DNA of 64,000 nt, taken from positions 124,001-188,000 of the forward strand of contig NZ_CP126158.1 of assembly GCF_030127145.1 (NCBI RefSeq), read 5' to 3'. A program made the position numbers and the translations under genes. Within the stretch, counting starts at the first letter, position 1. The number at the start of each line of letters is the position of its first letter. This document shows, one piece after another, positions 1 through 64,000 of this stretch. The DNA comes from Halobaculum halobium (lineage in GTDB: Archaea; Halobacteriota; Halobacteria; Halobacteriales; Haloferacaceae). A model generated the notes under the pieces. It made no database searches. It was not told where the DNA came from and saw only the letters and a list, made by a program, of their open reading frames with translations.

Positions 1-1
1 T

Positions 2-2380
2 AGCGATCCCGCTGGCCGCGCCGCGATGATCAGGGCAACCGGTCGCGTCGGCGCGCGGGACCTGCTCGCGCCGGCGATGGATTCCGGGCCGTCGTGGACC
101 GGTCGAGTCCTCGACGCGAGCGGGTCGCCGGGACGCGCAGGCCGGACGTCGTCGGCCGCTCCCGCCGACGGGGAGCGGTGGGATCCGAACCGCGGAGCCG
201 TCGGCGACGACGACCTTCGCGTCGGAGTAAACGCGACCGCGGACCGGGCGTTCCTCGCGTTTATCGACGGCGAGTCCGATCGCGATTTCGACGCCGCGAT
301 CCGCGGTGCCTACCGCGCAGTAGCGGTCAGACAGGTCACAGTCGTCTCTGCGGCCCGATCGCGGCGACCACCGGCATCCGCGCCCGGCCCCAACTGGACG
401 CTCCTGTCAGAGCGGACTGACGAGAGAATCGTCGTCGTCGACCGGGAGTCGCGCCCCACGTCGACGCCCCGGTCAGTGGCTGACGAACGCCGGACAGTCG
501 CCGTCCGAAACCGGGCGAGGCGGGGATGGATCGGAAACAGCTCGCTCAGAACGACGACGGCGACGTGGAGCGATCGGTACGAGATCAGGATCACGCTCTC
601 GATCGAGCACGCGCCGTCCACCGGGCCCGATCGACCGACTGCGCCAGTATTCGTCCGCGGCGGCGCCGTCGACGGTCCGAATCTCGCCGACGTGCCGGCG
701 ACCGCGCGAGCGGAGCTGTTCGCGTCGGGAACCGCCGACAGCGAGGGGATCGCGGCCGTTCGATCGGTCGAGGACGACGACGGGTGGCGACGCGAGACGA
801 CGGACCGGGCGGTCGTCTACGGCGATCGCCCCGAACGACTGGACGACTGGGTGTACCGCGACGTGGCGGCCCTCCGCGAGCGGATCCGGTCTGTTTCGAT
901 CCGCGTCCCGCGATCCGCAGTCGCGTCCGGGGAGGCCAACGCCGCCGACCGACTCGCGACGGCGATCAGAAACCGACGAGGGGATCTCGTCGATGCGCCG
1001 GAGACGTACGACGGCGCCGCCGACCGCGCGCGAGTGGCCGCCAGGGCAGCGTACGTCGACGCAGTGCTCGCCGAACTCGACGCACGGGCCGAGGGATCGA
1101 CCGCGCGCAACGACGCCTACCGCGAACAGATCGGACGGGTCCGAGAGGGCGTCAACGGTCGGATCGACGAGCTGTCCCGGATCGCTGCGGATGTCTCCGA
1201 GCCCGAACCGGCTCCAGCGGGCCGGTGGCGCGCCGGCGAGGTGGTGTTCACGCCGCGGGGAACCCCGGGGTACCTCCCGGTAACGCGCGTCGAAGCAGAT
1301 CACGTGGACTCGTTGGCGCCCGGGGAGTCGGTTCACCCGCTCGCTGCGCGCAACACGAACCTGTTCGCCGTTCCATCGGGCGACGCCGCGGACGCCGTCA
1401 CCGACGCCGCGCTCCCTGCCCGTCGGACCGCGTCGCTCCCCGCTGCCGGTCGCGCGCTCGTCGCCGCGAACCGGACGGCAGCGGCGGCCGACACGGTATC
1501 CGCCGGGGAACTGGCCGACGCGGACGCGCGGGCTGAACTCCGTCGACGGGTCGCGGAGGGACTCCGCGTCGTGGACTCGCGCGCGCTCGCCGTCCTGGGG
1601 GAGGAGACCGACCTCTCCCGTGCGGAGCGGATCGCGGCGATCCGCACCGCGAACCGTCGGTGGGCGGCTCCTGGGGCGCGAACGGCAGCAGTCGTCGACG
1701 GCTCGTACGCCGCGGCGATCGCGAGGGCCGCGGACGCTCGGGCCGGTGACTGGCCAGAGATGGACCGAGATCGGTTGGCTCTCCGTCTGCGGGTCGAGAC
1801 TGTCAACGCCGCAACGGACGCCAGCGTCACCGTCCCTTCGGAGATCCAAGCCGGTGCAGTCGATGCGACCCGTGAGGCGCGACGGGCGGAGTTGCGCGCT
1901 GCGGCGAAGCGAGCGGGGTCGAACGCGACTGAGCGGCTCCACGAGCGGTACGGGAAGGGCAAACTCGGACCGGTGCTCGCCGGGCTTCCGGTCGCGCCTG
2001 TCCCCGGCTACTGGTATGCGACGGTGAACGTCTGGGACGTGGAGGTCGCCGGCGCGTACCCTCGGTTCGCAGTCACCGCCCCGATCGGCGGACCCGACGG
2101 CGCCGACGGGAGGGTCCGATACGTCCGCGACGGCCAGGTCGCGACGCTGGACGTGGACGGCGACGGGACCGAGGAGCGACTCGGTCGGAGCGACCGCGTC
2201 GCCTTTCGGACGTGGACAGTCGTCGTAGTCGTCGTCCCTGCCGGTACCTCCGGTGTCGGCGACGTGAACGGGAACGCGGACGAGCGGTCGCCCGGCTGGC
2301 CCTGTCCGTCGGTGCCGAACGCCGACGGGGGTGGGGCCGACACCGAGGCGGCCGGGTGTCCGCCGTCGACCGGGGAGTGA
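2..2380 (+). CDS. Large haloarchaeal protein of unknown function (DUF7286-like), 5' partial
   Basis: The frame is open from the first bases of the window to the stop at 2380 and contains an in-frame ATG at 26, so the gene probably starts upstream and is truncated here; about 790 codons are visible. The product is rich in Ala, Arg, Asp and Glu, with long helical stretches in the middle. Near the C-terminus lies a more conserved-looking segment with PGYWYATVNVWDVEV, followed by a Gly/Asp-rich tail. It resembles the large proteins annotated as DUF7286 near haloarchaeal type IV pilus genes, but that family call is from memory and no pilus gene is in view. No catalytic motif is recognised. Confidence 0.6.
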   Translation, partial: SDPAGRAAMIRATGRVGARDLLAPAMDSGPSWTGRVLDASGSPGRAGRTSSAAPADGERWDPNRGAVGDDDLRVGVNATADRAFLAFIDGESDRDFDAAIRGAYRAVAVRQVTVVSAARSRRPPASAPGPNWTLLSERTDERIVVVDRESRPTSTPRSVADERRTVAVRNRARRGWIGNSSLRTTTATWSDRYEIRITLSIEHAPSTGPDRPTAPVFVRGGAVDGPNLADVPATARAELFASGTADSEGIAAVRSVEDDDGWRRETTDRAVVYGDRPERLDDWVYRDVAALRERIRSVSIRVPRSAVASGEANAADRLATAIRNRRGDLVDAPETYDGAADRARVAARAAYVDAVLAELDARAEGSTARNDAYREQIGRVREGVNGRIDELSRIAADVSEPEPAPAGRWRAGEVVFTPRGTPGYLPVTRVEADHVDSLAPGESVHPLAARNTNLFAVPSGDAADAVTDAALPARRTASLPAAGRALVAANRTAAAADTVSAGELADADARAELRRRVAEGLRVVDSRALAVLGEETDLSRAERIAAIRTANRRWAAPGARTAAVVDGSYAAAIARAADARAGDWPEMDRDRLALRLRVETVNAATDASVTVPSEIQAGAVDATREARRAELRAAAKRAGSNATERLHERYGKGKLGPVLAGLPVAPVPGYWYATVNVWDVEVAGAYPRFAVTAPIGGPDGADGRVRYVRDGQVATLDVDGDGTEERLGRSDRVAFRTWTVVVVVVPAGTSGVGDVNGNADERSPGWPCPSVPNADGGGADTEAAGCPPSTGE

Positions 2381-2414
2381 CAACGGTTTTGCCGTCGGGG
2401 ATGAGAGGACGGGT

Positions 2415-2849
2415 ATGCTCTACGACGCCCTCGCGGACCCGGACGGCGCGACAGCAAGGGACCTGCTTGCGGCGTACGCGGCCGAGTTGGCGGCGGCGGT
2501 CGACGGCGACGACCCGGCCGCGGTTGCCGACGAAACCGGCGTCGACGAGTCCGTCGCCGCCGCGATGGCCGCCGGCGACGCCGACGCCCTCGCGACCGTC
2601 CGACTCGCCGACGCCGCGGCCGTCCTCGAACGACACGAGGGCGTTCCCGCGGACGACATCGCCTCCGAGGTGCGCGACCACGTGATGATGGAGATGGTGA
2701 CCGCGATCCTCGACGTGGACACGATCGCCGCCGAGATCGACGCGGATCTCACCGGTCAGGAGGTACAACAGGCGCTCGAAGGTCGAACACGGCTCACGCT
2801 CGGCGAGTTGGCCGAGATCCAAGCGCTCATGATCGAACGAACGCCGTAA
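2415..2849 (+). CDS. Small conserved haloarchaeal protein (DUF5791-like)
   Basis: A 144-residue acidic, Ala-rich, mostly helical protein. The start at the ATG opening MLYDALADPDG was preferred over a longer frame because it restores the N-terminus typical of this haloarchaeal family. No catalytic residues or membrane segments are visible. The pattern of short helices around ADETGVDESVAAAMAAG looks like a helix-turn-helix-type repeat unit, as in other DUF5791 proteins, but its role is unknown. It ends 19 bases before the SDR gene and may share a transcript with it. Confidence 0.7.
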   Translation: MLYDALADPDGATARDLLAAYAAELAAAVDGDDPAAVADETGVDESVAAAMAAGDADALATVRLADAAAVLERHEGVPADDIASEVRDHVMMEMVTAILDVDTIAAEIDADLTGQEVQQALEGRTRLTLGELAEIQALMIERTP

Positions 2850-2868
2850 CTCCGAACCAGGGCCACTA

Positions 2869-3759
2869 ATGCACGTCACGATCATCGGCTGCGGCTACGT
2901 CGGACTCGAACTCGCCAGCCAACTTCTCGCGGACGGTCACGAGGTCGTCGGCGTTCGCCGATCCCGATCGGGACTGGACGCCGTCGAGGCGACCGGCGCG
3001 GCGTCCGTCGCCGCCGACGTCACTGACACGGACTCGCTCTCGGCTCTCCCCGACACCGACGCCGTCGTGTTCGCCGCCAGTTCGGGCGGCCGCGGCGCGG
3101 ACGCGGCCCGGAGCGTGTACGTCGAGGGGCTACGGAACGTGATCCGCGAATACGGCGCCCGCGACTCTCGACCGGGTCGGCTCGTGTACACCTCCAGCAC
3201 CGGCGTGTACGGTGACCACGACGGCGACTGGGTCGACGAGGGGACGCCGCTGGACCCGACCACGGACAAGACGCGCGTGCTCGCCGAGGCTGAACGCGTC
3301 GCCCTCGAGGGCACGGCCGAGGTCGGCATCGACGGCACCGTCGCACGGTACGCTGGGCTGTACGGTCCCGACCGCTACCGACTGGAGCGCTATCTAAACG
3401 GACCCGTGACGGCCGGCTACCTGAACATGATCCACCGCGACGACGCCGCGGGCGCGGTTCGGTTCCTCCTGACGGGCGACTGTGCGCGCGACGAAGTGGT
3501 GCTCGTCGTCGACGACGAACCCGTCGACAAGCGGGCGTTCGCCGACTGGCTGGCCGACGAATGCGGGGTCGAGCGGCCGGAGAAGCGTACGAAAGCGGAA
3601 CGTATCGCCGCGGGCGATCTCTCGACGGCCGCCGAGCGGCGGATCCGCACGAGCAAGCGCTGTTCGAACGACCGTCTCAGAGCGCTCGGCTACGGATTCA
3701 AGTACCCCACCTATCGGAGCGGATATCGGGCGGCGATCGACGCGTTCCGGGGTGAGTAA
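2869..3759 (+). CDS. SDR-family NAD(P)-dependent epimerase/dehydratase
   Basis: A 296-residue extended short-chain dehydrogenase. A Rossmann nucleotide-binding motif GCGYVGLELA lies at residues 7-16, followed by the acidic/basic end of strand 2 (VVGVRRS), where Arg rather than Asp may favour NADP. The catalytic region shows YTSSTGVYGDHDGDW, with Ser/Thr and the YGD motif seen in YeeZ/GalE-like atypical SDRs. The C-terminal half carries an RYAGLYGPDRY motif typical of sugar-nucleotide epimerase relatives. The substrate cannot be read from sequence. It sits 20 bases after the DUF5791-like gene and may be co-transcribed with it. Confidence 0.8.
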   Translation: MHVTIIGCGYVGLELASQLLADGHEVVGVRRSRSGLDAVEATGAASVAADVTDTDSLSALPDTDAVVFAASSGGRGADAARSVYVEGLRNVIREYGARDSRPGRLVYTSSTGVYGDHDGDWVDEGTPLDPTTDKTRVLAEAERVALEGTAEVGIDGTVARYAGLYGPDRYRLERYLNGPVTAGYLNMIHRDDAAGAVRFLLTGDCARDEVVLVVDDEPVDKRAFADWLADECGVERPEKRTKAERIAAGDLSTAAERRIRTSKRCSNDRLRALGYGFKYPTYRSGYRAAIDAFRGE

Positions 3760-3800
3760 GCGACTAGTACCTTCATATCATGGGACCGAATAGCGCAGCT

Positions 3801-4967
3801 ATGGCACAGGTGAGCACGCAGGCGATCCAGTCGGGGTGGGAGACGCTGTCCGCCAACCCGCGGCTGGTGGTCGCCGTCGCGGGCGGTGCCCTCGCGCTCG
3901 TCGCCGCGCTGGCGCTGTACCGGCGACTCCGACGGACACCCGGCGAGCGCTTTCGCGCGCTGCTGGCCGGCCGAGAGTCGGTCAGCGTGCTCTTGCACCC
4001 CAACCCGGACGCCGACGCGATGGCCGCCGGTATCGCCGTCGCCGAACTTGCCGACAGCGTCGACACCGACACCGTCATCCAGTACACTGGCCAAGTGCGC
4101 CGTCAGGAGAACCGCGCGTTCCGAACCGTACTCGACGTCGAGTTGGATCGGATCGACCACGTGTCGGATCTCGCCGCCGAGGCGGTCGTCCTCGTTGACC
4201 ACAACACTCCCCGCGGATTTGCGGGGGCCGACGGCGTCCTCCCGTTCGCGGTCGTCGACCACCACCCGGGCGAGGGGAGCGGTGAGGCGTACACCGACGT
4301 TCGGACCGACTACGGCGCGTCCGCGAGCGTCCTCGCAGAATACTTCCGCGACACCGGCTCGACCCCGATCCCCCCGGATGCGCACGAGACGGAAGTGACC
4401 GGGGCGACCCTCTCGACGCGGACGGCGACCGGACTGTTGTACGGTATCATCTCCGACACGAACCGGCTGACGAGGGGCGCCTCTGCCGAGGACTTCGCGG
4501 CGGCCTCGTACCTCCAGCCCGGCGTCGACGAGGACAACCTCGAACGGATCGCAGACCCCGCCGTCAGCACGGAGGCGCTGGACGTGAAGGCCCGCGCGAT
4601 CGCCGGTCGCGAGATCCGCGGCTCCTTCGCCGTCAGCGACGTGGGGCGGGTGTCCAACGTCGACGCCATCCCGCAGGCCGCCGACGAGCTCGTCGGGCTC
4701 GAAGGGGTGACGGCGGTCGTCGTCCTCGGCGAGCGAGACGGGACGATCCACCTCTCGGGGCGCTCGCGCGACGACCGGGTCCACATGGGGCGGGCGCTCG
4801 ACGCCGCCGTCGGCGACGTACAGGACGCTTCTGCGGGCGGCCACGCGAGAATGGGCGGCGGGCAGATCGGTCCGCAGGTCACCGCCGACGGCAGCGAGGA
4901 GGTCCCCGTGCTCGGCCGGGAGGAACTCCTCGACCGGCTGTTCGACGCGATGGACGGCGAGCGGTAG
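3801..4967 (+). CDS. Membrane-anchored DHH-family phosphoesterase
   Basis: A 388-residue protein with one N-terminal hydrophobic segment (about residues 21-40) followed by a DHH phosphoesterase domain. Motif I (HPNPDADAMAAG) is near residue 67, motif II is VDHNTPRG, motif III is VVDHHPGEG with the DHH triad, and motif IV is GIISDTNRLTRG. The C-terminal DHHA1 part has GGHARMGGGQIGP. These residues bind two Mn2+ ions in RecJ, pyrophosphatase and nano-RNase or c-di-AMP phosphodiesterase relatives. The substrate could be short oligonucleotides, cyclic dinucleotides or DNA ends. The start was set at the ATG before AQVSTQ rather than 21 bases upstream, where the extra residues look non-native. Confidence 0.82.
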   Translation: MAQVSTQAIQSGWETLSANPRLVVAVAGGALALVAALALYRRLRRTPGERFRALLAGRESVSVLLHPNPDADAMAAGIAVAELADSVDTDTVIQYTGQVRRQENRAFRTVLDVELDRIDHVSDLAAEAVVLVDHNTPRGFAGADGVLPFAVVDHHPGEGSGEAYTDVRTDYGASASVLAEYFRDTGSTPIPPDAHETEVTGATLSTRTATGLLYGIISDTNRLTRGASAEDFAAASYLQPGVDEDNLERIADPAVSTEALDVKARAIAGREIRGSFAVSDVGRVSNVDAIPQAADELVGLEGVTAVVVLGERDGTIHLSGRSRDDRVHMGRALDAAVGDVQDASAGGHARMGGGQIGPQVTADGSEEVPVLGREELLDRLFDAMDGER

Positions 4968-5035
4968 GCGGAACCGACCGCGAGGCTCGGCCCCGCAGCG
5001 GCAGCCCTTTTCTCGTTCGGCACGCACCGGCGGAT

Positions 5036-6136
5036 ATGGCAACCTCCAGCGGAACGTGGGCGTACCGCGACCGCTTCGGCGATCGCTTCGGTCGCACCTA
5101 CTTCCGCCGATTCGGCCCCGGCGTCGTCTCCAGCGTCGGCCTCGGCACGTATCTGGGCGACCCGACCGACGCGGTCGACGACCGCTACCGCGAAGCGCTC
5201 GTCACCGGGCTGGAGGCCGGCGTCAATCTCGTCGACACCGCGAGCAACTACCGGTGCGGGCGCTCCGAACGCGTGGTGGGGGCGGCGTTGCGAGAGGCGA
5301 GCGTCGACCGCGACCGGGTCGTCGTCGCGAGCAAGGCCGGGTTCGTCCCGTTCGACGGCGACCGACCAGAGAACCCGGGCCGGTACGTCCGCGAGCGATT
5401 CGTCGACACGGGGATCATCACCCCGGCGGACTTGGCCCGGGGAAGCCACTGTCTCGCGCCCGAGTTCCTCGACCAGATGCTGGATCGGTCGCTGGAAGCC
5501 CTCGGCGTCGACTCGATTGACTGCTACTACGTCCACAACCCTGAGACGCAACTCGGCGAGCGCGACCGCGAGGCCGTGTACGAGCAACTCGGCGCCGCGT
5601 TCGAGGCGCTCGAACGACGGCGGGCAGGCGGCGATATCGGCGGATATGGGGTGGCCACGTGGGAGGCGTTCCGCGTGCCGCCGGATCACGACGCGTTCCT
5701 CGACCTGCGCGAGGTGGTCGCCCGCGCCGAGGGCGCCGCCGACGCGGTCGGGCTCGACGACCACGGCCTCCGCGCGGTTCAGCTCCCGTTCAACGTCCGG
5801 ATGGCCGACGGGTTCACGCGCAAGAACCACGACGCCGACGGGGAGGACGGACCGGTGAGTGCGCTTTCGTTCTGTCACCGCGAGGGTCTGTCGGCGTTTG
5901 CCGCCGCGAGCCTCGGGCAGGGCGACCTGACGAACGCGGGGTCGATCCCGGAGTCTGTCGAGTCGCAGTTGGCAGGGGATTCGCAGGCCCAGCGGGCGTT
6001 GAACTTCGCGCGCTCGGCGCCCGCGGTCACTGCGGCGCTCGTGGGCTGTAGTCGGGTCGAGCACGTCCGGGAGAGCGTCGCAGCGGGAACGTTCGACCCC
6101 TTGGGTGCGTCGGCGTTCGACTCCGTGTTCGAGTGA
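5036..6136 (+). CDS. Aldo/keto reductase
   Basis: A 366-residue (beta/alpha)8 oxidoreductase. The aldo/keto reductase catalytic tetrad is visible: Asp67 and Tyr72 in NLVDTASNYRCGRSE, Lys100 in VVASKAG, and His near 166 in IDCYYVHNPE. It is longer than the usual 280-330 residues because of inserts after the tetrad lysine. The C-terminal FARSAPAVTAALVGCS is the family's NADP-binding signature region. It likely reduces a carbonyl with NAD(P)H in the cytosol; the physiological substrate is unknown. It stands alone between the DHH gene and the convergent zinc-finger gene. Confidence 0.85.
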   Translation: MATSSGTWAYRDRFGDRFGRTYFRRFGPGVVSSVGLGTYLGDPTDAVDDRYREALVTGLEAGVNLVDTASNYRCGRSERVVGAALREASVDRDRVVVASKAGFVPFDGDRPENPGRYVRERFVDTGIITPADLARGSHCLAPEFLDQMLDRSLEALGVDSIDCYYVHNPETQLGERDREAVYEQLGAAFEALERRRAGGDIGGYGVATWEAFRVPPDHDAFLDLREVVARAEGAADAVGLDDHGLRAVQLPFNVRMADGFTRKNHDADGEDGPVSALSFCHREGLSAFAAASLGQGDLTNAGSIPESVESQLAGDSQAQRALNFARSAPAVTAALVGCSRVEHVRESVAAGTFDPLGASAFDSVFE

Positions 6137-6227
6137 TATCAGGGACGTCGAGGCGGCGAACGGACGGAGAAAACGGTTCGCGGAGGGGCTGTGTGGGTCG
6201 TCAGTACAGGCGGCTGCTCGTCACTCG

Positions 6228-6398
6228 TCAGCGCAGCTCTTTCCACTCGCGGCCGCACTCCGAGCAGGTTCGCACGGAGAACACCTCGTCCGGCGGGTTC
6301 TCTTTCGCGAGCGACGTGCCGCAGTCGGTACACACCAACCGCTCGTAGTTATCCTTCTGTAACTCTCCCTCGCGGAGCCCCTTCCGTGTAGATTTCAC
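6228..6398 (-). CDS. HVO_0758-type small zinc-finger protein
   Basis: A 56-residue protein from a GTG start, read as VKSTRKGLREGELQKDNYER at its N-terminus. Two CPxCG-like knuckles follow: CTDCG and, 18 residues on, CSECG, ending EWKELR. This matches the haloarchaeal family named after HVO_0758, a single zinc-ribbon fold of unknown function. Comparable haloarchaeal micro-proteins have been linked to biofilm, swarming and stress phenotypes. The longer upstream frame is rejected because it is Arg/Pro-rich and antisense-like. It is convergent with the aldo/keto reductase gene. Confidence 0.85.
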   Translation of the reverse strand: MKSTRKGLREGELQKDNYERLVCTDCGTSLAKENPPDEVFSVRTCSECGREWKELR

Positions 6399-6531
6399 GT
6401 GTTCCCGTTGACGCGGGGGACTCAAAAACACGGCGTTGCGTCCGACGCCGAGGCAGGACGGTGCGTGCGACTCACGCGCACGACGGCGACGAGTCGGAAG
6501 GCTTGAGCCCCGAGACCCGAAAGAGCCCTGC

Positions 6532-7707
6532 GTGTCACGGGGACGGCTGTTCGGAACGTTATGCGGCGCGGTGTTCCTCGTCAATATGGCGCGTGTCGTG
6601 TTCGCACCGCTGCTGTCGGAGTTCATCGACACCTTCGGAATCGGCGAGGCGACCGCGGGTCTCCTGGTCACGCTCGTGTGGGTCGGCAGCGCCGCGCCCA
6701 GACTTCCCGTGGGCTGGGTACTGACAAGAGTTCCCCGGCACTACGTCGTTTTGGCGGCGGGCGTGGTGCTTACGTTGGCGTCGACGTTCGCGACGCTGGC
6801 GCCCGGAATCGACGTGTTGATGATCGCCGCGGTGGGGATGGGCCTCGCCTCGGGAGTCTACTTCATCGCCGGCAACACTCTCATCTCCGAGCTGTTCCCG
6901 CAGTCGGTCGGTCGCGTGATGGGCGTCCACGGCACCGCCAGCCAGCTGGCCGCCGTCGCGGCCGCTCCGTTCGCGACGGTCGCCCTCGGGCTGGGGATCG
7001 AGGCAGTCGCGGGCTGGCGCGCCGTGTTCGCCGTCCTCGCAGTCGCGGCCGCACTCGTGACGGCGCTGGTGTTCGTCACCGCCCGCGGCACCGACCTCCC
7101 CGAGGCCGGCACAGAGGACCGCGACCTGCTCGGGGCCGCACGGACCGAGTGGCGAACGATCCTCACGGGCGTGCTCATCCTGGGAGTCGCGGGGTTCGTC
7201 TGGCAAGGCGTGTTCAACTTCTACGAGCTCTACATGCTGGAGAAGGGGCTCGCACCGAACGTCGCCCGCAACGCCCTCACCGTCGTCTTCGGCGCCGGCG
7301 TCCCCGCGTTCCTCGTCTCCGGGCGACTCGCCGACCGCCTACCGCACGTCCCGTACCTGCTGGCTGTGCTCGCGTCGTTCATCGCGTGTCTGTTCGCGCT
7401 CGTGTCGGTCTCCGGGCTGGTCCCGCTGCTTGCGGTGTCGGCGGTGACGGGCTACGTCATCCACTCGCTGTTCCCGGCGATGGACACCTACCTCCTCGAC
7501 ACGCTGCCCGACGCGACTCGGGGGTCGGCGTACGCGGTCTACTCGGCCTCGATGATGATCGTACAGGCGACCGGGTCTTCGGTCGTGGGCACGCTCCGGG
7601 GCGCCGGCTTCGCCTACGACGCCGTCTTCGGCGCCGCCGCGGCCGGGCTCGTGATTCTCCTCGTCGGAATGGTGCTCGCACACCGCGCGTCGTGGCTCCC
7701 GGAGTGA
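6532..7707 (+). CDS. MFS transporter
   Basis: About 391 residues from a GTG start (V S R G R L F G T), the first residue before the first transmembrane helix; the longer frame adds an Arg-rich non-membrane leader. About 12 hydrophobic segments are arranged in two halves around a polar loop near the middle (TARGTDLPEAGTEDRD). The first half has an amphipathic-loop motif (GWVLTRVPRHY) like the MFS motif A region, and ASGVYFIAGNTLISELFP resembles the motif seen in nitrate/hexose-phosphate-type members. The substrate is not determinable. It is divergent from the zinc-finger gene; the 133 bp between them must hold both promoters. Confidence 0.8.
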   Translation: MSRGRLFGTLCGAVFLVNMARVVFAPLLSEFIDTFGIGEATAGLLVTLVWVGSAAPRLPVGWVLTRVPRHYVVLAAGVVLTLASTFATLAPGIDVLMIAAVGMGLASGVYFIAGNTLISELFPQSVGRVMGVHGTASQLAAVAAAPFATVALGLGIEAVAGWRAVFAVLAVAAALVTALVFVTARGTDLPEAGTEDRDLLGAARTEWRTILTGVLILGVAGFVWQGVFNFYELYMLEKGLAPNVARNALTVVFGAGVPAFLVSGRLADRLPHVPYLLAVLASFIACLFALVSVSGLVPLLAVSAVTGYVIHSLFPAMDTYLLDTLPDATRGSAYAVYSASMMIVQATGSSVVGTLRGAGFAYDAVFGAAAAGLVILLVGMVLAHRASWLPE

Positions 7708-7803
7708 CTGCGGGAGCACGGCCGGACGCCACCCCGCGCGGGCGACGCCGGATCGAACCGCCTCCGTCGCCACGGCTTTGACGGTTCGCGGACTGGATTC
7801 GCC

Positions 7804-8691
7804 ATGCCAACGCGCTCGCTGCCCACGGGAACGCGACTCGGTCGCGTCACGCTCACCGTCTCCGATCTCGACGCCGTGATCCCGTTTTACCGCGACGTCG
7901 TCGGCCTCACCGTCCGCGAACGCCGGGACGGGCGCGCGGTCCTCGGCGTCGCAGGCGGTGACGACGTCCCCGAGGACACGTCCTCGGCCGACGATCTTCT
8001 CGCTCTCAACGAGGACGCCGACGCCGGCCCCCGGCCATCCGACGCAGCCGGCCTGTTTCACACCGCGTTCCTGTTCCCCTCGCGGGCGGCGCTTGGCGAC
8101 GCCCTCGCCAGGACCCGCGACGCTGGCGCGCGGCTCACCGGGGCCTCAGACCACCGCGTCAGCGAGGCGCTGTATCTCAGAGACCCCGAAGGAAACGGCG
8201 TCGAGTTGTACCGCGATCGCCCGCGATCAGAGTGGCCCGAGGAAGACGGCGAGGTACAGATGGACACCCTCCCGCTCGACGTCGACGCCCTGTTGGCCGA
8301 CCGAGCCGGCGACGCAGATGAGGCGGGGGAGGCGGCGTCCGCGGGAATCACGATCGGCCACGTCCACCTCGAGGTGACCGATCTCGAGGCCGCCGAGTCG
8401 TTCTACGTCGACGCGCTCGGATTCGACGTTCGCCAGCGCATGGGAACGGACGCGCTGTTCGTCGCCGCCGGTGGCTACCACCACCACGTCGGGCTCAACA
8501 CCTGGAACCGTCGCCGTGCCGCGGTGGCTGGCACCGGGCTCGCGGAGGTCGAGGTACTCCTCCCCGATGACGCCGCGCTGGCGGCGGTTCGCGAGCGGCT
8601 CACCGCCGCCGCCGTCGACGTGTCGTCGGACGGCGACGGACTCGTCGCGCTCGACGCGGACGGCATCCGCGTTCGTCTCTCGACCAGATGA
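7804..8691 (+). CDS. Two-domain VOC/glyoxalase-fold protein (CatE-like)
   Basis: A 295-residue protein made of two vicinal-oxygen-chelate domains (about residues 14-140 and 178-295). The first begins LGRVTLTVSDLDAVIPFYRDV; the second begins GHVHLEVTDLEAAESFYVDAL. Candidate metal ligands are His near 81 (LFHTAFLFPS), Glu in GNGVELYRD, and the HVHLEV and YHHHVGLNTW histidines of the second domain. The arrangement matches bacterial catechol-2,3-dioxygenase-like CatE proteins of about 280 residues. It could be an extradiol dioxygenase or a detoxification enzyme; the substrate is unknown. Confidence 0.82.
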   Translation: MPTRSLPTGTRLGRVTLTVSDLDAVIPFYRDVVGLTVRERRDGRAVLGVAGGDDVPEDTSSADDLLALNEDADAGPRPSDAAGLFHTAFLFPSRAALGDALARTRDAGARLTGASDHRVSEALYLRDPEGNGVELYRDRPRSEWPEEDGEVQMDTLPLDVDALLADRAGDADEAGEAASAGITIGHVHLEVTDLEAAESFYVDALGFDVRQRMGTDALFVAAGGYHHHVGLNTWNRRRAAVAGTGLAEVEVLLPDDAALAAVRERLTAAAVDVSSDGDGLVALDADGIRVRLSTR

Positions 8692-8882
8692 CTTGTTTCA
8701 GGAGTACCGCAGTGGTCGCGCTTCCGCACGCCGACGCCGATTTGATATCGCGCTACGCGGTATATCGGAGCGAACCGGGAGGCGCTAGCGGACGGGTCTG
8801 AACGGCGCAGCGGCTACGAAGCGGGCGCAATGAAGAACGCGGTCGACGCCGCGAAGACCGGCGGAGCGGCGTCAGTGAGGAG

Positions 8883-10997
8883 TCACCGGATCTTCGTCCC
8901 GAGCGGCGCGTCGCCGTGGGTCGTCAGCAGATCGGCGTCCTCGCCCGCCGCGAGCACCATGCCGTTCGACTCGACGCCGAACAGCTCCGCCTTTTCCAGG
9001 TTCGCGACGATGACAACCCGGGTGCCCGGGAGCGACGAAACGTCGTGGAGCTGTTTCAGTCCGGCGACGATCTGGCGTTCCTCGACGCCGATGTCGACCG
9101 TGAGCCTGACCAGTTCGTCCGCCCCGTCGATTCCCTCGGCATCGACGATCTCGCCGACCCGGAGATCGAGGTCCTGAAACTCGTCGAAGCTGATGCGGTC
9201 GTCGGCGACGGGTTCGATGTCGCTCATGGCCGACTGGGCGTCCCCCTCGGACTCGTCGTTTTCGGTTTCGGCGTCCGCGCCCGCTTCGGCGGCCGCCTCG
9301 GCGACGCGGGACTCGAGCTTCTCGTTGAGTTCCTCCACGCGTTCGGCCTCGATCTTCTCGTAGAGTTCGTCGGGCGCGCCGAAGTCCGCGGGGGGCGCCT
9401 CCAGTGCGGCGTCCGTCGTCACGTCGTGGACGGAGCCCTCCTCAGCGAGTTGGTCCCACAGCTTCTCGCTCGTGCCGGGGGCGATCGGCTCGAAGAGGAC
9501 GGCGACGGCCTTCGCGATCTGGACGCAGTCGCGGATGACCTGCGCGGCCGCCTCGTCGTCCTCGCCGACGAGGTTCCACGGTTCCTCGCGCTGGATGTAC
9601 TCGTTGCCGAAGCGAGCGAGGTCGACCGTGGCGCTGCCGACGGCGCGGACCGAGTAGTCGTTGACACCGGCTTCGAGGTCGTCGATCGCCTCCGCGATGC
9701 GTGCCTCGACCTCGTCGCTCACCTCGGCCTCGGGCGTCCCCTCGAAGTTGCGGTGAGCGAACAGCAGCGAGCGGTACAGGAAGTTGCCGACCGTCCCGAC
9801 GAGTTCGTTGTTGACGCGGTCGCGGAACTTCTCCCACGAGAAGTCAACGTCCTGCTGGAACCCGCCGTTGGTGGCGAGGTAGTAGCGCAGGAGGTCCGGG
9901 TGGAACCCCTCGTCGAGGTACTCGCGGGCCCACACCGCCCGGTTTCGAGAGGTGGAGAAGCCGGCGCCGTCGAGGGTCATGAACCCGCTCGCCATCACGG
10001 AGCGGGGCTCGGCGTAGTCGACGCCGCGCAACATCGCCGGCCAGAAGACGGTGTGGTGCTGGATGATGTCGCGACCGATGACGTGGACGATCTCCCCGTC
10101 GTCTTGCCACGCGCGCTCCCAGTCGTACTCGTCGGCGCCGACGCGCTCGGTGTACTGTTTCGTCGAGGAGACGTACTCGATGGGCGCGTCGACCCAGACG
10201 TACAACACGAGGTCCGTCGGGTCCTCGCCCTCGATCTCGGGGTAGTCGATCCCCCAGTCCATGTCGCGGGTGATACACCAGTCGCGCAGGCCGTCTTCGA
10301 GCCACCCGCGCGGCTGATTCCGGGCGTTCGCGGTCCCCTCCAGACGGTCGAGGAAGCCCGAGAGGTACGCTTCGAACTCGGAGACGCGGAAGAACTTGTG
10401 CGTCTGATCGCGGTACTCCGCGGGGTTTCCGGTGACTGTCGAGCGCGGATCTTCGATCTCACCGGGCTCGAGGTGGCGCCCGCAGCCCTCGTCGCACTCG
10501 TCGCCGCGGGCCAGTTCCCCGCAGTACGGGCAGGTTCCCTCGACGTACCGGTCCGGCAGCGACTGGTCGGCCTCGGGGTCGTACGCGACTTTGATCTCCT
10601 TCTCGTAGACGTGACCGTTCTCCTCCAGCGTACGAACGAACTCCTGGGTCGTTTCGGTGTTCGTCGCGTCGTGGGTGTGGCCGTAGTTGTCGAAGTCGAC
10701 GTCGAACCGCGGGAACGTCTCCTCGTACTGCTCGTGCCACGCGAGCGCGAACTCTTCGGGCGACGTGCCCTCCTGCTCGGCGTTGACCGCCACGGGGGTG
10801 CCGTGCATGTCCGACCCGCAGACGAACGCGGTCTGTTGGCCGAGCGATTCCAGCGCTCGCGCGTACACGTCGCCGCCGACGTACGTCCGGAGGTGGCCGA
10901 TGTGGAGGTCGCCGTTGGCGTACGGCAACCCGCAGGTGACCACCGCCGGCGCGTCCGCGGGGAACGGATCGCGCGTGTGGGTGTCCTTGCTGCTCAT
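8883..10997 (-). CDS. metG: Methionine--tRNA ligase with C-terminal tRNA-binding domain
   Basis: A 704-residue class I synthetase that charges tRNA-Met. The HIGH motif is at residues 32-35 in LHIGHLRTY, after TCGLPYANGD. A zinc knuckle follows near 155-175 (CPYCGELARGDECDEGCG). The KMSKS loop is degenerate, read as GAGFSTSR, as in archaeal/eukaryotic-type MetRS. The last about 105 residues are an EMAP-II/Trbp111-like tRNA-binding domain (DLRVGEIVDAEGI, ending LGTKIR), joined by an acidic Ala/Glu linker near 565-595. The fusion of this domain is common but not universal in archaea. Translation starts leaderless from a TTTAGG box 26 bases upstream. Confidence 0.95.
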   Translation of the reverse strand: MSSKDTHTRDPFPADAPAVVTCGLPYANGDLHIGHLRTYVGGDVYARALESLGQQTAFVCGSDMHGTPVAVNAEQEGTSPEEFALAWHEQYEETFPRFDVDFDNYGHTHDATNTETTQEFVRTLEENGHVYEKEIKVAYDPEADQSLPDRYVEGTCPYCGELARGDECDEGCGRHLEPGEIEDPRSTVTGNPAEYRDQTHKFFRVSEFEAYLSGFLDRLEGTANARNQPRGWLEDGLRDWCITRDMDWGIDYPEIEGEDPTDLVLYVWVDAPIEYVSSTKQYTERVGADEYDWERAWQDDGEIVHVIGRDIIQHHTVFWPAMLRGVDYAEPRSVMASGFMTLDGAGFSTSRNRAVWAREYLDEGFHPDLLRYYLATNGGFQQDVDFSWEKFRDRVNNELVGTVGNFLYRSLLFAHRNFEGTPEAEVSDEVEARIAEAIDDLEAGVNDYSVRAVGSATVDLARFGNEYIQREEPWNLVGEDDEAAAQVIRDCVQIAKAVAVLFEPIAPGTSEKLWDQLAEEGSVHDVTTDAALEAPPADFGAPDELYEKIEAERVEELNEKLESRVAEAAAEAGADAETENDESEGDAQSAMSDIEPVADDRISFDEFQDLDLRVGEIVDAEGIDGADELVRLTVDIGVEERQIVAGLKQLHDVSSLPGTRVVIVANLEKAELFGVESNGMVLAAGEDADLLTTHGDAPLGTKIR

Positions 10998-11308
10998 GAA
11001 TACCGTCTCGTGGATGCGGGCCTAAAGCCCGCCGAAACGGGCGAACAGTCTCTCGGCCCTGAGCGTCGCCGATCGGCTCTGCGAGCGCGTCCGACGGATC
11101 GGCGAAACCCACGTCGCCGCCGTCGCGACCCGCTACACGCCCTAGCGGCCGCGAACGCTCCACCCGGAGGTGGAGAACCTGCGTCTGCGCATCGGGGCGG
11201 CTGGGAGCATCACGGAACCTGCTGGAGGGTATCGACGTCCCGCTGACAGTCGTGTGGGTCGGTGTCGAGTCCCGTAGCTACTTTGGCATCGACGGGGTCG
11301 GTCGTCAT
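10998..11308. other. Intergenic region between metG and the YbaK gene
   Basis: This 311-bp divergent spacer holds the metG promoter at its left end. A CTAG site lies near 11143, one of very few in the window. The rest is high-GC sequence without a recognisable gene, RNA or repeat; frames through it are continuations of antisense frames. Confidence 0.5.
11021..11026 (-). promoter_or_regulatory. TATA-like box of metG
   Basis: TTTAGG on the minus strand, ending about 24 bases before the metG ATG at 10997. The spacing predicts a leaderless transcript, the common haloarchaeal arrangement. No Shine-Dalgarno sequence lies between. Confidence 0.5.
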
Positions 11309-11779
11309 ATGCACGACAGCGCGTCGCGGTTTGCTGAACGAGTCTCCGAGAAGTTCGACTTCGAGGCCGACATCGAGGAGTTCCCAGCCGGGACGAAAAC
11401 CGCCGCTGACGCCGCCGACGCGGTCGGTTGCTCGGTCCGGCAGATCGTCAAGAGCATCGTCCTCGTCGCCGACGGCGAGGTGATCGTCGTGCTCACCGCC
11501 GGCGACAACCGCGTCGACACCAACGCGCTCGAGGCCGAACTCGGCGCCGAGTCCGTCCGAACGGGGAACCCCGACGAAGTGAAGGCCGCCACCGGCTGGA
11601 GCATCGGCGGCGTTCCCCCGTTTGGACACGAGTCGCCGGTGGCGACGTATCTCGACGAATCGCTTCTCGATCGCGACCGGATCTGGGCCGCCGCCGGAAC
11701 GCCAGACGCCGTGTTCGAGCTCACTCCCGGGGAGTTACGGGAGATCGCTGATCCAACGACGACGACGGCCTTCGAGTAG
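11309..11779 (+). CDS. YbaK/EbsC-family aminoacyl-tRNA deacylase
   Basis: A 156-residue protein with the YbaK fold that hydrolyses mischarged tRNA, usually Cys-tRNA-Pro or Ala-tRNA-Pro. Family marks are EEFPAGTKTAADAADAVGC near the N-terminus, a catalytic-type Lys in QIVKSIVLV, the strand AGDNRVDTNAL, and GWSIGGVPPFGH, the conserved glycine-rich loop. The ATG before HDSASRFAERV was chosen, giving the usual length of 150-160. It acts in translation quality control. It is divergent from metG, another translation gene. Confidence 0.88.
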   Translation: MHDSASRFAERVSEKFDFEADIEEFPAGTKTAADAADAVGCSVRQIVKSIVLVADGEVIVVLTAGDNRVDTNALEAELGAESVRTGNPDEVKAATGWSIGGVPPFGHESPVATYLDESLLDRDRIWAAAGTPDAVFELTPGELREIADPTTTTAFE

Positions 11780-11907
11780 CATAAATGCTATACCGTGATA
11801 CCAAACTGCCTGTCGAAGCCGGGCACGGCGCATCTCCCGGTGTCCTCAGCCGGCCGAACGACGTCACTCGAATAATCAAAAAATAAATCGTGTGAGAGTC
11901 TGAACAA

Positions 11908-11913
11908 TTTATT
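11908..11913 (+). promoter_or_regulatory. TATA box of the DUF7344-like gene
   Basis: TTTATT lies 25 to 30 bases before the ATG at 11938 within an AT-rich patch (about 11865-11915), giving a leaderless promoter. The AT-rich patch stands out from the surrounding sequence. Confidence 0.6.
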
Positions 11914-11937
11914 CGTGGTACTGTCGTCTACGTACGC

Positions 11938-12267
11938 ATGAGCACGCAAGATACGGCGGTCTCTTTTGAAGCGTACCTCGATGCCGTGGGACACGTCGAA
12001 CGCCGTCGGCTGCTTCTCGCGCTGCTGAATAGCACTTCTGACGGAGATCCAACTGTCGCGCTCGACCGGCTCGATTCGACCGCCGCTGACGAAACTCTGC
12101 GACTGTCTCTGCACCACGTCCATCTCCCGAAACTGGAGGATCTGGGGTTCGTTGACGCCGACCGAGACCAGCGTTCTGTGACCACTGGCCCTCAGTTCGA
12201 CGAGATCCGTCCCATCCTCAAACTCCTCGACGACAATCGGGATCAGCTCCCTCACGGATGGGTGTGA
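11938..12267 (+). CDS. DUF7344-like winged-helix protein
   Basis: A 109-residue protein of the haloarchaeal DUF7344 type, a winged-helix fold related to DNA-binding regulators. Marks are AVGHVERRRLLLALL, the DETLRLSLHHVHLPKLEDLGFVD recognition-helix/wing region, and a C-terminal helix IRPILKLLDDN. In this family the HVHLPKLED-like motif (often HTHLPKL) is diagnostic. It likely binds DNA as a dimer; the target is unknown. It is the first gene of a regulator-rich segment. Confidence 0.78.
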   Translation: MSTQDTAVSFEAYLDAVGHVERRRLLLALLNSTSDGDPTVALDRLDSTAADETLRLSLHHVHLPKLEDLGFVDADRDQRSVTTGPQFDEIRPILKLLDDNRDQLPHGWV

Positions 12268-12608
12268 ACGCCGAAGGGCCTGTCCGCGTGCGTACTGTGG
12301 AAGCGGCTGGTCCGTTCACGCGAGAAGGGTTGGAGGCGCCGAGCTGGGCGGCGTGTGCGGTTGTTCTGCAGGTATCGGATTCGCACCGCCTCCAGAACGG
12401 GACGCGATCTGCTGTGCGACCGAGAGCTCCGTTCGGGATACCGCCGTGAACGGCGGGATTCGTCGTTGAATCAGTCGGTCGACGCTCGGGTCCGAGCGAG
12501 TTCCAGACCGCTCGGCCGACAACGACCCCGTTCGAAGGCACCGCTGGACCTCCTTTCGAGCGCACTGCGGGGCCGAGACAGGTCTCTGTTCTCGGCTGAG
12601 ATCCGGTT
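12268..12608. other. Gene-free spacer with a strong hairpin
   Basis: These 341 bases have no supported gene: the short frames present are Arg-rich in both directions. The one structural signal is a perfect hairpin at 12441-12456 (CCGCCG-TGAA-CGGCGG) followed by GGGATTC. This resembles the hairpin ends of IS200/IS605-type elements or an intrinsic RNA stem. No TnpA or TnpB remnant is visible. Confidence 0.4.
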
Positions 12609-13415
12609 CTAGTCCGTTTGTGGGTCGCGTTTCGGAATGAGCCCCTGTGAGAGCAACCGACGCGCAATCACAATAAGGCCATTTCGGAACCCGCCGCCGA
12701 AGACGGCCTGTTCTTCGTGCGTGCCCGGCACGAGCGTACTGACGAGGATCGTCGACCGATCGACGAGAAGGAGCCGTCCGATAGCGAGATCGTCATCCGC
12801 GCCGACCTCGGTGCGAAGCCAGCCGAGACCCGACAGGAACGTCGTCGCTCTCGGAATGGCTTCTTGGATCTGCGCTTCGAGTTCCTCTGTGACTGCACCG
12901 ATAAGCAGGTCAACGCTGCTGTCGAGCGCGTTGAGGCTCTCGATTAGTTCGTCGGTCAACATCGTGCCGTCGCCGATGACGAATACCACCTCCTCGGCGG
13001 CGTCCGTGAGGAGCGCGTACGACCGATTTGCGATCGCATCTGTTCCCGACATGGTCCAGACTTCTTGAACCGGCGACTCTTGTTCGGCGTCGACGCGCTC
13101 GGCGTCTGCAAGCGCCGCTGAGAGGCGGTCGACGCGGGCCTCGTACTGTTCCCGGAGCGTTTCGGTCGCTTCTGCCAGCGGCACGGCCCGGAACCGCTGT
13201 GGACTCGAGTGCTGGACCTCGACGAGCCCCTGGGCCTCCAAGACGCGAACCGCGTCGTAGACGCGCGTCCGGGGAACGTCTGTTATTTCGCTGAGGTGTT
13301 TCGCCGTGCCCGTCGAGAGGCGCGATAGCCCGACGAAGCACTTGGCTTCGTACTCCTTTAGGCCGAGTTGCTGGAGTACCTCGACCGCTTCGTCTACTGT
13401 GTCATCTGTGCTCAT
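12609..13415 (-). CDS. TrmB-family transcriptional regulator (copy 1)
   Basis: A 268-residue protein with an N-terminal TrmB winged helix: LQQLGLKEYEAKCFVGLSRL, TAKHLSEITDVPRTRVYDAV and LEAQGLVEVQHSSPQRFRAV. A coiled linker (residues 90-115) and a C-terminal effector-type domain follow (about 125-268), containing EEVVFVIGDGTMLTDELIE and LLLVDRSTILVSTLVPG. It lacks the extra sugar-binding domain of the about 350-residue glucose TrmB. The start is at the ATG before STDDTVDEAVE. A dyad overlapping the start codon (13414-13431) is shared with the divergent paralogue, suggesting auto- and cross-regulation. Confidence 0.85.
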   Translation of the reverse strand: MSTDDTVDEAVEVLQQLGLKEYEAKCFVGLSRLSTGTAKHLSEITDVPRTRVYDAVRVLEAQGLVEVQHSSPQRFRAVPLAEATETLREQYEARVDRLSAALADAERVDAEQESPVQEVWTMSGTDAIANRSYALLTDAAEEVVFVIGDGTMLTDELIESLNALDSSVDLLIGAVTEELEAQIQEAIPRATTFLSGLGWLRTEVGADDDLAIGRLLLVDRSTILVSTLVPGTHEEQAVFGGGFRNGLIVIARRLLSQGLIPKRDPQTD

Positions 13416-13431
13416 GTGTCCCAACTCACAA
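13414..13431. promoter_or_regulatory. Candidate operator (ATGTG-N8-CACAA) at the TrmB copy 1 start
   Basis: An imperfect dyad, ATGTG-TCCCAACT-CACAA, overlaps the start codon of the minus-strand TrmB gene. Nearly the same 19 to 20 bases recur at 13725-13741 in the same strand orientation, with one base less in the spacer. Two unrelated coding or spacer contexts sharing this sequence argue for a binding site. Confidence 0.45.
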
Positions 13432-13724
13432 CCCGGCCGAATCCGGGAACTCGGAGAAACTCGTTTCGCCGGGCAGATAGGCGTTGTCACTACTGAACGG
13501 AACGTCGAATCGAAGACGAGACCCCAACGCGTCGACGGTCTCTCGATTCGGATTCTGTCGTACGTTTACGAGAGAGTGTGTAACTCTGAGAATCACAACG
13601 CTATGGGATCCGATCTACTAGCTCTGGAGCGGTTATGCTCTCGATCACGATTTTCACCCTGTTAATCACAAAACTATTATCGGCGGCGGTGTCCTACTCC
13701 TCACTCCGGTACGCGGCTCGGAAC

Positions 13725-13741
13725 TTGTGTCCCAACCACAA
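13725..13741. promoter_or_regulatory. Candidate operator (TTGTG-N7-CACAA) upstream of TrmB copy 2
   Basis: A perfect 5+5 dyad, TTGTG-TCCCAAC-CACAA, lies 64 bases before the ATG of the plus-strand TrmB gene. It matches the site at 13414-13431 except for one base in the left arm and one extra spacer base there. The arm length and spacing echo the published TrmB operator layout (TACT-N7/8-GAGTA), but the arm sequence differs. Confidence 0.5.
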
Positions 13742-13804
13742 CCCGATGCGTACCGGACCCGGCCACATCCCGTGGCTGGGGTTCACAACACGGACACTTG
13801 GATT

Positions 13805-14614
13805 ATGGATACCGACCCGGACCCCGTTGACGATCCCCGTGGGGCGGCGATCGAGCAGCTCGAAGAGTTCGGGTTGAGTGCCTACGCCGCGCGGACGTTC
13901 GTGGCGCTCGTGAGCCTCGGCACTGGCACCGCCAAAGAGGTGAGTCAGGTCTCGGAGGTCCCCCGAACTCGCGTGTACGACGCGATCGACGAATTACACG
14001 CGCGAGGATTGGTCGACGTTCAGCAGTCTTCACCCAAGGAGTTCTGGGCGATCTCGGCCGACACGACGAGCCGGAAGTTCGAACGCGAGATGGAGTACCG
14101 GACGTCGGTTCTCCGGACTTCACTGGATCGACTCAACCCGGCCCCGCGGAGCGAAGAACAGCGGGGCGTCTGGACGGTCGATGGGCAGACTGCGGTCACT
14201 GACCGCGTGTTGGAGTTCGTGAGCGGGGCAGACGACAAAATCGTCTACATGACCGTCGAGGAACTCCTCACCGAGGAGATCATCGACGCGCTCTGCGCCG
14301 CCGCCGAGCGGGGCGTGACGATCAGCCTCGGCGGCGTTTCCGCGGACGTCCGAGACCGGATCCGAGACGAGATTCCAGGCGCAGACATCTTTGAATCGCT
14401 GTGGGTCTGGTCTGACACGCCCGCCGGTCGACTCCTGATGGTCGACGACGCGCAAACGCTTGTGAGCGTCCTCGTTCCCGATTCTACCAGCGGAGAGGCG
14501 GGTGAACGAGCGGAAACGGCGATCTGGGGCGCAGGCGAGACCAACAGCCTCGTCGTCGTGCTGAGAGCGATCTTCACGTGGCGGTTGCAGAACGCCGAGG
14601 ACGCAGCGGAGTGA
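13805..14614 (+). CDS. TrmB-family transcriptional regulator (copy 2)
   Basis: A 269-residue paralogue of the divergent TrmB protein. It has the same N-terminal winged helix (IEQLEEFGLSAYAARTFVAL, TAKEVSQVSEVPRTRVYDAI, LHARGLVDVQQSSPKEFWAI) and a C-terminal effector-type domain with VWTVDGQTAVTDRVLEF, DKIVYMTVEELLTEEIIDAL and LLMVDDAQTLVSVLVPD. The start at ATG-GAT-ACC was chosen to match the paralogue; an upstream in-frame GTG at 13727 would place translation inside the dyad. The two genes look like a duplicated pair that have turned back to back. Confidence 0.85.
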   Translation: MDTDPDPVDDPRGAAIEQLEEFGLSAYAARTFVALVSLGTGTAKEVSQVSEVPRTRVYDAIDELHARGLVDVQQSSPKEFWAISADTTSRKFEREMEYRTSVLRTSLDRLNPAPRSEEQRGVWTVDGQTAVTDRVLEFVSGADDKIVYMTVEELLTEEIIDALCAAAERGVTISLGGVSADVRDRIRDEIPGADIFESLWVWSDTPAGRLLMVDDAQTLVSVLVPDSTSGEAGERAETAIWGAGETNSLVVVLRAIFTWRLQNAEDAAE

Positions 14615-14659
14615 TCATGACAGGGTACTTAGTGCTAGCCGTCGCTTGAGCGGGGTCGT

Positions 14660-14946
14660 ATGACTGATCTACCGAACGGGACTGTCCGTGCCCATTACGA
14701 TTGGGCGTCGACAGCTCCCTCGGTGGCGATCGTCGAGACAGTTTCGAGAGTCGTCGATCGTAGCCGTCAACGCTCCAACCGCTGTCCGAGTCCGTCGATC
14801 CTGACGCGGTAGCTGCGCTCGTTCAGTCGACCGGCGCGTCAAGGGCAATCGACACTGTGGATGTCTCGTTTGACTTCGCAGAACACAATATCACAGTTCG
14901 TGGTACCGGTGGGATCACTGTTCGCACGGCCGATTCCGACCGGTAA
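14660..14946 (+). pseudogene. HalOD1-domain gene broken by a one-base frameshift
   Basis: Reading from ATG gives MTDLPNGTVRAHYDWAS then VAIVETVSRVVDR, the start of a HalOD1 output domain. The frame then runs to an early stop after 51 codons. A second frame resumes exactly where the family should: PLSESVDPDAVAALV, then VSFDFAEHNITVRG, ending TAA at 14944. Adding one C to the CC at about 14763-14765 joins the two into one 95-residue protein. The intact domain would be a small regulatory output module. It is either a recent pseudogene or a base missed in sequencing; an intact homologue follows at 15115. Confidence 0.8.
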
Positions 14947-15114
14947 CACACTCGTCCACGGTGGTCTCGTCCCCGCTGGCGAGAGGGTATTCGCGCTCTT
15001 TGGGTACGATCGTTCGGATCAAACCGGGACCCGTGCGTGCGGGACCACCCTCGAACTGTAGGGAGTTGAACTATGACAGAGACAGCCGTTCAGTGAGGTG
15101 GGAGTCCAGTTCGA

Positions 15115-15399
15115 ATGATCGACAAGCCAGCCAGTCGGGCCGACACCGACGAGAGACAGCAGCTATCGCACGTGGTGATCGAATCCGTCGCCGCGGCGAC
15201 AGAGTGTAGTGCGCACCAACTTCCGCCGCTACACGAGGCGATCGACCCCGACGCGCTGAACAATCTGTTCGCGAGCGAGGGGCGGACCGGCGGTCGATCG
15301 GGTGGCGGTCACGTCTCGTTCAGGTATCACGGGTGTACCGTCACGGTCCACGCGAGCGGGCGGTCGGTCGTCGAACGGATAACAGACGGGGAGCAGTAG
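15115..15399 (+). CDS. HalOD1 output-domain protein
   Basis: A 94-residue stand-alone HalOD1 domain, a haloarchaeal module often found in sensor/regulator proteins. The pattern VVIESVAAATECSAHQLPPL, then HEAIDPDALNNLF, then VSFRYHGCTVTVHASG matches the family's helix-helix-strand-strand core. No DNA-binding or sensor domain is attached. It lies 168 bases after a frameshifted homologue, so this looks like a tandem family expansion. Confidence 0.85.
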   Translation: MIDKPASRADTDERQQLSHVVIESVAAATECSAHQLPPLHEAIDPDALNNLFASEGRTGGRSGGGHVSFRYHGCTVTVHASGRSVVERITDGEQ

Positions 15400-15503
15400 C
15401 GGCTTGACCGACGGCTGACTCACCGGTCGTCTCTCGCCGCTCTGGGCGCAGGATATTGGGGCTCCTCGGTTTGTACGCCATCGTCTCGATGACGCGCGTC
15501 GAT

Positions 15504-16190
15504 TCAGCGCTCGTTGAGCATCGACGCGATGAGGGTCCGTTCTGCAGCGTGGACGTGCTCGGAGAACGTCGCCGACGCGATATCGAGTTCCGCCGCCACC
15601 TCCTCGCCGGTGCACCCGCGCGGCCAGTCGTAGTAGCCGGCCTCGAACGCCGTCCGGAGGACCTCGCGCTGGCGGTCGGTGAGCCGCTCCGCTAACGTCC
15701 GATGGAGTGTCCCCCGCGAGAGCAGCGGCATCATCGACGCTTTCGACCGTTTGGATCGCAGCGTCGCCTCCGGCGTCTCCTCGAGGAATGTTGCGACGAT
15801 CGCAGGAGCGTCGGCCTCGCTCGGGATCTCGGCGACGATGCTGCCGCGTCCGTTCGTCCCCCGGACGGTTCGCGGGAGCGCGCCGAGTTCCGCCAACCGG
15901 CGTGCCGGGCAGCCGTGGGACACCACGAACTCGAACAGCCCGCCGTCCGCGTAGGTCTCGATCACCGAGACCTCCGTGCCCTCGTGTTCGGCCGCGAGCG
16001 GTTCGATCTCCTCGGGGCGAGCGTCGATAACGTTGAAGTATTCGGCGTACTCGCCGTCGCTCCGCGGAAGCAATTCGGCGAGTTCCAGGGTACAGTCGGC
16101 GGCAGCAGACGCCCTGACGAACGGATACGCAGACTCCCCGAAGCGGAACTCGACTTCGAGGACGTCCTCGCGCTTGGTCCCCCCGGACAT
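15504..16190 (-). CDS. HTH-10 (bacterio-opsin activator-type) regulator
   Basis: A 228-residue haloarchaeal regulator. The N-terminal about 150 residues form the ligand/regulatory domain common to Bat-like proteins (FRFGESAYPFVRASA, FEFVVSHGCPARRLAELG). The C-terminal HTH_10 domain has LTDRQREVLRTAFEAGYYDW, the diagnostic phrase, then GCTGEEVAAELDIASATFSEH as the helix-turn-helix. The ATG before SGGTKREDV was preferred over one 69 bases upstream, which would add a basic non-conserved leader. It probably activates or represses nearby genes; targets are unknown. Confidence 0.88.
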   Translation of the reverse strand: MSGGTKREDVLEVEFRFGESAYPFVRASAAADCTLELAELLPRSDGEYAEYFNVIDARPEEIEPLAAEHEGTEVSVIETYADGGLFEFVVSHGCPARRLAELGALPRTVRGTNGRGSIVAEIPSEADAPAIVATFLEETPEATLRSKRSKASMMPLLSRGTLHRTLAERLTDRQREVLRTAFEAGYYDWPRGCTGEEVAAELDIASATFSEHVHAAERTLIASMLNER

Positions 16191-16440
16191 GTGTGCTCGT
16201 CTGGAGTGCGGCCGACCCGATGTATCTTGTGGGCGATCAAATGAGTTCGCGTGATACACGTGTACATCCGCCGATAGTGGCCGTCTCCGTGGCGAACCGT
16301 GTGTCGTCCTGCGTCACCGGCGCCTCGGCGCGTGCGGGGGTGAAAATCGGGTGGACTCGGACGGGCGACGATCGGCCGCACGCTGGCCCGTCGAATCCCG
16401 AGCCGAATCGTTGAACTCGGGGCCGTTCGTCCCCGAGACC

Positions 16441-16731
16441 GTGACCGTCCTCGATTCACTCCCGTCCAGACCGCTTCGATCGGCTGAGCTAGAGGCGCTG
16501 CGCGACGCCGACAGCGTCACCGAAGCGGCGCCCCTCGGCGTGGATGACGACGACATCCGCGCGCTCGCCGTCCAAACGGACGAGACGATTCACGGCCTCG
16601 GCTACGACCCGGATTCGGGCTGGACCGTGGTCGATAGTCGCGAGGCAGACGACCCGGAGGACCTCGCGGCCGTGCGCGACTCGCTGAAGAGCTGGGAGGC
16701 GAAGCGCGCGGCGGTCGACGCCGACGAGTGA
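16441..16731 (+). CDS. Small conserved haloarchaeal protein of unknown function
   Basis: A 96-residue acidic protein from the GTG opening TVLDSLPSRPLRSAELEAL. An alternative ATG at 16351 would add 30 residues that look non-coding. It has a mixed alpha/beta pattern with IRALAVQTDETIHGLGYD and a C-terminal helix DSLKSWEAKRAAVD. The family name is not recognised with certainty. It precedes an HxlR regulator on the same strand. Confidence 0.6.
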   Translation: MTVLDSLPSRPLRSAELEALRDADSVTEAAPLGVDDDDIRALAVQTDETIHGLGYDPDSGWTVVDSREADDPEDLAAVRDSLKSWEAKRAAVDADE

Positions 16732-16843
16732 GCCGCCGGGCGGCAGCGCGCGGGCCCGCCCTACTGGCGTCGTGACAGCAGGTTTTCGTCCGTTACCCGG
16801 TTCGGATCCGAACTGCTATACCGATCGGACGTGTACATCGCCC

Positions 16844-17200
16844 ATGGCAGTCGAAGAGCCGCAGGCGGCGGAGTCCGTGGAGTCGCTCGACGCCGGGCCG
16901 TGCCCCGTCGTCGACGCGCTCGAACAGGTGGGGTCGAAGTGGCGTCTCGTGGTGCTGCACGACCTGCTTGACGGCGAGAAGCGATTCAACGAGCTGAAGC
17001 GCTCGACGGACGCCAGCGCGCGGACCCTCTCCCGCGTGCTCGACGACCTCAGGGAGATGGGGTTCGTCCAGAAGCGCATGGAGCCGGACGCGCCCGTGGC
17101 GACGTTCTACTCGCTGACCGCCAAGGGCGAATCGCTCTCGGTCGTCTTCGAAGAGGTGGAGTCGTGGGCCGGCGAGTGGCTCGACACCTGTCGCGAGTAG
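16844..17200 (+). CDS. HxlR-family winged-helix regulator
   Basis: A 118-residue HxlR/MarR-like DNA-binding protein. Diagnostic features are CPVVDALEQVGSKWRLVVLH, which contains the family's Cys near the N-terminus and the KW pair, then RFNELKRSTDASARTLSRVL as recognition helix and RRMEPD-like wing (KRMEPDAPVATFYSLTAKG). The single Cys suggests possible redox or electrophile sensing, as in HypR-type members. A CTATAC box about 28 bases before the ATG supports this start and a leaderless message. The target is unknown. Confidence 0.87.
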   Translation: MAVEEPQAAESVESLDAGPCPVVDALEQVGSKWRLVVLHDLLDGEKRFNELKRSTDASARTLSRVLDDLREMGFVQKRMEPDAPVATFYSLTAKGESLSVVFEEVESWAGEWLDTCRE

Positions 17201-17306
17201 TCGCGATCGCCGTTCCGACTCCGAGTTCGGTCGCTCGGTCCGCCAGCCGCAGCCGGGATCGCCGGGGTTTATTCGCCCGCTCCACGCGGGCAGATCCGAT
17301 GACGCG

Positions 17307-18434
17307 ATGAGCGGCGACGATCCGTCGGCCGACCCCGATCGAAGCCTCGACACGCCGGGCGTCGGTCAGGCGTTCGAGACCGAACACGCCGTCGGCGTCG
17401 GCGACGCCCGCGCGCTGGCGCTCCCTGACGAGTCCGTCGACCTCGTCGTCACCTCACCGCCGTACCCGATGGTCGAGCAGTGGGACGACCTGTTCGCGCG
17501 GCTCGACCCCACCGTCGGCGAGGCGCTCGAGGCCGCCGCGGCGGGGAGCGGTGACGGTCGCGCCGCCGAGCGCGCGTTCGACGCGATGCACGGGGCGCTC
17601 GCGCCGGCGTGGAACGAACTCGAGCGCGTGCTCGCGCCCGGGGGCGTCGCCTGCGTCAACGTCGGCGACGCGACGCGCTCTGCCGGCGGGCGGTTCCGCC
17701 TGTGGGACAACGCGACCCGCGTCGCCGACGCGCTCTCTGCGACCGGGCTCGACCGGCTCCCCGGCGTGCTGTGGCGCAAGCCGACGAACGCGCCGACGAA
17801 GTTCATGGGCAGCGGCACGCTCCCGCCCAACGCCTACGTCACGCTCGAACACGAGCACGTCCTCGTATTCCGGAAAGGGTCGCGCCGCTCGTTCGACGCC
17901 GGCGACCCCGCGCGCTACGCGTCGGCGTACTTCTGGGAGGAGCGCAACCGCTGGTTCTCGGACGCGTGGGACGACCTCCGCGGGGTCGACCAGACCCTCG
18001 ACGCGGGCGACGCCCGCGACCGGTCGGCGGCGTTCCCGTTCGAACTCCCGTACCGGCTGATCTGCATGTACTCGACGTACGGCGACCGCGTGCTCGACCC
18101 GTTCTGGGGGACCGGGACGACGACCCTCGCGGCGATGGCCGCCGGTCGCGACTCCGTCGGCGTCGAGCGCGACCCGGATCTCCTCGACTCGTTCGATGCC
18201 GACGCGCGGCGCGCTCCCGCGCTCTCGCGCGAGCGGGGTCGCCGTCGGCTCCGCGAGCACCGCTCGTTCGTCGCCGAGCGCGACGAGCCGCCCGGGTACG
18301 ACGCGACCCACTACGAGTTCCCGGTGGTGACGAAGGCCGAGCGCGACATCCGGTTGTACGCCGCGACGACCGTGGAATCGGTCGCCGGCGGCTACCGCGT
18401 CGGCCACGAGCCGATCGAATCGCTCGCGGAGTGA
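17307..18434 (+). CDS. zim: DNA methyltransferase, probably CTAG-specific N4-cytosine (Zim-like)
   Basis: A 375-residue amino-methyltransferase of the beta type: catalytic motif IV TSPPYPMVEQWDD lies near the N-terminus (residues 49-61), a target-recognition region is in the middle, and the AdoMet site DPFWGTGTTTLAAMAAGRDS is near residue 264. SPPY (not DPPY/NPPY) favours cytosine-N4, and the SPPYPM-x-x-WD form is that of archaeal CTAG methylases such as Zim (HVO_0794). No restriction endonuclease gene is adjacent, so it is an orphan. CTAG is strongly depleted in this window, which fits. Specificity is inferred from motif resemblance, not proven. Confidence 0.78.
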   Translation: MSGDDPSADPDRSLDTPGVGQAFETEHAVGVGDARALALPDESVDLVVTSPPYPMVEQWDDLFARLDPTVGEALEAAAAGSGDGRAAERAFDAMHGALAPAWNELERVLAPGGVACVNVGDATRSAGGRFRLWDNATRVADALSATGLDRLPGVLWRKPTNAPTKFMGSGTLPPNAYVTLEHEHVLVFRKGSRRSFDAGDPARYASAYFWEERNRWFSDAWDDLRGVDQTLDAGDARDRSAAFPFELPYRLICMYSTYGDRVLDPFWGTGTTTLAAMAAGRDSVGVERDPDLLDSFDADARRAPALSRERGRRRLREHRSFVAERDEPPGYDATHYEFPVVTKAERDIRLYAATTVESVAGGYRVGHEPIESLAE

Positions 18435-18474
18435 TCTGGCTGGGAACACACGACCGAGTGGTTCGCCGCCGGGG

Positions 18475-19149
18475 TCAGAACAGTCCGAGGGTGAGCGAGC
18501 CGGCGCCGAACAGGCCGAGCGTGACGATCAGGCGGCCGACGCTGCCGACGAACGTCGCGAGCGCGAAGCGCCAGTAGTCGCGTTCGAGCACGGCGAACGC
18601 GTAGATGGAGATCGTGTCGGGGAAGAACGGCACCGAGAGCGCGAGCGCGAGGCCGGCGTAGCCGTATCGACGCGCCAGTTCCGCGGTCGTGCTCTCGGAC
18701 CACTCGATCACGTCGAACCGGGAGCGCCGGAGCCACCTGATGATCGGCCCCGACTGCTTCGCCTCCTGTCCGATGTGGAACGCGAACACCGACCCGGCGG
18801 CCTTCCCGAGGCCGGACACGAACATGATGACCGAGAGCTTCGCCCACGTCGGCAGCCCCAGGTCCAACGGCGCCAGCAGGACGACCTCGCTCACGCCCGG
18901 GAGCGCGAACGCGATGAGGAACGAGTAGACGAAGATGATCCCCAGCCCGGTCCAGCCCGTCGCGGTCTCGACGAGCCGCGTGAGCCAGCCGAAGTCGGGC
19001 CACCAGGACGGCTCGCTCGCCAGCGGGGCCGAGGGCCCGAGAAGTGAGACCGCGTCGCCGAGGGGCGCGAGCCCGACGGACGCCGCCGTGGCGACGGCGT
19101 CGGCCGCCGCGGGCGTCGCCAGCGCGGCCGTGAGGGGGACCGAAAGCAC
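18475..19149 (-). CDS. YqaA/DedA-type VTT-domain membrane protein
   Basis: A 224-residue integral membrane protein. After an N-terminal Ala-rich hydrophobic stretch there is a VTT (SNARE-associated) core: IIFVYSFLIAFALPGVSEVV, then MFVSGLGKAAGSVFAFHIGQ with the family G-x-x-x-G-S/A-x-x-x-Y/F-x-x-G pattern, a basic loop (RWLRRSRFDVIEW), and C-terminal helices with FFPDTISIYAFAV and FVGSVGRLIVTLGLF. Relatives are implicated in lipid scrambling and membrane homeostasis. The N-terminus is uncertain because several alternative starts exist. Confidence 0.8.
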   Translation of the reverse strand: MLSVPLTAALATPAAADAVATAASVGLAPLGDAVSLLGPSAPLASEPSWWPDFGWLTRLVETATGWTGLGIIFVYSFLIAFALPGVSEVVLLAPLDLGLPTWAKLSVIMFVSGLGKAAGSVFAFHIGQEAKQSGPIIRWLRRSRFDVIEWSESTTAELARRYGYAGLALALSVPFFPDTISIYAFAVLERDYWRFALATFVGSVGRLIVTLGLFGAGSLTLGLF

Positions 19150-19308
19150 GATCGAACCGCAGGGACACCGGAGAATAAGTGCGGTGGTTCCCGGCGAGGA
19201 TTGGTGTCGGCGTGCCGTCCACTCGACCGTCGATCGAGCGGCGTCGACCGCGAGGTGGGCGTCGACCGGGCGTCGTCGTCGAAGCGGACGCGGTCGTCGC
19301 GCCCCGTG

Positions 19309-20461
19309 CTAGCGGAGGTCGTCGAGGTCGTCGAGAAACGCCGACAGCGATTCCCGTGTGACGTGTGGCATGACGACGACCCGGGTCTCGCCGGCGCCGG
19401 TGCGCGAGAGGCGCCACCCCCGATCGCGGACGGCCTCGAACGTCGCCTGCGAGAGATCGAACGCGACGAGCGGCAGTTCCGGTTCGACGACGGCGACCCC
19501 GCGGGCGCGCAGTTCGGCCGCGAACCACTCGGCCAAGTCGCTCGCGCGCTCGTGCTCGCGGCGGTAGCCGTCGGGCCACAGCGCGTCCGTCGCCGCGGCC
19601 GCGCTGGCGACGCCCGCCCCCGAGCGGGTGCCCGTGAGGCTCGCCTGCGAGGCGGTCTCCAGGTACGGCGTGTCGACCGCGAGCGCGTCCAGCGCCGCGG
19701 GCTCGCGCGCGAGCAGCCCCCGGCGGGAATCGCCGCCCGGCCCACCTTGTGCGGGTCGATCGTCACCGTCTCGACGCCGTCGACGGCGAACCCCAGTCGT
19801 GGCCCGAGAAGGGAAGGTGGAAGCCGCCCCACGCCGCGTCGACGTGGAGCGGGACGCCGGCGTCGACCGCCAGCTCCGAGAGCGCGGTGATCGGGTCGAC
19901 GCGACCGTACTCCGTCGATCCCGCGACGGCGACGACCAGCGCCGCGTCGGCGTCGAGGGCGGCGGCGACGGCGTCGACATCGGCACGCCCGTCCTCGTCG
20001 GTCGGAACCGTCCGCAGATCGACCCCGAGCACCGAGGCGGCCTTGTGGAAGCTGAAGTGGGCGGACTCGGGCGCGACGACGACCGGGTCGTCCGTCTCGG
20101 CGCGCTCGCGGGCGGAGCGAACCGCTTGGATATTCGACTCGGTCCCGCCGCTGGTGAGGTAGCCGTGTGCCGCGATCCCTGCGTCAGATCGGGCTGCGTC
20201 GTCGCTGCCGTGGTCGCCGTCGCAATCGGCGTCGCCGGCGACGTTCGTGTCGACTGCGTCAGCGAGGCCGGCGATTTCCGCGAGCGCGCCGACGGCCTCT
20301 CGCTCCAGTTCGGCGATCGTCTCGTAGGTCGCCGGGTCGCCGGGGTTCGAGGCGAGAAAGCGCTCGGCCGCCCGTCGGGCCGCGGGGTGCGGCTCCGTGC
20401 ACATCGAGGAGAGCACGCGGTCGAACGACTGGGGGCGGCGTTCGGCGACGGGCGACTGCAT
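19309..20461 (-). pseudogene. mfnA: Group II PLP decarboxylase (MfnA-like tyrosine/aspartate decarboxylase), two frameshifts
   Basis: Three consecutive frames together spell one decarboxylase. Frame 1 (from ATG at 20461) covers [14 protein letters not shown] through [15 protein letters not shown] and [17 protein letters not shown]. Frame 2 gives [17 protein letters not shown], which holds the PLP lysine, to AAIPAGG. Frame 3 runs [15 protein letters not shown] to the stop. Each junction is cured by one extra G (C runs on the plus strand at 19791-19794 and 19717-19721). Intact MfnA makes beta-alanine or tyramine for coenzyme A or cofactor synthesis. Two same-type one-base losses suggest homopolymer sequencing error or recent decay. 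It lies downstream of ppsA on the same strand. Confidence 0.85.
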
Positions 20462-20530
20462 TACCCCCAGAACGAAGCGAGCCGGAGTTATGGGTTGCGC
20501 TTTCGGGCGTCGGGTGCGCGCAGCGACCGG

Positions 20531-20620
20531 CGCTCGACCGCGACTGACCGCAACTGACTGTGAGCGACCGCGACTGATTGCGACCGACCGCAACTAACCG
20601 CGACTGACTCTGGCCGACCG
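20531..20620. repeat. Degenerate 10-bp tandem repeat
   Basis: About nine decamers in register, close to C(G/A)ACYGACYG; examples are cgactgaccg, caactgactg, cgactgattg, cgaccgaccg and caactaaccg. A longer 30-bp periodicity is also visible (a shared 13-mer begins at 20535 and 20565). The array lies between the ppsA stop and the mfnA start on the minus strand. One decamer per helical turn would put every unit on the same DNA face. Confidence 0.7.
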
Positions 20621-20625
20621 TCGGT

Positions 20626-22959
20626 TCAGCGCACGTCGTCGAGGATCAGTTTCTGCTCGGTGCGCTTGACCTCGTGTTGCACGTCGCGGACGGCGTCGAT
20701 GTTCGCGGAGATGCTCGTGACGCCCTCCTCGACCAGGAAGTCGACCATCTCGGGCTTCGACCCCGCCTGCCCGCAGATGCTGGTGTCAACGTCGAGTTCG
20801 CGGCACGTCTCGATCACGTCGCCGATGAGCGTGAGCACCGTCGGGTGGAGCTCGTCGAACCGATCGGCGACGTTGCTGTTGTTCCGGTCGACCGCGAGCG
20901 TGTACTGGGTGAGGTCGTTCGTCCCGAACGACGCGAAGTCGATGCCGCACTCCGCCAGCTCCTCGATGGCGAGCGCGCTTGCGGGCGTCTCGATCATCAC
21001 GCCCCACCGGCGCTTCGCGGGGTCGATACCGACGGCCTCCATGTGGCGCTTGGCGGCCTCCACGTCAGACGCGTCGTTCACGAGCGGGAGCATCAGCTCG
21101 ACGTTGTCGTACCCCATCTCGTAGAGGCGCTTGAACGCGGTCAGCTCCTGGCGGAACACGTCGGTCTTGTCGAGCGAACGGCGGATGCCTCGCCACCCCA
21201 TCATCGGGTTGTGCTCGTTCGGCTCGGTCTCGCCGCCCTCCAGCTCGCGGAACTCGTCGGTCGGGGCGTCGAGCGTGCGGGCGCGGACGGGGCGGGGGTA
21301 GAACTCCTCTGCGACCTCGCGGATGCCGTCGACGAGCTCCTCGATGTACGCGTCTTCGCCGTTGTCGGCGATGTACTTCTCGGGCGTGACGCCCAGCGAG
21401 AGCACCATGTGCTCGATGCGCAACAGCCCGACGCCGTCGGCGCCGGTGGCGGCCGCGCGTTCTGCGGCCTCCGGGATGGAGACGTTCACCTTCACCTCCG
21501 TCGCGGTCATGGGCTTCACCGGCGTTTCGGGGCGGACCGCTTCGACGGGCTCGTACTCCTCCTCCTCGTTTGCAACGCTCCCCTGTCGGATGGTCCCCTT
21601 GTCTCCGTCGATGGTGACGACCTGGCCGTCCGAGAGCGCGCTCGTCGCCGAACCGGTGCCGACGACCGCCGGGACGCCCAGCTCCCGGGAGACGATGGCG
21701 GCGTGGCTGGTCATGCCGCCCTCGTCGGTGATGATGCCGACCGCGCGCTTCATCGCGGGCACCATGTCCGGCATCGTCATCTCGGTGACGATGAGGTCGC
21801 CTTCGCTGACCTGGTCGAGGTGGTCGAGCTTCGTGACGATCCGAACTTCGCCGGAGACGATTCCGGGCGAGGCGCCGAGTCCGCGCAAGAGCACCTCGTC
21901 GTCGTCGTCAGCCGCCGCCGCGGCGTTCGGGTTCGATCCGGCGTCGACCCCGCCGTTCGTCGCGGCCTCGCGCTCCGCGTTCGAGGGATTCGTCCCGGTC
22001 CCGCTGGTCGAGTCGGAGATGGTCGTGATCGGACGCGACTGGAGCATGTACACATCGCCCTCGTAGACGGCCCACTCGACGTCCTGCGGGCTGCCGTAGT
22101 GGTCTTCGACCTGCCGACCGAGTTCGACGAGGCGCTCGATCTCGGCGTCGGTGAGCACCCGCTCTTCCCGCTTCTCGGCGGAGACCTCGCGCTCGATGGT
22201 CTCGCCCGTCTCGGGATCTTTCTCCATCAGGATCTTCTTGTCGGCGACGGTGACTTGGTCGACGGCCGCCGTCTCCCGGTCGACGACGTAGTTGTCGGGG
22301 GAGACCGAGCCGGAGACGACCGCCTCGCCGAGGCCCCACGCGGCCTCGATGATGATCTCCGGCTCGCCCGTCGAGGGGTGTGAGGTGAACATGACGCCGG
22401 ACTTCTCGGCGTCGACCATCTGTTGGACGACCACCGCGATGTCGACCTCCGAGTGGGGGAACCCCTGTCGCTGGCGGTAGTAGATGGCGCGCTGGGAGAA
22501 CAGCGACGCCCAGCACTCCTTCACGCGCTCCAGCAGCGCGTCCTCGCGGACGTTGAGGAACGTCTCCTGCTGGCCCGCGAAGGAGGCGTCCGGGAGGTCC
22601 TCCGCGGTCGCCGACGAGCGGACCGCGACGAACGCCTCGCCGTCGTCGCCCATCGACCGGTACGTCTCGAGGATCTCCTCGCGAACGGACTCGGGCAACT
22701 CGGTGCCGAGAATGAGATCCCTGGCGGTTTGCTCGGCCGCACGCAGCGCCGCGGAGTCCTCGGGGTCGATGTCCATCGCGGCGAACAGTTCCTCGTCGAT
22801 GCCCGCTTCCTCGATGAAGGTGCGGTACGTGCTCGCGGTCACCACGAACCCCGGGGGGACCGGCAGGCCGGCGCCGGTCAGCTCCCCCAACGAGGCCCCT
22901 TTTCCGCCGACGGTGTCCAGGTCGTCGGCGGTGACGTCGTCCAGCCAAAGTACAGCCAT
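20626..22959 (-). CDS. ppsA: Phosphoenolpyruvate synthase
   Basis: A 777-residue pyruvate, water dikinase that makes PEP from pyruvate and ATP at the entry to gluconeogenesis. The N-terminal ATP-grasp domain starts LDDVTADDLDTVGGKGASLG. The swivelling phospho-His domain has GGMTSHAAIVSRELGVP, with the catalytic His near 416. The C-terminal TIM-barrel PEP-binding domain has RTLDAPTDEFRELEGG, FGTNDLTQYTLAVDRN and the catalytic-Cys loop ICGQAGSKPEM. The start at ATG before AVLWLDDV was chosen; the longer frame adds 68 Arg-rich residues and would translate through the operator. A perfect TrmB-type operator lies 68 bases upstream. Confidence 0.95.
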   Translation of the reverse strand: MAVLWLDDVTADDLDTVGGKGASLGELTGAGLPVPPGFVVTASTYRTFIEEAGIDEELFAAMDIDPEDSAALRAAEQTARDLILGTELPESVREEILETYRSMGDDGEAFVAVRSSATAEDLPDASFAGQQETFLNVREDALLERVKECWASLFSQRAIYYRQRQGFPHSEVDIAVVVQQMVDAEKSGVMFTSHPSTGEPEIIIEAAWGLGEAVVSGSVSPDNYVVDRETAAVDQVTVADKKILMEKDPETGETIEREVSAEKREERVLTDAEIERLVELGRQVEDHYGSPQDVEWAVYEGDVYMLQSRPITTISDSTSGTGTNPSNAEREAATNGGVDAGSNPNAAAAADDDDEVLLRGLGASPGIVSGEVRIVTKLDHLDQVSEGDLIVTEMTMPDMVPAMKRAVGIITDEGGMTSHAAIVSRELGVPAVVGTGSATSALSDGQVVTIDGDKGTIRQGSVANEEEEYEPVEAVRPETPVKPMTATEVKVNVSIPEAAERAAATGADGVGLLRIEHMVLSLGVTPEKYIADNGEDAYIEELVDGIREVAEEFYPRPVRARTLDAPTDEFRELEGGETEPNEHNPMMGWRGIRRSLDKTDVFRQELTAFKRLYEMGYDNVELMLPLVNDASDVEAAKRHMEAVGIDPAKRRWGVMIETPASALAIEELAECGIDFASFGTNDLTQYTLAVDRNNSNVADRFDELHPTVLTLIGDVIETCRELDVDTSICGQAGSKPEMVDFLVEEGVTSISANIDAVRDVQHEVKRTEQKLILDDVR

Positions 22960-23026
22960 TTCGTATCTGGAGGGACCGAGGACTGAACCAAGAAGGTATC
23001 GACCGACGCAACAGAGCGAAAGTCTA

Positions 23027-23042
23027 TACTCGGTTCTGAGTA
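23027..23042. promoter_or_regulatory. TrmB-type operator TACT-N7-GAGTA upstream of ppsA
   Basis: An exact match to the operator published for Halobacterium salinarum TrmB, the sugar-responsive regulator of central carbon metabolism; it is also a perfect TACTC/GAGTA dyad with a six-base centre. It lies 68 to 83 bases before the ppsA start. On the minus strand its inner half overlaps a TATAGA that could be the TATA box. The two TrmB-like proteins in this window lack the usual sugar-binding domain, so the true TrmB is probably elsewhere. Confidence 0.75.
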
Positions 23043-23165
23043 CTTCTCGTCGGATCTCGTGGCGTTTCGCGAATCGCGGGTCTCGGTATCGTTCCTCCCT
23101 CGAACGGCGCGGATCCGCCCGCCGTGAACCGGGAGGTTTTCCGCGACGGGGGCGACACGTCACGT

Positions 23166-23690
23166 GTGAACGAGGGTGTCACCGACGCGTCCGCGGTCGA
23201 CCGAGAGCCGCCGGAGGAGCCGTACCTCGCGGCGGCGGCGGCCGATCGGTGGGACGTGCTGCGCTACGACGAGGATCCCGAACCGGTCCACCGGGTCCTC
23301 CCCGCTGGCGCGGGATCCGCCGTGGTGGGGACGTACGAACGCCGGGCGCGCTCGCGCCGGCGACTCGTGCTCGCGCTCGTCCCGATCGCGGCCGTCGGCC
23401 TCCCAGCCGCGGGCTGGCTGCTCGCGGGAACGCTCGGGATCGCGGTCGGCGCCGTTCTCGCGGCCGTGACGGCCGCGGTGATCGTTCGCCGCCACGTCGG
23501 CGAGGACGAGGAGGAACTAACCGACGTGCCCGAGGTCGTCGACGCCAGCGCGGACGGGGCGACGGCGCGCGCGTACGGGTTGGAAAACGAGGCGACGATC
23601 GCCGACGCCGAGGCCTATCTCGCGGAGAACCCCGGCGCAGCCCCCGACCGCTCGCCCGAGGAGGCGCTGGAGGCGGCACAGCGGGGGTGA
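23166..23690 (+). CDS. Haloarchaeal two-helix membrane protein of unknown function
   Basis: A 174-residue protein from a GTG start (alternative ATG at 23124, 14 residues longer). The N-terminal soluble part holds YLAAAAADRWDVLRYDEDPE. Two adjacent hydrophobic segments at about residues 67-105 (LVLALVPIAAVGLPAAGWLL and GIAVGAVLAAVTAAVIV) follow an Arg-rich stretch, so the N-terminus is probably cytoplasmic. The acidic C-terminal tail contains ATIADAEAYLAENPG. No domain is recognised. It is divergent from ppsA with about 205 bases between the starts. Confidence 0.68.
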   Translation: MNEGVTDASAVDREPPEEPYLAAAAADRWDVLRYDEDPEPVHRVLPAGAGSAVVGTYERRARSRRRLVLALVPIAAVGLPAAGWLLAGTLGIAVGAVLAAVTAAVIVRRHVGEDEEELTDVPEVVDASADGATARAYGLENEATIADAEAYLAENPGAAPDRSPEEALEAAQRG

Positions 23691-23782
23691 GTTCTCCGGA
23701 TCGTGTTTCAGCCACCCGGTTTTGTCGAAAACCGTAGTTTCAGCGAAAAACCGCAGGACGATAGCGAGGATCGGAACGGAGT

Positions 23783-24799
23783 TCAGACCTCGATGATCTC
23801 GTCGGCTTCGCCCTCGGGGACGCGGATCGTGCCCTCGAACGCGGTCACCGCGTCGCCGCCGACGATCGGCGCGCCGCCGTCGCCGCCGGCGGTGCCGGCG
23901 CGCACCCGGACGGTCCCCGGACGATCGACGTAGTGCCCCTGCTCGAACACCAGTTCGTCGGGCGTTCCCGCGTCGCCGTCGGGACCCGCGTCGCCGTCGG
24001 TGGCGGCCGCCGACCCGGGGACGGCGCTCGTATCGCCGCCGCTGAAGGCGGCAAAGTGATCGAGGTACGCGCCGCAAGCGCCGCTCGCGGTTCCGGTCAC
24101 CGGGTCCTCGTCGATGCCGCTGCCGGGGACGAAACATCGCCCGTGGGCCGTGGAGTCGGGGCCGAGCGCGTCGAAGGTGAACGCATACACGCCGGCCGCG
24201 TCGTGCTCGTCGGCCAGCGCCGCGACCGCGTCGAAGTTGGGTTCCATGTCGCCGAGGTGTTCGAGGAAGTTCACCGGGACGACGAGGAACGGGAGCCCGG
24301 AGGAGGCGTACGCGACGGGGAGTTCGGCGCCCACGTCACGGAACGCCTCCGGGGTGACGCCGAGCACGTCGCCGAGGCGGTCGTACTCGACGTCGACTTC
24401 GTACACCGTCGGCGAGTTCTGCGTCATCCACACGCGTCCCTCGTCGGTCACCTCGATCTCGATGACGCCGACGTTCGTCTCCAGCGAGTGCGTGCCGGGA
24501 CCGATGGCCCCCGTCTCGAACAGGCGGGCGTGGGCGGCGACAGTCGCGTGGCCGCACAGGTCGACCTCGGTGGTCGGCGTGAAGTAGCGAACGCGTCGGT
24601 CCGCCTCGCTCGACGGCCGCAGGAACGCGGTCTCGCTGGCGCCCAACTCGTTCGCGATCGCCTGCATCTGTTCGCCATCGAGCCCGTCGGCGTCGGCGAC
24701 GACGCCCGCGGCGTTGCCCGCCATCGGCTCGGTCGTGAACGCGTCGACGAGCGCGGCGGCGCGGCGCGAGTCGTCGGACGCGTCGGTTGCGTCGGCCAT
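23783..24799 (-). CDS. PhzF-family isomerase/epimerase
   Basis: A 338-residue PhzF-like protein with the diaminopimelate-epimerase fold in two halves. Family marks are LVDAFTTEPMAGNAAGVV at the N-terminus, ANELGASETAFL with the catalytic-type Glu, VDLCGHATVAAHA and, in the second half, FVPGSGIDEDPVTGTASGA. Bacterial relatives isomerise trans-2,3-dihydro-3-hydroxyanthranilate; archaeal members have no known substrate. A Gly/Asp/Ala insertion near residues 255-290 (TDGDAGPDGDAGTPDE) looks like a species-specific acidic loop. Confidence 0.85.
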   Translation of the reverse strand: MADATDASDDSRRAAALVDAFTTEPMAGNAAGVVADADGLDGEQMQAIANELGASETAFLRPSSEADRRVRYFTPTTEVDLCGHATVAAHARLFETGAIGPGTHSLETNVGVIEIEVTDEGRVWMTQNSPTVYEVDVEYDRLGDVLGVTPEAFRDVGAELPVAYASSGLPFLVVPVNFLEHLGDMEPNFDAVAALADEHDAAGVYAFTFDALGPDSTAHGRCFVPGSGIDEDPVTGTASGACGAYLDHFAAFSGGDTSAVPGSAAATDGDAGPDGDAGTPDELVFEQGHYVDRPGTVRVRAGTAGGDGGAPIVGGDAVTAFEGTIRVPEGEADEIIEV

Positions 24800-24926
24800 G
24801 CACCGCTGTCGGGTCCGGCGTGACAAAACACCCGGTGGTCGGTGCGGGGATCGGGCGCGAACGGGACTTCGATTCGAGCGGCGCGATGGCTCCGATCCTC
24901 CGGACCGACTGGTTGTCGGTGGCCCG

Positions 24927-25436
24927 TTAGTCCGAAACCACGCCGCCATAGTCCCGGTGGACCGCGTCGCCCGCTTCCGCCAGCACTGGCCCCGCGGCGA
25001 CCACGTCGCTGCCGAGACGCTCGTACACCTCCGCGGAGGGGAGACACGAGTCGGCGCCGTACAACTCGGCGCCGCGCGCTGCGGACGTGGAGTGGACGAC
25101 CGCGCCGAGGCCGACGTGGGCGATCCCCCCCGCGCACATCGGGCACGGCTCGGTGCTGGTGTACATGATCAGACCCGCGCGCTGTTCGGGCGAGAACTCC
25201 CGCGCGGCGCGGTGCGCGAGCGTCAGTTCGGGGTGTCGACGCACGTCGTCTGCGGTGTTGACCGCGTTGCGCTCGGTCATCACGACCTCGTCGTCGCGGG
25301 CTCGAACGACGACGGAGCCGTACGGGTCGTCGCCGCGCTCGGCGGCGCCGCGGGCCAACTCGATGGCCTCGCGGACGTGGTCCTCGTGGCTGAGGCTGGC
25401 GAACCGGTCGGGGAGATCTGCGAGCGGCGTTGCCAT
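24927..25436 (-). CDS. Nucleoside/cytidine-deaminase-family zinc enzyme
   Basis: A 169-residue CDA-fold protein. The zinc site is HPE (His-Pro-Glu; the Glu is the proton shuttle) in RRHPELTLAHRAA, plus PCPMCAGG giving the two Cys ligands. The N-terminal HVREAIELARGAAERGDDPYG with the strand GSVVVRARDDEVV matches guanine-deaminase and tRNA-adenosine-deaminase relatives. The PEL in place of AE-I/L suggests a guanine or free-nucleoside deaminase more than TadA. The start at the ATG before ATPLADLP was chosen. Confidence 0.84.
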   Translation of the reverse strand: MATPLADLPDRFASLSHEDHVREAIELARGAAERGDDPYGSVVVRARDDEVVMTERNAVNTADDVRRHPELTLAHRAAREFSPEQRAGLIMYTSTEPCPMCAGGIAHVGLGAVVHSTSAARGAELYGADSCLPSAEVYERLGSDVVAAGPVLAEAGDAVHRDYGGVVSD

Positions 25437-25589
25437 AGCGGAGGATACCCGTCGAGCGACGTGTAGCTGTCGGCGACGGAGGGCGCGGCGACCGCCGTCG
25501 AGACGGGCTAGTTCCCTGCGCTCGGGAACGCTGTTCCCGTGCCAGCGTGACCCCGACACGACTAAACGGCGCGTCCGACACGGTCAGGT

Positions 25590-26087
25590 ATGACCGAGAT
25601 ACACGAGGGACAGCGGGTGGCCGTGTTGGCCGACTCGCAGAACCTGTATCACTCCGCCCAGAGCGTCTACTCGCGCAACGTCGACTACTCGAAGATGCTG
25701 GAGAAGGCGGTGATGGGCCGGCAGTTGACGCGGGCGATCGCGTACGTCATCCGGGCTGACTCCCCCGACGAGGAGTCGTTCTTCGAGGCGCTGCGCGACA
25801 TCGGCTTCGAGACGAAGATCAAGGAGATCAAGACGTTCGGTGACGGCAGCAAGAAAGCCGACTGGGACGTGGGGATCAGCCTCGACGCCGTGACGCTCGC
25901 CGACCACGTCGACACGGTCGTCCTCTGTACCGGAGACGCCGACTTCTCCCGGCTCTGTTCGCACCTCCGCCACGAGGGCGTCCGCGTCGAGGTCGTCGCC
26001 TTCGAGGAGTCGGCCGCGGCGGATCTGAAGGCGGCTGCGGACTCGTTCGTCGACATGAGCGAGCGCGAGGACACGTTCCTGCTATGA
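25590..26087 (+). CDS. NYN-domain (LabA/DUF88-like) putative ribonuclease
   Basis: A 165-residue single-domain NYN/PIN-fold protein. Acidic metal-binding positions are seen in VAVLADSQNLYHSA, WDVGISLDAVTLADHVD and LCTGDADFSRLC, the three classic clusters of the family. Such enzymes cut RNA or tRNA. Its stop overlaps the start of the PUA-domain gene by four bases (ATGA), so the two proteins are made from one message and probably act together on RNA. Confidence 0.86.
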   Translation: MTEIHEGQRVAVLADSQNLYHSAQSVYSRNVDYSKMLEKAVMGRQLTRAIAYVIRADSPDEESFFEALRDIGFETKIKEIKTFGDGSKKADWDVGISLDAVTLADHVDTVVLCTGDADFSRLCSHLRHEGVRVEVVAFEESAAADLKAAADSFVDMSEREDTFLL

Positions 26088-26557
26088 GCGGCGACACGAC
26101 CCTCGACGACCTCCGGACGGTCGCGGACTACCAGTTCGGGGCCGGCGCGGGCGCCGCGCTGTTCCCAGCGGACGAGGACGTGACGGTCCGCCGGTCGACG
26201 AGCGGCCGCCCGCGGCAGGTCACCTCCGACGCCGGACGGGTCGTCTCCTACCGAACGAACGGTCGGTTCACGCTCGGCGTCGAGGGGGGGCGACGGATCC
26301 GATCCGTACTGCCACACCCCGAATACAGCGTCGTCGTCGGCGACGAGTCGGCGCCGTTCGTGCGGGACGGCAAGAACGTGTTCGCGAAGTTCGTGGGCGA
26401 AGTGGGCGACGCCGTCCGCCCGCGCGACGAGGTGGTCGTCGTCCACGAGGACGGCACCGTGCTCGGCGTCGGCCGAGCTGAGCTTGCGGCCGCGGAGATG
26501 CGCGACTTCTCGTCGGGGATGGCGGTGAAAGTCCGATCGGGCGCCGGCCCGGAGTAA
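26084..26557 (+). CDS. PUA-domain RNA-binding protein
   Basis: A 157-residue protein. The C-terminal about 75 residues are a PUA domain, with GRRIRSVLPHPEYSVVVGD, SAPFVRDGKNVFAKFV and DEVVVVHEDGTVLGVGRAEL. The N-terminal part has DLRTVADYQFGAGAGAALFP, as in archaeal TGT-C2-like/PUA proteins. It likely recognises structured RNA and could guide the overlapping NYN nuclease. No catalytic domain is attached. Confidence 0.84.
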   Translation: MSGDTTLDDLRTVADYQFGAGAGAALFPADEDVTVRRSTSGRPRQVTSDAGRVVSYRTNGRFTLGVEGGRRIRSVLPHPEYSVVVGDESAPFVRDGKNVFAKFVGEVGDAVRPRDEVVVVHEDGTVLGVGRAELAAAEMRDFSSGMAVKVRSGAGPE

Positions 26558-26718
26558 CCGGCGCCCGAAACCGGGTTCCCTGGTTCCTTCTCGGGGACGG
26601 CCCGGCGACTCGCGCACGCCTGACTCTCGCGTCCGCGGCGCGGGACGTGGTCCAGAGGAGTTCGTCGTCGGATCGCCAGCTCTCGGCGCGATTCAGAACT
26701 GCTCCCGCCCCGTCGCCG

Positions 26719-27579
26719 TCACGCGAGCAGCAGCGCCAGCCACCCGACGAGCGCGCCGCCGTTGACGAACGGAAGTCCGGCGTGAACGCCGCGGACGCGG
26801 TGCACGAACACCTGCAGCGCCGCGAGGCCGATGAGCGACCCGAACAGCGGCGCGGCCGCGGCGAGCGATCCCGGCGATGCGACCCCGACGCTCGCGGTCA
26901 ACAGGGCGGGGAACAGCGCGTCGCCGGCGCCGAGCATGGTCGCCGCGGGCGTTCCCTCGCCGGTGACGGTCGCCCTCGCGTCGTCGTACCGGTCGTCGGT
27001 GGGAGCGACGAACATCGACGGCACCCGGAGGTCCGCGCTCGCGTCGGCCATGTCGAGCATGTGGCCGGAGCCGTACACCGCGTAGGCGTCGTAGCCGGCC
27101 GCGAGCACCAGTGCCCCGGCGGCGTACGCCGGGTCGAGGCTGGCGCCGAACAGCGCGGCGCCGCCGGCGACGCCGAGGACCGCGACCGCGTTGCGGACGG
27201 CGGGGCGGGGAACGCGCCACACGAGGACGGTCCCCGCGGCCGCGGCGACCGCGCCCGCGACGGGTCCCACGAACGCCGAGAGCGCGAACCACTGCGCCGC
27301 CCCGAGCGACACGAGCATCACCCCGCGGACGAGCCGGCGACTGGCACCGTACCGAACCACTGCCAGCGAGAGCACGGTGCCGAGTGCGAGCCCCAGCACC
27401 AGCGGGACGAGCGCGTCGCCACCGCTGCCGTAGCTGATCCCGGAGCCGTCGAGCCGGGGGGCGGCCGCGAGCGCGATCAACTGGGCCGCGAGAAACAGGC
27501 CCCCGACGCCGAGGGCGCCGCGGATCCGGGGATCACTGATGACGCTCGCCGGTCTCCCGGAACCCGACCGCCCGCTCAC
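26719..27579 (-). CDS. Presenilin-family intramembrane aspartyl protease PSH (copy 1)
   Basis: A 286-residue polytopic protein with about nine hydrophobic segments. The catalytic motifs of A22 proteases are present: YD in AAGYDAYAVYGSGHML and GxGD in MLGAGDALFPALL, and a PAL-equivalent HAGLPFVNGG near the C-terminus. It cleaves substrate helices inside the membrane; archaeal substrates are unknown. The start overlaps the stop of the upstream paralogue by four bases, so the two are translationally coupled. It is much more Ala/Gly-rich than copy 2. Confidence 0.85.
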   Translation of the reverse strand: MSGRSGSGRPASVISDPRIRGALGVGGLFLAAQLIALAAAPRLDGSGISYGSGGDALVPLVLGLALGTVLSLAVVRYGASRRLVRGVMLVSLGAAQWFALSAFVGPVAGAVAAAAGTVLVWRVPRPAVRNAVAVLGVAGGAALFGASLDPAYAAGALVLAAGYDAYAVYGSGHMLDMADASADLRVPSMFVAPTDDRYDDARATVTGEGTPAATMLGAGDALFPALLTASVGVASPGSLAAAAPLFGSLIGLAALQVFVHRVRGVHAGLPFVNGGALVGWLALLLA

Positions 27580-28499
27580 AGGTACTGCGCCAGCCCGAGC
27601 GCCTGCAAGAGCGGGACGCCCGCCACGATCGACCCGAGCAGGTAGCCGCCGATGGCACCGCCGTTCAACAGCGGCAGGCCGGCGTGCGGGCGTCCCTTCA
27701 GCACCATCCGAAGCAGGAGCCCGAGCCCGACGAACGTCCCGACGATGGCGAGCAAGGCCGGCAGTCCCATCGCCGGAACGACCGGGAGCCCGAACGCCGG
27801 CGCGGGCGACCAGAACGCCGCCGAGGCGGCCATCACCGCGGGCATCACCGCGTCGCCGAGCCCGATGAAGAAGACGTCGCGCTCGTCCTCGTCGGTCCCC
27901 TCGGTTGCGCCCTCGGTCGACCCCTCAGCGAGCAGGGAGTACGACCACTCCAGCGGGATGACGAGCACGACCGGAATGTTGAGGTCGAGGACGCCCTCCG
28001 CGAGGTCAAGCATGTGCTCGGTGCCGTACACCGAGATGGCGTCGTACACCGCGAGCACCGTCAGGAGGACGATCGCGGGCAAGAGCCCGAAGGAGATACC
28101 GAACAGTCCGGCCGCGCCGGCGCCCATGAGCGCGCCGGCGGCGTCGATCACGTACCACTCGGGATACGCGAGCAGGGCGACGGCGACCAGCGCCGCGGCG
28201 CCGACGGCGGCAAGCCCCGGGAGAAACACCGAGAAGACGTACCACGAGAGCATCCCGGAGGAGCCGACGATGACGAGTCGGACCGCCCAGTCGAAGTCGT
28301 ACTTGAACGCCGCGAGCATCAGCGCCGTGACGACGAGGATGGCACCGAGGTACAGCGCGGAGTTGGTCGGGTTCTGCGGGTCCTCGACCGTCTGGTAGCC
28401 GGCGGCCTCGAACGTGGGTGCCAGCGAGACGGCGCCCACGTGGACGACGAGGAACAACAGCCCCGCGAGGAGGACGCCGCGGACTGCGCGAGTGTTCAT
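27576..28499 (-). CDS. Presenilin-family intramembrane aspartyl protease PSH (copy 2)
   Basis: A 307-residue paralogue of the downstream gene, with about nine transmembrane helices. The catalytic aspartates lie in LAVYDAISVYGTEHMLDL and GLGDAVMPAVM, and the PAL-like region is HAGLPLLNGG. Between the two Asp helices is a long acidic cytoplasmic loop (STEGATEGTDEDERD), in the usual position for this family. The pair forms a two-gene operon transcribed from the left-facing promoter region before 28499. Confidence 0.87.
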   Translation of the reverse strand: MNTRAVRGVLLAGLLFLVVHVGAVSLAPTFEAAGYQTVEDPQNPTNSALYLGAILVVTALMLAAFKYDFDWAVRLVIVGSSGMLSWYVFSVFLPGLAAVGAAALVAVALLAYPEWYVIDAAGALMGAGAAGLFGISFGLLPAIVLLTVLAVYDAISVYGTEHMLDLAEGVLDLNIPVVLVIPLEWSYSLLAEGSTEGATEGTDEDERDVFFIGLGDAVMPAVMAASAAFWSPAPAFGLPVVPAMGLPALLAIVGTFVGLGLLLRMVLKGRPHAGLPLLNGGAIGGYLLGSIVAGVPLLQALGLAQYL

Positions 28500-28757
28500 C
28501 GACCGCCGGTAGGGGTGGCCCGCGTTTGGTGGTTGTGGTTACGATCGACTGGACACGCCGGCGGGTTCGGACGGTCGCGTCGCGTGGAGACGACGGATCG
28601 CCCGCTCACAAGGGAGACCGCAGGACCCGACTTCGAGTTCGATATCGCGCGTCGAGGTTTACAGAGACGGTTCCCGGATCCCGACAGAAACGGTCGGATA
28701 CGCCTGATATCGGTGCTTTGGGGCCATCTATCCGGTCATCCGCCTGTCTGACGCGGG

Positions 28758-28763
28758 TTTATA
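28758..28763 (+). promoter_or_regulatory. TATA box of the coiled-coil/smc operon
   Basis: TTTATA ends 24 bases before the ATG at 28787, predicting a leaderless transcript that may continue into smc (66 bases after the first gene) and scpA. Confidence 0.6.
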
Positions 28764-28786
28764 CGGGTGCGGCCACGTCCCCGTGT

Positions 28787-29110
28787 ATGGGAAATCGGGT
28801 CGAGGACCTCGAGGCGCAGGTCGCTGAGCTACAGGCAGCCGTCGATGGACTGACCGAGGAACTGGTCGAGGCGAAAGAGCGCATCTCGCAGTTGGAGCGC
28901 TCGACGGAGGTCCGAGAGGAGTCGACGCCCGACCACAACCCGAATGCGGAGTTCGTCCCCAACGAGTCGGCGACAACCGGCGAGGCGGACGACGACCCCG
29001 AACTGGCCGACGAGGAGGGGGCCGCTCAGCAGGCCGCCCGCGGCGACGAGGAGGCGGCCGAGGGGTCAGACTCCACCGACGACGACTCCGACGACATCAT
29101 CGTCGCGTAA
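28787..29110 (+). CDS. Small coiled-coil protein upstream of smc (DUF7518-like)
   Basis: A 107-residue protein. Residues 4-45 form a heptad coiled coil (VEDLEAQVAELQAAVDGLTE and on through ISQLERS), and the rest is a very acidic disordered tail ending DDSDDIIVA. It sits 66 bases before smc on the same strand, a conserved haloarchaeal arrangement, so a role with SMC in chromosome organisation is plausible but unproven. Confidence 0.75.
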   Translation: MGNRVEDLEAQVAELQAAVDGLTEELVEAKERISQLERSTEVREESTPDHNPNAEFVPNESATTGEADDDPELADEEGAAQQAARGDEEAAEGSDSTDDDSDDIIVA

Positions 29111-29176
29111 TCGACCCGCTGGCGCCGTCGGAGCGAGGCGCCGTGGCGGTCAACACACCACGCTCCAGACACACGT

Positions 29177-32100
29177 ATGCACATCAAGGAACTCGTACTG
29201 GACAATTTCAAGAGCTTCGGGCGCCGGACGCGGATCCCCTTCTACGAGGACTTCACCGTCATCACCGGCCCGAACGGCTCCGGCAAGTCGAACATCATCG
29301 ACGGCGTGCTGTTCGCGCTGGGGCTCGCGCGAACGCGCGGCATCCGCGCGGAGAAGCTCACTGACCTCATCTACAACCCCGGCTTCGAGGACGGCGAGGG
29401 CCCGTCGGGCGACCGCGAGGCGAGCGTCGAAGTCGTGCTCGACAACTCCGACGGGAAACTGGACCGGTCGCAGGTCGTCAGCGCCGCCGGCAGCGACGAC
29501 GTCGGCGACGCCGGCGAGATCACGATCAAGCGCCGGGTGAAAGAGACCGAGGACAACTACTACTCGTACTACTACCTCAACGGCCGTTCGGTCAACCTCT
29601 CGGACATCCAGGATCTGCTCGCGCAGGCGGGCGTCACCCCGGAGGGGTACAACGTCGTCATGCAGGGCGACGTGACCGACATCATCAACATGACGCCCCA
29701 CGAGCGCCGTGGGATCATCGACGAGATCGCCGGCGTCGCCGAGTTCGACGCCAAGAAGGAGGACGCCTTCGGCGAGTTGGAGACCGTCGAGGAGCGCATC
29801 GACGAGGCCGACCTCCGCATCGGTGAGAAAGAAGAGCGGATCGAGCAGCTCGCCGACGAGCGAGAGACCGCGCTCCAGTATCAGGGCCTCCGCGACGAGA
29901 AGGAGGAATACGAGAGCTACCTCAAGGCCGCCGAGCTGGAGGAGAAACGCGCCGACCTCGGGGGGACGCGAGAGTCGATGGAGTCGCGCGAGGACGAACT
30001 CGAGGAACTGCGGACGGAGCTCGACGAGCGGCAGGCCCGCGTCGACGATCTGGAGGCCGAACTCGACGAGATCAACCGCGAGATCGAGCGCAAGGGCGAG
30101 GACGAACAGATCGCCATCAAAGCCGAGATCGAAGAGATCAAAGGCGACGTCTCTCGGCTGGAAGGGAAGATCGAGAACCAGCGAGAGCGCGTCGAGGAGG
30201 CCGAGACCGAGCGCCGCGACGCCTTCGTCGCCATCGACAAGAAGACCGAAGAGATCGACGAACTCGACGCCGAGATCCGGGAGACGAAAGTCGAGAAGGC
30301 GAACGTCAAGTCGACGCTCACCTCGAAGCAGACGGAGTTGGCGGAGGTGCAAGCGGAGATCGACAGCGTCGACACCGAGTTCGACGAGCTGAAAGCCGAC
30401 CTCGCAGAAAAGAAGGAGACACTCGAAGAGCGCCGCGCCGAAAAGAACGAACAGCAGCGGGAGAAAGACCGCCTGCTCGACGACGCGCGCCGCCGCTCGA
30501 ACGAGATCGGCGACGTCGAAGACGAGATCCAAGAGACGCGCGAGGCGATCCCGGACCTGAACGCGCGCGTCTCGAACCTCCACTCGGAACTGGACAAAGC
30601 CGAGAAAAACAAAGCCAGCATCGACGGCGTCATCGAGGACCTCCGCGCCGAGAAGGAAGGACACCAGAGCGACCTCGCGGAGGTCGAAGAGGACATCCGC
30701 GCGAAACAGCAGGAGTACTCCAAACTGGAAGCGCGGGCGGGGGACTCCGGCGACACCTCGTGGCCGCGGGCGGTCACGACAGTCACGAACGCGCAGTTCT
30801 CCGGCGTCCACGGCCCAGTCGGCGAACTGGCCTCGGTTTCCGGGGAGTACGCGAAGGCGTGTGAGACCGCCGCGGGCGGCCGGCTCGCGAACGTCGTCGT
30901 CGACGATGACGGCGTCGGGTCAGACTGCATCGACTACCTCAAGCAGCGCAACGCGGGCCGCGCGACCTTCCTCCCGATCACGGAGATGGACGACCGGGGC
31001 CTCCCGTCGCTGCCGAACGACCCCGGCGTCGTCGACTTCGCGCGCAACCTCGTCGACTACGAGGACCGGTACGAGCCGATCTTCTCGTACGTGCTCGGGT
31101 CGACGCTGGTCGTCGAGGACATGGAGACCGCGCGGCACCTGATGGGCAGCTACCGGATGGTCACGCTCGACGGCGACCTCGTCGAGAAGTCCGGCGCGAT
31201 GACGGGCGGCTCGGGCGGCGGCTCCCGGTACTCGTTCTCGAAGTCCGGGAAGGGGAAGCTGGAGCGCGTCGCCGAGGAGATCCACGGGTTGGAGGACGAG
31301 CGTCAGCGGATTAAATCGGAGATCGCCGACATCGACGACGACCTCGACGACGCCCGCTCTCGCGCCTCCGACGCCGCCGAGAAGGTTCGCGACATCGAGT
31401 CCGATATCGAGCGCGCCGAGGAGAAACTCGAGGAGAAGGAAGAGCGGATCGGGGAGTTAGAAACGCGCCTCGAGGAACTGCGCGAGGAGCGGGAGTCGGT
31501 CGACGAGGAGATGACGGCGCTCGACGAGGAGATCGATGCGGCCGACGAGGCGATCGCGTCCGTCGAGGCCGACATCGAGGAGCTTGAGAGCGAGTTGGCC
31601 GACTCGAAGATCCCGGAGCTGTCGGCTGAGGCCGACGAGATCCGCGCGGATATCGAGGACCTCGAAGCGCGCATGGACGACCTCGACGGCGAGTTGAACC
31701 AGCTCCAACTGGAGAAACAGTACGCAGAGGACGCCGTCGACGACCACCACGACACCGTCGAATCGGCGCAGTCGAAGAAGGCCGACGCCGAAGAGCAGAT
31801 CGACGAGTTCGACGAGCAGATTGCAGACAAGGAGGCCGCCCTAGAGGAGAAACGCGACGCCATCGCGGAGCTCGAGGAGGAGCTCGCGGACCTCAAAGAG
31901 GAGCGCGAGGCCGTCAAAGAGTCGTTCCGCGAGGCGAAATCCGCGCGCGACGAACAGGAGAGCGAGGTCGAGCGCGTCGTCTCGAAGCTGGAGTCGCTGC
32001 GCGAGACCGCCGAGCGGCTGGAGTGGGAGATCGACTCGCTGGAGGAGCAGGTCGGCAGCTACGACCCCGAGGAGATCCCCGACCACGACACCGTCGAGTC

Positions 32101-32764
32101 GGAGATCGAGCGACTGTCGGCCAAGATGGAGGAGTTGGAGCCGGTGAACATGCTCGCGATAGACGAGTATGACGACGTGCAGTCTGATCTCGACGACCTC
32201 CAGGAGCGCCGCGACGTGCTCGTCGAGGAGCGCGAGGCGATCGAAGAACGGATTGACCAGTTCGAATCCCAGAAGAAAGCGACGTTCATGGACGCATTCG
32301 AGGCGATCGACGAGCAGTTCACCGAGATATTCCAGCGCCTCTCGGCGGGGACCGGCGAGTTGGTCCTGGAGGACCCCGAGGACCCCTTCGAGGGCGGACT
32401 GACGATGAAGGCGCAGCCGGCGGACAAGCCCGTCCAGCGGCTCGACGCGATGTCAGGCGGCGAGAAGTCGCTGACGGCGCTGGCGTTCATCTTCGCCATC
32501 CAGCGGCACAACCCCGCGCCGTTCTACGCGCTCGACGAGGTCGACGCGTTCCTCGACGCGGTTAACGCCGAGCGCGTCGGCGAGATGGTTCACGACCTGG
32601 CGGGCGACGCGCAGTTCGTCGTCGTCAGTCACCGCTCGGCGCTGCTGGAGCGCTCCGAGCGCGCCATCGGCGTGACGATGCAGTCGGACAACGTTTCGGC
32701 CGTCACCGGCATCCAGTTGGGCGAGGACGGCGAGCCGGTTCCGGAGGCGAGCGCGGATGATTGA
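29177..32764 (+). CDS. smc: Chromosome segregation ATPase SMC
   Basis: A 1195-residue SMC. Walker A GPNGSGKSN is at residues 31-39. Two long acidic coiled coils (about 170-510 and 680-1010) flank a hinge (about 520-660) containing FSGVHGPVGELASVSGEYA and a glycine-rich GGSGGGS turn. The C-terminal head has the signature MSGGEKSLTALAFIFAIQ and the Walker B region FYALDEVDAFLD. The ring compacts and segregates DNA with the kleisin ScpA, whose gene overlaps the last 8 bases. The coiled coils are extremely Glu/Asp-rich, as expected for a halophile. Confidence 0.95.
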   Translation: MHIKELVLDNFKSFGRRTRIPFYEDFTVITGPNGSGKSNIIDGVLFALGLARTRGIRAEKLTDLIYNPGFEDGEGPSGDREASVEVVLDNSDGKLDRSQVVSAAGSDDVGDAGEITIKRRVKETEDNYYSYYYLNGRSVNLSDIQDLLAQAGVTPEGYNVVMQGDVTDIINMTPHERRGIIDEIAGVAEFDAKKEDAFGELETVEERIDEADLRIGEKEERIEQLADERETALQYQGLRDEKEEYESYLKAAELEEKRADLGGTRESMESREDELEELRTELDERQARVDDLEAELDEINREIERKGEDEQIAIKAEIEEIKGDVSRLEGKIENQRERVEEAETERRDAFVAIDKKTEEIDELDAEIRETKVEKANVKSTLTSKQTELAEVQAEIDSVDTEFDELKADLAEKKETLEERRAEKNEQQREKDRLLDDARRRSNEIGDVEDEIQETREAIPDLNARVSNLHSELDKAEKNKASIDGVIEDLRAEKEGHQSDLAEVEEDIRAKQQEYSKLEARAGDSGDTSWPRAVTTVTNAQFSGVHGPVGELASVSGEYAKACETAAGGRLANVVVDDDGVGSDCIDYLKQRNAGRATFLPITEMDDRGLPSLPNDPGVVDFARNLVDYEDRYEPIFSYVLGSTLVVEDMETARHLMGSYRMVTLDGDLVEKSGAMTGGSGGGSRYSFSKSGKGKLERVAEEIHGLEDERQRIKSEIADIDDDLDDARSRASDAAEKVRDIESDIERAEEKLEEKEERIGELETRLEELREERESVDEEMTALDEEIDAADEAIASVEADIEELESELADSKIPELSAEADEIRADIEDLEARMDDLDGELNQLQLEKQYAEDAVDDHHDTVESAQSKKADAEEQIDEFDEQIADKEAALEEKRDAIAELEEELADLKEEREAVKESFREAKSARDEQESEVERVVSKLESLRETAERLEWEIDSLEEQVGSYDPEEIPDHDTVESEIERLSAKMEELEPVNMLAIDEYDDVQSDLDDLQERRDVLVEEREAIEERIDQFESQKKATFMDAFEAIDEQFTEIFQRLSAGTGELVLEDPEDPFEGGLTMKAQPADKPVQRLDAMSGGEKSLTALAFIFAIQRHNPAPFYALDEVDAFLDAVNAERVGEMVHDLAGDAQFVVVSHRSALLERSERAIGVTMQSDNVSAVTGIQLGEDGEPVPEASADD

Positions 32765-33614
32765 GGCGCCCGGCGACGCGGGGATCGCCCCGCCCGACGA
32801 GGCCGACGACGACGAGGTCGAGCCGGTCGAGGTGCTGGTCAACCTCGCCGAGGAGGGCGAGATCGACCCGTGGGACATCGACGTGGTCGAGGTGACCGAC
32901 GCGTTCCTCGACCGACTCGACGAGGCAGACCTCCGGACCGGTGGGCGCGCGCTCTTCTACGCGAGCGTCCTCTTGCGGATGAAGTCAGACGACATGCTCG
33001 CCGCGGACGACGACGACCCGGAGGACGATCTCGAGCCGTGGGAGCGGGCCTTCGAGGGCGACGCCGCGATGGCCGACGACGCGCCGATCGACGACGGCTT
33101 CGATCCGGTGAACGCGCTGGAAGACGAGATGGACCGCCGGCTGGAGCGAAAGAGCACCCGCGGGTCCCCCGAGACGCTGGACGAACTCGTGCGGGAACTG
33201 CGGGAGGCAGAGCGCGGCACCTGGTGGAAGGAGTCGCGTCAGTACGACACCAGCGAGTCGCCGAAGGGCTTCTCCCGCGGGACGCAGACCCTGGAGTACC
33301 ACGGCGCCGACGACCTCCGGCGCGAGGGCGAACCCGGCGAGTCGGACGTGACGGGCACGACCCACGAGGAGGACATCGAGGCCGTCATCGAGAACGTGCG
33401 CGCCGAGTTGCGCCCGCAGTACGAGCGGGGGCGCACCGAGGTGCTGTTCCGAGAGATCGCGAGCGTCGGGTCCACCGCCGTGATGACGTATCTCGCGCTG
33501 CTGTTCCTCGCGCACCGCGGCGAGATCACCCTGGAGCAGGACGACCTCTTCGGTGACCTGTGGGTTCGCGACGCCGGCGTTTCCGCCGTCGGCGACGAGG
33601 CGATCGCGGACTGA
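32757..33614 (+). CDS. scpA: Segregation and condensation protein A (kleisin)
   Basis: A 285-residue kleisin that bridges SMC heads. The N-terminal domain has EVLVNLAEEGEIDPWDIDVV, the hallmark of ScpA, followed by ADLRTGGRALFYASVLLRMK. The C-terminal winged helix includes VLFREIASVGSTAVMTYLAL and a QDDLFGDLWV end. The middle is acidic and variable. It overlaps smc by 8 bases, so translation is coupled. No scpB gene follows; a lower-GC island begins about 200 bases downstream. Confidence 0.9.
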   Translation: MIEAPGDAGIAPPDEADDDEVEPVEVLVNLAEEGEIDPWDIDVVEVTDAFLDRLDEADLRTGGRALFYASVLLRMKSDDMLAADDDDPEDDLEPWERAFEGDAAMADDAPIDDGFDPVNALEDEMDRRLERKSTRGSPETLDELVRELREAERGTWWKESRQYDTSESPKGFSRGTQTLEYHGADDLRREGEPGESDVTGTTHEEDIEAVIENVRAELRPQYERGRTEVLFREIASVGSTAVMTYLALLFLAHRGEITLEQDDLFGDLWVRDAGVSAVGDEAIAD

Positions 33615-33831
33615 CGACGAACCGTTCTCGCTTCGTTCGCGGATGTGCTACTCGGTCCGGCGACTATCGATCGGCACGTGGTGGTTCGACCGAGAGCCGC
33701 TGGAGAGTCAGTCGGCGATAGAGCCAGCGCGCACATCGAACGCCACCGTGTATCACCCTGGCGGGACAGCGTCACACTCACTTCCCGTATGGGCAACATA
33801 ACATAGGGGATCCCGCCAGTACGTGCGCGAA

Positions 33832-34812
33832 ATGAACTACAAGAGTGTCGCTGAACTCAGCGAGGACACTCAACAGTTTGCTCGGGAACACTCGGGAGAC
33901 GTCGACCTCGTCGTCGGGGTTCCGAGAAGCGGCCTCCTAGCCGCGAACATGCTATGCCTCTCTCTCGACGTCCCGATGACGGACGTTGACGGGCTCTGTG
34001 AGGGTCGGCTGCTCGACACCGGTGAAAGGTACCGGGAGGATCGCTCGTTCCGCGACCTCGACTCCGTGTTAGTCATCGATGACTCTGTGCGATCGGGAGC
34101 ACAGATGACGAAAACGCGGAATCGACTCGAGGAACTGGATCTGCCGTTCGACGTCTCGTACGCTGCGGTATACGTCTCTCGAGAGGGTCACAGATACGTC
34201 GATTACTGGGGCGAGATCGTCCCCCGACCTCGTGTCTTTGAGTGGAACCTCATGCATCACCCACTGTTGCAGAACTCGTGTGTTGACATCGACGGCGTTC
34301 TTTGTCGAGACCCGACCCCCGAGGAGAACGACGATGGCGAACGGTACCGCGAGTTTCTCACCGAAGTCGAGCCGAACATCGTTCCGAACCAGCAGATCGG
34401 ACACCTCGTCACGAGCAGACTCGAAACGTATCGGACGGAAACAGAGGAGTGGTTGGACGAGCACGGATTTCAGTACGACAGGCTTGTGATGATGGATCTG
34501 CCGAGCAAGGAGGCGAGACAAGCGCAGGGGAACCACGCGCAACACAAGGCGAACGTGTACGACTCCACGGACGCTCCGCTCTTCATCGAAAGCAGTCAGC
34601 GGCAATCGAGCGAGATCTGTCAGCGGACGAGTCGGCCGGTGTTCTGTTACGGAACTAACGAGATGATCCGGCCCGGCCGGGCGAAGCGAACGTACCAACA
34701 GAGCAGATCGTACGTGTCGAGGCTGAGAGAGAATCCCGCGACGTTCTCCGTGAAGGCCGCGAAGCATCTGTTTTTTCTCACTCATAATTTCATCTCCGCC
34801 AGGATCCAGTGA
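33832..34812 (+). CDS. Phosphoribosyltransferase-HAD fusion protein
   Basis: About 326 residues from ATG (an in-frame GTG lies 9 bases upstream). Residues 1-150 are a PRTase fold: GVPRSGLLAANMLCLSL and the PRPP loop VLVIDDSVRSGAQM. Residues about 155-300 look like a HAD phosphatase: the nucleophile motif DIDGVLCRDPTPEE, then LVTSRLETYRTETEEWL as motif II and a late LFIESSQRQSSEIC as motif IV region. Such fusions occur in polysaccharide and nucleotide-sugar clusters. It is less GC-rich than its neighbours and faces an FkbM methyltransferase gene. Confidence 0.8.
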   Translation: MNYKSVAELSEDTQQFAREHSGDVDLVVGVPRSGLLAANMLCLSLDVPMTDVDGLCEGRLLDTGERYREDRSFRDLDSVLVIDDSVRSGAQMTKTRNRLEELDLPFDVSYAAVYVSREGHRYVDYWGEIVPRPRVFEWNLMHHPLLQNSCVDIDGVLCRDPTPEENDDGERYREFLTEVEPNIVPNQQIGHLVTSRLETYRTETEEWLDEHGFQYDRLVMMDLPSKEARQAQGNHAQHKANVYDSTDAPLFIESSQRQSSEICQRTSRPVFCYGTNEMIRPGRAKRTYQQSRSYVSRLRENPATFSVKAAKHLFFLTHNFISARIQ

Positions 34813-34968
34813 GTAGGACTCTCGGCGATGAGTTTCCAACCGGGACGTTCCCGATGACGCAGATGCCGTCAGTGCAGACGATCACTTGTAGCAAAAGCGT
34901 TAGGTAAACTCAGCTGCCATCGCGAGCGCTTCGCTCCTGCAGTAACTGGTGGGGAATTTCGGTCCGAC

Positions 34969-35802
34969 TCATACCGCGCTGTTCGGTTTCGCACCGATGA
35001 GCATCGATACCCCTCTCCCCTCACGGATGGGGTGCTCCGTGACCGAGAATCCTTGTGATTCGAGAGTAGCACGGACATCCGCCACTGAGCTGCCTTGTAT
35101 TTCCAGTCGCTCTGCGTGTGTCTCGCAGTACACCAATCGACAATCAGGGTCAGATAGTGTTGCGTCCAGTCCACCGAGCACCGCCCGCTCGGCACCTTCG
35201 ACATCTATCTTGACGACGGTCGGCCGGGGGAGGTCTTTTTTGACGATGAACTCGTCACCGCGGACTTTCGAAATCGCGATCGAATCGACGCCGTGGTCCC
35301 AGTCCGAGACCAGCGTATGGCCGGCCGATCCGACGTTCTCCAACGTGATCGTGAGTTCCGTTTCTCCCGTGGAATCGGCGAGCGCGCGCCGGAAGACAGA
35401 GATGTCGGCTCCGTTGAGGTCTGCGTTTTCTTCGAGCCGTCCGGCGTTGCCGGGGTGTGGTTCGAACGCAATAACGGGTTGGTCCACCACGTCTGCGACC
35501 AGACAGGAGTACAGACCGAGATTGCCGCCGATGTCGTAGAAGACGTCGTCAGGGTGGAGATTCGACACGAGATGGTCGAGGATCGGTCGTTCTTCGATCG
35601 TCCGAAAGTCCGACCACTCGTTTCTTGTCGGGATGAGGAATCGTGCGCTGGCGCCTCCAATTTCAACCGCTTGTACTTCGCCAGCTAACCGGTATTGGAG
35701 GTGGGTCCACTGGCGATAGAAAGGCAGTATCACGGACTTTAGACCGGCGGCTTCGACGAGGTGTCGTACTCGGCGATAGAAGCGTGAGGCCATAGATCCC
35801 AT
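34969..35802 (-). CDS. FkbM-family methyltransferase
   Basis: A 277-residue class I AdoMet methyltransferase. The AdoMet motif is DVFYDIGGNLGLYSCLVADV, followed by VIAFEPHPGN with the acidic residue that holds the ribose. The FkbM signature VVKIDVEGAERAVLGGLDA is present, then LVYCETHAERLEIQG. FkbM enzymes O-methylate sugars or polyketides; with the neighbouring PRTase-HAD gene a role in a surface glycan is plausible. A start 9 bases further in (MASRFYRR) is an alternative. Convergent with the PRTase-HAD gene. Confidence 0.87.
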   Translation of the reverse strand: MGSMASRFYRRVRHLVEAAGLKSVILPFYRQWTHLQYRLAGEVQAVEIGGASARFLIPTRNEWSDFRTIEERPILDHLVSNLHPDDVFYDIGGNLGLYSCLVADVVDQPVIAFEPHPGNAGRLEENADLNGADISVFRRALADSTGETELTITLENVGSAGHTLVSDWDHGVDSIAISKVRGDEFIVKKDLPRPTVVKIDVEGAERAVLGGLDATLSDPDCRLVYCETHAERLEIQGSSVADVRATLESQGFSVTEHPIREGRGVSMLIGAKPNSAV

Positions 35803-36080
35803 TCCCCAAATGAACCGGGACCAATCAAATTAGTATACGTTTGTTACTTTACGATCTCTGGTGTAGTCCGCTCATAATTCGATTCTCGTTGTATTCTTGC
35901 TGTGAGAATTTAACCGGCTATCTTCTCCGATTCGCGTTCACTCTTGCAAACGACACATGTATTTTCCAGACGTAACTGGCGGTGATCAGTTCGCAATAGC
36001 TCTCTGCCGGCTGGTTCGTCGGTAGTCATCGAACCAACGCGTGGCATGCCAATAGCGCTGTTCGCCCGGGGTCGTCGTCC
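35803..36080. other. AT-richer spacer at the island edge
   Basis: These 278 bases are clearly lower in GC than the flanks. The part next to 35802 contains GTATAC and TTACTTTACG runs that fit the FkbM promoter (minus strand, about 30 bases before the start). No gene, terminal repeat or RNA is recognised in the remainder. Confidence 0.4.
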
Positions 36081-36959
36081 TCAGTCGTCCAGGTACTCGT
36101 CGACGAAGATGCCGACGCGCTCGCGCGTCTCCTCGGGGACGGCTTCGGCGGGCGTGTTGATCGTCCCCTCGAGCGAACCGTGCGCCTCGCAGTCCATCAC
36201 GTCGGGGAAGGTGCGGACGGCTTCCTCGACGGTCTCTTTGATCGCCTCCTCGTTGGCGGCGGCGTTCTCCAGCACCTCCTCCAGCGTCACCTCGGCGTCC
36301 TGCTTCCACACGTCGTAGTCGGTGACGCCGGCGACCGTCGCGTACGCCATCTCGGCCTCGCGCGCGAGCTTCGCCTCCGGGATGGCGGTCATTCCCACGA
36401 GGTCCCAGCCCTGGGACTTGTAGAACTCCGATTCGGCCTTGGTAGAGTACTGCGGCCCCTCGATACAGACGTACGTGCCCTCGTCGACCACGTCGGAGTC
36501 GGCGCCGAGGTCGTCGAGCGCGCGGTCGGCGGCGTCCGCGAGGTGTTCGGCGAGCTTCGGCGAGTACGGCCGTGTGAACGGCTGATGAACGACGATGCCG
36601 TCGCCGAAAAAGGAGAGGTCGCGGTGTTTCGTCCGGTCGTAGATCTGGTCCGGGATGACGATCGTCTGGGGCGGAAGTTCCTCCTTCAGCGAGCCGACGG
36701 CGTTGCTGGCGATGACGTACTCCACGCCGGCCTGTTTCAGCGCGTAGATGTTCGCCTTGTACGGGAGATCCGTGGGCGACCGCTGGTGGTCGGGCCCGTG
36801 GCGCGGGAGGAAGACGACCTCCCGCCCGGTCTCGCCGAACTCCCCGATCTCCAGGTCCGCGGAGGGTTCGCCGAAGGGCGTCGTCACGGACTCGGTGCGC
36901 GTGTTCCGCAGCGGGAGCGCCTCGTAGATACCGCTGCCGCCGATGAAGCCGATGGTCAT
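36081..36959 (-). CDS. mtnP: S-methyl-5'-thioadenosine phosphorylase
   Basis: A 292-residue nucleoside phosphorylase of the MTAP branch. It splits methylthioadenosine to adenine and methylthioribose-1-phosphate in methionine salvage. Motifs: GFIGGSGIYEALPL, then FLPRHGPDHQRSP for phosphate binding, YVIASNAVGSLKEELPP, the purine/ribose region VCIEGPQYSTKAESEFY, and GVTDYDVWKQDAE, where the Asp residues of TDYD contact the 6-amino group in MTAP enzymes. It is divergent from the mtaD deaminase gene with 124 bases between the starts. Confidence 0.92.
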   Translation of the reverse strand: MTIGFIGGSGIYEALPLRNTRTESVTTPFGEPSADLEIGEFGETGREVVFLPRHGPDHQRSPTDLPYKANIYALKQAGVEYVIASNAVGSLKEELPPQTIVIPDQIYDRTKHRDLSFFGDGIVVHQPFTRPYSPKLAEHLADAADRALDDLGADSDVVDEGTYVCIEGPQYSTKAESEFYKSQGWDLVGMTAIPEAKLAREAEMAYATVAGVTDYDVWKQDAEVTLEEVLENAAANEEAIKETVEEAVRTFPDVMDCEAHGSLEGTINTPAEAVPEETRERVGIFVDEYLDD

Positions 36960-37083
36960 GCGTGGCAGACGATTCTGGCGGTTCGGGGTAAAGAGGTGCG
37001 GATCCGAGCCGGGACCGACGACAGCGCGCCTCGCCTCCGATCCGTACGCCTTTGTACCACGGCGAGGGAGTCAACGCGGACCC

Positions 37084-38391
37084 ATGCTACTCGCCGGAAC
37101 CGTCGTCGCCGACCCGGAGACGGTCATCGAAGACGGCGCGGTCGTCGTCGAGGGCGACCGGATCGCCGCCGTCGGCGACGAGACCGCCCTCCGCGACCGC
37201 TACCCCGACCACGAACACCGAGCGTTCGGGATCGTCGCGCCCGGCGCGGTCGGGGCACACATCCACTCGGTGCAGTCGCTCGGCCGGGGGATCGCCGACG
37301 ACGCGGCGCTGCTCGACTGGCTGAACGATCACGTGCTCCCGATGGAGGCCGGCCTCGGGGCTGACGGGATGCGACTCGCAGCGGAGTTGGGGTACCTGGA
37401 GTGCATCGAGTCGGGCGTCACCACCGTGATCGACCACCTGTCTGTCCACCACGCGGCGGCCGCGCTCGAGGCGGCCGTCGACTCGGGGATCCGCGCTCGC
37501 GCCGGCAAGGTGCTGATGGACACGAACGCGCCGGACGGGCTCCGACAAGGGACCGAGCGCGCGCTCGCGGAGTCGGAGGGGCTGATCTGGAACTACCACG
37601 GGGCCGACGACGGCCGGATCCGCTACGCCGTCACCCCGCGCTTCGCCGTCACCTGCACCGACGAGTGCTTGCGCGGCTGTCGCGAGTTGGCGGACGCGTA
37701 CGACGGCGTCCGGATCCACACCCACGCCTCGGAGAACACCGACGAGATCGGCGTCGTGGAGGAGCGCACCGGCAGGCGAAACGTCGAGTACCTCCACGAG
37801 GTCGGCCTCACCGGCGACGACGTGATCCTCGCGCACTGCGTCCACACCGACGAGGCCGAGCGCGAGATCATCGCGGAGACCGGAACCCACGTCACGCACT
37901 GCCCCTCCTCGAACATGAAGCTCGCCTCCGGGATCGCACCCGTCGAGGACTACCTCGCGCGCAGCGTGAACGTCGCCCTCGGCAACGACGGCCCGCCGTG
38001 CAACAACACGCTCGACCCGTTCACCGAGCTCAAACAGGCGAGCCTGCTCGCGAAGGTCGACGCCCGCGACCCGACGGCGGTCGACGCCGCGACCGCGCTC
38101 CGGATGGCGACCCTGAACGGCGCGCGGGCGGCGGGCTTCGACCGCGTGGGCGCGCTCCGCGAGGGGTGGAAGGCCGACGTGATCGGCGTCGACACGGACC
38201 TCACCCGGGCGACGCCGGTCCACGACCCCGTGAGCCACCTCGTGTTCGCTGCCCACGGCGACGACGTCGCGTTCACCGCGGTCGACGGGGCGGTGCTGTA
38301 CGACGAGGAGCGAGGCGGGCACCAGACCCTCGACGCAGAGCGGGTCCGCCGCGAGGCGAACGCGTTCGACGTGCCCGGCCTCGACGCGTGA
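37084..38391 (+). CDS. mtaD: 5'-deoxyadenosine/methylthioadenosine deaminase family amidohydrolase
   Basis: A 435-residue amidohydrolase. The metal-binding HxH is in VGAHIHSVQSLGRG, and further ligands are in IRIHTHASENTDE and ILAHCVHTDEAE, with the catalytic Asp in VALGNDGPPCNNT. THCPSSNMKLASGIAPV is characteristic of the MtaD/SsnA-like group. It likely converts MTA, S-adenosylhomocysteine or 5'-deoxyadenosine to the inosine form. The neighbour mtnP uses the same pool, so the two genes mark alternative MTA fates. The ATG before LLAGTVVAD was chosen; the longer frame starts inside the mtnP promoter. Confidence 0.85.
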   Translation: MLLAGTVVADPETVIEDGAVVVEGDRIAAVGDETALRDRYPDHEHRAFGIVAPGAVGAHIHSVQSLGRGIADDAALLDWLNDHVLPMEAGLGADGMRLAAELGYLECIESGVTTVIDHLSVHHAAAALEAAVDSGIRARAGKVLMDTNAPDGLRQGTERALAESEGLIWNYHGADDGRIRYAVTPRFAVTCTDECLRGCRELADAYDGVRIHTHASENTDEIGVVEERTGRRNVEYLHEVGLTGDDVILAHCVHTDEAEREIIAETGTHVTHCPSSNMKLASGIAPVEDYLARSVNVALGNDGPPCNNTLDPFTELKQASLLAKVDARDPTAVDAATALRMATLNGARAAGFDRVGALREGWKADVIGVDTDLTRATPVHDPVSHLVFAAHGDDVAFTAVDGAVLYDEERGGHQTLDAERVRREANAFDVPGLDA

Positions 38392-38652
38392 GGCGACGAC
38401 AGTCGCGGGTCTCTCGACGGACGCGCTCGGACACACGTACCCGCCGGCGGCACCCACCGGGATCGTGACCCAAAACGACAGCGGGGAGGCGGCGAGCGCG
38501 ACGACCGGCGGGATCGCCAGCAGCGCCACGAACGACCACGACTCGGCGACACCGTCCGGATTGACGAGCCGAAACGGGACCATCAGCAGGGCGAACACGA
38601 GCCACGACAGGAGCGTGTTGGATGCACAGGCGTACCCGGCGCCGACGTTCAC
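38392..38652 (-). other. Possible GTG-started membrane ORF coupled to the Nudix gene, no stop before mtaD
   Basis: A GTG at 38652 overlaps the Nudix stop as GTGA and opens VNVGAGYACASNTLLSWLVF, then two hydrophobic spans (LVFALLMVPFRLV and FVALLAIPPVVALAASPLSF) and VTIPVGAAGGYVC. This reads like a real about 80-residue membrane protein. However, the frame does not stop in the spacer and runs on antisense into mtaD as basic, non-membrane sequence. It is either a gene that lost its end by a frameshift or a remnant. The given end is the mtaD border, not a true gene end. Confidence 0.45.
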
Positions 38653-39107
38653 TGTCCGCCGGTTCGCGCTCGTTCGGCCGCCTCGACGTAGCCGCGGGTG
38701 AACTCCGGAACGTCCTCTTCGCTGGCGATACGGTCGAGGGTGTACCAGTCCACGGCCGCGATCTCGTCGGGCGCAGCCGGATACGGCCCGCCAGCCTCGT
38801 GCGCTGCGAGACAGACGACGTTCAGACACGGATCGCCGGCGGCTAACTCGAACACGCCGCTCGTGACGACGGACGCGTCACCGACCTCGACGGCGACCTC
38901 CTCGCGGAGTTCCCGGCGGACGGTCGACTCGATGGCGCCGCCGTCGCCCCTGTCGTTGGGCGACAGTTCCATCGTGCCGCCCGGGAGTCCCAGCGTCCCG
39001 GGCGCGTGATCCTCGCCGGCGCCGCGCTCGATCAGGAGGTACTCCGGGTCGCCGTCGCGGAGGCGGTACACTGCGGCGTCGACGTTTACGACGTACCTGT
39101 CGGTCAT
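38649..39107 (-). CDS. Nudix hydrolase
   Basis: A 152-residue Nudix protein. The box starts GTLGLPGGTMELSPND and continues to STVRRELREEVAVEVGD, giving the G-x5-E-x7-REUxEExGU pattern with an acidic insertion after the first Glu. The N-terminal YVVNVDAAVYRL forms the first strand. It hydrolyses a nucleoside diphosphate linked to another moiety; the substrate is not predictable. Its TGA overlaps a GTG start of a possible downstream membrane ORF. Confidence 0.88.
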   Translation of the reverse strand: MTDRYVVNVDAAVYRLRDGDPEYLLIERGAGEDHAPGTLGLPGGTMELSPNDRGDGGAIESTVRRELREEVAVEVGDASVVTSGVFELAAGDPCLNVVCLAAHEAGGPYPAAPDEIAAVDWYTLDRIASEEDVPEFTRGYVEAAERARTGGQ

Positions 39108-39207
39108 GTGCTCGGATCACGGAGGTGCGGGAAAGCGGTTTGGTCGGCGTGTTTCGTGATACCACGCGTGAGAAGCGTTCAAGACCCACCTTCGCTTCGT
39201 AGGAGTC

Positions 39208-40647
39208 ATGAATGGGTCCCCCTCCTCAGCGCAGGCGTCGGATCTCGTCGAGGGCGACCTCCTCCGACCGATGCTGCGCGTCGCGTGGCCGTTAGTGTTG
39301 ATCCAACTGCTGCAGGTGATGTACAACGTCGCGGACACGTTCTGGCTCGGCCGGCTTTCGGCGGACGCGGTGGGCGCCCTCTCGCTGGCGTTCCCGATCG
39401 TCTTCTTGTTCATCAGCGTCGGCGGCGGCTTCACCGCGGCGGGGGCGATCCTCGTCGCCCAGCACACCGGCGCCAGCGCGGCCAGTTCGGGGAGCGCCCG
39501 GGAGGCGGGTAAAGTGGCGGGCACGGCCCTTGGGTTCGTAATGCTCGTGGCGTTGGTGCTTGGCGCGCTCGGCTACCTCGCCGTCGAGCCGGCGCTGTCG
39601 CTCATTCCGGCCAACGAGGCGACGGCGACGGACATCGTGCCGCTGGCGGCCGCGTACATGCGGGTGTTCTTCCTCGCGACGCCGTTCCTGTTCGGCTTCT
39701 TCGTGTTCGTCTCGCTGATGCGCGGCTACGGCGACACGCGCGCGCCGCTGCGGGTGATGGTCGTCTCCGTCGCGGTCAACGTCGCGCTCGATCCGTTCTT
39801 GATCTTCGGATGGGGACCGTTCCCGGCGCTCGGGATCGAGGGCGCCGCGTGGGCGACGCTGATCTCCCGCGCGATCGCGACGGTCGTCGGCTGGTACGTC
39901 CTGTTCGGGACGCCCGCGGGACCGGCGATCCGCCCCCGCGACTTGGTCCCCGACCTCGGGATCGTCCGGAAGGTGGTCAAACTCGGCGTCCCCTCGGCGC
40001 TGGAGCAGTCTGGCGTCTCGCTCGCGTTCGTCGTGTTGACGGCGCTCGTGGCGACGTTCCCGCCCGCCGTCGTCGCGGCGTACGGGCTTGGCAACCGGCT
40101 CATCTCGCTGGTGTTTCTGCCGGCGATGGGGCTGGCGCAGGCGACGAACACCGTCGTCGGGCAGAACCTCGGCGCGGAGAAGCCCGACCGTGCGTGGCGC
40201 GCCGTCCGTGCGGCCTTGGGCGTCGTGGTCGTCGTGATGGTCCCCGTGGCGCTCCTGACGGCGGCGTTCCCCACCCCCATCGTGGAGGTGTTCCTCCCGC
40301 CCGGGTCGCCCGACGCCGGCGAGACGATCGCCTACGCGTCGACGTATCTGCGGATCGCGTCCGCGATGTTCGTCTTCCTCGGTGTGTTCGAGATCTCGCG
40401 GGGCGCGTTCCGGGGCGCCGGCCGGACGACGACGGCGCTCGCGCTGTCGCTCGTGGCGGTGTGGCTCGTTCGCGTCCCCGTCACCTACGCCGCGGTGTTC
40501 GTGTACGACCTCGGCACGACGGGGATCTGGTGGGCGGTCGTCGCCGGCGACGTCGTCGGCGCGATCGCCGGGCTGGCGTGGCTCCTGCACGGGACGTGGA
40601 TGCGGTCGGTGGTGGAGCCACCGTCGGTCGTCCCTGCGGACGACTAA
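39208..40647 (+). CDS. MATE-family efflux transporter
   Basis: A 479-residue membrane protein with 12 hydrophobic segments in two MATE repeats. Repeat 1 opens RPMLRVAWPLVLIQLLQVMY and YNVADTFWLGRLSADAVGAL, the usual N-terminal MatE pattern; repeat 2 opens KLGVPSALEQSGVSLAFVVL, and GLAQATNTVVGQNLGA is the conserved second-repeat motif. The predicted role is Na+- or H+-driven export of drugs or metabolites. It is divergent from the Nudix gene. Confidence 0.9.
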   Translation: MNGSPSSAQASDLVEGDLLRPMLRVAWPLVLIQLLQVMYNVADTFWLGRLSADAVGALSLAFPIVFLFISVGGGFTAAGAILVAQHTGASAASSGSAREAGKVAGTALGFVMLVALVLGALGYLAVEPALSLIPANEATATDIVPLAAAYMRVFFLATPFLFGFFVFVSLMRGYGDTRAPLRVMVVSVAVNVALDPFLIFGWGPFPALGIEGAAWATLISRAIATVVGWYVLFGTPAGPAIRPRDLVPDLGIVRKVVKLGVPSALEQSGVSLAFVVLTALVATFPPAVVAAYGLGNRLISLVFLPAMGLAQATNTVVGQNLGAEKPDRAWRAVRAALGVVVVVMVPVALLTAAFPTPIVEVFLPPGSPDAGETIAYASTYLRIASAMFVFLGVFEISRGAFRGAGRTTTALALSLVAVWLVRVPVTYAAVFVYDLGTTGIWWAVVAGDVVGAIAGLAWLLHGTWMRSVVEPPSVVPADD

Positions 40648-40784
40648 CCGCCGCGTTCCGGTTCCGCGTCGGCCGTGGCCGTCCGGTACACCGCGGCGCC
40701 GGCGACGAGCGCGATCACGACCCCCGCGCCGATGCCGACGCCGGCGCCGATCGCCCGCGTCCGTCTCTCACTCGAGGGACGCAT
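40644..40784 (-). CDS. 46-residue single-helix membrane protein
   Basis: A short frame from ATG at 40784 to TAG at 40644, overlapping the MATE stop by four bases. The sequence opens MRPSSERRTRAIGAGVGIGA and continues with one hydrophobic helix (VVIALVAGAAVY) and a short acidic end. The basic-before-helix charge pattern fits a signal-anchor or small membrane protein. It fills an otherwise empty 211-bp spacer. No family is recognised. Confidence 0.55.
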   Translation of the reverse strand: MRPSSERRTRAIGAGVGIGAGVVIALVAGAAVYRTATADAEPERGG

Positions 40785-40858
40785 GACCCGTTCGCACGCG
40801 TCGCGGACGCTTCAGTAGGCGCCTCGTATGCGCCGCCGACAGGCCCGGTTCCGACCGG

Positions 40859-41815
40859 TCACACCAGAAGGCCGCTCTCCAACAGCGCGATCAGCCCCGT
40901 CAGCAGCGGGATGGATGCGAGCGTCGTCACGAGGATCACGGTGCTCACGTACTCGGGGACGGAGACGCCGCCGATCTCGAGGTCGTCGGCGAAGGCGCCC
41001 ACGAGGATGAGCGGCGTCACGGCAGCGGGCATCGCCGATTCGAGGACGAACACGCGCGCGACCGTCGCGTCCTGAAACCCGACAGCGAGCGCGATGGCGA
41101 CCGCGACCGCGGGCGCGACGGCCATCTTGAGGATCGAGGGGGTCGCCGCCTGCGAGAGCGCGGCCCCGTAGTCAGTTCGCGAGAGCTGGATCCCGAGGAT
41201 CAACAACATCACCGGAATGGACGAGTCGCCGACCAGTTGCAGCGTCTGCATCACGGTTCCGGCGGCGGGCGGGACGACGCCGAGCGCCCGCGCGCCGAGC
41301 GCGACCGGAACGGCCCACACGAGCGGGATTTTGAACACGCGCCGAACCCCCCGAAGGCCACCGCCGCCGCCGGCGCGGGAGGCGACGTACACGCCGACGG
41401 TGTAGATGAGCACCGACTGGATCGCGAGATACAGCACCGCCGCCGGACGGCCGCCGGCGGGGAACGCGAAGTCCGAGAGCGGAATCCCGTAGTTCCCGGA
41501 ATTGGGGAACGTCGCCGCGAGCACGAGCGCCGAGAGTCGGGGCTCCGACTCGCCGAGCAGCCGACCGACTCCCTCGGCGACGACGAGCATCCCGAGGACG
41601 TACGCCGTGACCGCGACCGTCATTCGGGCGATGGTGGCGCCCGAGAAGGCGGCGGTCGCGAGGCTGTGGAGCACGAGCGCGGGCGCGAGCACGTACACGA
41701 CGACCGTGTTTAGCGGGCCCGCATCGACGTCGCTTGCGCGTCCGAGCGCGAAGCCGACCGCTGCGACCGCGATGATGGGGAGGACCGCTCCCGCGAAGAT
41801 GTCGAGAAGCGCCAC
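40859..41815 (-). CDS. AEC-family (auxin efflux carrier-like) transporter
   Basis: A 318-residue protein from a GTG start, with 10 transmembrane helices in the AEC pattern. Key features are AGAVLPIIAVAAVGFALG at the N-terminus, ALVLAATFPNSGNYGIPLSD (the NxGNYGxP motif of the family), GDSSIPVMLLILGIQLS and MPAAVTPLILVGAFADD near the C-terminus. Bacterial members export malate or related anions. It ends 42 bases after the convergent-facing small membrane ORF and lies 12 bases downstream of the phosphoribosyltransferase gene, probably in one operon. Confidence 0.87.
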   Translation of the reverse strand: MALLDIFAGAVLPIIAVAAVGFALGRASDVDAGPLNTVVVYVLAPALVLHSLATAAFSGATIARMTVAVTAYVLGMLVVAEGVGRLLGESEPRLSALVLAATFPNSGNYGIPLSDFAFPAGGRPAAVLYLAIQSVLIYTVGVYVASRAGGGGGLRGVRRVFKIPLVWAVPVALGARALGVVPPAAGTVMQTLQLVGDSSIPVMLLILGIQLSRTDYGAALSQAATPSILKMAVAPAVAVAIALAVGFQDATVARVFVLESAMPAAVTPLILVGAFADDLEIGGVSVPEYVSTVILVTTLASIPLLTGLIALLESGLLV

Positions 41816-41827
41816 GCCGTCGGCGCG

Positions 41828-42544
41828 CTACTCCCCGTCGGCGTCGACGCCGTTGGTAAGCAGCCGGTAGCCGTCGGCGGTCTCGCGGATCACGTCGCGG
41901 CGCACCATCTCGTCGACGACCTCCTCGACGCGGTCCGGCTGGGCGATCTCCATCTCGATCCGGTCGATCCCGTGGAACTCCGCGAGGTGGTGGCGCACGT
42001 CCTCGACGGTGAACGCCTCGGCGTCGGCCTGCTCAATCGCGCCCGTCGTCAGATCGATCATGTCCTCGATGAAGTTCCAGGGGTACACCATCCACGTCCA
42101 CTCCTCGAGCTGTTCGCCGACGAAGTCGGGGTCGAACTCCGAGGTCTGGAGGAGCTGGAGCGTCGCCGTGCGCACCTCGCCGCAGTCGCGGTCGGCGACG
42201 TACTCGTGGGCTCGCTTGATCGACCCGCCGGTGTCGGCGATATCGTCGATGATGAGTACGTCTTTCCCCTGGACGCTGCCCTCGGGCATGGGGTACCGGA
42301 CGGTCGGTTCGCCGGACTTCTCGGCGGTGCCCACGTAGTGCTCCATCTTCAGGCTCGTGAGGTCGTTGAGCCCGAGGAAGTCGCAGATGCACCGCCCCGC
42401 GAACCAGCCGCCGCGCGCGAGCGCGACGACGACGTCCGGCTCGAAGTTCGCGGCCTTCACCTGATCGGAGACGTCCCGACAGAGTCCGTAGATGTACTCC
42501 CAATTCGTGACGGTGCAGTCGAAGTCGTCAGGGAGGTCGCTCAT
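41828..42544 (-). CDS. Purine-type phosphoribosyltransferase with C-terminal winged-helix-like domain
   Basis: A 238-residue protein. The PRTase domain (residues about 20-150) has VVVALARGGWFAGRCICDFL and the PRPP loop VLIIDDIADTGGSIKRAHEY, which is close to xanthine/hypoxanthine PRTases. WMVYPWNFIEDMI is a family-typical hood strand. Residues 165-235 form a winged-helix-like domain (FTVEDVRHHLAEFHGIDRIE and DEMVRRDVIRETADGYRLL). It may salvage purines or act as a nucleotide-sensing regulator. It is divergent from the dap operon. Confidence 0.82.
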   Translation of the reverse strand: MSDLPDDFDCTVTNWEYIYGLCRDVSDQVKAANFEPDVVVALARGGWFAGRCICDFLGLNDLTSLKMEHYVGTAEKSGEPTVRYPMPEGSVQGKDVLIIDDIADTGGSIKRAHEYVADRDCGEVRTATLQLLQTSEFDPDFVGEQLEEWTWMVYPWNFIEDMIDLTTGAIEQADAEAFTVEDVRHHLAEFHGIDRIEMEIAQPDRVEEVVDEMVRRDVIRETADGYRLLTNGVDADGE

Positions 42545-42654
42545 TACCGTGTCCTCGTGCCGGTGTTCGTATAAGGGTTTACAGCCGCGGTTGCGTGGGT
42601 TCGTTGCCGGGGCTCGACGACGGCGGGTCAGCAGCCCCGTCCGCCGGAGTGATC

Positions 42655-42720
42655 GTCGAGACGAGCGGAGTCACAAGTCGAGACGAGCGGAGTCACAAGT
42701 CGAGACGGGCGGGATCACAA
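42655..42720. repeat. Three 22-bp direct tandem repeats upstream of the dap promoter
   Basis: Units 42655-42676 and 42677-42698 are identical; unit 42699-42720 differs at two or three bases. Each starts GTCGAGACG and ends TCACAA. The array ends 22 bases before the TATA box of the dap operon. Twenty-two bases is two helical turns, so the repeats share one DNA face, as expected for activator or repressor sites. There are no spacers, so it is not a CRISPR array. Confidence 0.85.
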
Positions 42721-42742
42721 ATTCGGCCAACAGGGAAACGCC

Positions 42743-42748
42743 TTTACT
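42743..42748 (+). promoter_or_regulatory. TATA box of the dap operon
   Basis: TTTACT lies 24 to 29 bases before the ATG at 42772, the usual distance for a leaderless haloarchaeal transcript. This puts the transcription start at the leader ORF, not at dapA. Confidence 0.6.
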
Positions 42749-42771
42749 CGCGTCGGATCTGTACTTCGGTA

Positions 42772-42858
42772 ATGAGCGAGACGCCGACCTCGACGCGCGC
42801 CGTCGTCGTCGAGCCTTGCGTCCGCCCCGCCTTCTCAGCGAAACCGAAACGTGTGTGA
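42772..42858 (+). CDS. 28-residue leader ORF ahead of dapA with two late lysine codons
   Basis: A short frame opening MSETPTSTRAVVVEPCVRP and ending FSAKPKRV. It starts at the predicted transcription start, 109 bases upstream of the dapA stop-free leader. Both lysines are AAA codons near the end, which stand out in a GC-rich genome. Two alternative hairpins follow directly. This is the layout of a lysine-sensing leader peptide; whether it is translated is not known. Confidence 0.45.
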   Translation: MSETPTSTRAVVVEPCVRPAFSAKPKRV

Positions 42859-42861
42859 GAT

Positions 42862-42922
42862 CGCTCCCGGCCTGGCGTAGCGGCCGGTCGGGGGCGAGTT
42901 TCGGTCCGCCGTTCGCTCGCCC
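42862..42922 (+). promoter_or_regulatory. Two mutually exclusive hairpins in the dapA leader
   Basis: Hairpin 1 pairs CGCTCCCGGCC (42862-42872) with 42882-42896: an 8-bp outer stem including one G-U pair, a bulge, and a 3-bp inner stem. Hairpin 2 pairs GGGCGAG (42892-42898) with CTCGCCC (42916-42922), a perfect 7-bp stem. They share 42892-42896, so only one can form. Hairpin 1 begins 4 bases after the leader ORF stop. No T-run follows hairpin 2, so a classic intrinsic terminator is not clear. Confidence 0.4.
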
Positions 42923-42967
42923 GTACCCATCTGCGACAACCGACGAACTCACCCAGACACCACACCC

Positions 42968-43891
42968 ATGACGATATCCCACGACACCTTCGCCGGCGTC
43001 TACCCGGCGATGACGACGCCGTTCACCGACGGCACCGACGAGGTCGATCACGAACAGCTCGCCGCCGACGCGCGACGACTCGCGGACGCCGGCGTCGACG
43101 GGCTCGTCCCGGTCGGCTCGACCGGCGAGGCCGCGACGCTCACCCACGACGAACACGCCGAGGTCGTCGAGACCGTCGTCGGCGCCGTCGACGTGCCCGT
43201 GATCGCCGGCACCGGCTCGAACTCGACGCGCGAGGCGCTGGACCTGTCCGAGCGCGCGGCCGACGCCGGCGCGGACGCGATCCTGCTCATATCGCCGTAC
43301 TACAACAAGCCCGAGCCGGCGGGCCAGTACGACCACTTCGCGACCATCGCGGACGCGGTCGACGTCCCGCAGGTCGTGTACAACGTTCCGAGCCGGACCG
43401 GCCTCAACCTCGACGTCGACACCGTCGTCGACCTCGCGGCACACGAGAACGTGCAGGGGTACAAGGCCGCCTCCGGCGACGCGAACCAGATCTCGGAGAT
43501 CATCGAGCGCACGCGCGGGGAGGCGTTCGACGTGCTCTCGGGCGACGACGGGATGACGCTCCCGATCATGTCGATGGGCGCGACGGGGACCATCTCGGTC
43601 ACCGCCAACGTCGAGCCCGAACGGACCGCGGAACTGGTCCACGCCGCCCTCGACGGCGACTTCGAGCGCGCACGCGAGATCCACCACGAACTCGGGCCGC
43701 TGACGCGCGCGCTCTTCGGCGAGACGAACCCGATCCCGGTGAAGGAGGCGATGGCGATCCGAGGGTACGGACCGGCGGAACTGCGCCCGCCGCTGACGCG
43801 CGGGAGCGACGAGACGCTGCGCGTGCTGACGGAACTGCTCGCGGAGTTGGAGGGACCAGCAGACGCGGCGTCGCCCGCAGATGGGGCCTGA
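42968..43891 (+). CDS. dapA: 4-hydroxy-tetrahydrodipicolinate synthase
   Basis: A 307-residue class I aldolase condensing aspartate semialdehyde with pyruvate, the first committed step to diaminopimelate and lysine. Motifs: VPVGSTGEAATLTHDEH, the active-site Tyr in VVYNVPSRTGLNL and the Schiff-base Lys near 165 in VQGYKAASGDANQI. YYNKPEPAGQYDHF is also typical. It is the first full gene of the dap operon; dapB starts 2 bases after its stop, so translation is probably coupled. Confidence 0.94.
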   Translation: MTISHDTFAGVYPAMTTPFTDGTDEVDHEQLAADARRLADAGVDGLVPVGSTGEAATLTHDEHAEVVETVVGAVDVPVIAGTGSNSTREALDLSERAADAGADAILLISPYYNKPEPAGQYDHFATIADAVDVPQVVYNVPSRTGLNLDVDTVVDLAAHENVQGYKAASGDANQISEIIERTRGEAFDVLSGDDGMTLPIMSMGATGTISVTANVEPERTAELVHAALDGDFERAREIHHELGPLTRALFGETNPIPVKEAMAIRGYGPAELRPPLTRGSDETLRVLTELLAELEGPADAASPADGA

Positions 43892-43892
43892 G

Positions 43893-44679
43893 ATGGCGGT
43901 CGAGACTGGCGACACCGTCCACATCGCCGTCACCGGCGCCGGCGGGCGAATGGGTCGGGAAGTCATCGAAGCCGCGAGCGACCGCGACGACTGCGAGGTC
44001 GCGCTCGCCGTCAACCGCTCGCCGGTCGATCCCGTTGCCGGCGTCGCGGTCGACGACGCGACCGACCTCCCGACGCTGCTCGCCGACGCGGACCCGGCCG
44101 TCGACGTGCTCGTCGACTTTACCGGCCCCGAATCCAGCGTCGAGTACGTCGCCGCCGCCGCCGATGCCGGCGTCGCCTGCGTCGTCGGCACGACCGGTTT
44201 CGACGACGAGCAGGAGGGCGCACTCGCCGACGCCGTCGAGTCGGTTCCCGTCCTGCGCGCGTCGAACTTCTCGCGCGGCATCGCCGCGCTCCGTCGCGCC
44301 GTTCGCGAGGCGGCGGCGGCGCTGCCCGGCTACGACGTGGAGGTCACCGAGACCCATCACAACGGGAAGGTCGACGCGCCCAGCGGCACGGCGCTCACAC
44401 TGCTCGACGACATCGAGGACGCGCGGCCTGACCTGGACAAGCGCGTCCACGGCCGGGAGGGCGACGCCCCGCGGACGGACGGCGAGATCGGCGTTCACGC
44501 CCGCCGAGGGCGACATCGCCGGCGAGCACGAGGTGCTCATGGCCGGCGACGAGAACGTGCTCGAACTGACCCACCGCGCCGGCTCCCGGCGCGTCTTCGC
44601 CGCCGGCGCGCTCGACGCCGCCGCGTGGCTGACCGACCGCGACGCCGGCGAATACGACTTCACGGAGGTACTCGACTGA
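43893..44679 (+). pseudogene. dapB: 4-hydroxy-tetrahydrodipicolinate reductase, frameshifted near 44508
   Basis: The first frame gives VHIAVTGAGGRMGREVIEA (the NAD(P) Rossmann start), FTGPESSVEYVAAA, VVGTTGFDDEQEGAL, and the catalytic TETHHNGKVDAPSGTA. After GEIGVHARRG the frame turns Arg-rich. The next frame continues DIAGEHEVLMAGDENVLEL and AAGALDAAAWL to the stop at 44679. The shift is +1 (or -2) at the GGG of 44508-44510. The protein would be about 262 residues, normal for DapB. The enzyme is needed for lysine in this operon, so a sequencing indel is likely. Confidence 0.87.
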
Positions 44680-44681
44680 CC

Positions 44682-45521
44682 ATGACACTGGAATCCGACA
44701 TCGACGACCTGTGGCACCGCTACGACGACGGACTCACCGCTGCCGACGCCGACGCCGCCGTCCGGCGAACGCTCGACGAGTTCCTCGACGCGCTGGAGGC
44801 CGGCGATGTCCGCGCCGCGCGCAAGACCGGCGACGGCGTCGACTCGTGGGAGGCAACCGAGTGGGTCAAGCGGGGCGTCCTGCTCAACTTCGGCCTGCGC
44901 GAGACCGAGCGCCGCGAGTACGGCGGCGTCGGCTACTACGACGTGCTCCCGCTGCGCGAGACCGACGACCTCGAAGCCAGGGGCGCGCGCAACACCCCCG
45001 ACGGAACCGTGCTCCGACGAGGCGCCCACCTCGGCGACGACACGATCATGATGAGCCCGTCGTTCGTCAACATCGCCGCGTACGTCGGCGACGGCACCCT
45101 TGTCGACTCCTGTGACACCGTCGGCTCGTGCGCCCAACTCGGGGAGGACGTGAAGCTCGGCGCGAACACGCTGATCGGCGGCGTGTTAGAGCCGGTCGAG
45201 GACGCGCCGGTGATAATCGAGGACGGCGTCTCCCTCGGCGCGGGCTGTCGGGTCACCTCCGGGTTCCGCGTCGGCGAGAACTCGATCGTCGGCGAGAACA
45301 CGCTGCTCACCCCCAGGATCCCGGTGTACGACCTCGTCGAGGAGGAGGTCGTCTACGGCCACCTCCCCGAGAACCGCCGGGCGTTCACCCGGTTCGTCGA
45401 GTCGAGCGTCAGCGACCACGACCTGTTCGAGGGCGGCGCGTACAAGCCCGCGGTCGTCGCCACCGACGTGGAGACGGAGACGCTGGAGGCGACTCGGCGC
45501 GAGGACGCCCTCCGCGAATGA
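44682..45521 (+). CDS. dapD: Tetrahydrodipicolinate N-succinyltransferase
   Basis: A 279-residue left-handed beta-helix acyltransferase using succinyl-CoA. The N-terminal helical part is LWHRYDDGLTAADADAAVRR; hexapeptide repeats run from about residue 110 (LRRGAHLGDDTIMMSPSFVN, VGDGTLVDSCDTVGSCAQLG, GEDVKLGANTLIGGVLEP). PAPVIIEDG-type and GSRVTEG-like regions follow. It fixes the pathway as the succinylase branch. It starts 2 bases after dapB and overlaps lysA by four bases. Confidence 0.92.
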   Translation: MTLESDIDDLWHRYDDGLTAADADAAVRRTLDEFLDALEAGDVRAARKTGDGVDSWEATEWVKRGVLLNFGLRETERREYGGVGYYDVLPLRETDDLEARGARNTPDGTVLRRGAHLGDDTIMMSPSFVNIAAYVGDGTLVDSCDTVGSCAQLGEDVKLGANTLIGGVLEPVEDAPVIIEDGVSLGAGCRVTSGFRVGENSIVGENTLLTPRIPVYDLVEEEVVYGHLPENRRAFTRFVESSVSDHDLFEGGAYKPAVVATDVETETLEATRREDALRE

Positions 45522-46828
45522 GCGCCGAGCAGTCCGTCGGGGGTGGAAACCCACTCGTCCGCCGGCTCGCGGACTGGGACGCCGACCGCCTGCGCGACCT
45601 GGCGGCCGAGCACGGCACGCCGCTGTACGTCACCGACCTCGACCGGGTCGCCGAGAACTGCGCGCGCCTGCGCGACGCGTTTTCGGGCGCGGACGTGAAG
45701 TACGCGGTGAAGGCACACACCGGTCGAGCCGTCCTCGAAACGGTCCACGAGGCCGGCCTCGACGCCGAGTGTGCTTCCGCCGGCGAGGTCCGCCGCGCGC
45801 TCGACGCCGGATTCCCCGGCGAGCGCGTCGACTACACCGCCGTCAACCCGCCCGCATGCGACCTCGACAGCGTGGTCGAGTGGTGGGGCGACCACCCCGA
45901 TCCCACGATCACCGTCGGCGCGCGCGACACGCTGGATCGCCTCGCCGAGCGCGGCTACGACGGCCGCGTCTGCGTCCGGGTCAACCCGGGCGTCGGCGCG
46001 GGCCACCACGAGAAGGTCAGGACGGGCGCGGCGCCGAAGTTCGGCGTCCCGTACGACCGCGCGGCCGAGGTCGTCGCCGACGCCCGCGACCGGTTCGACG
46101 TGGTCGGGATCCACGCCCACGCGGGGTCGGGTATCCACGCCGAGGAGGACCTCGCTGCCCACCGCGACCTCGTCGCACGCATGGGCGAGTTGGCGCGCGA
46201 GATCGGATCCGCCGGGGACGAAGGCGGCGACGGCGCACTGGAGTTCGTCAACGTGGGCGGCGGCTTCGGCGTCCCGTACCGGGAGGACGACCCCGCACTC
46301 GACCTCGACGCCGTCGCCGACGCGACCAGGGAGGCCCTGGGCGACGTTGCCGCGACGCTCGCGGTCGAACCCGGCCGCTACGTCGTCGCCGACGCGGGCG
46401 TCCTCCTGACCCGGGTGAACACCGTGAAGCCGACGCCCGAGACGACGGTCGCCGGCGTCGACGCCGGGATGACGGATCTGCTTCGCCCGGCGATGTACGA
46501 CGCGTACCACGCGATCCGGACACTCGACGTCGACGAGGCCGACGCGGAGGGGACTCCCGAGGACTGCGCCCGCGACACCGGACCGGTCACCGTCGCCGGG
46601 CCCATCTGCGAGACCGGCGACACCTTCTGCGACGCTCGCGAGCTGCCGATCCCCGAGCGGGACGACCTGCTCGCCGTCGGCAACGCGGGCGCCTACGGCT
46701 ACGAGATGGCCTCGACGTACAACTCCCGGTCGCGCCCCGCGGAGGTGAGCCTCGCGGGCGACCCGCTGCGCGAGCGCGAGACGCTCGCGGGAGTTACCCG
46801 GTTGGAGCGGCGAGGGGAACGCGAATGA
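45518..46828 (+). CDS. lysA: Diaminopimelate decarboxylase
   Basis: A 436-residue fold-III PLP decarboxylase for the last step to lysine. The PLP lysine lies in VKYAVKAHTGRAVLE (near residue 59), and the phosphate/glycine loop is NVGGGFGVPY. The substrate-binding and dimer-partner region is GPICETGDTFCDARELP, with the catalytic-type Cys. The C-terminal NAGAYGYEMASTYNSRSRP is diagnostic. ATGA overlap with dapD and another with dapF show strong translational coupling. Confidence 0.94.
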   Translation: MSAEQSVGGGNPLVRRLADWDADRLRDLAAEHGTPLYVTDLDRVAENCARLRDAFSGADVKYAVKAHTGRAVLETVHEAGLDAECASAGEVRRALDAGFPGERVDYTAVNPPACDLDSVVEWWGDHPDPTITVGARDTLDRLAERGYDGRVCVRVNPGVGAGHHEKVRTGAAPKFGVPYDRAAEVVADARDRFDVVGIHAHAGSGIHAEEDLAAHRDLVARMGELAREIGSAGDEGGDGALEFVNVGGGFGVPYREDDPALDLDAVADATREALGDVAATLAVEPGRYVVADAGVLLTRVNTVKPTPETTVAGVDAGMTDLLRPAMYDAYHAIRTLDVDEADAEGTPEDCARDTGPVTVAGPICETGDTFCDARELPIPERDDLLAVGNAGAYGYEMASTYNSRSRPAEVSLAGDPLRERETLAGVTRLERRGERE

Positions 46829-47817
46829 CCGAGCCATCGGAGCAGCGCGCGTCCGCCGAGTCGCGGACGGTTCCGGCGGTGAAGTACCACGGCACGGGCA
46901 ACGACTTCCTGGTGGTCGACGCCGCGGACGCCGCCGGAACGGTCCCGGACCGCGGCGCGTTCGCGGTCCACCACTGCGACCGCGAGACCGGCGTCGAGGG
47001 CGCCGACCGAACCGGCGCCGACGGCGTCCTGTTCATGGGGATCGACGGGACCACCGTCGACGGCGACGGTCCCGTCACGGCCACCATGACGCTCGTCCAG
47101 CCGGACGCCTCCATCGCCGAGATGTGCGGTAACGGCGCGCGCTGTGCGGCCGCGTGGGTGCGCGAACGAACCGGCGCGAACGTGGTCGACCTGGAGACGC
47201 CCGCCGGAACCCGCCGGGCGGTCGTCCGCGACGGCGACGGGAACGGCGGAACTGACGGCGGCGCCGGCGGCGACGGACCCGACGAGGTCACCGTCGAGGT
47301 GGAGATGGGTCGCCCGTCGTTCGCCCCGGAGGACGTGCCGCTTGCGGCCGACCGGGACGCCCCGCTCGTCGAGGAGGACGTGGAGGGCCTCACCGTCACC
47401 GCCGTCGACACCGGCGTTCCGCACGCGGTCGCGTTCGTCGACGGCGACGCCGGCGGGGTGGACGCCGTGGATCTGGAGTCGGTCGCGCCGCCCGTCCGCC
47501 ACGCCGAGGCGTTCCCGGATGGAGCGAACGTCACCCTCGCGACCCATACCGGCGACGGAACGGTCGACCAGCGCACATACGAGCGCGGCGTCGAGGGCGA
47601 GACGCTCGCGTGCGGGACCGGTGCGGTCGCCGTGGGCGCGGTCGCGCGCCGTCTCGGCGTGACCGACCGAACCGCGCTCGCCGTGTCGCCGCCGGGCGGC
47701 ACGCTTCAGATCACGGTCCCCGACGACGCGCCGGCGACGCTCACCGGTCCGGCTGCACGGGAGTTCGAGATCGAGCTCGCGGTGCCGGAGGCGGCCGCCG
47801 GGGAGAGTGCCGAATGA
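46825..47817 (+). CDS. dapF: Diaminopimelate epimerase
   Basis: A 330-residue two-domain racemase that converts LL- to meso-diaminopimelate without a cofactor. The two catalytic cysteines lie in IAEMCGNGARCAAAWV and GETLACGTGAVAVGAV. YHGTGNDFLVVDAAD is the N-terminal signature. It is longer than bacterial DapF (about 275) because of an acidic/Gly insertion near 130-150 (DGNGGTDGGAGGDGPDE). It overlaps lysA and dapE by four bases each. Confidence 0.94.
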   Translation: MTEPSEQRASAESRTVPAVKYHGTGNDFLVVDAADAAGTVPDRGAFAVHHCDRETGVEGADRTGADGVLFMGIDGTTVDGDGPVTATMTLVQPDASIAEMCGNGARCAAAWVRERTGANVVDLETPAGTRRAVVRDGDGNGGTDGGAGGDGPDEVTVEVEMGRPSFAPEDVPLAADRDAPLVEEDVEGLTVTAVDTGVPHAVAFVDGDAGGVDAVDLESVAPPVRHAEAFPDGANVTLATHTGDGTVDQRTYERGVEGETLACGTGAVAVGAVARRLGVTDRTALAVSPPGGTLQITVPDDAPATLTGPAAREFEIELAVPEAAAGESAE

Positions 47818-49001
47818 GCGACGGCACCGCGGCGTCGCCGGCGGCCGACTTCGACCCGGTCGACTTCCTCGCCGATGCCGTTCAGATAGAATCCCACGAG
47901 TCGCCCGACGCGATGCGAGAGTACCTCCTCGAGACGCTCTCGGATCACGGCGCGGAGCCGTGGGTCGACAACGCCGGCAACGTCCGCGCGACGCGGTGCG
48001 CGGCGGATGCAAGTGCCGCGGCGCAGGGGCCGCACCTCGTGTGCAACACCCACATCGACACCGTGCCCCCGCACGTTGACTGCCGACGGGACACCGACGA
48101 CGAGGGCAACGAGGTGGTTCGCGGCCGCGGCGCCTGCGACGCGAAGGGACCGCTCGCGGCGCTGCTCGCCGGGTTCTTGGCGGTGGAGCCGACGCGGGGA
48201 CGAGTCACGCTCGCGGTCACGTCCGACGAGGAGACGCTGTCGACTGGCGCGGACGCGTTGGTACGGGGTCGCGAGGACGACCACCCGGACGGCCCGGTCG
48301 CCCCCGTCGACGGCGACCTGTTCATCGTCGGCGAACCGACCGACTGCGACGTCTGCGTGGCTGCGCGGGGCCGGTTCGAGGGGACGCTGACGCTCACCGG
48401 GTCGGCGGCCCACGCGGCCGAACCGGACTCGGGCGTCAACGCTGTCGCAGCGCTGGAGCCCGCGCTCGCGGCGATTCGTCGGTTCGACGACGGCGCCGAG
48501 GCGCACCCGATGCTCGGGGAGCCGACGCTCGTCGCGACCGGCGCGACCGGCGGGGAGGCGACCAATCAGGTGCCCGCGTCGGCGACGATCACACTCGACC
48601 GCCGCTCGGTGCCGCCGGAGACCGCCGAGGGATTTCGCGCGTCGCTGGAGGCGGCCGTCCGCGAGGCCGTCGCCGACGACGTTGGCGTCGCGTTCGACCT
48701 CACGGCGCGCCCGACGCCGTTCCTGGAGGCGTTCGACACCGATCCCGACCACCCGCTGGTCGCGGCCGTCTCCGGGGCGGCGAGCGCGGTCGGCGGCACC
48801 GCCGACGGTGAGGTGCGTCCGTTCGGCGCGGCGACGGAGGCGTCGTACTTCTCGCCCGCGCCGACGGTCGTATTCGGACCGGGACACTTGGCGGACGAGG
48901 CCGGCGCGGTCGCCCACAGCGAGCGCGAGTACGTCCGCGTCGACCGCGTCCGCGACGCCGCCGGGACCGCGCGCCGCGCGCTCGACGAGCTGCTCGGGTA
49001 A
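47814..49001 (+). CDS. dapE: Succinyl-diaminopimelate desuccinylase (M20 peptidase family)
   Basis: A 395-residue zinc amidohydrolase. Metal ligands: His in CNTHIDTVPPH, Asp in GRGACDAKGPLAALL, the catalytic Glu-Glu in VTSDEETLSTG, and Glu/Asp in IVGEPTDCD. A small lid domain (residues about 190-300) has GSAAHAAEPDSGVNAV. It removes succinate from the DapD/DapC product. No dapC is in the operon; an ArgD-type aminotransferase elsewhere must supply that step. ArgE/LysK specificity is the main alternative, but the operon favours DapE. Confidence 0.9.
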   Translation: MSDGTAASPAADFDPVDFLADAVQIESHESPDAMREYLLETLSDHGAEPWVDNAGNVRATRCAADASAAAQGPHLVCNTHIDTVPPHVDCRRDTDDEGNEVVRGRGACDAKGPLAALLAGFLAVEPTRGRVTLAVTSDEETLSTGADALVRGREDDHPDGPVAPVDGDLFIVGEPTDCDVCVAARGRFEGTLTLTGSAAHAAEPDSGVNAVAALEPALAAIRRFDDGAEAHPMLGEPTLVATGATGGEATNQVPASATITLDRRSVPPETAEGFRASLEAAVREAVADDVGVAFDLTARPTPFLEAFDTDPDHPLVAAVSGAASAVGGTADGEVRPFGAATEASYFSPAPTVVFGPGHLADEAGAVAHSEREYVRVDRVRDAAGTARRALDELLG

Positions 49002-49044
49002 ATCGACCGCCGTCGCTTTGGTCGCCCGGACGGTAGCACGAGCC

Positions 49045-49785
49045 ATGTGTACGTTGACGCTGGCCTGGCAGGTGTTCGACGAGGCGCCGGTCGTCGTGGC
49101 GGCCAACCGCGACGAGTCGTACGGCAGGCCCTCGGAGCCGCCGGCCGACCGCGGGGACGGAGTCATCGCGCCGCGAGACGCGAAGGCGGGCGGGACGTGG
49201 ATGGGCGTCACCCACGCCGGCCTGTTCGTCGGGATCACCAACCGCTGGGTCGACGGACTCCCCGGAGCGCGCTCGCGGGGATTGCTCGTCGATGACTGCC
49301 TTCGCGCTGAGTCGGCCGAGGACGCCGCACGGTACGTTGAGGAGTCGTGTCGCGAACACGGGTACGACGGCTTCAACCTCGTGCTCGCGGACGCGGGAGC
49401 GGCGGTCCTGCTGGAGTGGGACGGGTACCTGACGGTGACCGAGTTCCGCCCCGGGGTCCACGTCGTCGGTAACACCGGATACGACGGTCACTACTTCGAA
49501 CCGGTCGCACGGCCGGAAGCGGGCCCCGCGGAGGCGCAGAACGCGACGCGACTCCGCGCCGAACTGGCTCCCGAACGAGACGAGTCGGCCGACGCGTGGC
49601 TCGATCGAGCCGGGAGGGCGCTCGGCACCCACGAGTTCGGCGCGTGCGTCCACGACGAGACGCGCGGGTTCGGCACGGTGTCCTCGACGCTCATCCGCGT
49701 GGGGGTCGACGGATCGCTTCGCTACGACCACGCGGACGGCCCGCCCTGCGAGGCCGCGTTCGAATCGGTGGAGATGTGGGGATGA
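49045..49785 (+). CDS. NRDE/TANGO2-family protein
   Basis: A 246-residue protein with the family start MCTLTLAWQVFDEAPVVVAA, where Cys2 would be exposed after Met removal in an Ntn-hydrolase-like fold, then NRDESYGRPSEPP, the motif that names the family. AGGTWMGVTHAGLFVGITNR is also conserved. Eukaryotic TANGO2 is linked to lipid and acyl-CoA handling; the archaeal role is unknown. It starts 43 bases after dapE and could be read through. Confidence 0.88.
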   Translation: MCTLTLAWQVFDEAPVVVAANRDESYGRPSEPPADRGDGVIAPRDAKAGGTWMGVTHAGLFVGITNRWVDGLPGARSRGLLVDDCLRAESAEDAARYVEESCREHGYDGFNLVLADAGAAVLLEWDGYLTVTEFRPGVHVVGNTGYDGHYFEPVARPEAGPAEAQNATRLRAELAPERDESADAWLDRAGRALGTHEFGACVHDETRGFGTVSSTLIRVGVDGSLRYDHADGPPCEAAFESVEMWG

Positions 49786-49888
49786 GTCCGATCCACGGGC
49801 CGCGATGCAGCGGGCGGCCGACCGCCTCGGTCCGGCTGGCCGAAATAAAAGGGAAAGGGTAAACGGGGGCGCGGTCGTTAGGGCGTGT

Positions 49889-50242
49889 ATGAGCGCCTCC
49901 GAAGCCGAAGCGAGCCTCGCCGAGGACGAGCTCGCCGGCCTCGAACTCGTCCGCGAGACCGGCGGCATCCACCAGTCCGACTTCTGGAAGGAGCTGGACG
50001 TCTCCTCGCGCAAGGGGAGTCGCATCGCAGAGAAACTGGAGGGCCTCGGGCTGATCGAACGCGAGGACGCCGTCTACAACGGGCACAACACGTACTTTTT
50101 GGCACCGACGGCGAAGGACCTGAACTTCTCGTTGTTGATGGCCGGTGACATGCTCTCGCCGTTCATCGGCGAGGAGGAGATCGATCCCAACTCCGACGCG
50201 TTCACGCAGTGGCTCATGAACCTCGCGTACGAGGAGTACTGA
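49889..50242 (+). CDS. Winged-helix transcriptional regulator (MarR-like)
   Basis: A 117-residue DNA-binding protein. The helix-turn-helix is GGIHQSDFWKELDVSSRKGS and RIAEKLEGLGLIEREDAVYN, followed by a beta-wing (GHNTYFLAPTAKDLNF). The C-terminal IGEEEIDPNSDAFTQWLMNL forms a helical tail likely used for dimerisation. An A-rich stretch before the start may hold the promoter. The regulon is unknown; the purB and purNH divergent promoters lie about 1.5 kb away. Confidence 0.82.
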   Translation: MSASEAEASLAEDELAGLELVRETGGIHQSDFWKELDVSSRKGSRIAEKLEGLGLIEREDAVYNGHNTYFLAPTAKDLNFSLLMAGDMLSPFIGEEEIDPNSDAFTQWLMNLAYEEY

Positions 50243-50400
50243 ACTCGCGTCTTCGCGGAACCGTCCGTCCTTCACCTCGACCCGCTCGGCCGTCTGCTAG
50301 TGGTGGCGCAGTCGACCAGTGACCGCGGGCGGGGACTGGGCGTCGCGACGGACTCCCAGCCACCGCGCGGGGAAACGGGCGGACCCGGTCCGCTGACGGC

Positions 50401-51801
50401 TCAGTCGTCGGCGAAGTCGTCCAGTTCGTCGACCAAGTCGCCGCCGTAGCCGACGTAGCCGGCGGGAGTCAACGCGTGGAGTTCCGCGCGAACGTCCTCG
50501 TCCACGTCGAGGTCGTCGAACAGGCCGCGGAAGTCCTCGATCGTGACACGCCTGCCCCGCGTGAGCTCTTTCACCCGCTCGTAGGCGGCGGTGTCGCCCT
50601 CGCGTCGGAGGATCGTCTGGACCGCCTCACCGATCACCTCGGGCGTCGCCTCCAGTTCCTCGCGCATCACCTGCTCGTTCGGAACGACCGTCGAGAGCCC
50701 CGCGGCCGTCTTCGAGTAGCCGATGAGGCAGTGAGCGAGCGCGGCGCCCATGTTGCGCTTGACCGTCGAGTCCGACAGGTCCCGCTGGAGCCGCGAGGTG
50801 GTGACGTAGTCCGCGAGGAAGGTGAGATCCGAGTTCGCCTTCGAGAGGTTCCCCTCGCTGTTCTCGAAGTCGATGGGGTTGACCTTGTGCGGCATCGTCG
50901 AGGACCCGGTCTCGCCCGCGGCGGCCTCCTGCCCGAGGTAGCCGTCGGAGACGTACAGCCACACGTCCAGATCCAAGTCGAGCAGGACGTCGTTCACCCT
51001 CCGAAGCGCGTCGAACAGCGTGGCGAGGTCGTCACAGGGATTCACCTGCGTCGCGAGCGGCGTGTGCTCCAGTCCGAGCGACTCGACGAACTCCCGCGAG
51101 AACGCCCGCCAGTCCACGTCCGGGTAGGCCGCGCGGTGGGCAGCGTAGGTGCCGGAGGCGCCGGCGAGCTTCCCCGACAGGGAATCGGCGGCGTCGGTGA
51201 CGCGCCCGAGCGTCGTGGCGAGGCGAGCGGCGTACACCGCCAGCTCCTTCCCCCACGTCGTCGGCGTCGCGGGCTGGCCGTGCGTCCGCGCGAGCATCGG
51301 CACGTCGCGGTGTTCGCGAGCCTCCTCGGCGAGCGTGTCGCGGAGGTCGCGCAGCTCCGGGACGAGGACGGCGTCGATCGCGGGCTTGACCAGCAGCCGG
51401 TGAGCGAGGTTGTTCACATCCTCGCTGGTGAGCCCGAAGTGGATCCACGGGTGGAGGCGCTCGGGCGTCTCGGTACGCAGGAAGTACTCGACGGCCTTCA
51501 CGTCGTGGTTTGTCGCGCTGTACCCCTCGGCGCCCTCCGTCTCCAGGCGCTTGACGAGCCGGGCGTCCTCGGCGTCGAACTCGTCGACGACGGCGCGCAG
51601 ATCGGCCCGCTCGTCGTTCGAGAGGTCGACGTCGATGGCGGGCTCGTCGGCCAGCGCGAGCAGGTATTCGACCTCGACTTCGACGCGAGCAGCGATCAGG
51701 CCGGCCTCGCTCGCGTACGGCACCAGCGGCGCCGTCCGACCGGCGTATCGCCCGTCCAGCGGCGAGACGGCTGCGAGGGGGTCCTCGCGGGGGATGTCCA
51801 T
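50401..51801 (-). CDS. purB: Adenylosuccinate lyase
   Basis: A 466-residue fumarase-superfamily lyase acting twice in purine synthesis (SAICAR and adenylosuccinate). The signature GSSTMPHKVNPIDFENSEG contains the catalytic Ser loop, and FGLTSEDVNN and ARTHGQPATPTTWGKEL are the other two conserved clusters. The start ATG opens MDIPREDPLAAVSPLDGRYA, which resembles the E. coli-type PurB N-terminus. It is divergent from purNH with 178 bases between the starts, so both purine genes may share a control region. Confidence 0.94.
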   Translation of the reverse strand: MDIPREDPLAAVSPLDGRYAGRTAPLVPYASEAGLIAARVEVEVEYLLALADEPAIDVDLSNDERADLRAVVDEFDAEDARLVKRLETEGAEGYSATNHDVKAVEYFLRTETPERLHPWIHFGLTSEDVNNLAHRLLVKPAIDAVLVPELRDLRDTLAEEAREHRDVPMLARTHGQPATPTTWGKELAVYAARLATTLGRVTDAADSLSGKLAGASGTYAAHRAAYPDVDWRAFSREFVESLGLEHTPLATQVNPCDDLATLFDALRRVNDVLLDLDLDVWLYVSDGYLGQEAAAGETGSSTMPHKVNPIDFENSEGNLSKANSDLTFLADYVTTSRLQRDLSDSTVKRNMGAALAHCLIGYSKTAAGLSTVVPNEQVMREELEATPEVIGEAVQTILRREGDTAAYERVKELTRGRRVTIEDFRGLFDDLDVDEDVRAELHALTPAGYVGYGGDLVDELDDFADD

Positions 51802-51979
51802 GTCCGGCGCTGCTGTCGCGGACGGCAAAGCGGTTTCGGTCGACAACCGTTCGGAACACCACGAGCGTGCATACGACGGCGCGATAGTCCCGTCGACCGC
51901 GCGGTTTCGATCCGGAATCGTGCATATTGTCGGCCCGCAGACCGCAACGCTCTTTCCGACGGCGCGGGAGCCTTCGCGC

Positions 51980-53575
51980 ATGAAGATCGCGGGCATGGCG
52001 AGCAATCGCGGGCGCAATCTCAGGAACATCGCGGACCGAGCGCCGGGCGGCGCCGAGGTGTCGGTCGTCCTGACGAACGACGCCGACGCGCCGGTGCTGG
52101 ACGCGATGGACAAGCGCGGCGTGGCGACCGAGGTCGTCGAGCGCGAGGCGGGCGAATCGCGGGAGCCCCACGAGGAGCGCGTCCTCGACGCGCTCGCGGA
52201 CCACGACGTCGACATCGTGTGTCTGGACGGCTACATGCGCGTCCTGACGGACACGTTTCTCGAGGCCGCGCCGCCGACGCTGAACGTCCATCCCTCCCTC
52301 CTACCGTCGTTCGCCGGCAACGACGCCCACCGGCGCGTGCTCGACGCCGGCGTCCGCCAGACGGGTTGCACCGTCCACGTCGTCACCGAGGAGGTCGACG
52401 GCGGGCCAATCGTCACTCAGGAGACGGTCCCGGTGTACGAAGGGGACGACGAGGCGGACCTGAAAGAGCGCGTGCTCTACGAGGCGGAGTTCGCGGCGTA
52501 CCCGCGGGCCGTGAAGTGGTTCGCCGAGGGTCGCGTCACGGTCGATCTGGACGCCCACGAGGTCCACGTCGACGGCGACGACGCCGGCGACGGCCAGTTC
52601 CCCGCGCGGCGGACGACGAGCGAGGATCGCGTCCGTGAACTCCGCTACGGCGAGAACCCCCACCAGGACGCCGCGCTGTACGCCGACACAACCTGCGAGG
52701 AGGCGAACGTCGTCGCCGCCGACCAACGCAACGAGGGCGCCAAGAAGCTCTCGTACAACAACTACAACGACGCCGACGGCGCGCTGAACCTGGTGAAGGA
52801 GTTCGACGAACCCGCGGCCGCCGTGATCAAACACACGAACCCCGCGGGCTGCGCCACGGCCGACACGCTCGCGGACGCGTACGCCGACGCGCTCTCGACG
52901 GACGCGAAGTCCGCCTTCGGCGGCATCGTCGCGCTCAACCGCGAGTGCGACGCCGAGACGGCCGAGCTGATCGTCGACTCGTTCAAGGAGGTCGTCGTCG
53001 CCCCCGGCTACGCCGACGACGCGCTCGACGTGCTGTTCGAGAAGGACAACCTCCGCGTGCTCGACGTCGGCGACGAGGAGTCGTTCGGCGAGCGCCCGGA
53101 GACGCTCACGGAGAAGCCCATCGTCGGCGGCCGACTCGTGCAGGAGCGCGACCTGCAGGCGCCCGAGCGCGACGACCTGGAGGTCGTCACCGAGCGCGCG
53201 CCGACCGACGAGGAGATCGAGACGATGCTGTTCGCGTGGCGCGTCATGAAGCACGTGAAGTCGAACGGCATCCTGTTCGCGACCGGCACCGAGACGGTGG
53301 GCGTCGGAATGGGGCAGGTCAGCCGCGTCGACGCCGTCACGCTGGCGGCGATGAAAGCCGAGAAGGACGCCGATGGCAAGTCCGCCGCCGGCGCCGTGAT
53401 GGCCTCGGACGCGTTCTTCCCGTTCCCGGACGCCATCGAGGAGGCCGCCGAGGCGGGCATCGAGGCGGTGATCCAACCCGGCGGGTCGGTCAACGACGAC
53501 GACGTGACCGCCGCGGCCGACGAGCACGACATGGCGATGGTGTTCACCGGCGACCGCGCGTTCCGCCACGACTGA
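51980..53575 (+). CDS. purH: PurN-PurH fusion: GAR formyltransferase plus AICAR formyltransferase
   Basis: A 531-residue fusion. Residues 1-190 are a PurN-like GAR transformylase (KIAGMASNRGRNLRNIA; formyl-transfer motif NVHPSLLPSFAGNDAHRRVL). Residues about 210-531 are the AICAR-transformylase half of PurH: RELRYGENPHQDAALY, KKLSYNNYNDADGA, the catalytic Lys-His in AVIKHTNPAGCATADT, and SAFGGIVALNRECD. The IMP cyclohydrolase (MGS-like) domain of bacterial PurH is absent, so a separate PurO should close the ring. Both halves use 10-formyl-tetrahydrofolate; the folate gene folCP is 1.3 kb away. Confidence 0.92.
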   Translation: MKIAGMASNRGRNLRNIADRAPGGAEVSVVLTNDADAPVLDAMDKRGVATEVVEREAGESREPHEERVLDALADHDVDIVCLDGYMRVLTDTFLEAAPPTLNVHPSLLPSFAGNDAHRRVLDAGVRQTGCTVHVVTEEVDGGPIVTQETVPVYEGDDEADLKERVLYEAEFAAYPRAVKWFAEGRVTVDLDAHEVHVDGDDAGDGQFPARRTTSEDRVRELRYGENPHQDAALYADTTCEEANVVAADQRNEGAKKLSYNNYNDADGALNLVKEFDEPAAAVIKHTNPAGCATADTLADAYADALSTDAKSAFGGIVALNRECDAETAELIVDSFKEVVVAPGYADDALDVLFEKDNLRVLDVGDEESFGERPETLTEKPIVGGRLVQERDLQAPERDDLEVVTERAPTDEEIETMLFAWRVMKHVKSNGILFATGTETVGVGMGQVSRVDAVTLAAMKAEKDADGKSAAGAVMASDAFFPFPDAIEEAAEAGIEAVIQPGGSVNDDDVTAAADEHDMAMVFTGDRAFRHD

Positions 53576-53678
53576 GCCGCGCCGACGCCGGTAGCGCGCT
53601 CCGGGCCACAGGGCAACGTGTCGACCGAAGCAGTTATCGAAACGGGGTACAGCGCACGAACTATGACCGTGACCGTGT

Positions 53679-54836
53679 ATGACTGAGGACGCGGTACCCA
53701 TCGACGCGAGCGCGACCGCGGCCTCGACGTCGGCCCGCCTGGCGAACCTGCACGAGGCCACGCGCACGATGATGCTCGCTGAGTCGCGGGAGGCGGTCGC
53801 GCGGACGGCGGCGACGGCGGCGACGGACGTCCTCGGGTTTCCGCTGAACACGGTCCGCCTGTACGACCCGGAGACGGACCGACTCATGCCGACGGCGGTC
53901 TCCGACGGGGTGGAGGAACTCGCCGGCGAGCGGACGCCCTACGAACGGGGCGAGACGATCCAATGGGAGGCCTTCGACGGGGGCGACCCGCTCGTGTTCG
54001 ACGACATCACCGACATCGACGACGACGTGCCCCGTTCGGGCTCAGGGAGCATGCTCATCGCGCCGCTGGGCGAGCACGGCGTGCTCACCCTCGGATCGAC
54101 GACCGAGGGCGGGATCGACCCGGCCGACGTGGAGTTGGCGCGCGTGCTCGCGGCGAACGTGGAGGCGGCGATGGACCGCGCGCGGCGGCGGACGGCGCTG
54201 GCCGAGCGGACGGAGTCGCTGCGGCGCAAAAACGAGCGGCTGGACGAGTTCGCCGCCATCGTGAGCCACGACCTCCGGAACCCCCTGAACGTCGCGCGCG
54301 GGTACGTGGAACTGGCCCTCGAGGAGGACGACACCGACCACCTCCCGGCGGCCGTCGAAGCGCTCGACCGGATGGACGACCTCGTTGACGCAACGCTGTC
54401 GCTGGCCCGTCAGGGACGCGACGTCGAGGAGACGGAGCCGACGGACGTCGGCCGGCTCGCGCGGGAGGCGTGGGCGGTGGTCGACGCGCCCGAGGCGTCG
54501 CTCGTCGTCGACGACGCGCCGACGGTCGCCGCCGACCCGGAGCGACTGCGGACGCTGCTCGAGAACTGCCTGCGCAACGCCGTCGACCACGCCGGCCCCG
54601 ACGTGACCGTCGTCGTGGGCGAAAGCGACGAGGGGTTCTTCGTCGCCGACGACGGCCCGGGAGTCGATCCCGGAGACCGGGACGCGATGTTCGACCGCGG
54701 GTACACGACGGCCGACGACGGCACGGGCTTCGGGCTCGCGACCGTCGCCGACATCGCTCGGGCCCACGGCTGGACGACGAGCGCCTCAGAGAGCGCGGAC
54801 GGCGGCCTCCGGCTGACCTTCGACGGCTCCCGTTAG
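53679..54836 (+). CDS. GAF-domain sensor histidine kinase
   Basis: A 385-residue cytoplasmic kinase with no membrane helix. Residues about 15-170 form a GAF sensor (AATDVLGFPLNTVRLYDPET, MLIAPLGEHGVLTLGSTTEG). The HisKA H-box is FAAIVSHDLRNPLNVARGY, with the phospho-His near 196. The ATPase domain has N-box NCLRNAVDHAG, G1 DDGPGVDPGDR and G2 GTGFGLATVADIA. No response regulator is next to it, as is common in haloarchaea. Ligand unknown. Confidence 0.9.
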   Translation: MTEDAVPIDASATAASTSARLANLHEATRTMMLAESREAVARTAATAATDVLGFPLNTVRLYDPETDRLMPTAVSDGVEELAGERTPYERGETIQWEAFDGGDPLVFDDITDIDDDVPRSGSGSMLIAPLGEHGVLTLGSTTEGGIDPADVELARVLAANVEAAMDRARRRTALAERTESLRRKNERLDEFAAIVSHDLRNPLNVARGYVELALEEDDTDHLPAAVEALDRMDDLVDATLSLARQGRDVEETEPTDVGRLAREAWAVVDAPEASLVVDDAPTVAADPERLRTLLENCLRNAVDHAGPDVTVVVGESDEGFFVADDGPGVDPGDRDAMFDRGYTTADDGTGFGLATVADIARAHGWTTSASESADGGLRLTFDGSR

Positions 54837-54867
54837 CCATAAGCGCGCGCCGCGAATCCGTCCGGGT

Positions 54868-57396
54868 ATGCGCTACTACGAGGCGGCGAACTTCCTCTTC
54901 GACCTCCGGCGCTTCCAGGTCAAGCCGGGCACCGAATCGGTGCGCGACCTGTTGGCGCACCTGGGTGACCCCCACGAGGGGATCGACTTCGTCCAGGTCG
55001 CGGGGTCGAACGGGAAGGGGAGCGTCGCCCGGATGGTGGAGTCCGTCCTCCGCGAGGACGGCCGCCGCGTCGGTCTCTACACCTCCCCGCACTTCGAGCA
55101 CGTCCGCGAACGCGTCCGCGTCGACGGCCGATCGATCCCGAAAGCCGAGGTCGCGGCGTTCGTCGAGGCGGCGAAGCCGTGGCTCGTCGAGCGGGCTGCC
55201 GACGGCGAGCCGCTCACCTTCTTCGAGGTCGTCACCGCGTTGGCCCTGTGGCGGTTCGACCGGGCGGACGTTGACGTGGCGGTGTTGGAGGTCGGGATGG
55301 GCGGGGAGTTCGACGCCACGAGCGTCGTCGATCCCGTCGCCGCCGCGGTGACGAACGTCTCGCTCGAACACACTGCCGTCCTCGGCAACACGGTCGAGGA
55401 GATCGCCCGCACGAAAGCGAAGGTCGCACCCGCGGGCGGTCCGCTCGTCACGGCGACGGCGGGGGAGGCGCTCGCCACCGTGCGGGAAGTCGCCGGCGAC
55501 CGCGACGCTACCGTGCGCACCGTGGCGGGACCGACCGGCGGCCCGGCTCCCGCGGACGCGGACCTGACGGCGACGTACGAGGGCGCGGTGAGTCCCCAGG
55601 AGTCGCGGGTCGCGCTCGTCGGCGACGGCTGGGCCGTCGAGACCAGGATCCCGCTGTTGGGCGCCTATCAGGCGACGAACGCCGGCGTCGCCGCCTCGCT
55701 CGTGCGGGCCATGGGCGTCGACGACGGCGGGACGCTCGCGCGCGGACTGCGAAACGCCCACTGGCCCGGCCGCTTCGAGGTCATGGAATCGGACCCGCTC
55801 GTGGTGCTCGACGGCGCGCACAACCCCGCCGCCTGCGGGACGCTCGGCGAGACGCTCGCCGAACTCGACGCCGACGATCTCCACCTCGTGTTCGGCGCGA
55901 TGCACGACAAGGACCACGGTGAGATGGCCGCCGCGCTGCCGGCGCCTGCGTCAGTCCACACGTGCGCGCCGACGCTGGACCGCGCGGAGGACCCGGAGGT
56001 GCTCGCGCGGGTGTTCGAGCGGGAGACCGACGCGACGGTGACCGCCGGCGATTCCGTCGCCGACGCGCTCGCCGACGCGCGAGCGGCGGCCGGTCCGGAC
56101 GACTGCGTGCTGCTCACCGGGTCGCTGTTCTGCGTCGCGGAGGCGCGTACGACGTGGACCCGACAGGTCGTCCCCAAGGGTCTCAGCGACGGGGCGGACG
56201 CCCGCGAGACCCTCGCGGACGCGAACGTCCCGACCCCCGAGATCGCCGCCGCGGCCGACGAGAGCGTCCACGAGACGGTGAAGACGCGGGTCTCCGAGAC
56301 GCAGGCGACCCACCTGCGCCGGGAGGCCGCGCGCGCTGGCGCCGCCTGCGGCGTCAGCGGCGTCGGTGGCGGTGAGCTCGCGGAGGTCCTCCTCGCGGGG
56401 TCGCACGCGGCGTTCGGCGAGCTGACGGATGCGCTCGACGACCTCGGCCACGGACTCGCCGGGGTGGCCGAAGACTTGCGCGGAGCCGTCGGGGAGGCGA
56501 CCGAGGCCGTCGCGGACCCCCGATACCCCTGGACCGACGGCACCGCGGTGATGGGCGTGCTCAACGTCACGCCCGACTCGTTTCACGACGGCGGGGAGTT
56601 CTTCGACGAGGCGGACGCACTGGCGCGCGCGGAGGCCCTCGTCGATGCCGGCGTCGACGTCATCGACGTGGGTGGGGAGTCGACGCGCCCGGGCGCCGAA
56701 GCGGTGCCCGTCGACGAGGAGATCGACCGGATCGTGCCCGTCATCGAGGCCGTTGCTGACGTCGACGCCCTCGTCTCGGTGGATACCCGGAAAGCGTCCG
56801 TGGCGGAGGCAGCGCTCGACGCGGGTGCCGACGTCCTCAACGACGTGACCGGATTGGAGGACCCGGAGATGCGCTTCCTCGCCGCCGAGCGCGACGTGCC
56901 GGTGATCGTGATGCACAGCATCGACACGCCCGTCGACCCCGAGACCTCCCCCGACTACGACGACGTCGTCGAGGACGTGATCGCCGAGCTGGGCGAGCGA
57001 GTGCTCCTCGCCGAGAAGGCGGGCATCCCCCGGGAGAACGTGATCGTCGACCCCGGGATCGGCTTCGGGAAGTCGCCGCGAGCGAACTTCGCCCTCTTGG
57101 GCCGGCTTGGGGAGTTCGAGGCGCTGGGCTGTCCGGTGCTGTTCGGCCACTCCCACAAGTCGATGTTCGAGTTGACTGGCGAGACCGCCGGCGACGCGCC
57201 AAATGGAACGGTCGCGGCGACGGCGCTGGCGGCGGCCAACGGCGCCGACATCGTCCGCGTCCACGACGCCGCCGAGAACGCCGCGGCCGTCCGCGTCGCC
57301 GCGGCGGCCGCCGACCCGGCGGGGTTCGACGCGCCGCGACCGGCTGACGGCGCCGGCGACACGGACCGAGCCGACGGCGACGGTGGGGACGCGTGA
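54868..57396 (+). CDS. folP: FolC-FolP fusion: folylpolyglutamate synthase / dihydropteroate synthase
   Basis: An 842-residue bifunctional folate enzyme. Residues 1-430 are a Mur-ligase-type FolC: P-loop VAGSNGKGSVARMVES, YTSPHFEHVRERVRVDG, VLEVGMGGEFDATS and VLDGAHNPAACGTL. After a linker (about 430-545) comes DHPS: GVLNVTPDSFHDGGEFFDEA, VIDVGGESTRPGAEAVP, then DVLNDVTGLEDPEM, DPGIGFGKSP and FGHSHKSM. The order FolC-FolP and its linker are known from Haloferax. It overlaps rnp3 by four bases. Confidence 0.93.
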   Translation: MRYYEAANFLFDLRRFQVKPGTESVRDLLAHLGDPHEGIDFVQVAGSNGKGSVARMVESVLREDGRRVGLYTSPHFEHVRERVRVDGRSIPKAEVAAFVEAAKPWLVERAADGEPLTFFEVVTALALWRFDRADVDVAVLEVGMGGEFDATSVVDPVAAAVTNVSLEHTAVLGNTVEEIARTKAKVAPAGGPLVTATAGEALATVREVAGDRDATVRTVAGPTGGPAPADADLTATYEGAVSPQESRVALVGDGWAVETRIPLLGAYQATNAGVAASLVRAMGVDDGGTLARGLRNAHWPGRFEVMESDPLVVLDGAHNPAACGTLGETLAELDADDLHLVFGAMHDKDHGEMAAALPAPASVHTCAPTLDRAEDPEVLARVFERETDATVTAGDSVADALADARAAAGPDDCVLLTGSLFCVAEARTTWTRQVVPKGLSDGADARETLADANVPTPEIAAAADESVHETVKTRVSETQATHLRREAARAGAACGVSGVGGGELAEVLLAGSHAAFGELTDALDDLGHGLAGVAEDLRGAVGEATEAVADPRYPWTDGTAVMGVLNVTPDSFHDGGEFFDEADALARAEALVDAGVDVIDVGGESTRPGAEAVPVDEEIDRIVPVIEAVADVDALVSVDTRKASVAEAALDAGADVLNDVTGLEDPEMRFLAAERDVPVIVMHSIDTPVDPETSPDYDDVVEDVIAELGERVLLAEKAGIPRENVIVDPGIGFGKSPRANFALLGRLGEFEALGCPVLFGHSHKSMFELTGETAGDAPNGTVAATALAAANGADIVRVHDAAENAAAVRVAAAAADPAGFDAPRPADGAGDTDRADGDGGDA

Positions 57397-58111
57397 CTGT
57401 GACCGAACCTGGCCCGTACGAGGCCGCGTACGCTCGTCCCGACGGTGAGGCGACGCCGGCGCGGCTCGCTCAGACCGCCCGGCGGTACGGGTACGACGGG
57501 CTCGTGATACGGACGCGCGAGGCGGACGTCGACGCCGCCGCGCTCCGCGACCGCTACGACGTGGACGTGGTGCCGGCCGTCGAGGTCGTCGCCGACGAGC
57601 CACCCTCCGCCAGCGGCGCGGTCGGCAACTTTCGGCCGGACTTCCCGCTGGTGCTCGTTCGCGGCGGGACCGACGCGCTCAACCGCTTCGCAGTCGAGCA
57701 GGACCGCGTCGACGTACTCGCCGCCCCGCTGTCGGGCGAGGGCGGCTTCAACCACGTGCTCGCGAAGGCCGCGGCGACCCACGGCACGCGCGTGGAGTTC
57801 GACCTCGGGCCGGCGCTTCGGGAGTCGGGCGGCGTGCGAGTTCGCGCGCTCAGGGGCTGCGGAAGCTCCGAGAGATCGTCGGCCACTACGACGCGCCGTA
57901 CGTGGTAAGCGCTCGGCCGGCGTCGCACCTGCAACTGCGCGCGCCGCGGGAGGTGGCCGCGCTGGGGGCAGAACTCGGCTTCGCCGAGGAGTGGCTCCGT
58001 GCGGGCCTGGCCGAGTGGGGGCGGCTCGCGGCGCGCAACCGCGAGCGACTCTCCGCGGAGTTCATTTCCCCGGGGGTCCGAGTGGACCGGTGTGAAGCAG
58101 ACGATCGCTGA
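57393..58111 (+). pseudogene. rnp3: RNase P protein component 3 (Rpp30), frameshifted near 57850
   Basis: The first frame opens YEAAYARPDGEATPARLAQT and continues through FRPDFPLVLVRGGTDALNRF to ESGGVRVRAL, the PHP-barrel of Rpp30, then goes out of frame. The other frame resumes GLRKLREIVGHYDAPYVVSA and ASHLQLRAPREVAALGAELG to the stop at 58111. One missing base in CAGGGGCTG (57850-57859) explains it. The joined protein is about 240 residues, as in other haloarchaea. Rpp30 is an essential RNase P subunit and rnp2 lies nearby, so a base-calling error is the simplest reading. It overlaps folCP and the next gene. Confidence 0.87.
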
Positions 58112-58754
58112 CCACGCGGCGCGGTTCTCGGAGGCCGCCGCCGACTACGACGACGAGCAGAACAGCGAGGAGTACGAGGCGTGCGCCGGGCTGGTCATCC
58201 GCCGCGCGGCGCCCGGCGAGACCGACACCGTGCTGGATCTCGGCACCGGAACCGGCGCCATCGCGCTCGCGCTTTCGGCGGACGCAGGCCGCGTCGTCGG
58301 CCGCGACGTGAGCGAGGGGATGCTGGAGCAGGCGAGGGAGAAGGCCGAAGACCGGGGCGTCGAAACCGTCGAGCTCGGGTACGGCGAGTTCCGCGCGCCC
58401 GAGTACGACGGCGAGGCGCAGATCGTCACCTCGAACTTCGCGCTCCACCACCTCGCGGACGAGCAGAAGCGCGAGGCGATCGAGACGTGGGCCGACCTCG
58501 ACGGCGGGACGACGCCCAGTCGGAGCGACACGGTCGGCCCGCGGCGGATCGTGCTCGGCGACGTGATGTTCTTCGGCGAGCCGGACCCCGAGGAGCCGTT
58601 CTACAGCCCCGAGGTGGACGACCCGGCGACCGTCGGGACGCTCGTCGACTACTTCACCGACGCCGGCTACGCCGTGACGCAGGTGGACCGAGTCCACGAT
58701 CAGGTCGGCGTGATCACCGCCGAGCGCGTCGTCTCCGGCGGCCGGGAGTCGTGA
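58092..58754 (+). CDS. Class I SAM-dependent methyltransferase
   Basis: A 220-residue enzyme from a GTG start that overlaps the rnp3 stop by 20 bases. AdoMet motif I is TVLDLGTGTGAIALALSADA, motif II end is VVGRDVSEGMLEQAREKA, and the NFALHH region (IVTSNFALHHLADEQKR) corresponds to motif IV. The N-terminal FSEAAADYDDEQNSEEYEAC resembles ubiquinone/menaquinone-type methyltransferases. It is embedded in the RNase P cluster in haloarchaea, hinting at a tRNA or RNA link, but the substrate is unknown. Confidence 0.85.
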   Translation: MKQTIADHAARFSEAAADYDDEQNSEEYEACAGLVIRRAAPGETDTVLDLGTGTGAIALALSADAGRVVGRDVSEGMLEQAREKAEDRGVETVELGYGEFRAPEYDGEAQIVTSNFALHHLADEQKREAIETWADLDGGTTPSRSDTVGPRRIVLGDVMFFGEPDPEEPFYSPEVDDPATVGTLVDYFTDAGYAVTQVDRVHDQVGVITAERVVSGGRES

Positions 58755-58803
58755 CCGGACCGAACCGAGTCGTGACCGCGTCGACCGCCGCGTTCGATCG
58801 CCC

Positions 58804-59340
58804 GTGAAACACCTCCCCAAACACATCCGGCCGCGGTGGCGGTACCTCGTCGTCGGCCTGGAGTCGTGGCCCGACGCCAACCTCACGCGGGGGTCGGTTC
58901 AGCGCGAGGTGTGGTACGCCGCACAGAACCTCCTCGGCGACCCCGGGAGCGCCGACGCCGACCTGACGGTCGTGCGCTTCCGGTTCGCCGACGGGACCGG
59001 CGCCGCTGTGGTCCGCGTCCGCCACGGGGAACTCGAGCGCGCCCGGGCGGCACTGGCGTGCGTCGACACCGTCGACGGTGACCCGGTCGGGGTCCGCGTA
59101 CGCGGCGTCTCGGGCACGATACGGGCCGGTGAGGAAAGCTATTTAGGCGGCGCGGGCGGAGTCGGAGACGAGAGCACGGTCGAGCTCACGGCCGACGGCG
59201 CGAGCGGACCCGGCCGTCGTCGCCGCGACGGCGCCGTCGACGTTTCGACGCCGTCTGGGTACGTGGGCGCGACCGACGGAGACACTTCCCGCCCGGGGCG
59301 GTCCGACCCGGCCGACGACGCGACCTCGGACGAACACTGA
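58804..59340 (+). CDS. rnp2: RNase P protein component 2 (Pop5)
   Basis: A 178-residue protein from GTG. Residues 1-110 match archaeal Pop5: KHLPKHIRPRWRYLVVGLES, REVWYAAQNLLGDPGSADAD and VRFRFADGTGAAVVRVRHGE. Pop5 pairs with Rpp30 to support RNase P RNA catalysis in pre-tRNA 5' processing. The C-terminal about 60 residues are a Gly/Asp/Arg/Ser-rich low-complexity tail (ADGASGPGRRRRDGAVD) beyond the family's usual length. It lies 12 bases before psmA. Confidence 0.88.
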   Translation: MKHLPKHIRPRWRYLVVGLESWPDANLTRGSVQREVWYAAQNLLGDPGSADADLTVVRFRFADGTGAAVVRVRHGELERARAALACVDTVDGDPVGVRVRGVSGTIRAGEESYLGGAGGVGDESTVELTADGASGPGRRRRDGAVDVSTPSGYVGATDGDTSRPGRSDPADDATSDEH

Positions 59341-59352
59341 CACTGAGACACG

Positions 59353-60129
59353 ATGCAGGGACAAGCCCAACAGCAGGCGTACGACCGGGGGATCACCATC
59401 TTCTCCCCGGACGGTCGCCTCTATCAAGTCGAGTACGCGCGAGAGGCAGTCAAACGAGGGACGGCGAGCGTCGGGGTCCGCACGGCCGAGGGCGTCGTGC
59501 TGGCCGCGGACAAGCGATCGCGCTCGGAGCTGATGGAGCCGGACTCCGTCGAGAAGCTCCACAAGATCGACGATCACGTCGGCATCGCTAGCGCCGGTCA
59601 CGTCGCCGACGCCCGCCAGCTCATCGACTTCGCACGTCGGCAGGCGCAGGTAAATCGCCTCCGCTACGGCGAGGAGATGGGCATCGAGACGCTGACGAAG
59701 ACCGTCACCGACCACATCCAGCAGTACACCCAGGTCGGCGGCGCGCGCCCGTTCGGGGTCGCGCTCATCGTCGGCGGCATCGAGAACGGCGAGCCCCGCC
59801 TGTTCGAGACGGACCCATCGGGGACGCCCTACGAGTGGAAGGCGCTCTCGATCGGCGCGAACCGCGCCGACGTGCGCGAGCGCTTGGAGGAGGGCTACAA
59901 CGACGACCTCGCGATGGAGGAGGGGATCGAGCTCGCGCTCGCCGCGCTCGCGGAGTCCGGCGACGAGGAGGGTCTCGAGCCCGACGGTGTCGGCCTCGGA
60001 ACGATCCACGTCGACGACGAGCAGTACGTCGACCACGACGTCGCCTCGATCGAGGGCTACCTCGACGAATTCGACTTCCTCGCGCCCGAGGACGAGGAGG
60101 CCGACGGCGACGACGCGGCCGACGAGTAG
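59353..60129 (+). CDS. psmA: Proteasome alpha subunit
   Basis: A 258-residue alpha-type 20S subunit. The N-terminal helix H0 signature is YDRGITIFSPDGRLYQVEYA, followed by REAVKRGTASVGVRTAEGVV. It lacks the catalytic N-terminal Thr, as alpha subunits do. GSARPFGVALIVGG-like and YEWKALSIGANRADVRE segments follow. The last about 20 residues are highly acidic (EDEEADGDDAADE), as in haloarchaeal PsmA. Alpha rings gate the protease and dock PAN ATPases. Confidence 0.95.
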   Translation: MQGQAQQQAYDRGITIFSPDGRLYQVEYAREAVKRGTASVGVRTAEGVVLAADKRSRSELMEPDSVEKLHKIDDHVGIASAGHVADARQLIDFARRQAQVNRLRYGEEMGIETLTKTVTDHIQQYTQVGGARPFGVALIVGGIENGEPRLFETDPSGTPYEWKALSIGANRADVRERLEEGYNDDLAMEEGIELALAALAESGDEEGLEPDGVGLGTIHVDDEQYVDHDVASIEGYLDEFDFLAPEDEEADGDDAADE

Positions 60130-60245
60130 TCGGGCCGAACCGCCTCGCCGCTCGCCGACCTGCACTGTCGGCTCACACCGTCGATCCGCGCTGCGATTCG
60201 CCGGGTCGCCGAGTCGAATTCACTTTCTATCGACGGTCCGTGGAG

Positions 60246-60506
60246 ATGCGAGACGGCGACGAGCGCGATCTCAGTGATGGCGCGCTGACGGTCGACGCGT
60301 TCCAGCGCGTTCGCGCGGTCGATCGCATCGCCGTCGGCGACGCTCCCTCCGTCGAACGGGCTGTACCGTTGGGGAGCGTGCCCACTCCGGAAGAGAGTCG
60401 TCCGAGTGATCCGCCCGCGGCGCCGCGTGGTGACGAGGCGGCGGTGCGGGCGGATGTCGGCACGGAACGCGACGACGACCCAGACGTGGTGACAGTACTG
60501 TGGTGA
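60246..60506 (+). CDS. Hypothetical acidic protein
   Basis: An 86-residue frame opening MRDGDERDLSDGALTVDAFQ, with a GTG two codons earlier as alternative start. The composition is acidic and haloarchaeal-like, which supports coding, but no domain is recognised. The Pro-rich second half (PTPEESRPSDPPAAPRGDE) looks disordered. It lies between psmA and gdh on the same strand. Confidence 0.4.
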   Translation: MRDGDERDLSDGALTVDAFQRVRAVDRIAVGDAPSVERAVPLGSVPTPEESRPSDPPAAPRGDEAAVRADVGTERDDDPDVVTVLW

Positions 60507-60572
60507 CAGACGATGGAGCGTCGCGTGCTGGCCGGTGACGCTCCGCGAGTCGCCGTCGCGGATATAACTATT

Positions 60573-60588
60573 TACTCACGATAGAATA
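60573..60588. promoter_or_regulatory. TrmB-like operator (TACT-N7-GAATA) upstream of gdh
   Basis: TACT-cacgata-GAATA differs from the TrmB consensus TACT-N7/8-GAGTA at one base. It lies 34 to 49 bases before the gdh ATG within an AT-rich promoter patch (about 60561-60590), overlapping the likely TATA box, a position that would repress. The perfect site at ppsA makes chance less likely. Confidence 0.5.
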
Positions 60589-60621
60589 AGCCTTTTGGCG
60601 GCTCGCGTGGTACGTCCGGTC

Positions 60622-61683
60622 ATGAAGGCTATCGCCGTTCGCCGGGGGGAGGAAACCCCGTCCATTCTCGAGAAGCCGAGGCCGGAACCCGTCGAGGGGG
60701 AGGCGCTCGTCCGGACGCTCCGCGTCGGCGTCGACGGCACGGATCACGAGGTCATCGCGGGGAGCCACGGCGGCTATCCCGACGGCGAGGACCACATCGT
60801 GCTGGGTCACGAGGCGGTCGGCGTCGTCGTCGACCCCAACGGGACCGGACTGTCGGCGGGCGACGTGGTCGTGCCGACGGTCCGGCGCCGACCCAACGGC
60901 TCGAACGACTACTTCGCGCGCGGCGAGCCGGACATGGCGGCCGAGGGCCAGTACCACGAGCGCGGTATCGACGGCGCGCACGGGTTTATGTCCGAGTACT
61001 TCACCAGCCCCGCCGAACACCTCGTCCACTGTCCGCCGGAACTCGCGGAGCTGGGGTTCCTCGTGGAGCCCGCCTCGATCACCGAGAAGGCGATCGAACA
61101 CGCGCGAGCGAGCCGATCCGCGTTCGAGTGGGACCCCGAGTCGGCGTTCGTGCTGGGCAACGGCAGTCTGGGGCTTCTCACGGTCGCGATGCTTCAGGAA
61201 TCGTTCGACAGGCTCTACTGCCTCGGTCGGCGCGACCGACCGGACCCGACGATCGACATCATCGACGAGTTGAACGCGACGTACGTCGACTCCCGGGAGA
61301 CGCCCGTCGACCAAGTGGCGGCGGCGCACGAGCCGATGGACTTCGTGTACGAGGCGACCGGCTACGCGAAACACGCCTTCGAGACGATCGAGGCGCTGGC
61401 GCCCAACGGGGTCGGGGCGCTGCTGGGCGTGCCCGGCGACTGGACGTTCGAGGTCGACGGCGGCGCGCTCCACCGGGAGCTCGTCCTCCACAACAAGGCG
61501 CTGGTCGGATCGGTGAACTCGAACGTCAGGCACTTCGAGCGCGCCGTCGAGTCGGTCGCCGCGCTGCCCGACTGGTTCACCGACGCCCTCGTGACCGGCG
61601 TGTACGGCCTCGACGAGTTCGAGCGAGCGTTCGACGACGACGACACCACTATCAAGACGGCCGTGGAATTCGGGGCACGATGA
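60622..61683 (+). CDS. gdh: Glucose 1-dehydrogenase (zinc-dependent, NAD(P)+)
   Basis: A 353-residue medium-chain dehydrogenase that oxidises glucose to gluconolactone, the first step of the semi-phosphorylative Entner-Doudoroff route. Catalytic zinc region: TLRVGVDGTDHEVIAGSHG (Asp in place of the usual Cys, as in Haloferax GDH) and VLGHEAVGVVVD. The sugar-facing motif is RRRPNGSNDYFARGEPD, and the Rossmann loop is VLGNGSLGLLTVAML. SVNSNVRHFERAVE near the C-terminus is typical. It overlaps gfcR by ATGA, as in Haloferax. Confidence 0.92.
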   Translation: MKAIAVRRGEETPSILEKPRPEPVEGEALVRTLRVGVDGTDHEVIAGSHGGYPDGEDHIVLGHEAVGVVVDPNGTGLSAGDVVVPTVRRRPNGSNDYFARGEPDMAAEGQYHERGIDGAHGFMSEYFTSPAEHLVHCPPELAELGFLVEPASITEKAIEHARASRSAFEWDPESAFVLGNGSLGLLTVAMLQESFDRLYCLGRRDRPDPTIDIIDELNATYVDSRETPVDQVAAAHEPMDFVYEATGYAKHAFETIEALAPNGVGALLGVPGDWTFEVDGGALHRELVLHNKALVGSVNSNVRHFERAVESVAALPDWFTDALVTGVYGLDEFERAFDDDDTTIKTAVEFGAR

Positions 61684-62327
61684 AGAACGTCGACGACCTC
61701 ATCGACGACGCGGCGGAGCTGGCCGAGCGCGGGCTCTCGAAGGGAGAGATCGCCGACGAGTTGAACGTCTCCCGGGAGACGGCCTCGTGGCTCGTGGACC
61801 GGTCCGGCGCGACGCCCGCCGACGCGGGCGGTGACGCTGTGGACGCCGGGGGCCCCTCCGGCCCGCAGGACATCCACGTCGACTGGTCGACGATCGGGCG
61901 CGACTCGACGCGGCTCACCCACGTCGGTCGCGCGATGGCGGACCTGCTCGCGAAAGAGGGCGACGAAGTCGATCTCACCGTCGGTATCGAGAAGGCGGGG
62001 ACGCCGCTGGCGACGACGATCGCACGCGAACTCGACACGGATCTGGCGGCGTACGCCCCGGCGAAACACCAGTGGGACGAGGGAGACATCGACGACGTTG
62101 GCGGCGGCTTCTCGCGTAACTTCGCGACGATCCGCGGCCGAGAGTGCTTCGTCGTCGACGACACTGTTACTTCTGGGACGACGCTCACGGAGACGGTCGA
62201 GGCAGTGCAGGCCGAAGGTGGTCAGCCCAAGGCGTGCGTGGTCATCGTCGACAAGCAGGGGCTCGACGAGGTCGCTGGCGTGCCCGTCTACTCGCTGATC
62301 AACGTCGTCGGCGTCGGTCGCGACTGA
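61680..62327 (+). CDS. gfcR: GfcR, PRTase-type transcriptional regulator of sugar catabolism
   Basis: A 215-residue regulator. Residues 1-45 form a helix-turn-helix (AERGLSKGEIADELNVSRET). Residues 70-215 form an orotate-PRTase-like domain with PRPP loop CFVVDDTVTSGTTLTETVEA and ITHVGRAMADLLAKEG-like start; this domain is used as a sensor. In Haloferax volcanii GfcR controls glucose, fructose and galactose breakdown, and the gene sits next to gdh there too. Older annotations call it pyrE2. The four-base overlap with gdh couples enzyme and regulator. Confidence 0.9.
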   Translation: MKNVDDLIDDAAELAERGLSKGEIADELNVSRETASWLVDRSGATPADAGGDAVDAGGPSGPQDIHVDWSTIGRDSTRLTHVGRAMADLLAKEGDEVDLTVGIEKAGTPLATTIARELDTDLAAYAPAKHQWDEGDIDDVGGGFSRNFATIRGRECFVVDDTVTSGTTLTETVEAVQAEGGQPKACVVIVDKQGLDEVAGVPVYSLINVVGVGRD

Positions 62328-62336
62328 GCCGCGCGG

Positions 62337-63344
62337 ATGGTCCCCGCGCCGTCTGATTCCACCGATCCCGCCGAGCACCACTACTCATCCCGTCGCGGCG
62401 AACCCGCCGATGGTGGCGAGGACGGCAGCGGCGCTAAGAATGGCGAGGACGTCGACAGCGGCGGCGACGACGGCGACGGATCGATCGATCGCGACGAGGG
62501 AGGGGACTGCGAGTCGGTCGTCTCGTGGGATCTCTCGACCGAAACGGACCGCGTCGCGGGCGCGGTGCTGCTCGCGGGAGTCGGCTTGATCGTCGGGCTC
62601 CCCGTCGGAGCCCTCGTCCTCGGCGGCGCCGTCGTTGCGGCGATCTCCCTCCTCGAGCAGAACCTCGTGCTGTTGGGAGCGCTCGCGGCAGCCGTGGTCG
62701 TCGCCGTCGCGATCTCCCGCGCGGAGTTCACAGCGATCCGCATCGCGAACCGCAACAGGACGGGAAGCGGGACGGGAACGCGGCGGATGGTAGTCGCCAC
62801 GCTTCTCGGCGGAGTCGCTCACGCCGTACTCATCGCGATCGCCGGTGCAGTCGAGTACAGCTACGGGCTGGTTGCGGTCGGCTTCGTGACGATCGCCGCC
62901 TCCGCCGTGTTCGCGGGTGAAGGGCGGGTCGATCCGGCGGCGGGAACCGTCGACTACTGTGGGGACGAGTTGCCGCTGGGAGCGATCCGCTCGTTCCGGG
63001 CGGTCGGGTTCGCCGGCCGAGTCGTCGTCCTCCCGCGCTACCGCGGCGGGGTACCGACGGCCTCGCGGGCGGTGACCTTCTCTCGGGAGGCGTACGCCGC
63101 GGCGGAGCCGCTGTTGCGAGCGGGGGTCCGCGGAGACAGCGACGCACTCGGCCCCGTCGAGCGGCCACGCCGACTCCCGCGTGCCGTCAGAATCACCGCG
63201 GCCGTGATCGCGACGGGGATGGTCAGCGTCGCCGCCGCGGTCCACCTGCTCGCCCCGCCGGACCTTGCGGTCGTGGTTCCGCTGCTCGTGGCGGGCGAGA
63301 TTCCGGTTATCGCCGTGTTGCTGTGGTACGCGTACGCCGGGTAG
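62337..63344 (+). CDS. Haloarchaeal membrane protein of unknown function
   Basis: A 335-residue protein that starts 10 bases after gfcR. Residues 1-65 are acidic and Gly/Asp/Ser-rich and likely disordered. Hydrophobic segments follow at about 75-90, 93-125, 150-170 and 173-190 (VAGAVLLAGVGLIVGLPVGA, LLGALAAAVVVAVAISRA, TLLGGVAHAVLIAIAGAVEY). A PH-like soluble region then comes (DYCGDELPLGAIRSFRAVGF), and two C-terminal helices (near 280-330). No family is recognised; co-transcription with gfcR is possible. Confidence 0.68.
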   Translation: MVPAPSDSTDPAEHHYSSRRGEPADGGEDGSGAKNGEDVDSGGDDGDGSIDRDEGGDCESVVSWDLSTETDRVAGAVLLAGVGLIVGLPVGALVLGGAVVAAISLLEQNLVLLGALAAAVVVAVAISRAEFTAIRIANRNRTGSGTGTRRMVVATLLGGVAHAVLIAIAGAVEYSYGLVAVGFVTIAASAVFAGEGRVDPAAGTVDYCGDELPLGAIRSFRAVGFAGRVVVLPRYRGGVPTASRAVTFSREAYAAAEPLLRAGVRGDSDALGPVERPRRLPRAVRITAAVIATGMVSVAAAVHLLAPPDLAVVVPLLVAGEIPVIAVLLWYAYAG

Positions 63345-63446
63345 ATCCGGATGTACGCGGTGAAAAAGCGGAATTCGCGATCGGGAGAAATACGACCGCG
63401 CTACCGCGTCACAACCCCTATCAACCGGAGTCGCTTACTCTCACGT

Positions 63447-63794
63447 ATGGCGTTCCAACCCGAAAGCGAACTGACGACCGAGGAGGCCACCGAACGCGTC
63501 GACGAGGTGCTCTCGGAACACGACGTGGTGCTGTTTATGAAGGGGAATCGGCTGATGCCGCAGTGCGGCTACTCCAAGCGCGCGCTCGGGCTCATCTCCC
63601 AGCACGTCGAGGAGTTCGAGACGGTCGACGTGCTCCCGGCGCTGCCGGAGTACCGGGAGGCGCTGGAGGCACAAGGCGGGTGGGAGACGATCCCGCAGAC
63701 GTACGTGGACGGGGAGTTCGTCGGCGGCAGCGACATCCTCGTCGAGTTGGAGGAACGCGGGGAGTTAGGCGAGACCCTCGGTGCGGACGCGTAG
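63447..63794 (+). CDS. Monothiol glutaredoxin (Grx4 type)
   Basis: A 115-residue CGFS-type glutaredoxin with the variant active site CGYS in MKGNRLMPQCGYSKRALGLI. The N-terminal TEEATERVDEVLSEHDVVLF and the late WETIPQTYVDGEFVGGSDIL (cis-Pro and GG-D loop) are standard. Such proteins bind and hand over Fe-S clusters. Halobacteria use gamma-glutamylcysteine rather than glutathione, so the thiol partner may differ. The start was set at the ATG before AFQPESEL; no partner gene is adjacent. Confidence 0.9.
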   Translation: MAFQPESELTTEEATERVDEVLSEHDVVLFMKGNRLMPQCGYSKRALGLISQHVEEFETVDVLPALPEYREALEAQGGWETIPQTYVDGEFVGGSDILVELEERGELGETLGADA

Positions 63795-63958
63795 AACGCT
63801 CCTGGCGGTCGTTCCCACCTCGTTCGGATCGGCGCCGGCCGGGGACAGGTGTTTTACGCCTCGGGTTCGTAGATACCGGCGAGTAGGGTCGTACGGACGG
63901 CGACCGCAAGACGACGCGACGCTTTCCCGTCGCACCCACCCCACCCCCCATTCCACAC

Positions 63959-64000
63959 ATGTCAGGCCGCGTATACCGACTTCACTCGACACTTGAACTG
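63959..64000 (+). CDS. Start of a further CDS, cut by the window end
   Basis: Fourteen codons from ATG read MSGRVYRLHSTLEL to the last base. The VYR-x-H-S-T-L-E-L phrase resembles the first strand of SRPBCC/START-type ligand-binding proteins, but this is too short to trust. The upstream 160 bases are a gene-free spacer after glutaredoxin. Confidence 0.35.
   Translation, partial: MSGRVYRLHSTLEL

Follow-up and report, generated by a model that had tools for sequence, protein, structure and literature searches.

The leader of the lysine operon

The window, by which we mean the whole 64,000-nucleotide stretch of Halobaculum halobium DNA analysed here, carries on its forward strand a lysine operon dapA-dapB-dapD-lysA-dapF-dapE (42968-49001), with genes assigned by TIGR00674, TIGR00036, NF008808, TIGR01048, TIGR00652 and NF006402, respectively. 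The first gene, dapA, spans 42968-43891 (NCBIfam). The second, dapB (43881-44679), is split over two frames, one covering the profile as far as position 214 and the other positions 209-270; the break near 44511 is either an assembly error or a genuine frameshift in the window genome. Upstream of dapA, on the same strand, we identified the TATA-like box TTTACT of a leader promoter (42743-42748) and, starting 29 nt downstream of it, a leader ORF of 28 codons plus stop (42772-42858) that encodes the peptide MSETPTSTRAVVVEPCVRPAFSAKPKRV. Both were as claimed by the earlier note, which had assigned this TATA box to a 28-codon ORF. The note had also described the ORF as ending in two AAA lysine codons; the two codons are indeed there (42841-42843 and 42847-42849), but they are the fifth and third from last and the peptide ends in K-P-K-R-V. 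In Haloferax the majority of transcripts are leaderless and begin at the start codon (PMC4983044), and the TATA-ORF spacing thus predicts a leaderless transcript that starts with the leader ORF. We conclude that transcription of the dapA leader probably begins at or near the leader AUG or GUG. Just upstream of the promoter (42657-42721), TCGAGACGAGCGGAGTCACAAG is found in three near-identical tandem copies.

Subsequently, dapA orthologues were taken from 60 relatives, their upstream DNA was read and leader ORFs were tabulated. Fifty of these loci were haloarchaeal, and at 49 of them a TATA-like box is followed at about 30 nt by an ORF of 21-40 codons that contains Lys codons and precedes a hairpin. 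The leader was missing at one haloarchaeal locus (L048, genome G014), and five divergent small-genome lineages (L051-L055) possess dapA with the leader absent. The TATA-like boxes are mostly located at about -28 to -32 and are weak in some leaders. Start codons, assigned by hand, were ATG in 28 and GTG in 21 of the 49 leaders. All 49 have at least one Lys codon among the last eight codons and 41 have at least two, the final one being positioned 2-6 codons ahead of the stop; the comparison across haloarchaea, of the kind proposed in the earlier note, found lysine codons kept in all 49 leaders. Lys accounts for 93 of 1327 leader codons (7%, AAA:AAG 84:9), compared with 91 of 8644 codons (1%, AAA:AAG 2:89) in dapA itself. 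The pattern is constant as KK, KPK, KRK or K..K, and the neighbouring residues vary. A slippery-site frameshift at AAAAAAC was rejected as an explanation because the site is not universal, the KPK and KRK leaders lacking the heptamer. We also applied an automatic rule requiring a TATA-spaced ORF of 18-42 codons with at least two Lys among the last eight, which 37 of the 50 dapA leaders passed; among dinucleotide shuffles the mean was 0.2 of 50.

Between genera, the remainder of the peptide is not conserved. Within the genus, leaders are 27, 28, 30 and 32 codons long, their lengths differing by multiples of three nucleotides, and the body has no third-position bias, the variable columns being distributed 7/7/7 over the codon positions. 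The coding evidence therefore rests on the frame, the start, the stop and the Lys codons, and the peptide body does not resemble a protein under selection. Scanned with a covariance model of the RNA element (R1), 275 of 293 genomes from the order gave a match at E ≤ 1, in most cases a far stronger one; the model also matched 79 of 80 dapA loci in a genome collection of mostly named species, and Haloferax, Haloarcula, Natrialba, Halorubrum and Natrinema are among the positive genera. Leaders of this type occur in Haloferax mucosum and H. profundi; the dapA gene of Haloferax volcanii is HVO_1101. In a phylum-wide sample of 295 genomes there were 47 model matches, all within the order and none outside it. 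Judged by these matches, the dapA leader is conserved nearly throughout haloarchaea.

A nested RNA element after the lysine codons

Downstream of the ORF lies a hairpin, P2 (42862-42896, forward strand), of 12-13 pairs with a conserved G.U pair, a C-G pair and the loop GURGCG. The last Lys codon is separated from P2 by 11-18 nt, in most cases by 12-13. In the P2 alignment 92.6% of cells are paired, and 8-9 pairs show compensatory changes on both sides, with a covariation score reached by none of 500 shuffles; the first of the two hairpins proposed in the earlier note is thereby confirmed. The support was repeated on 79 further sequences, although their alignment was fitted to the covariance model and is somewhat biased. 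The G.U pair is present in 48 of 49 and 78 of 79 sequences, the C-G pair in all, and U, G and C of the loop are conserved. Around the window's P2 loop (42875-42880) the near-invariant G.U, the invariant C-G and the URGC loop are conserved beyond the needs of a simple stem, and this core may be a protein-binding site. Neither the window nor eight related loci matched any Rfam family at gathering score. Searches for P2 in other operons gave secondary covariance-model matches only, which were weak, and no recurring position was noticed.

P2 is enclosed by an outer stem, P1, that pairs the segment right after the last Lys codon, stop included, with a segment beyond P2. In the window its 5' strand, CGTGTGTGAG (42850-42859), comprises the last two codons and the stop, and pairs in the MFE structure with the 3' strand, GCTCGCCCGT, at about 42915-42924; both are on the forward strand and covary across genera. 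We compared pairing with own and with swapped partners in 40 sequences, about one per genus where possible, and obtained -12.2 versus -9.8 kcal/mol (z -6.7), with four control segments at z +0.6, -1.0, -0.1 and -0.1. A second set (n=48) gave z -5.3, with controls at -1.6 and +0.4; the two sets have some genera in common and are not wholly independent. P1 is weak in the window genome, weaker than in its relatives (L005, L006, L008), and the whole single leader of the window folds no better than shuffles (z -0.45).

The earlier note had proposed a second hairpin (42892-42922) competing with the first. Pairing between the 3' arm of P2 and the sequence beyond it does not exceed that in shuffles (mean z +0.57), the second hairpin is not conserved, and the downstream segment it would use, CTCGCCC (about 42916-42922), fits better as the P1 3' strand. 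Mutually exclusive antiterminator and terminator hairpins were accordingly not found in the leader, and the conserved architecture is a single nested element of outer P1 and inner P2. Likewise, no intrinsic terminator, T-run or U-tract was seen in the leader ahead of dapA. The untranslated stretch before the gene (42925-42967, forward strand) is C- and A-rich and T-poor; across genomes, the segment between P2 and dapA consists of 41% C, 27% A, 21% G and 12% T. The note's statement that no T-run follows the hairpins agrees with this finding, as no terminator-like site was detected. The dapA start is positioned outside the P1 stem.

Leaders of other amino-acid genes

With the automatic rule, cognate residues at the end of a leader ORF were found for K at 37 of 50 dapA loci, for F at 19 of 30 pheS loci, and for I and V at 15 and 12 of 30 ilvB loci. 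In the same genomes no cognate leaders were found before trpC, hisG and trpS (at most 1 for the residues scored), nor were leaders with His or Trp found before hisG, trpF, trpC and trpS. The pheS leaders are TATA-spaced ORFs of 24-30 codons with a Phe-rich end, for instance ...GFGFFFAA before the stop. Those at L199, L210 and L197 lie some 770-930 nt upstream of the match to the catalytic domain and are followed by conserved GGCGGA and GAAACC motifs. The partner-swap test on pheS gave z -3.8, but since its control was also significant (z -2.4), no stem pairing is claimed for pheS. The H. volcanii dRNA-seq study lists a 26-codon uORF ahead of pheS, with no comment on its codons, and dapA is absent from the 16 uORF genes given there (PMC4983044, Table 2). 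At the DNA level, ATT-GTA-GGGGC..stop..CCCC is common to the ilvB leaders of 26 of 30 genomes; at L218 and L237 the Ile/Val codons ATT ATT GTA are followed by a short GGGGC/CCCC hairpin across the stop codon, and the ilvB leader of the window genome (L224) lies about 280 nt ahead of the domain match. The ilvB and pheS leaders carry cognate codons, but their downstream elements are unlike P1-P2. The Lys, Phe and Ile/Val specificity of the three leaders is the best evidence that cognate codons matter.

A different arrangement was observed at leuA beside ilvB (L388-L412, the window genome being L389). Here the TATA-proximal ATG opens a frame reading MSHNQDSSVTSPAERVL(CTT)PGH..., and LeuA (EFFQGTL...FDTTLRDGE) is encoded in the +1 frame relative to that ATG. 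At many of these loci the +1 frame has no ATG, GTG or TTG start after its last stop, and leuA loci share CGAGTTCTTCCAGGGCAC at the junction of the two frames. The arrangement may reflect conserved recoding into the +1 frame at a Leu codon of a leucine gene; the alternative is a non-standard start. The main contig of the window genome carries two leuA-ilvB pairs (G000:C1, 8294-11568 and 2724284-2727570), with equal leuA scores.

A proposed ribosome-mediated attenuator and its alternatives

We consider the dapA leader a candidate ribosome-mediated, lysine-codon-specific attenuator, and put the probability of this reading at roughly 0.72. That the leader is an attenuator for the amino acid made by the operon had been proposed in the earlier note, and this part is sustained by the Lys codons, the AAA bias, their spacing to a covarying stem, the identity of the operon and the Phe and Ile/Val parallels; the switch between two competing hairpins is not. 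In the proposed mechanism a ribosome would load at the 5' end of the transcript and translate the 21-40 codons. With ample Lys-tRNA it would clear the Lys codons, terminate at the stop and depart, upon which the nested P1-P2 would close and expression of dapA-dapE would presumably be lowered. With Lys-tRNA short, mostly that reading AAA, the ribosome would wait on the Lys codons. A waiting ribosome covers about a dozen bases past its A-site codon, a figure that comes from bacterial ribosomes. The P1 5' strand, which covaries with its 3' partner, lies in the 9-12 nt that follow the last Lys codon, and by this geometry it would be hidden under the leading edge of the waiting ribosome; a shortage of Lys-tRNA should therefore alter the state of the RNA. 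P1 would then be held open and the operon expressed, the open state being the permissive one by the logic of the pathway.

As to the output, our guess is that FttA/aCPSF1-dependent loss of transcription is somewhat more likely than direct translational control, because there is no U-tract and the dapA start lies outside the stem. As a general possibility, it has been suggested that archaeal FttA acts once the ribosome is uncoupled from the polymerase (PMC11616081, PMC8116511), which makes factor-dependent termination at the dapA leader plausible.

A point against simple attenuation is the invariant core of P2, the G.U pair and the URGC loop, which exceeds what attenuation requires. Also weighing against the attenuator are the weak P1 of the window genome, the missing third-position bias, the lack of a visible terminator and the absence of dapA from the H. 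volcanii uORF table, whereas the uORF listed there for pheS speaks in its favour. The conservation of P2 beyond pairing, seen in both sets of sequences, would be expected if P2 were the sensor of a protein or small molecule and the ORF delivered ribosomes or were incidental. We regard such an RNA element as unlikely, because it leaves aside the Lys codons of all 49 leaders, their tight spacing and the codon bias; moreover, the ilvB and pheS leaders keep cognate codons with other downstream elements, and no Rfam family was matched. Alternatively, a basic C-terminus (KKR, KPKR) could stall the ribosome by nascent-chain arrest irrespective of Lys-tRNA charging, and Lys is in fact often trailed by Arg to give a basic tail. 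However, Arg is absent and Lys stands alone in L026 (GGKFKTACC) and L037 (VKFFGKVGT), the residues after Lys differ while the RNA pairing persists, the AAA bias is a signal at the codon level, and the Phe and Ile/Val leaders are non-basic, so that arrest of this kind is quite improbable. The occurrence of the ORF across the order would also suit a conserved small protein with a function of its own, whose gene would be the first of the operon, but a body that differs from genus to genus and lacks third-position bias inside the genus, together with last codons that are constrained as RNA, makes this very improbable. A chance ORF with ordinary GC-rich folding of the 5' UTR, which the shuffle-like folding of the single leader might suggest, is refuted by the conservation of the leader, by its excess over the 0.2 of 50 expected and by the covariation of P1 and P2.

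The preferred reading, a lysine-codon attenuator, resembles the bacterial trpL, hisL, ilvGMEDA, thr and pheST attenuators in having a short ORF upstream of a biosynthetic or synthetase gene and, near the ORF end, several codons specifying the amino acid that is made; by the proposed geometry, stem formation would likewise depend on ribosome position. Cognate-codon leaders as such are known from bacteria. In contrast to those attenuators, the haloarchaeal leader has an archaeal TATA promoter, a probably leaderless start and no U-tract terminator; in place of a conserved antiterminator/terminator pair it has one nested stem with a sequence-conserved core, and it is predicted to sense lysine. To class it with the attenuators of the classical trp type would be wrong, because competing hairpins and an intrinsic terminator were both tested for and neither was found. 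As in the bacterial Rho-dependent tnaC and mgtL systems, leader translation would govern factor-dependent transcription loss in a C-rich untranslated stretch. To our knowledge archaea lack Rho. In place of Rho, FttA/aCPSF1 would be needed, for which the literature offers a general possibility (PMC11616081, PMC8116511). The lysine riboswitch (L box) and the T-box likewise exert 5' UTR control over lysine operons, but here no Rfam family matches and a translated-looking Lys-codon ORF replaces the aptamer or tRNA-binding element. From bacterial leaders it differs in promoter type and RNA architecture, and probably in its output.

Archaeal regulation has, as far as we know, been described almost wholly at promoters. 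A start-site study of H. volcanii judged structured-leader control untypical of haloarchaea (PMC4983044). In the open-access literature, to which the search was confined, no previous description of archaeal leader-peptide attenuation turned up, so that priority is not certain. It seems reasonably probable that haloarchaea possess a class of cognate-codon leaders, with at least Lys/dapA, Phe/pheS and Ile/Val/ilvB as members, which would control amino-acid genes through the position of the ribosome, with no intrinsic terminator and probably by way of an archaea-only termination factor, and which would have arisen independently of bacterial attenuation. In an order that includes tractable model species, such a conserved, codon-specific leader would permit a direct test of transcription-translation coupling, and also of the role proposed for FttA once translation and transcription separate (PMC11616081, PMC8116511). 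If the reading is true, amino-acid attenuation would have evolved again outside bacteria.
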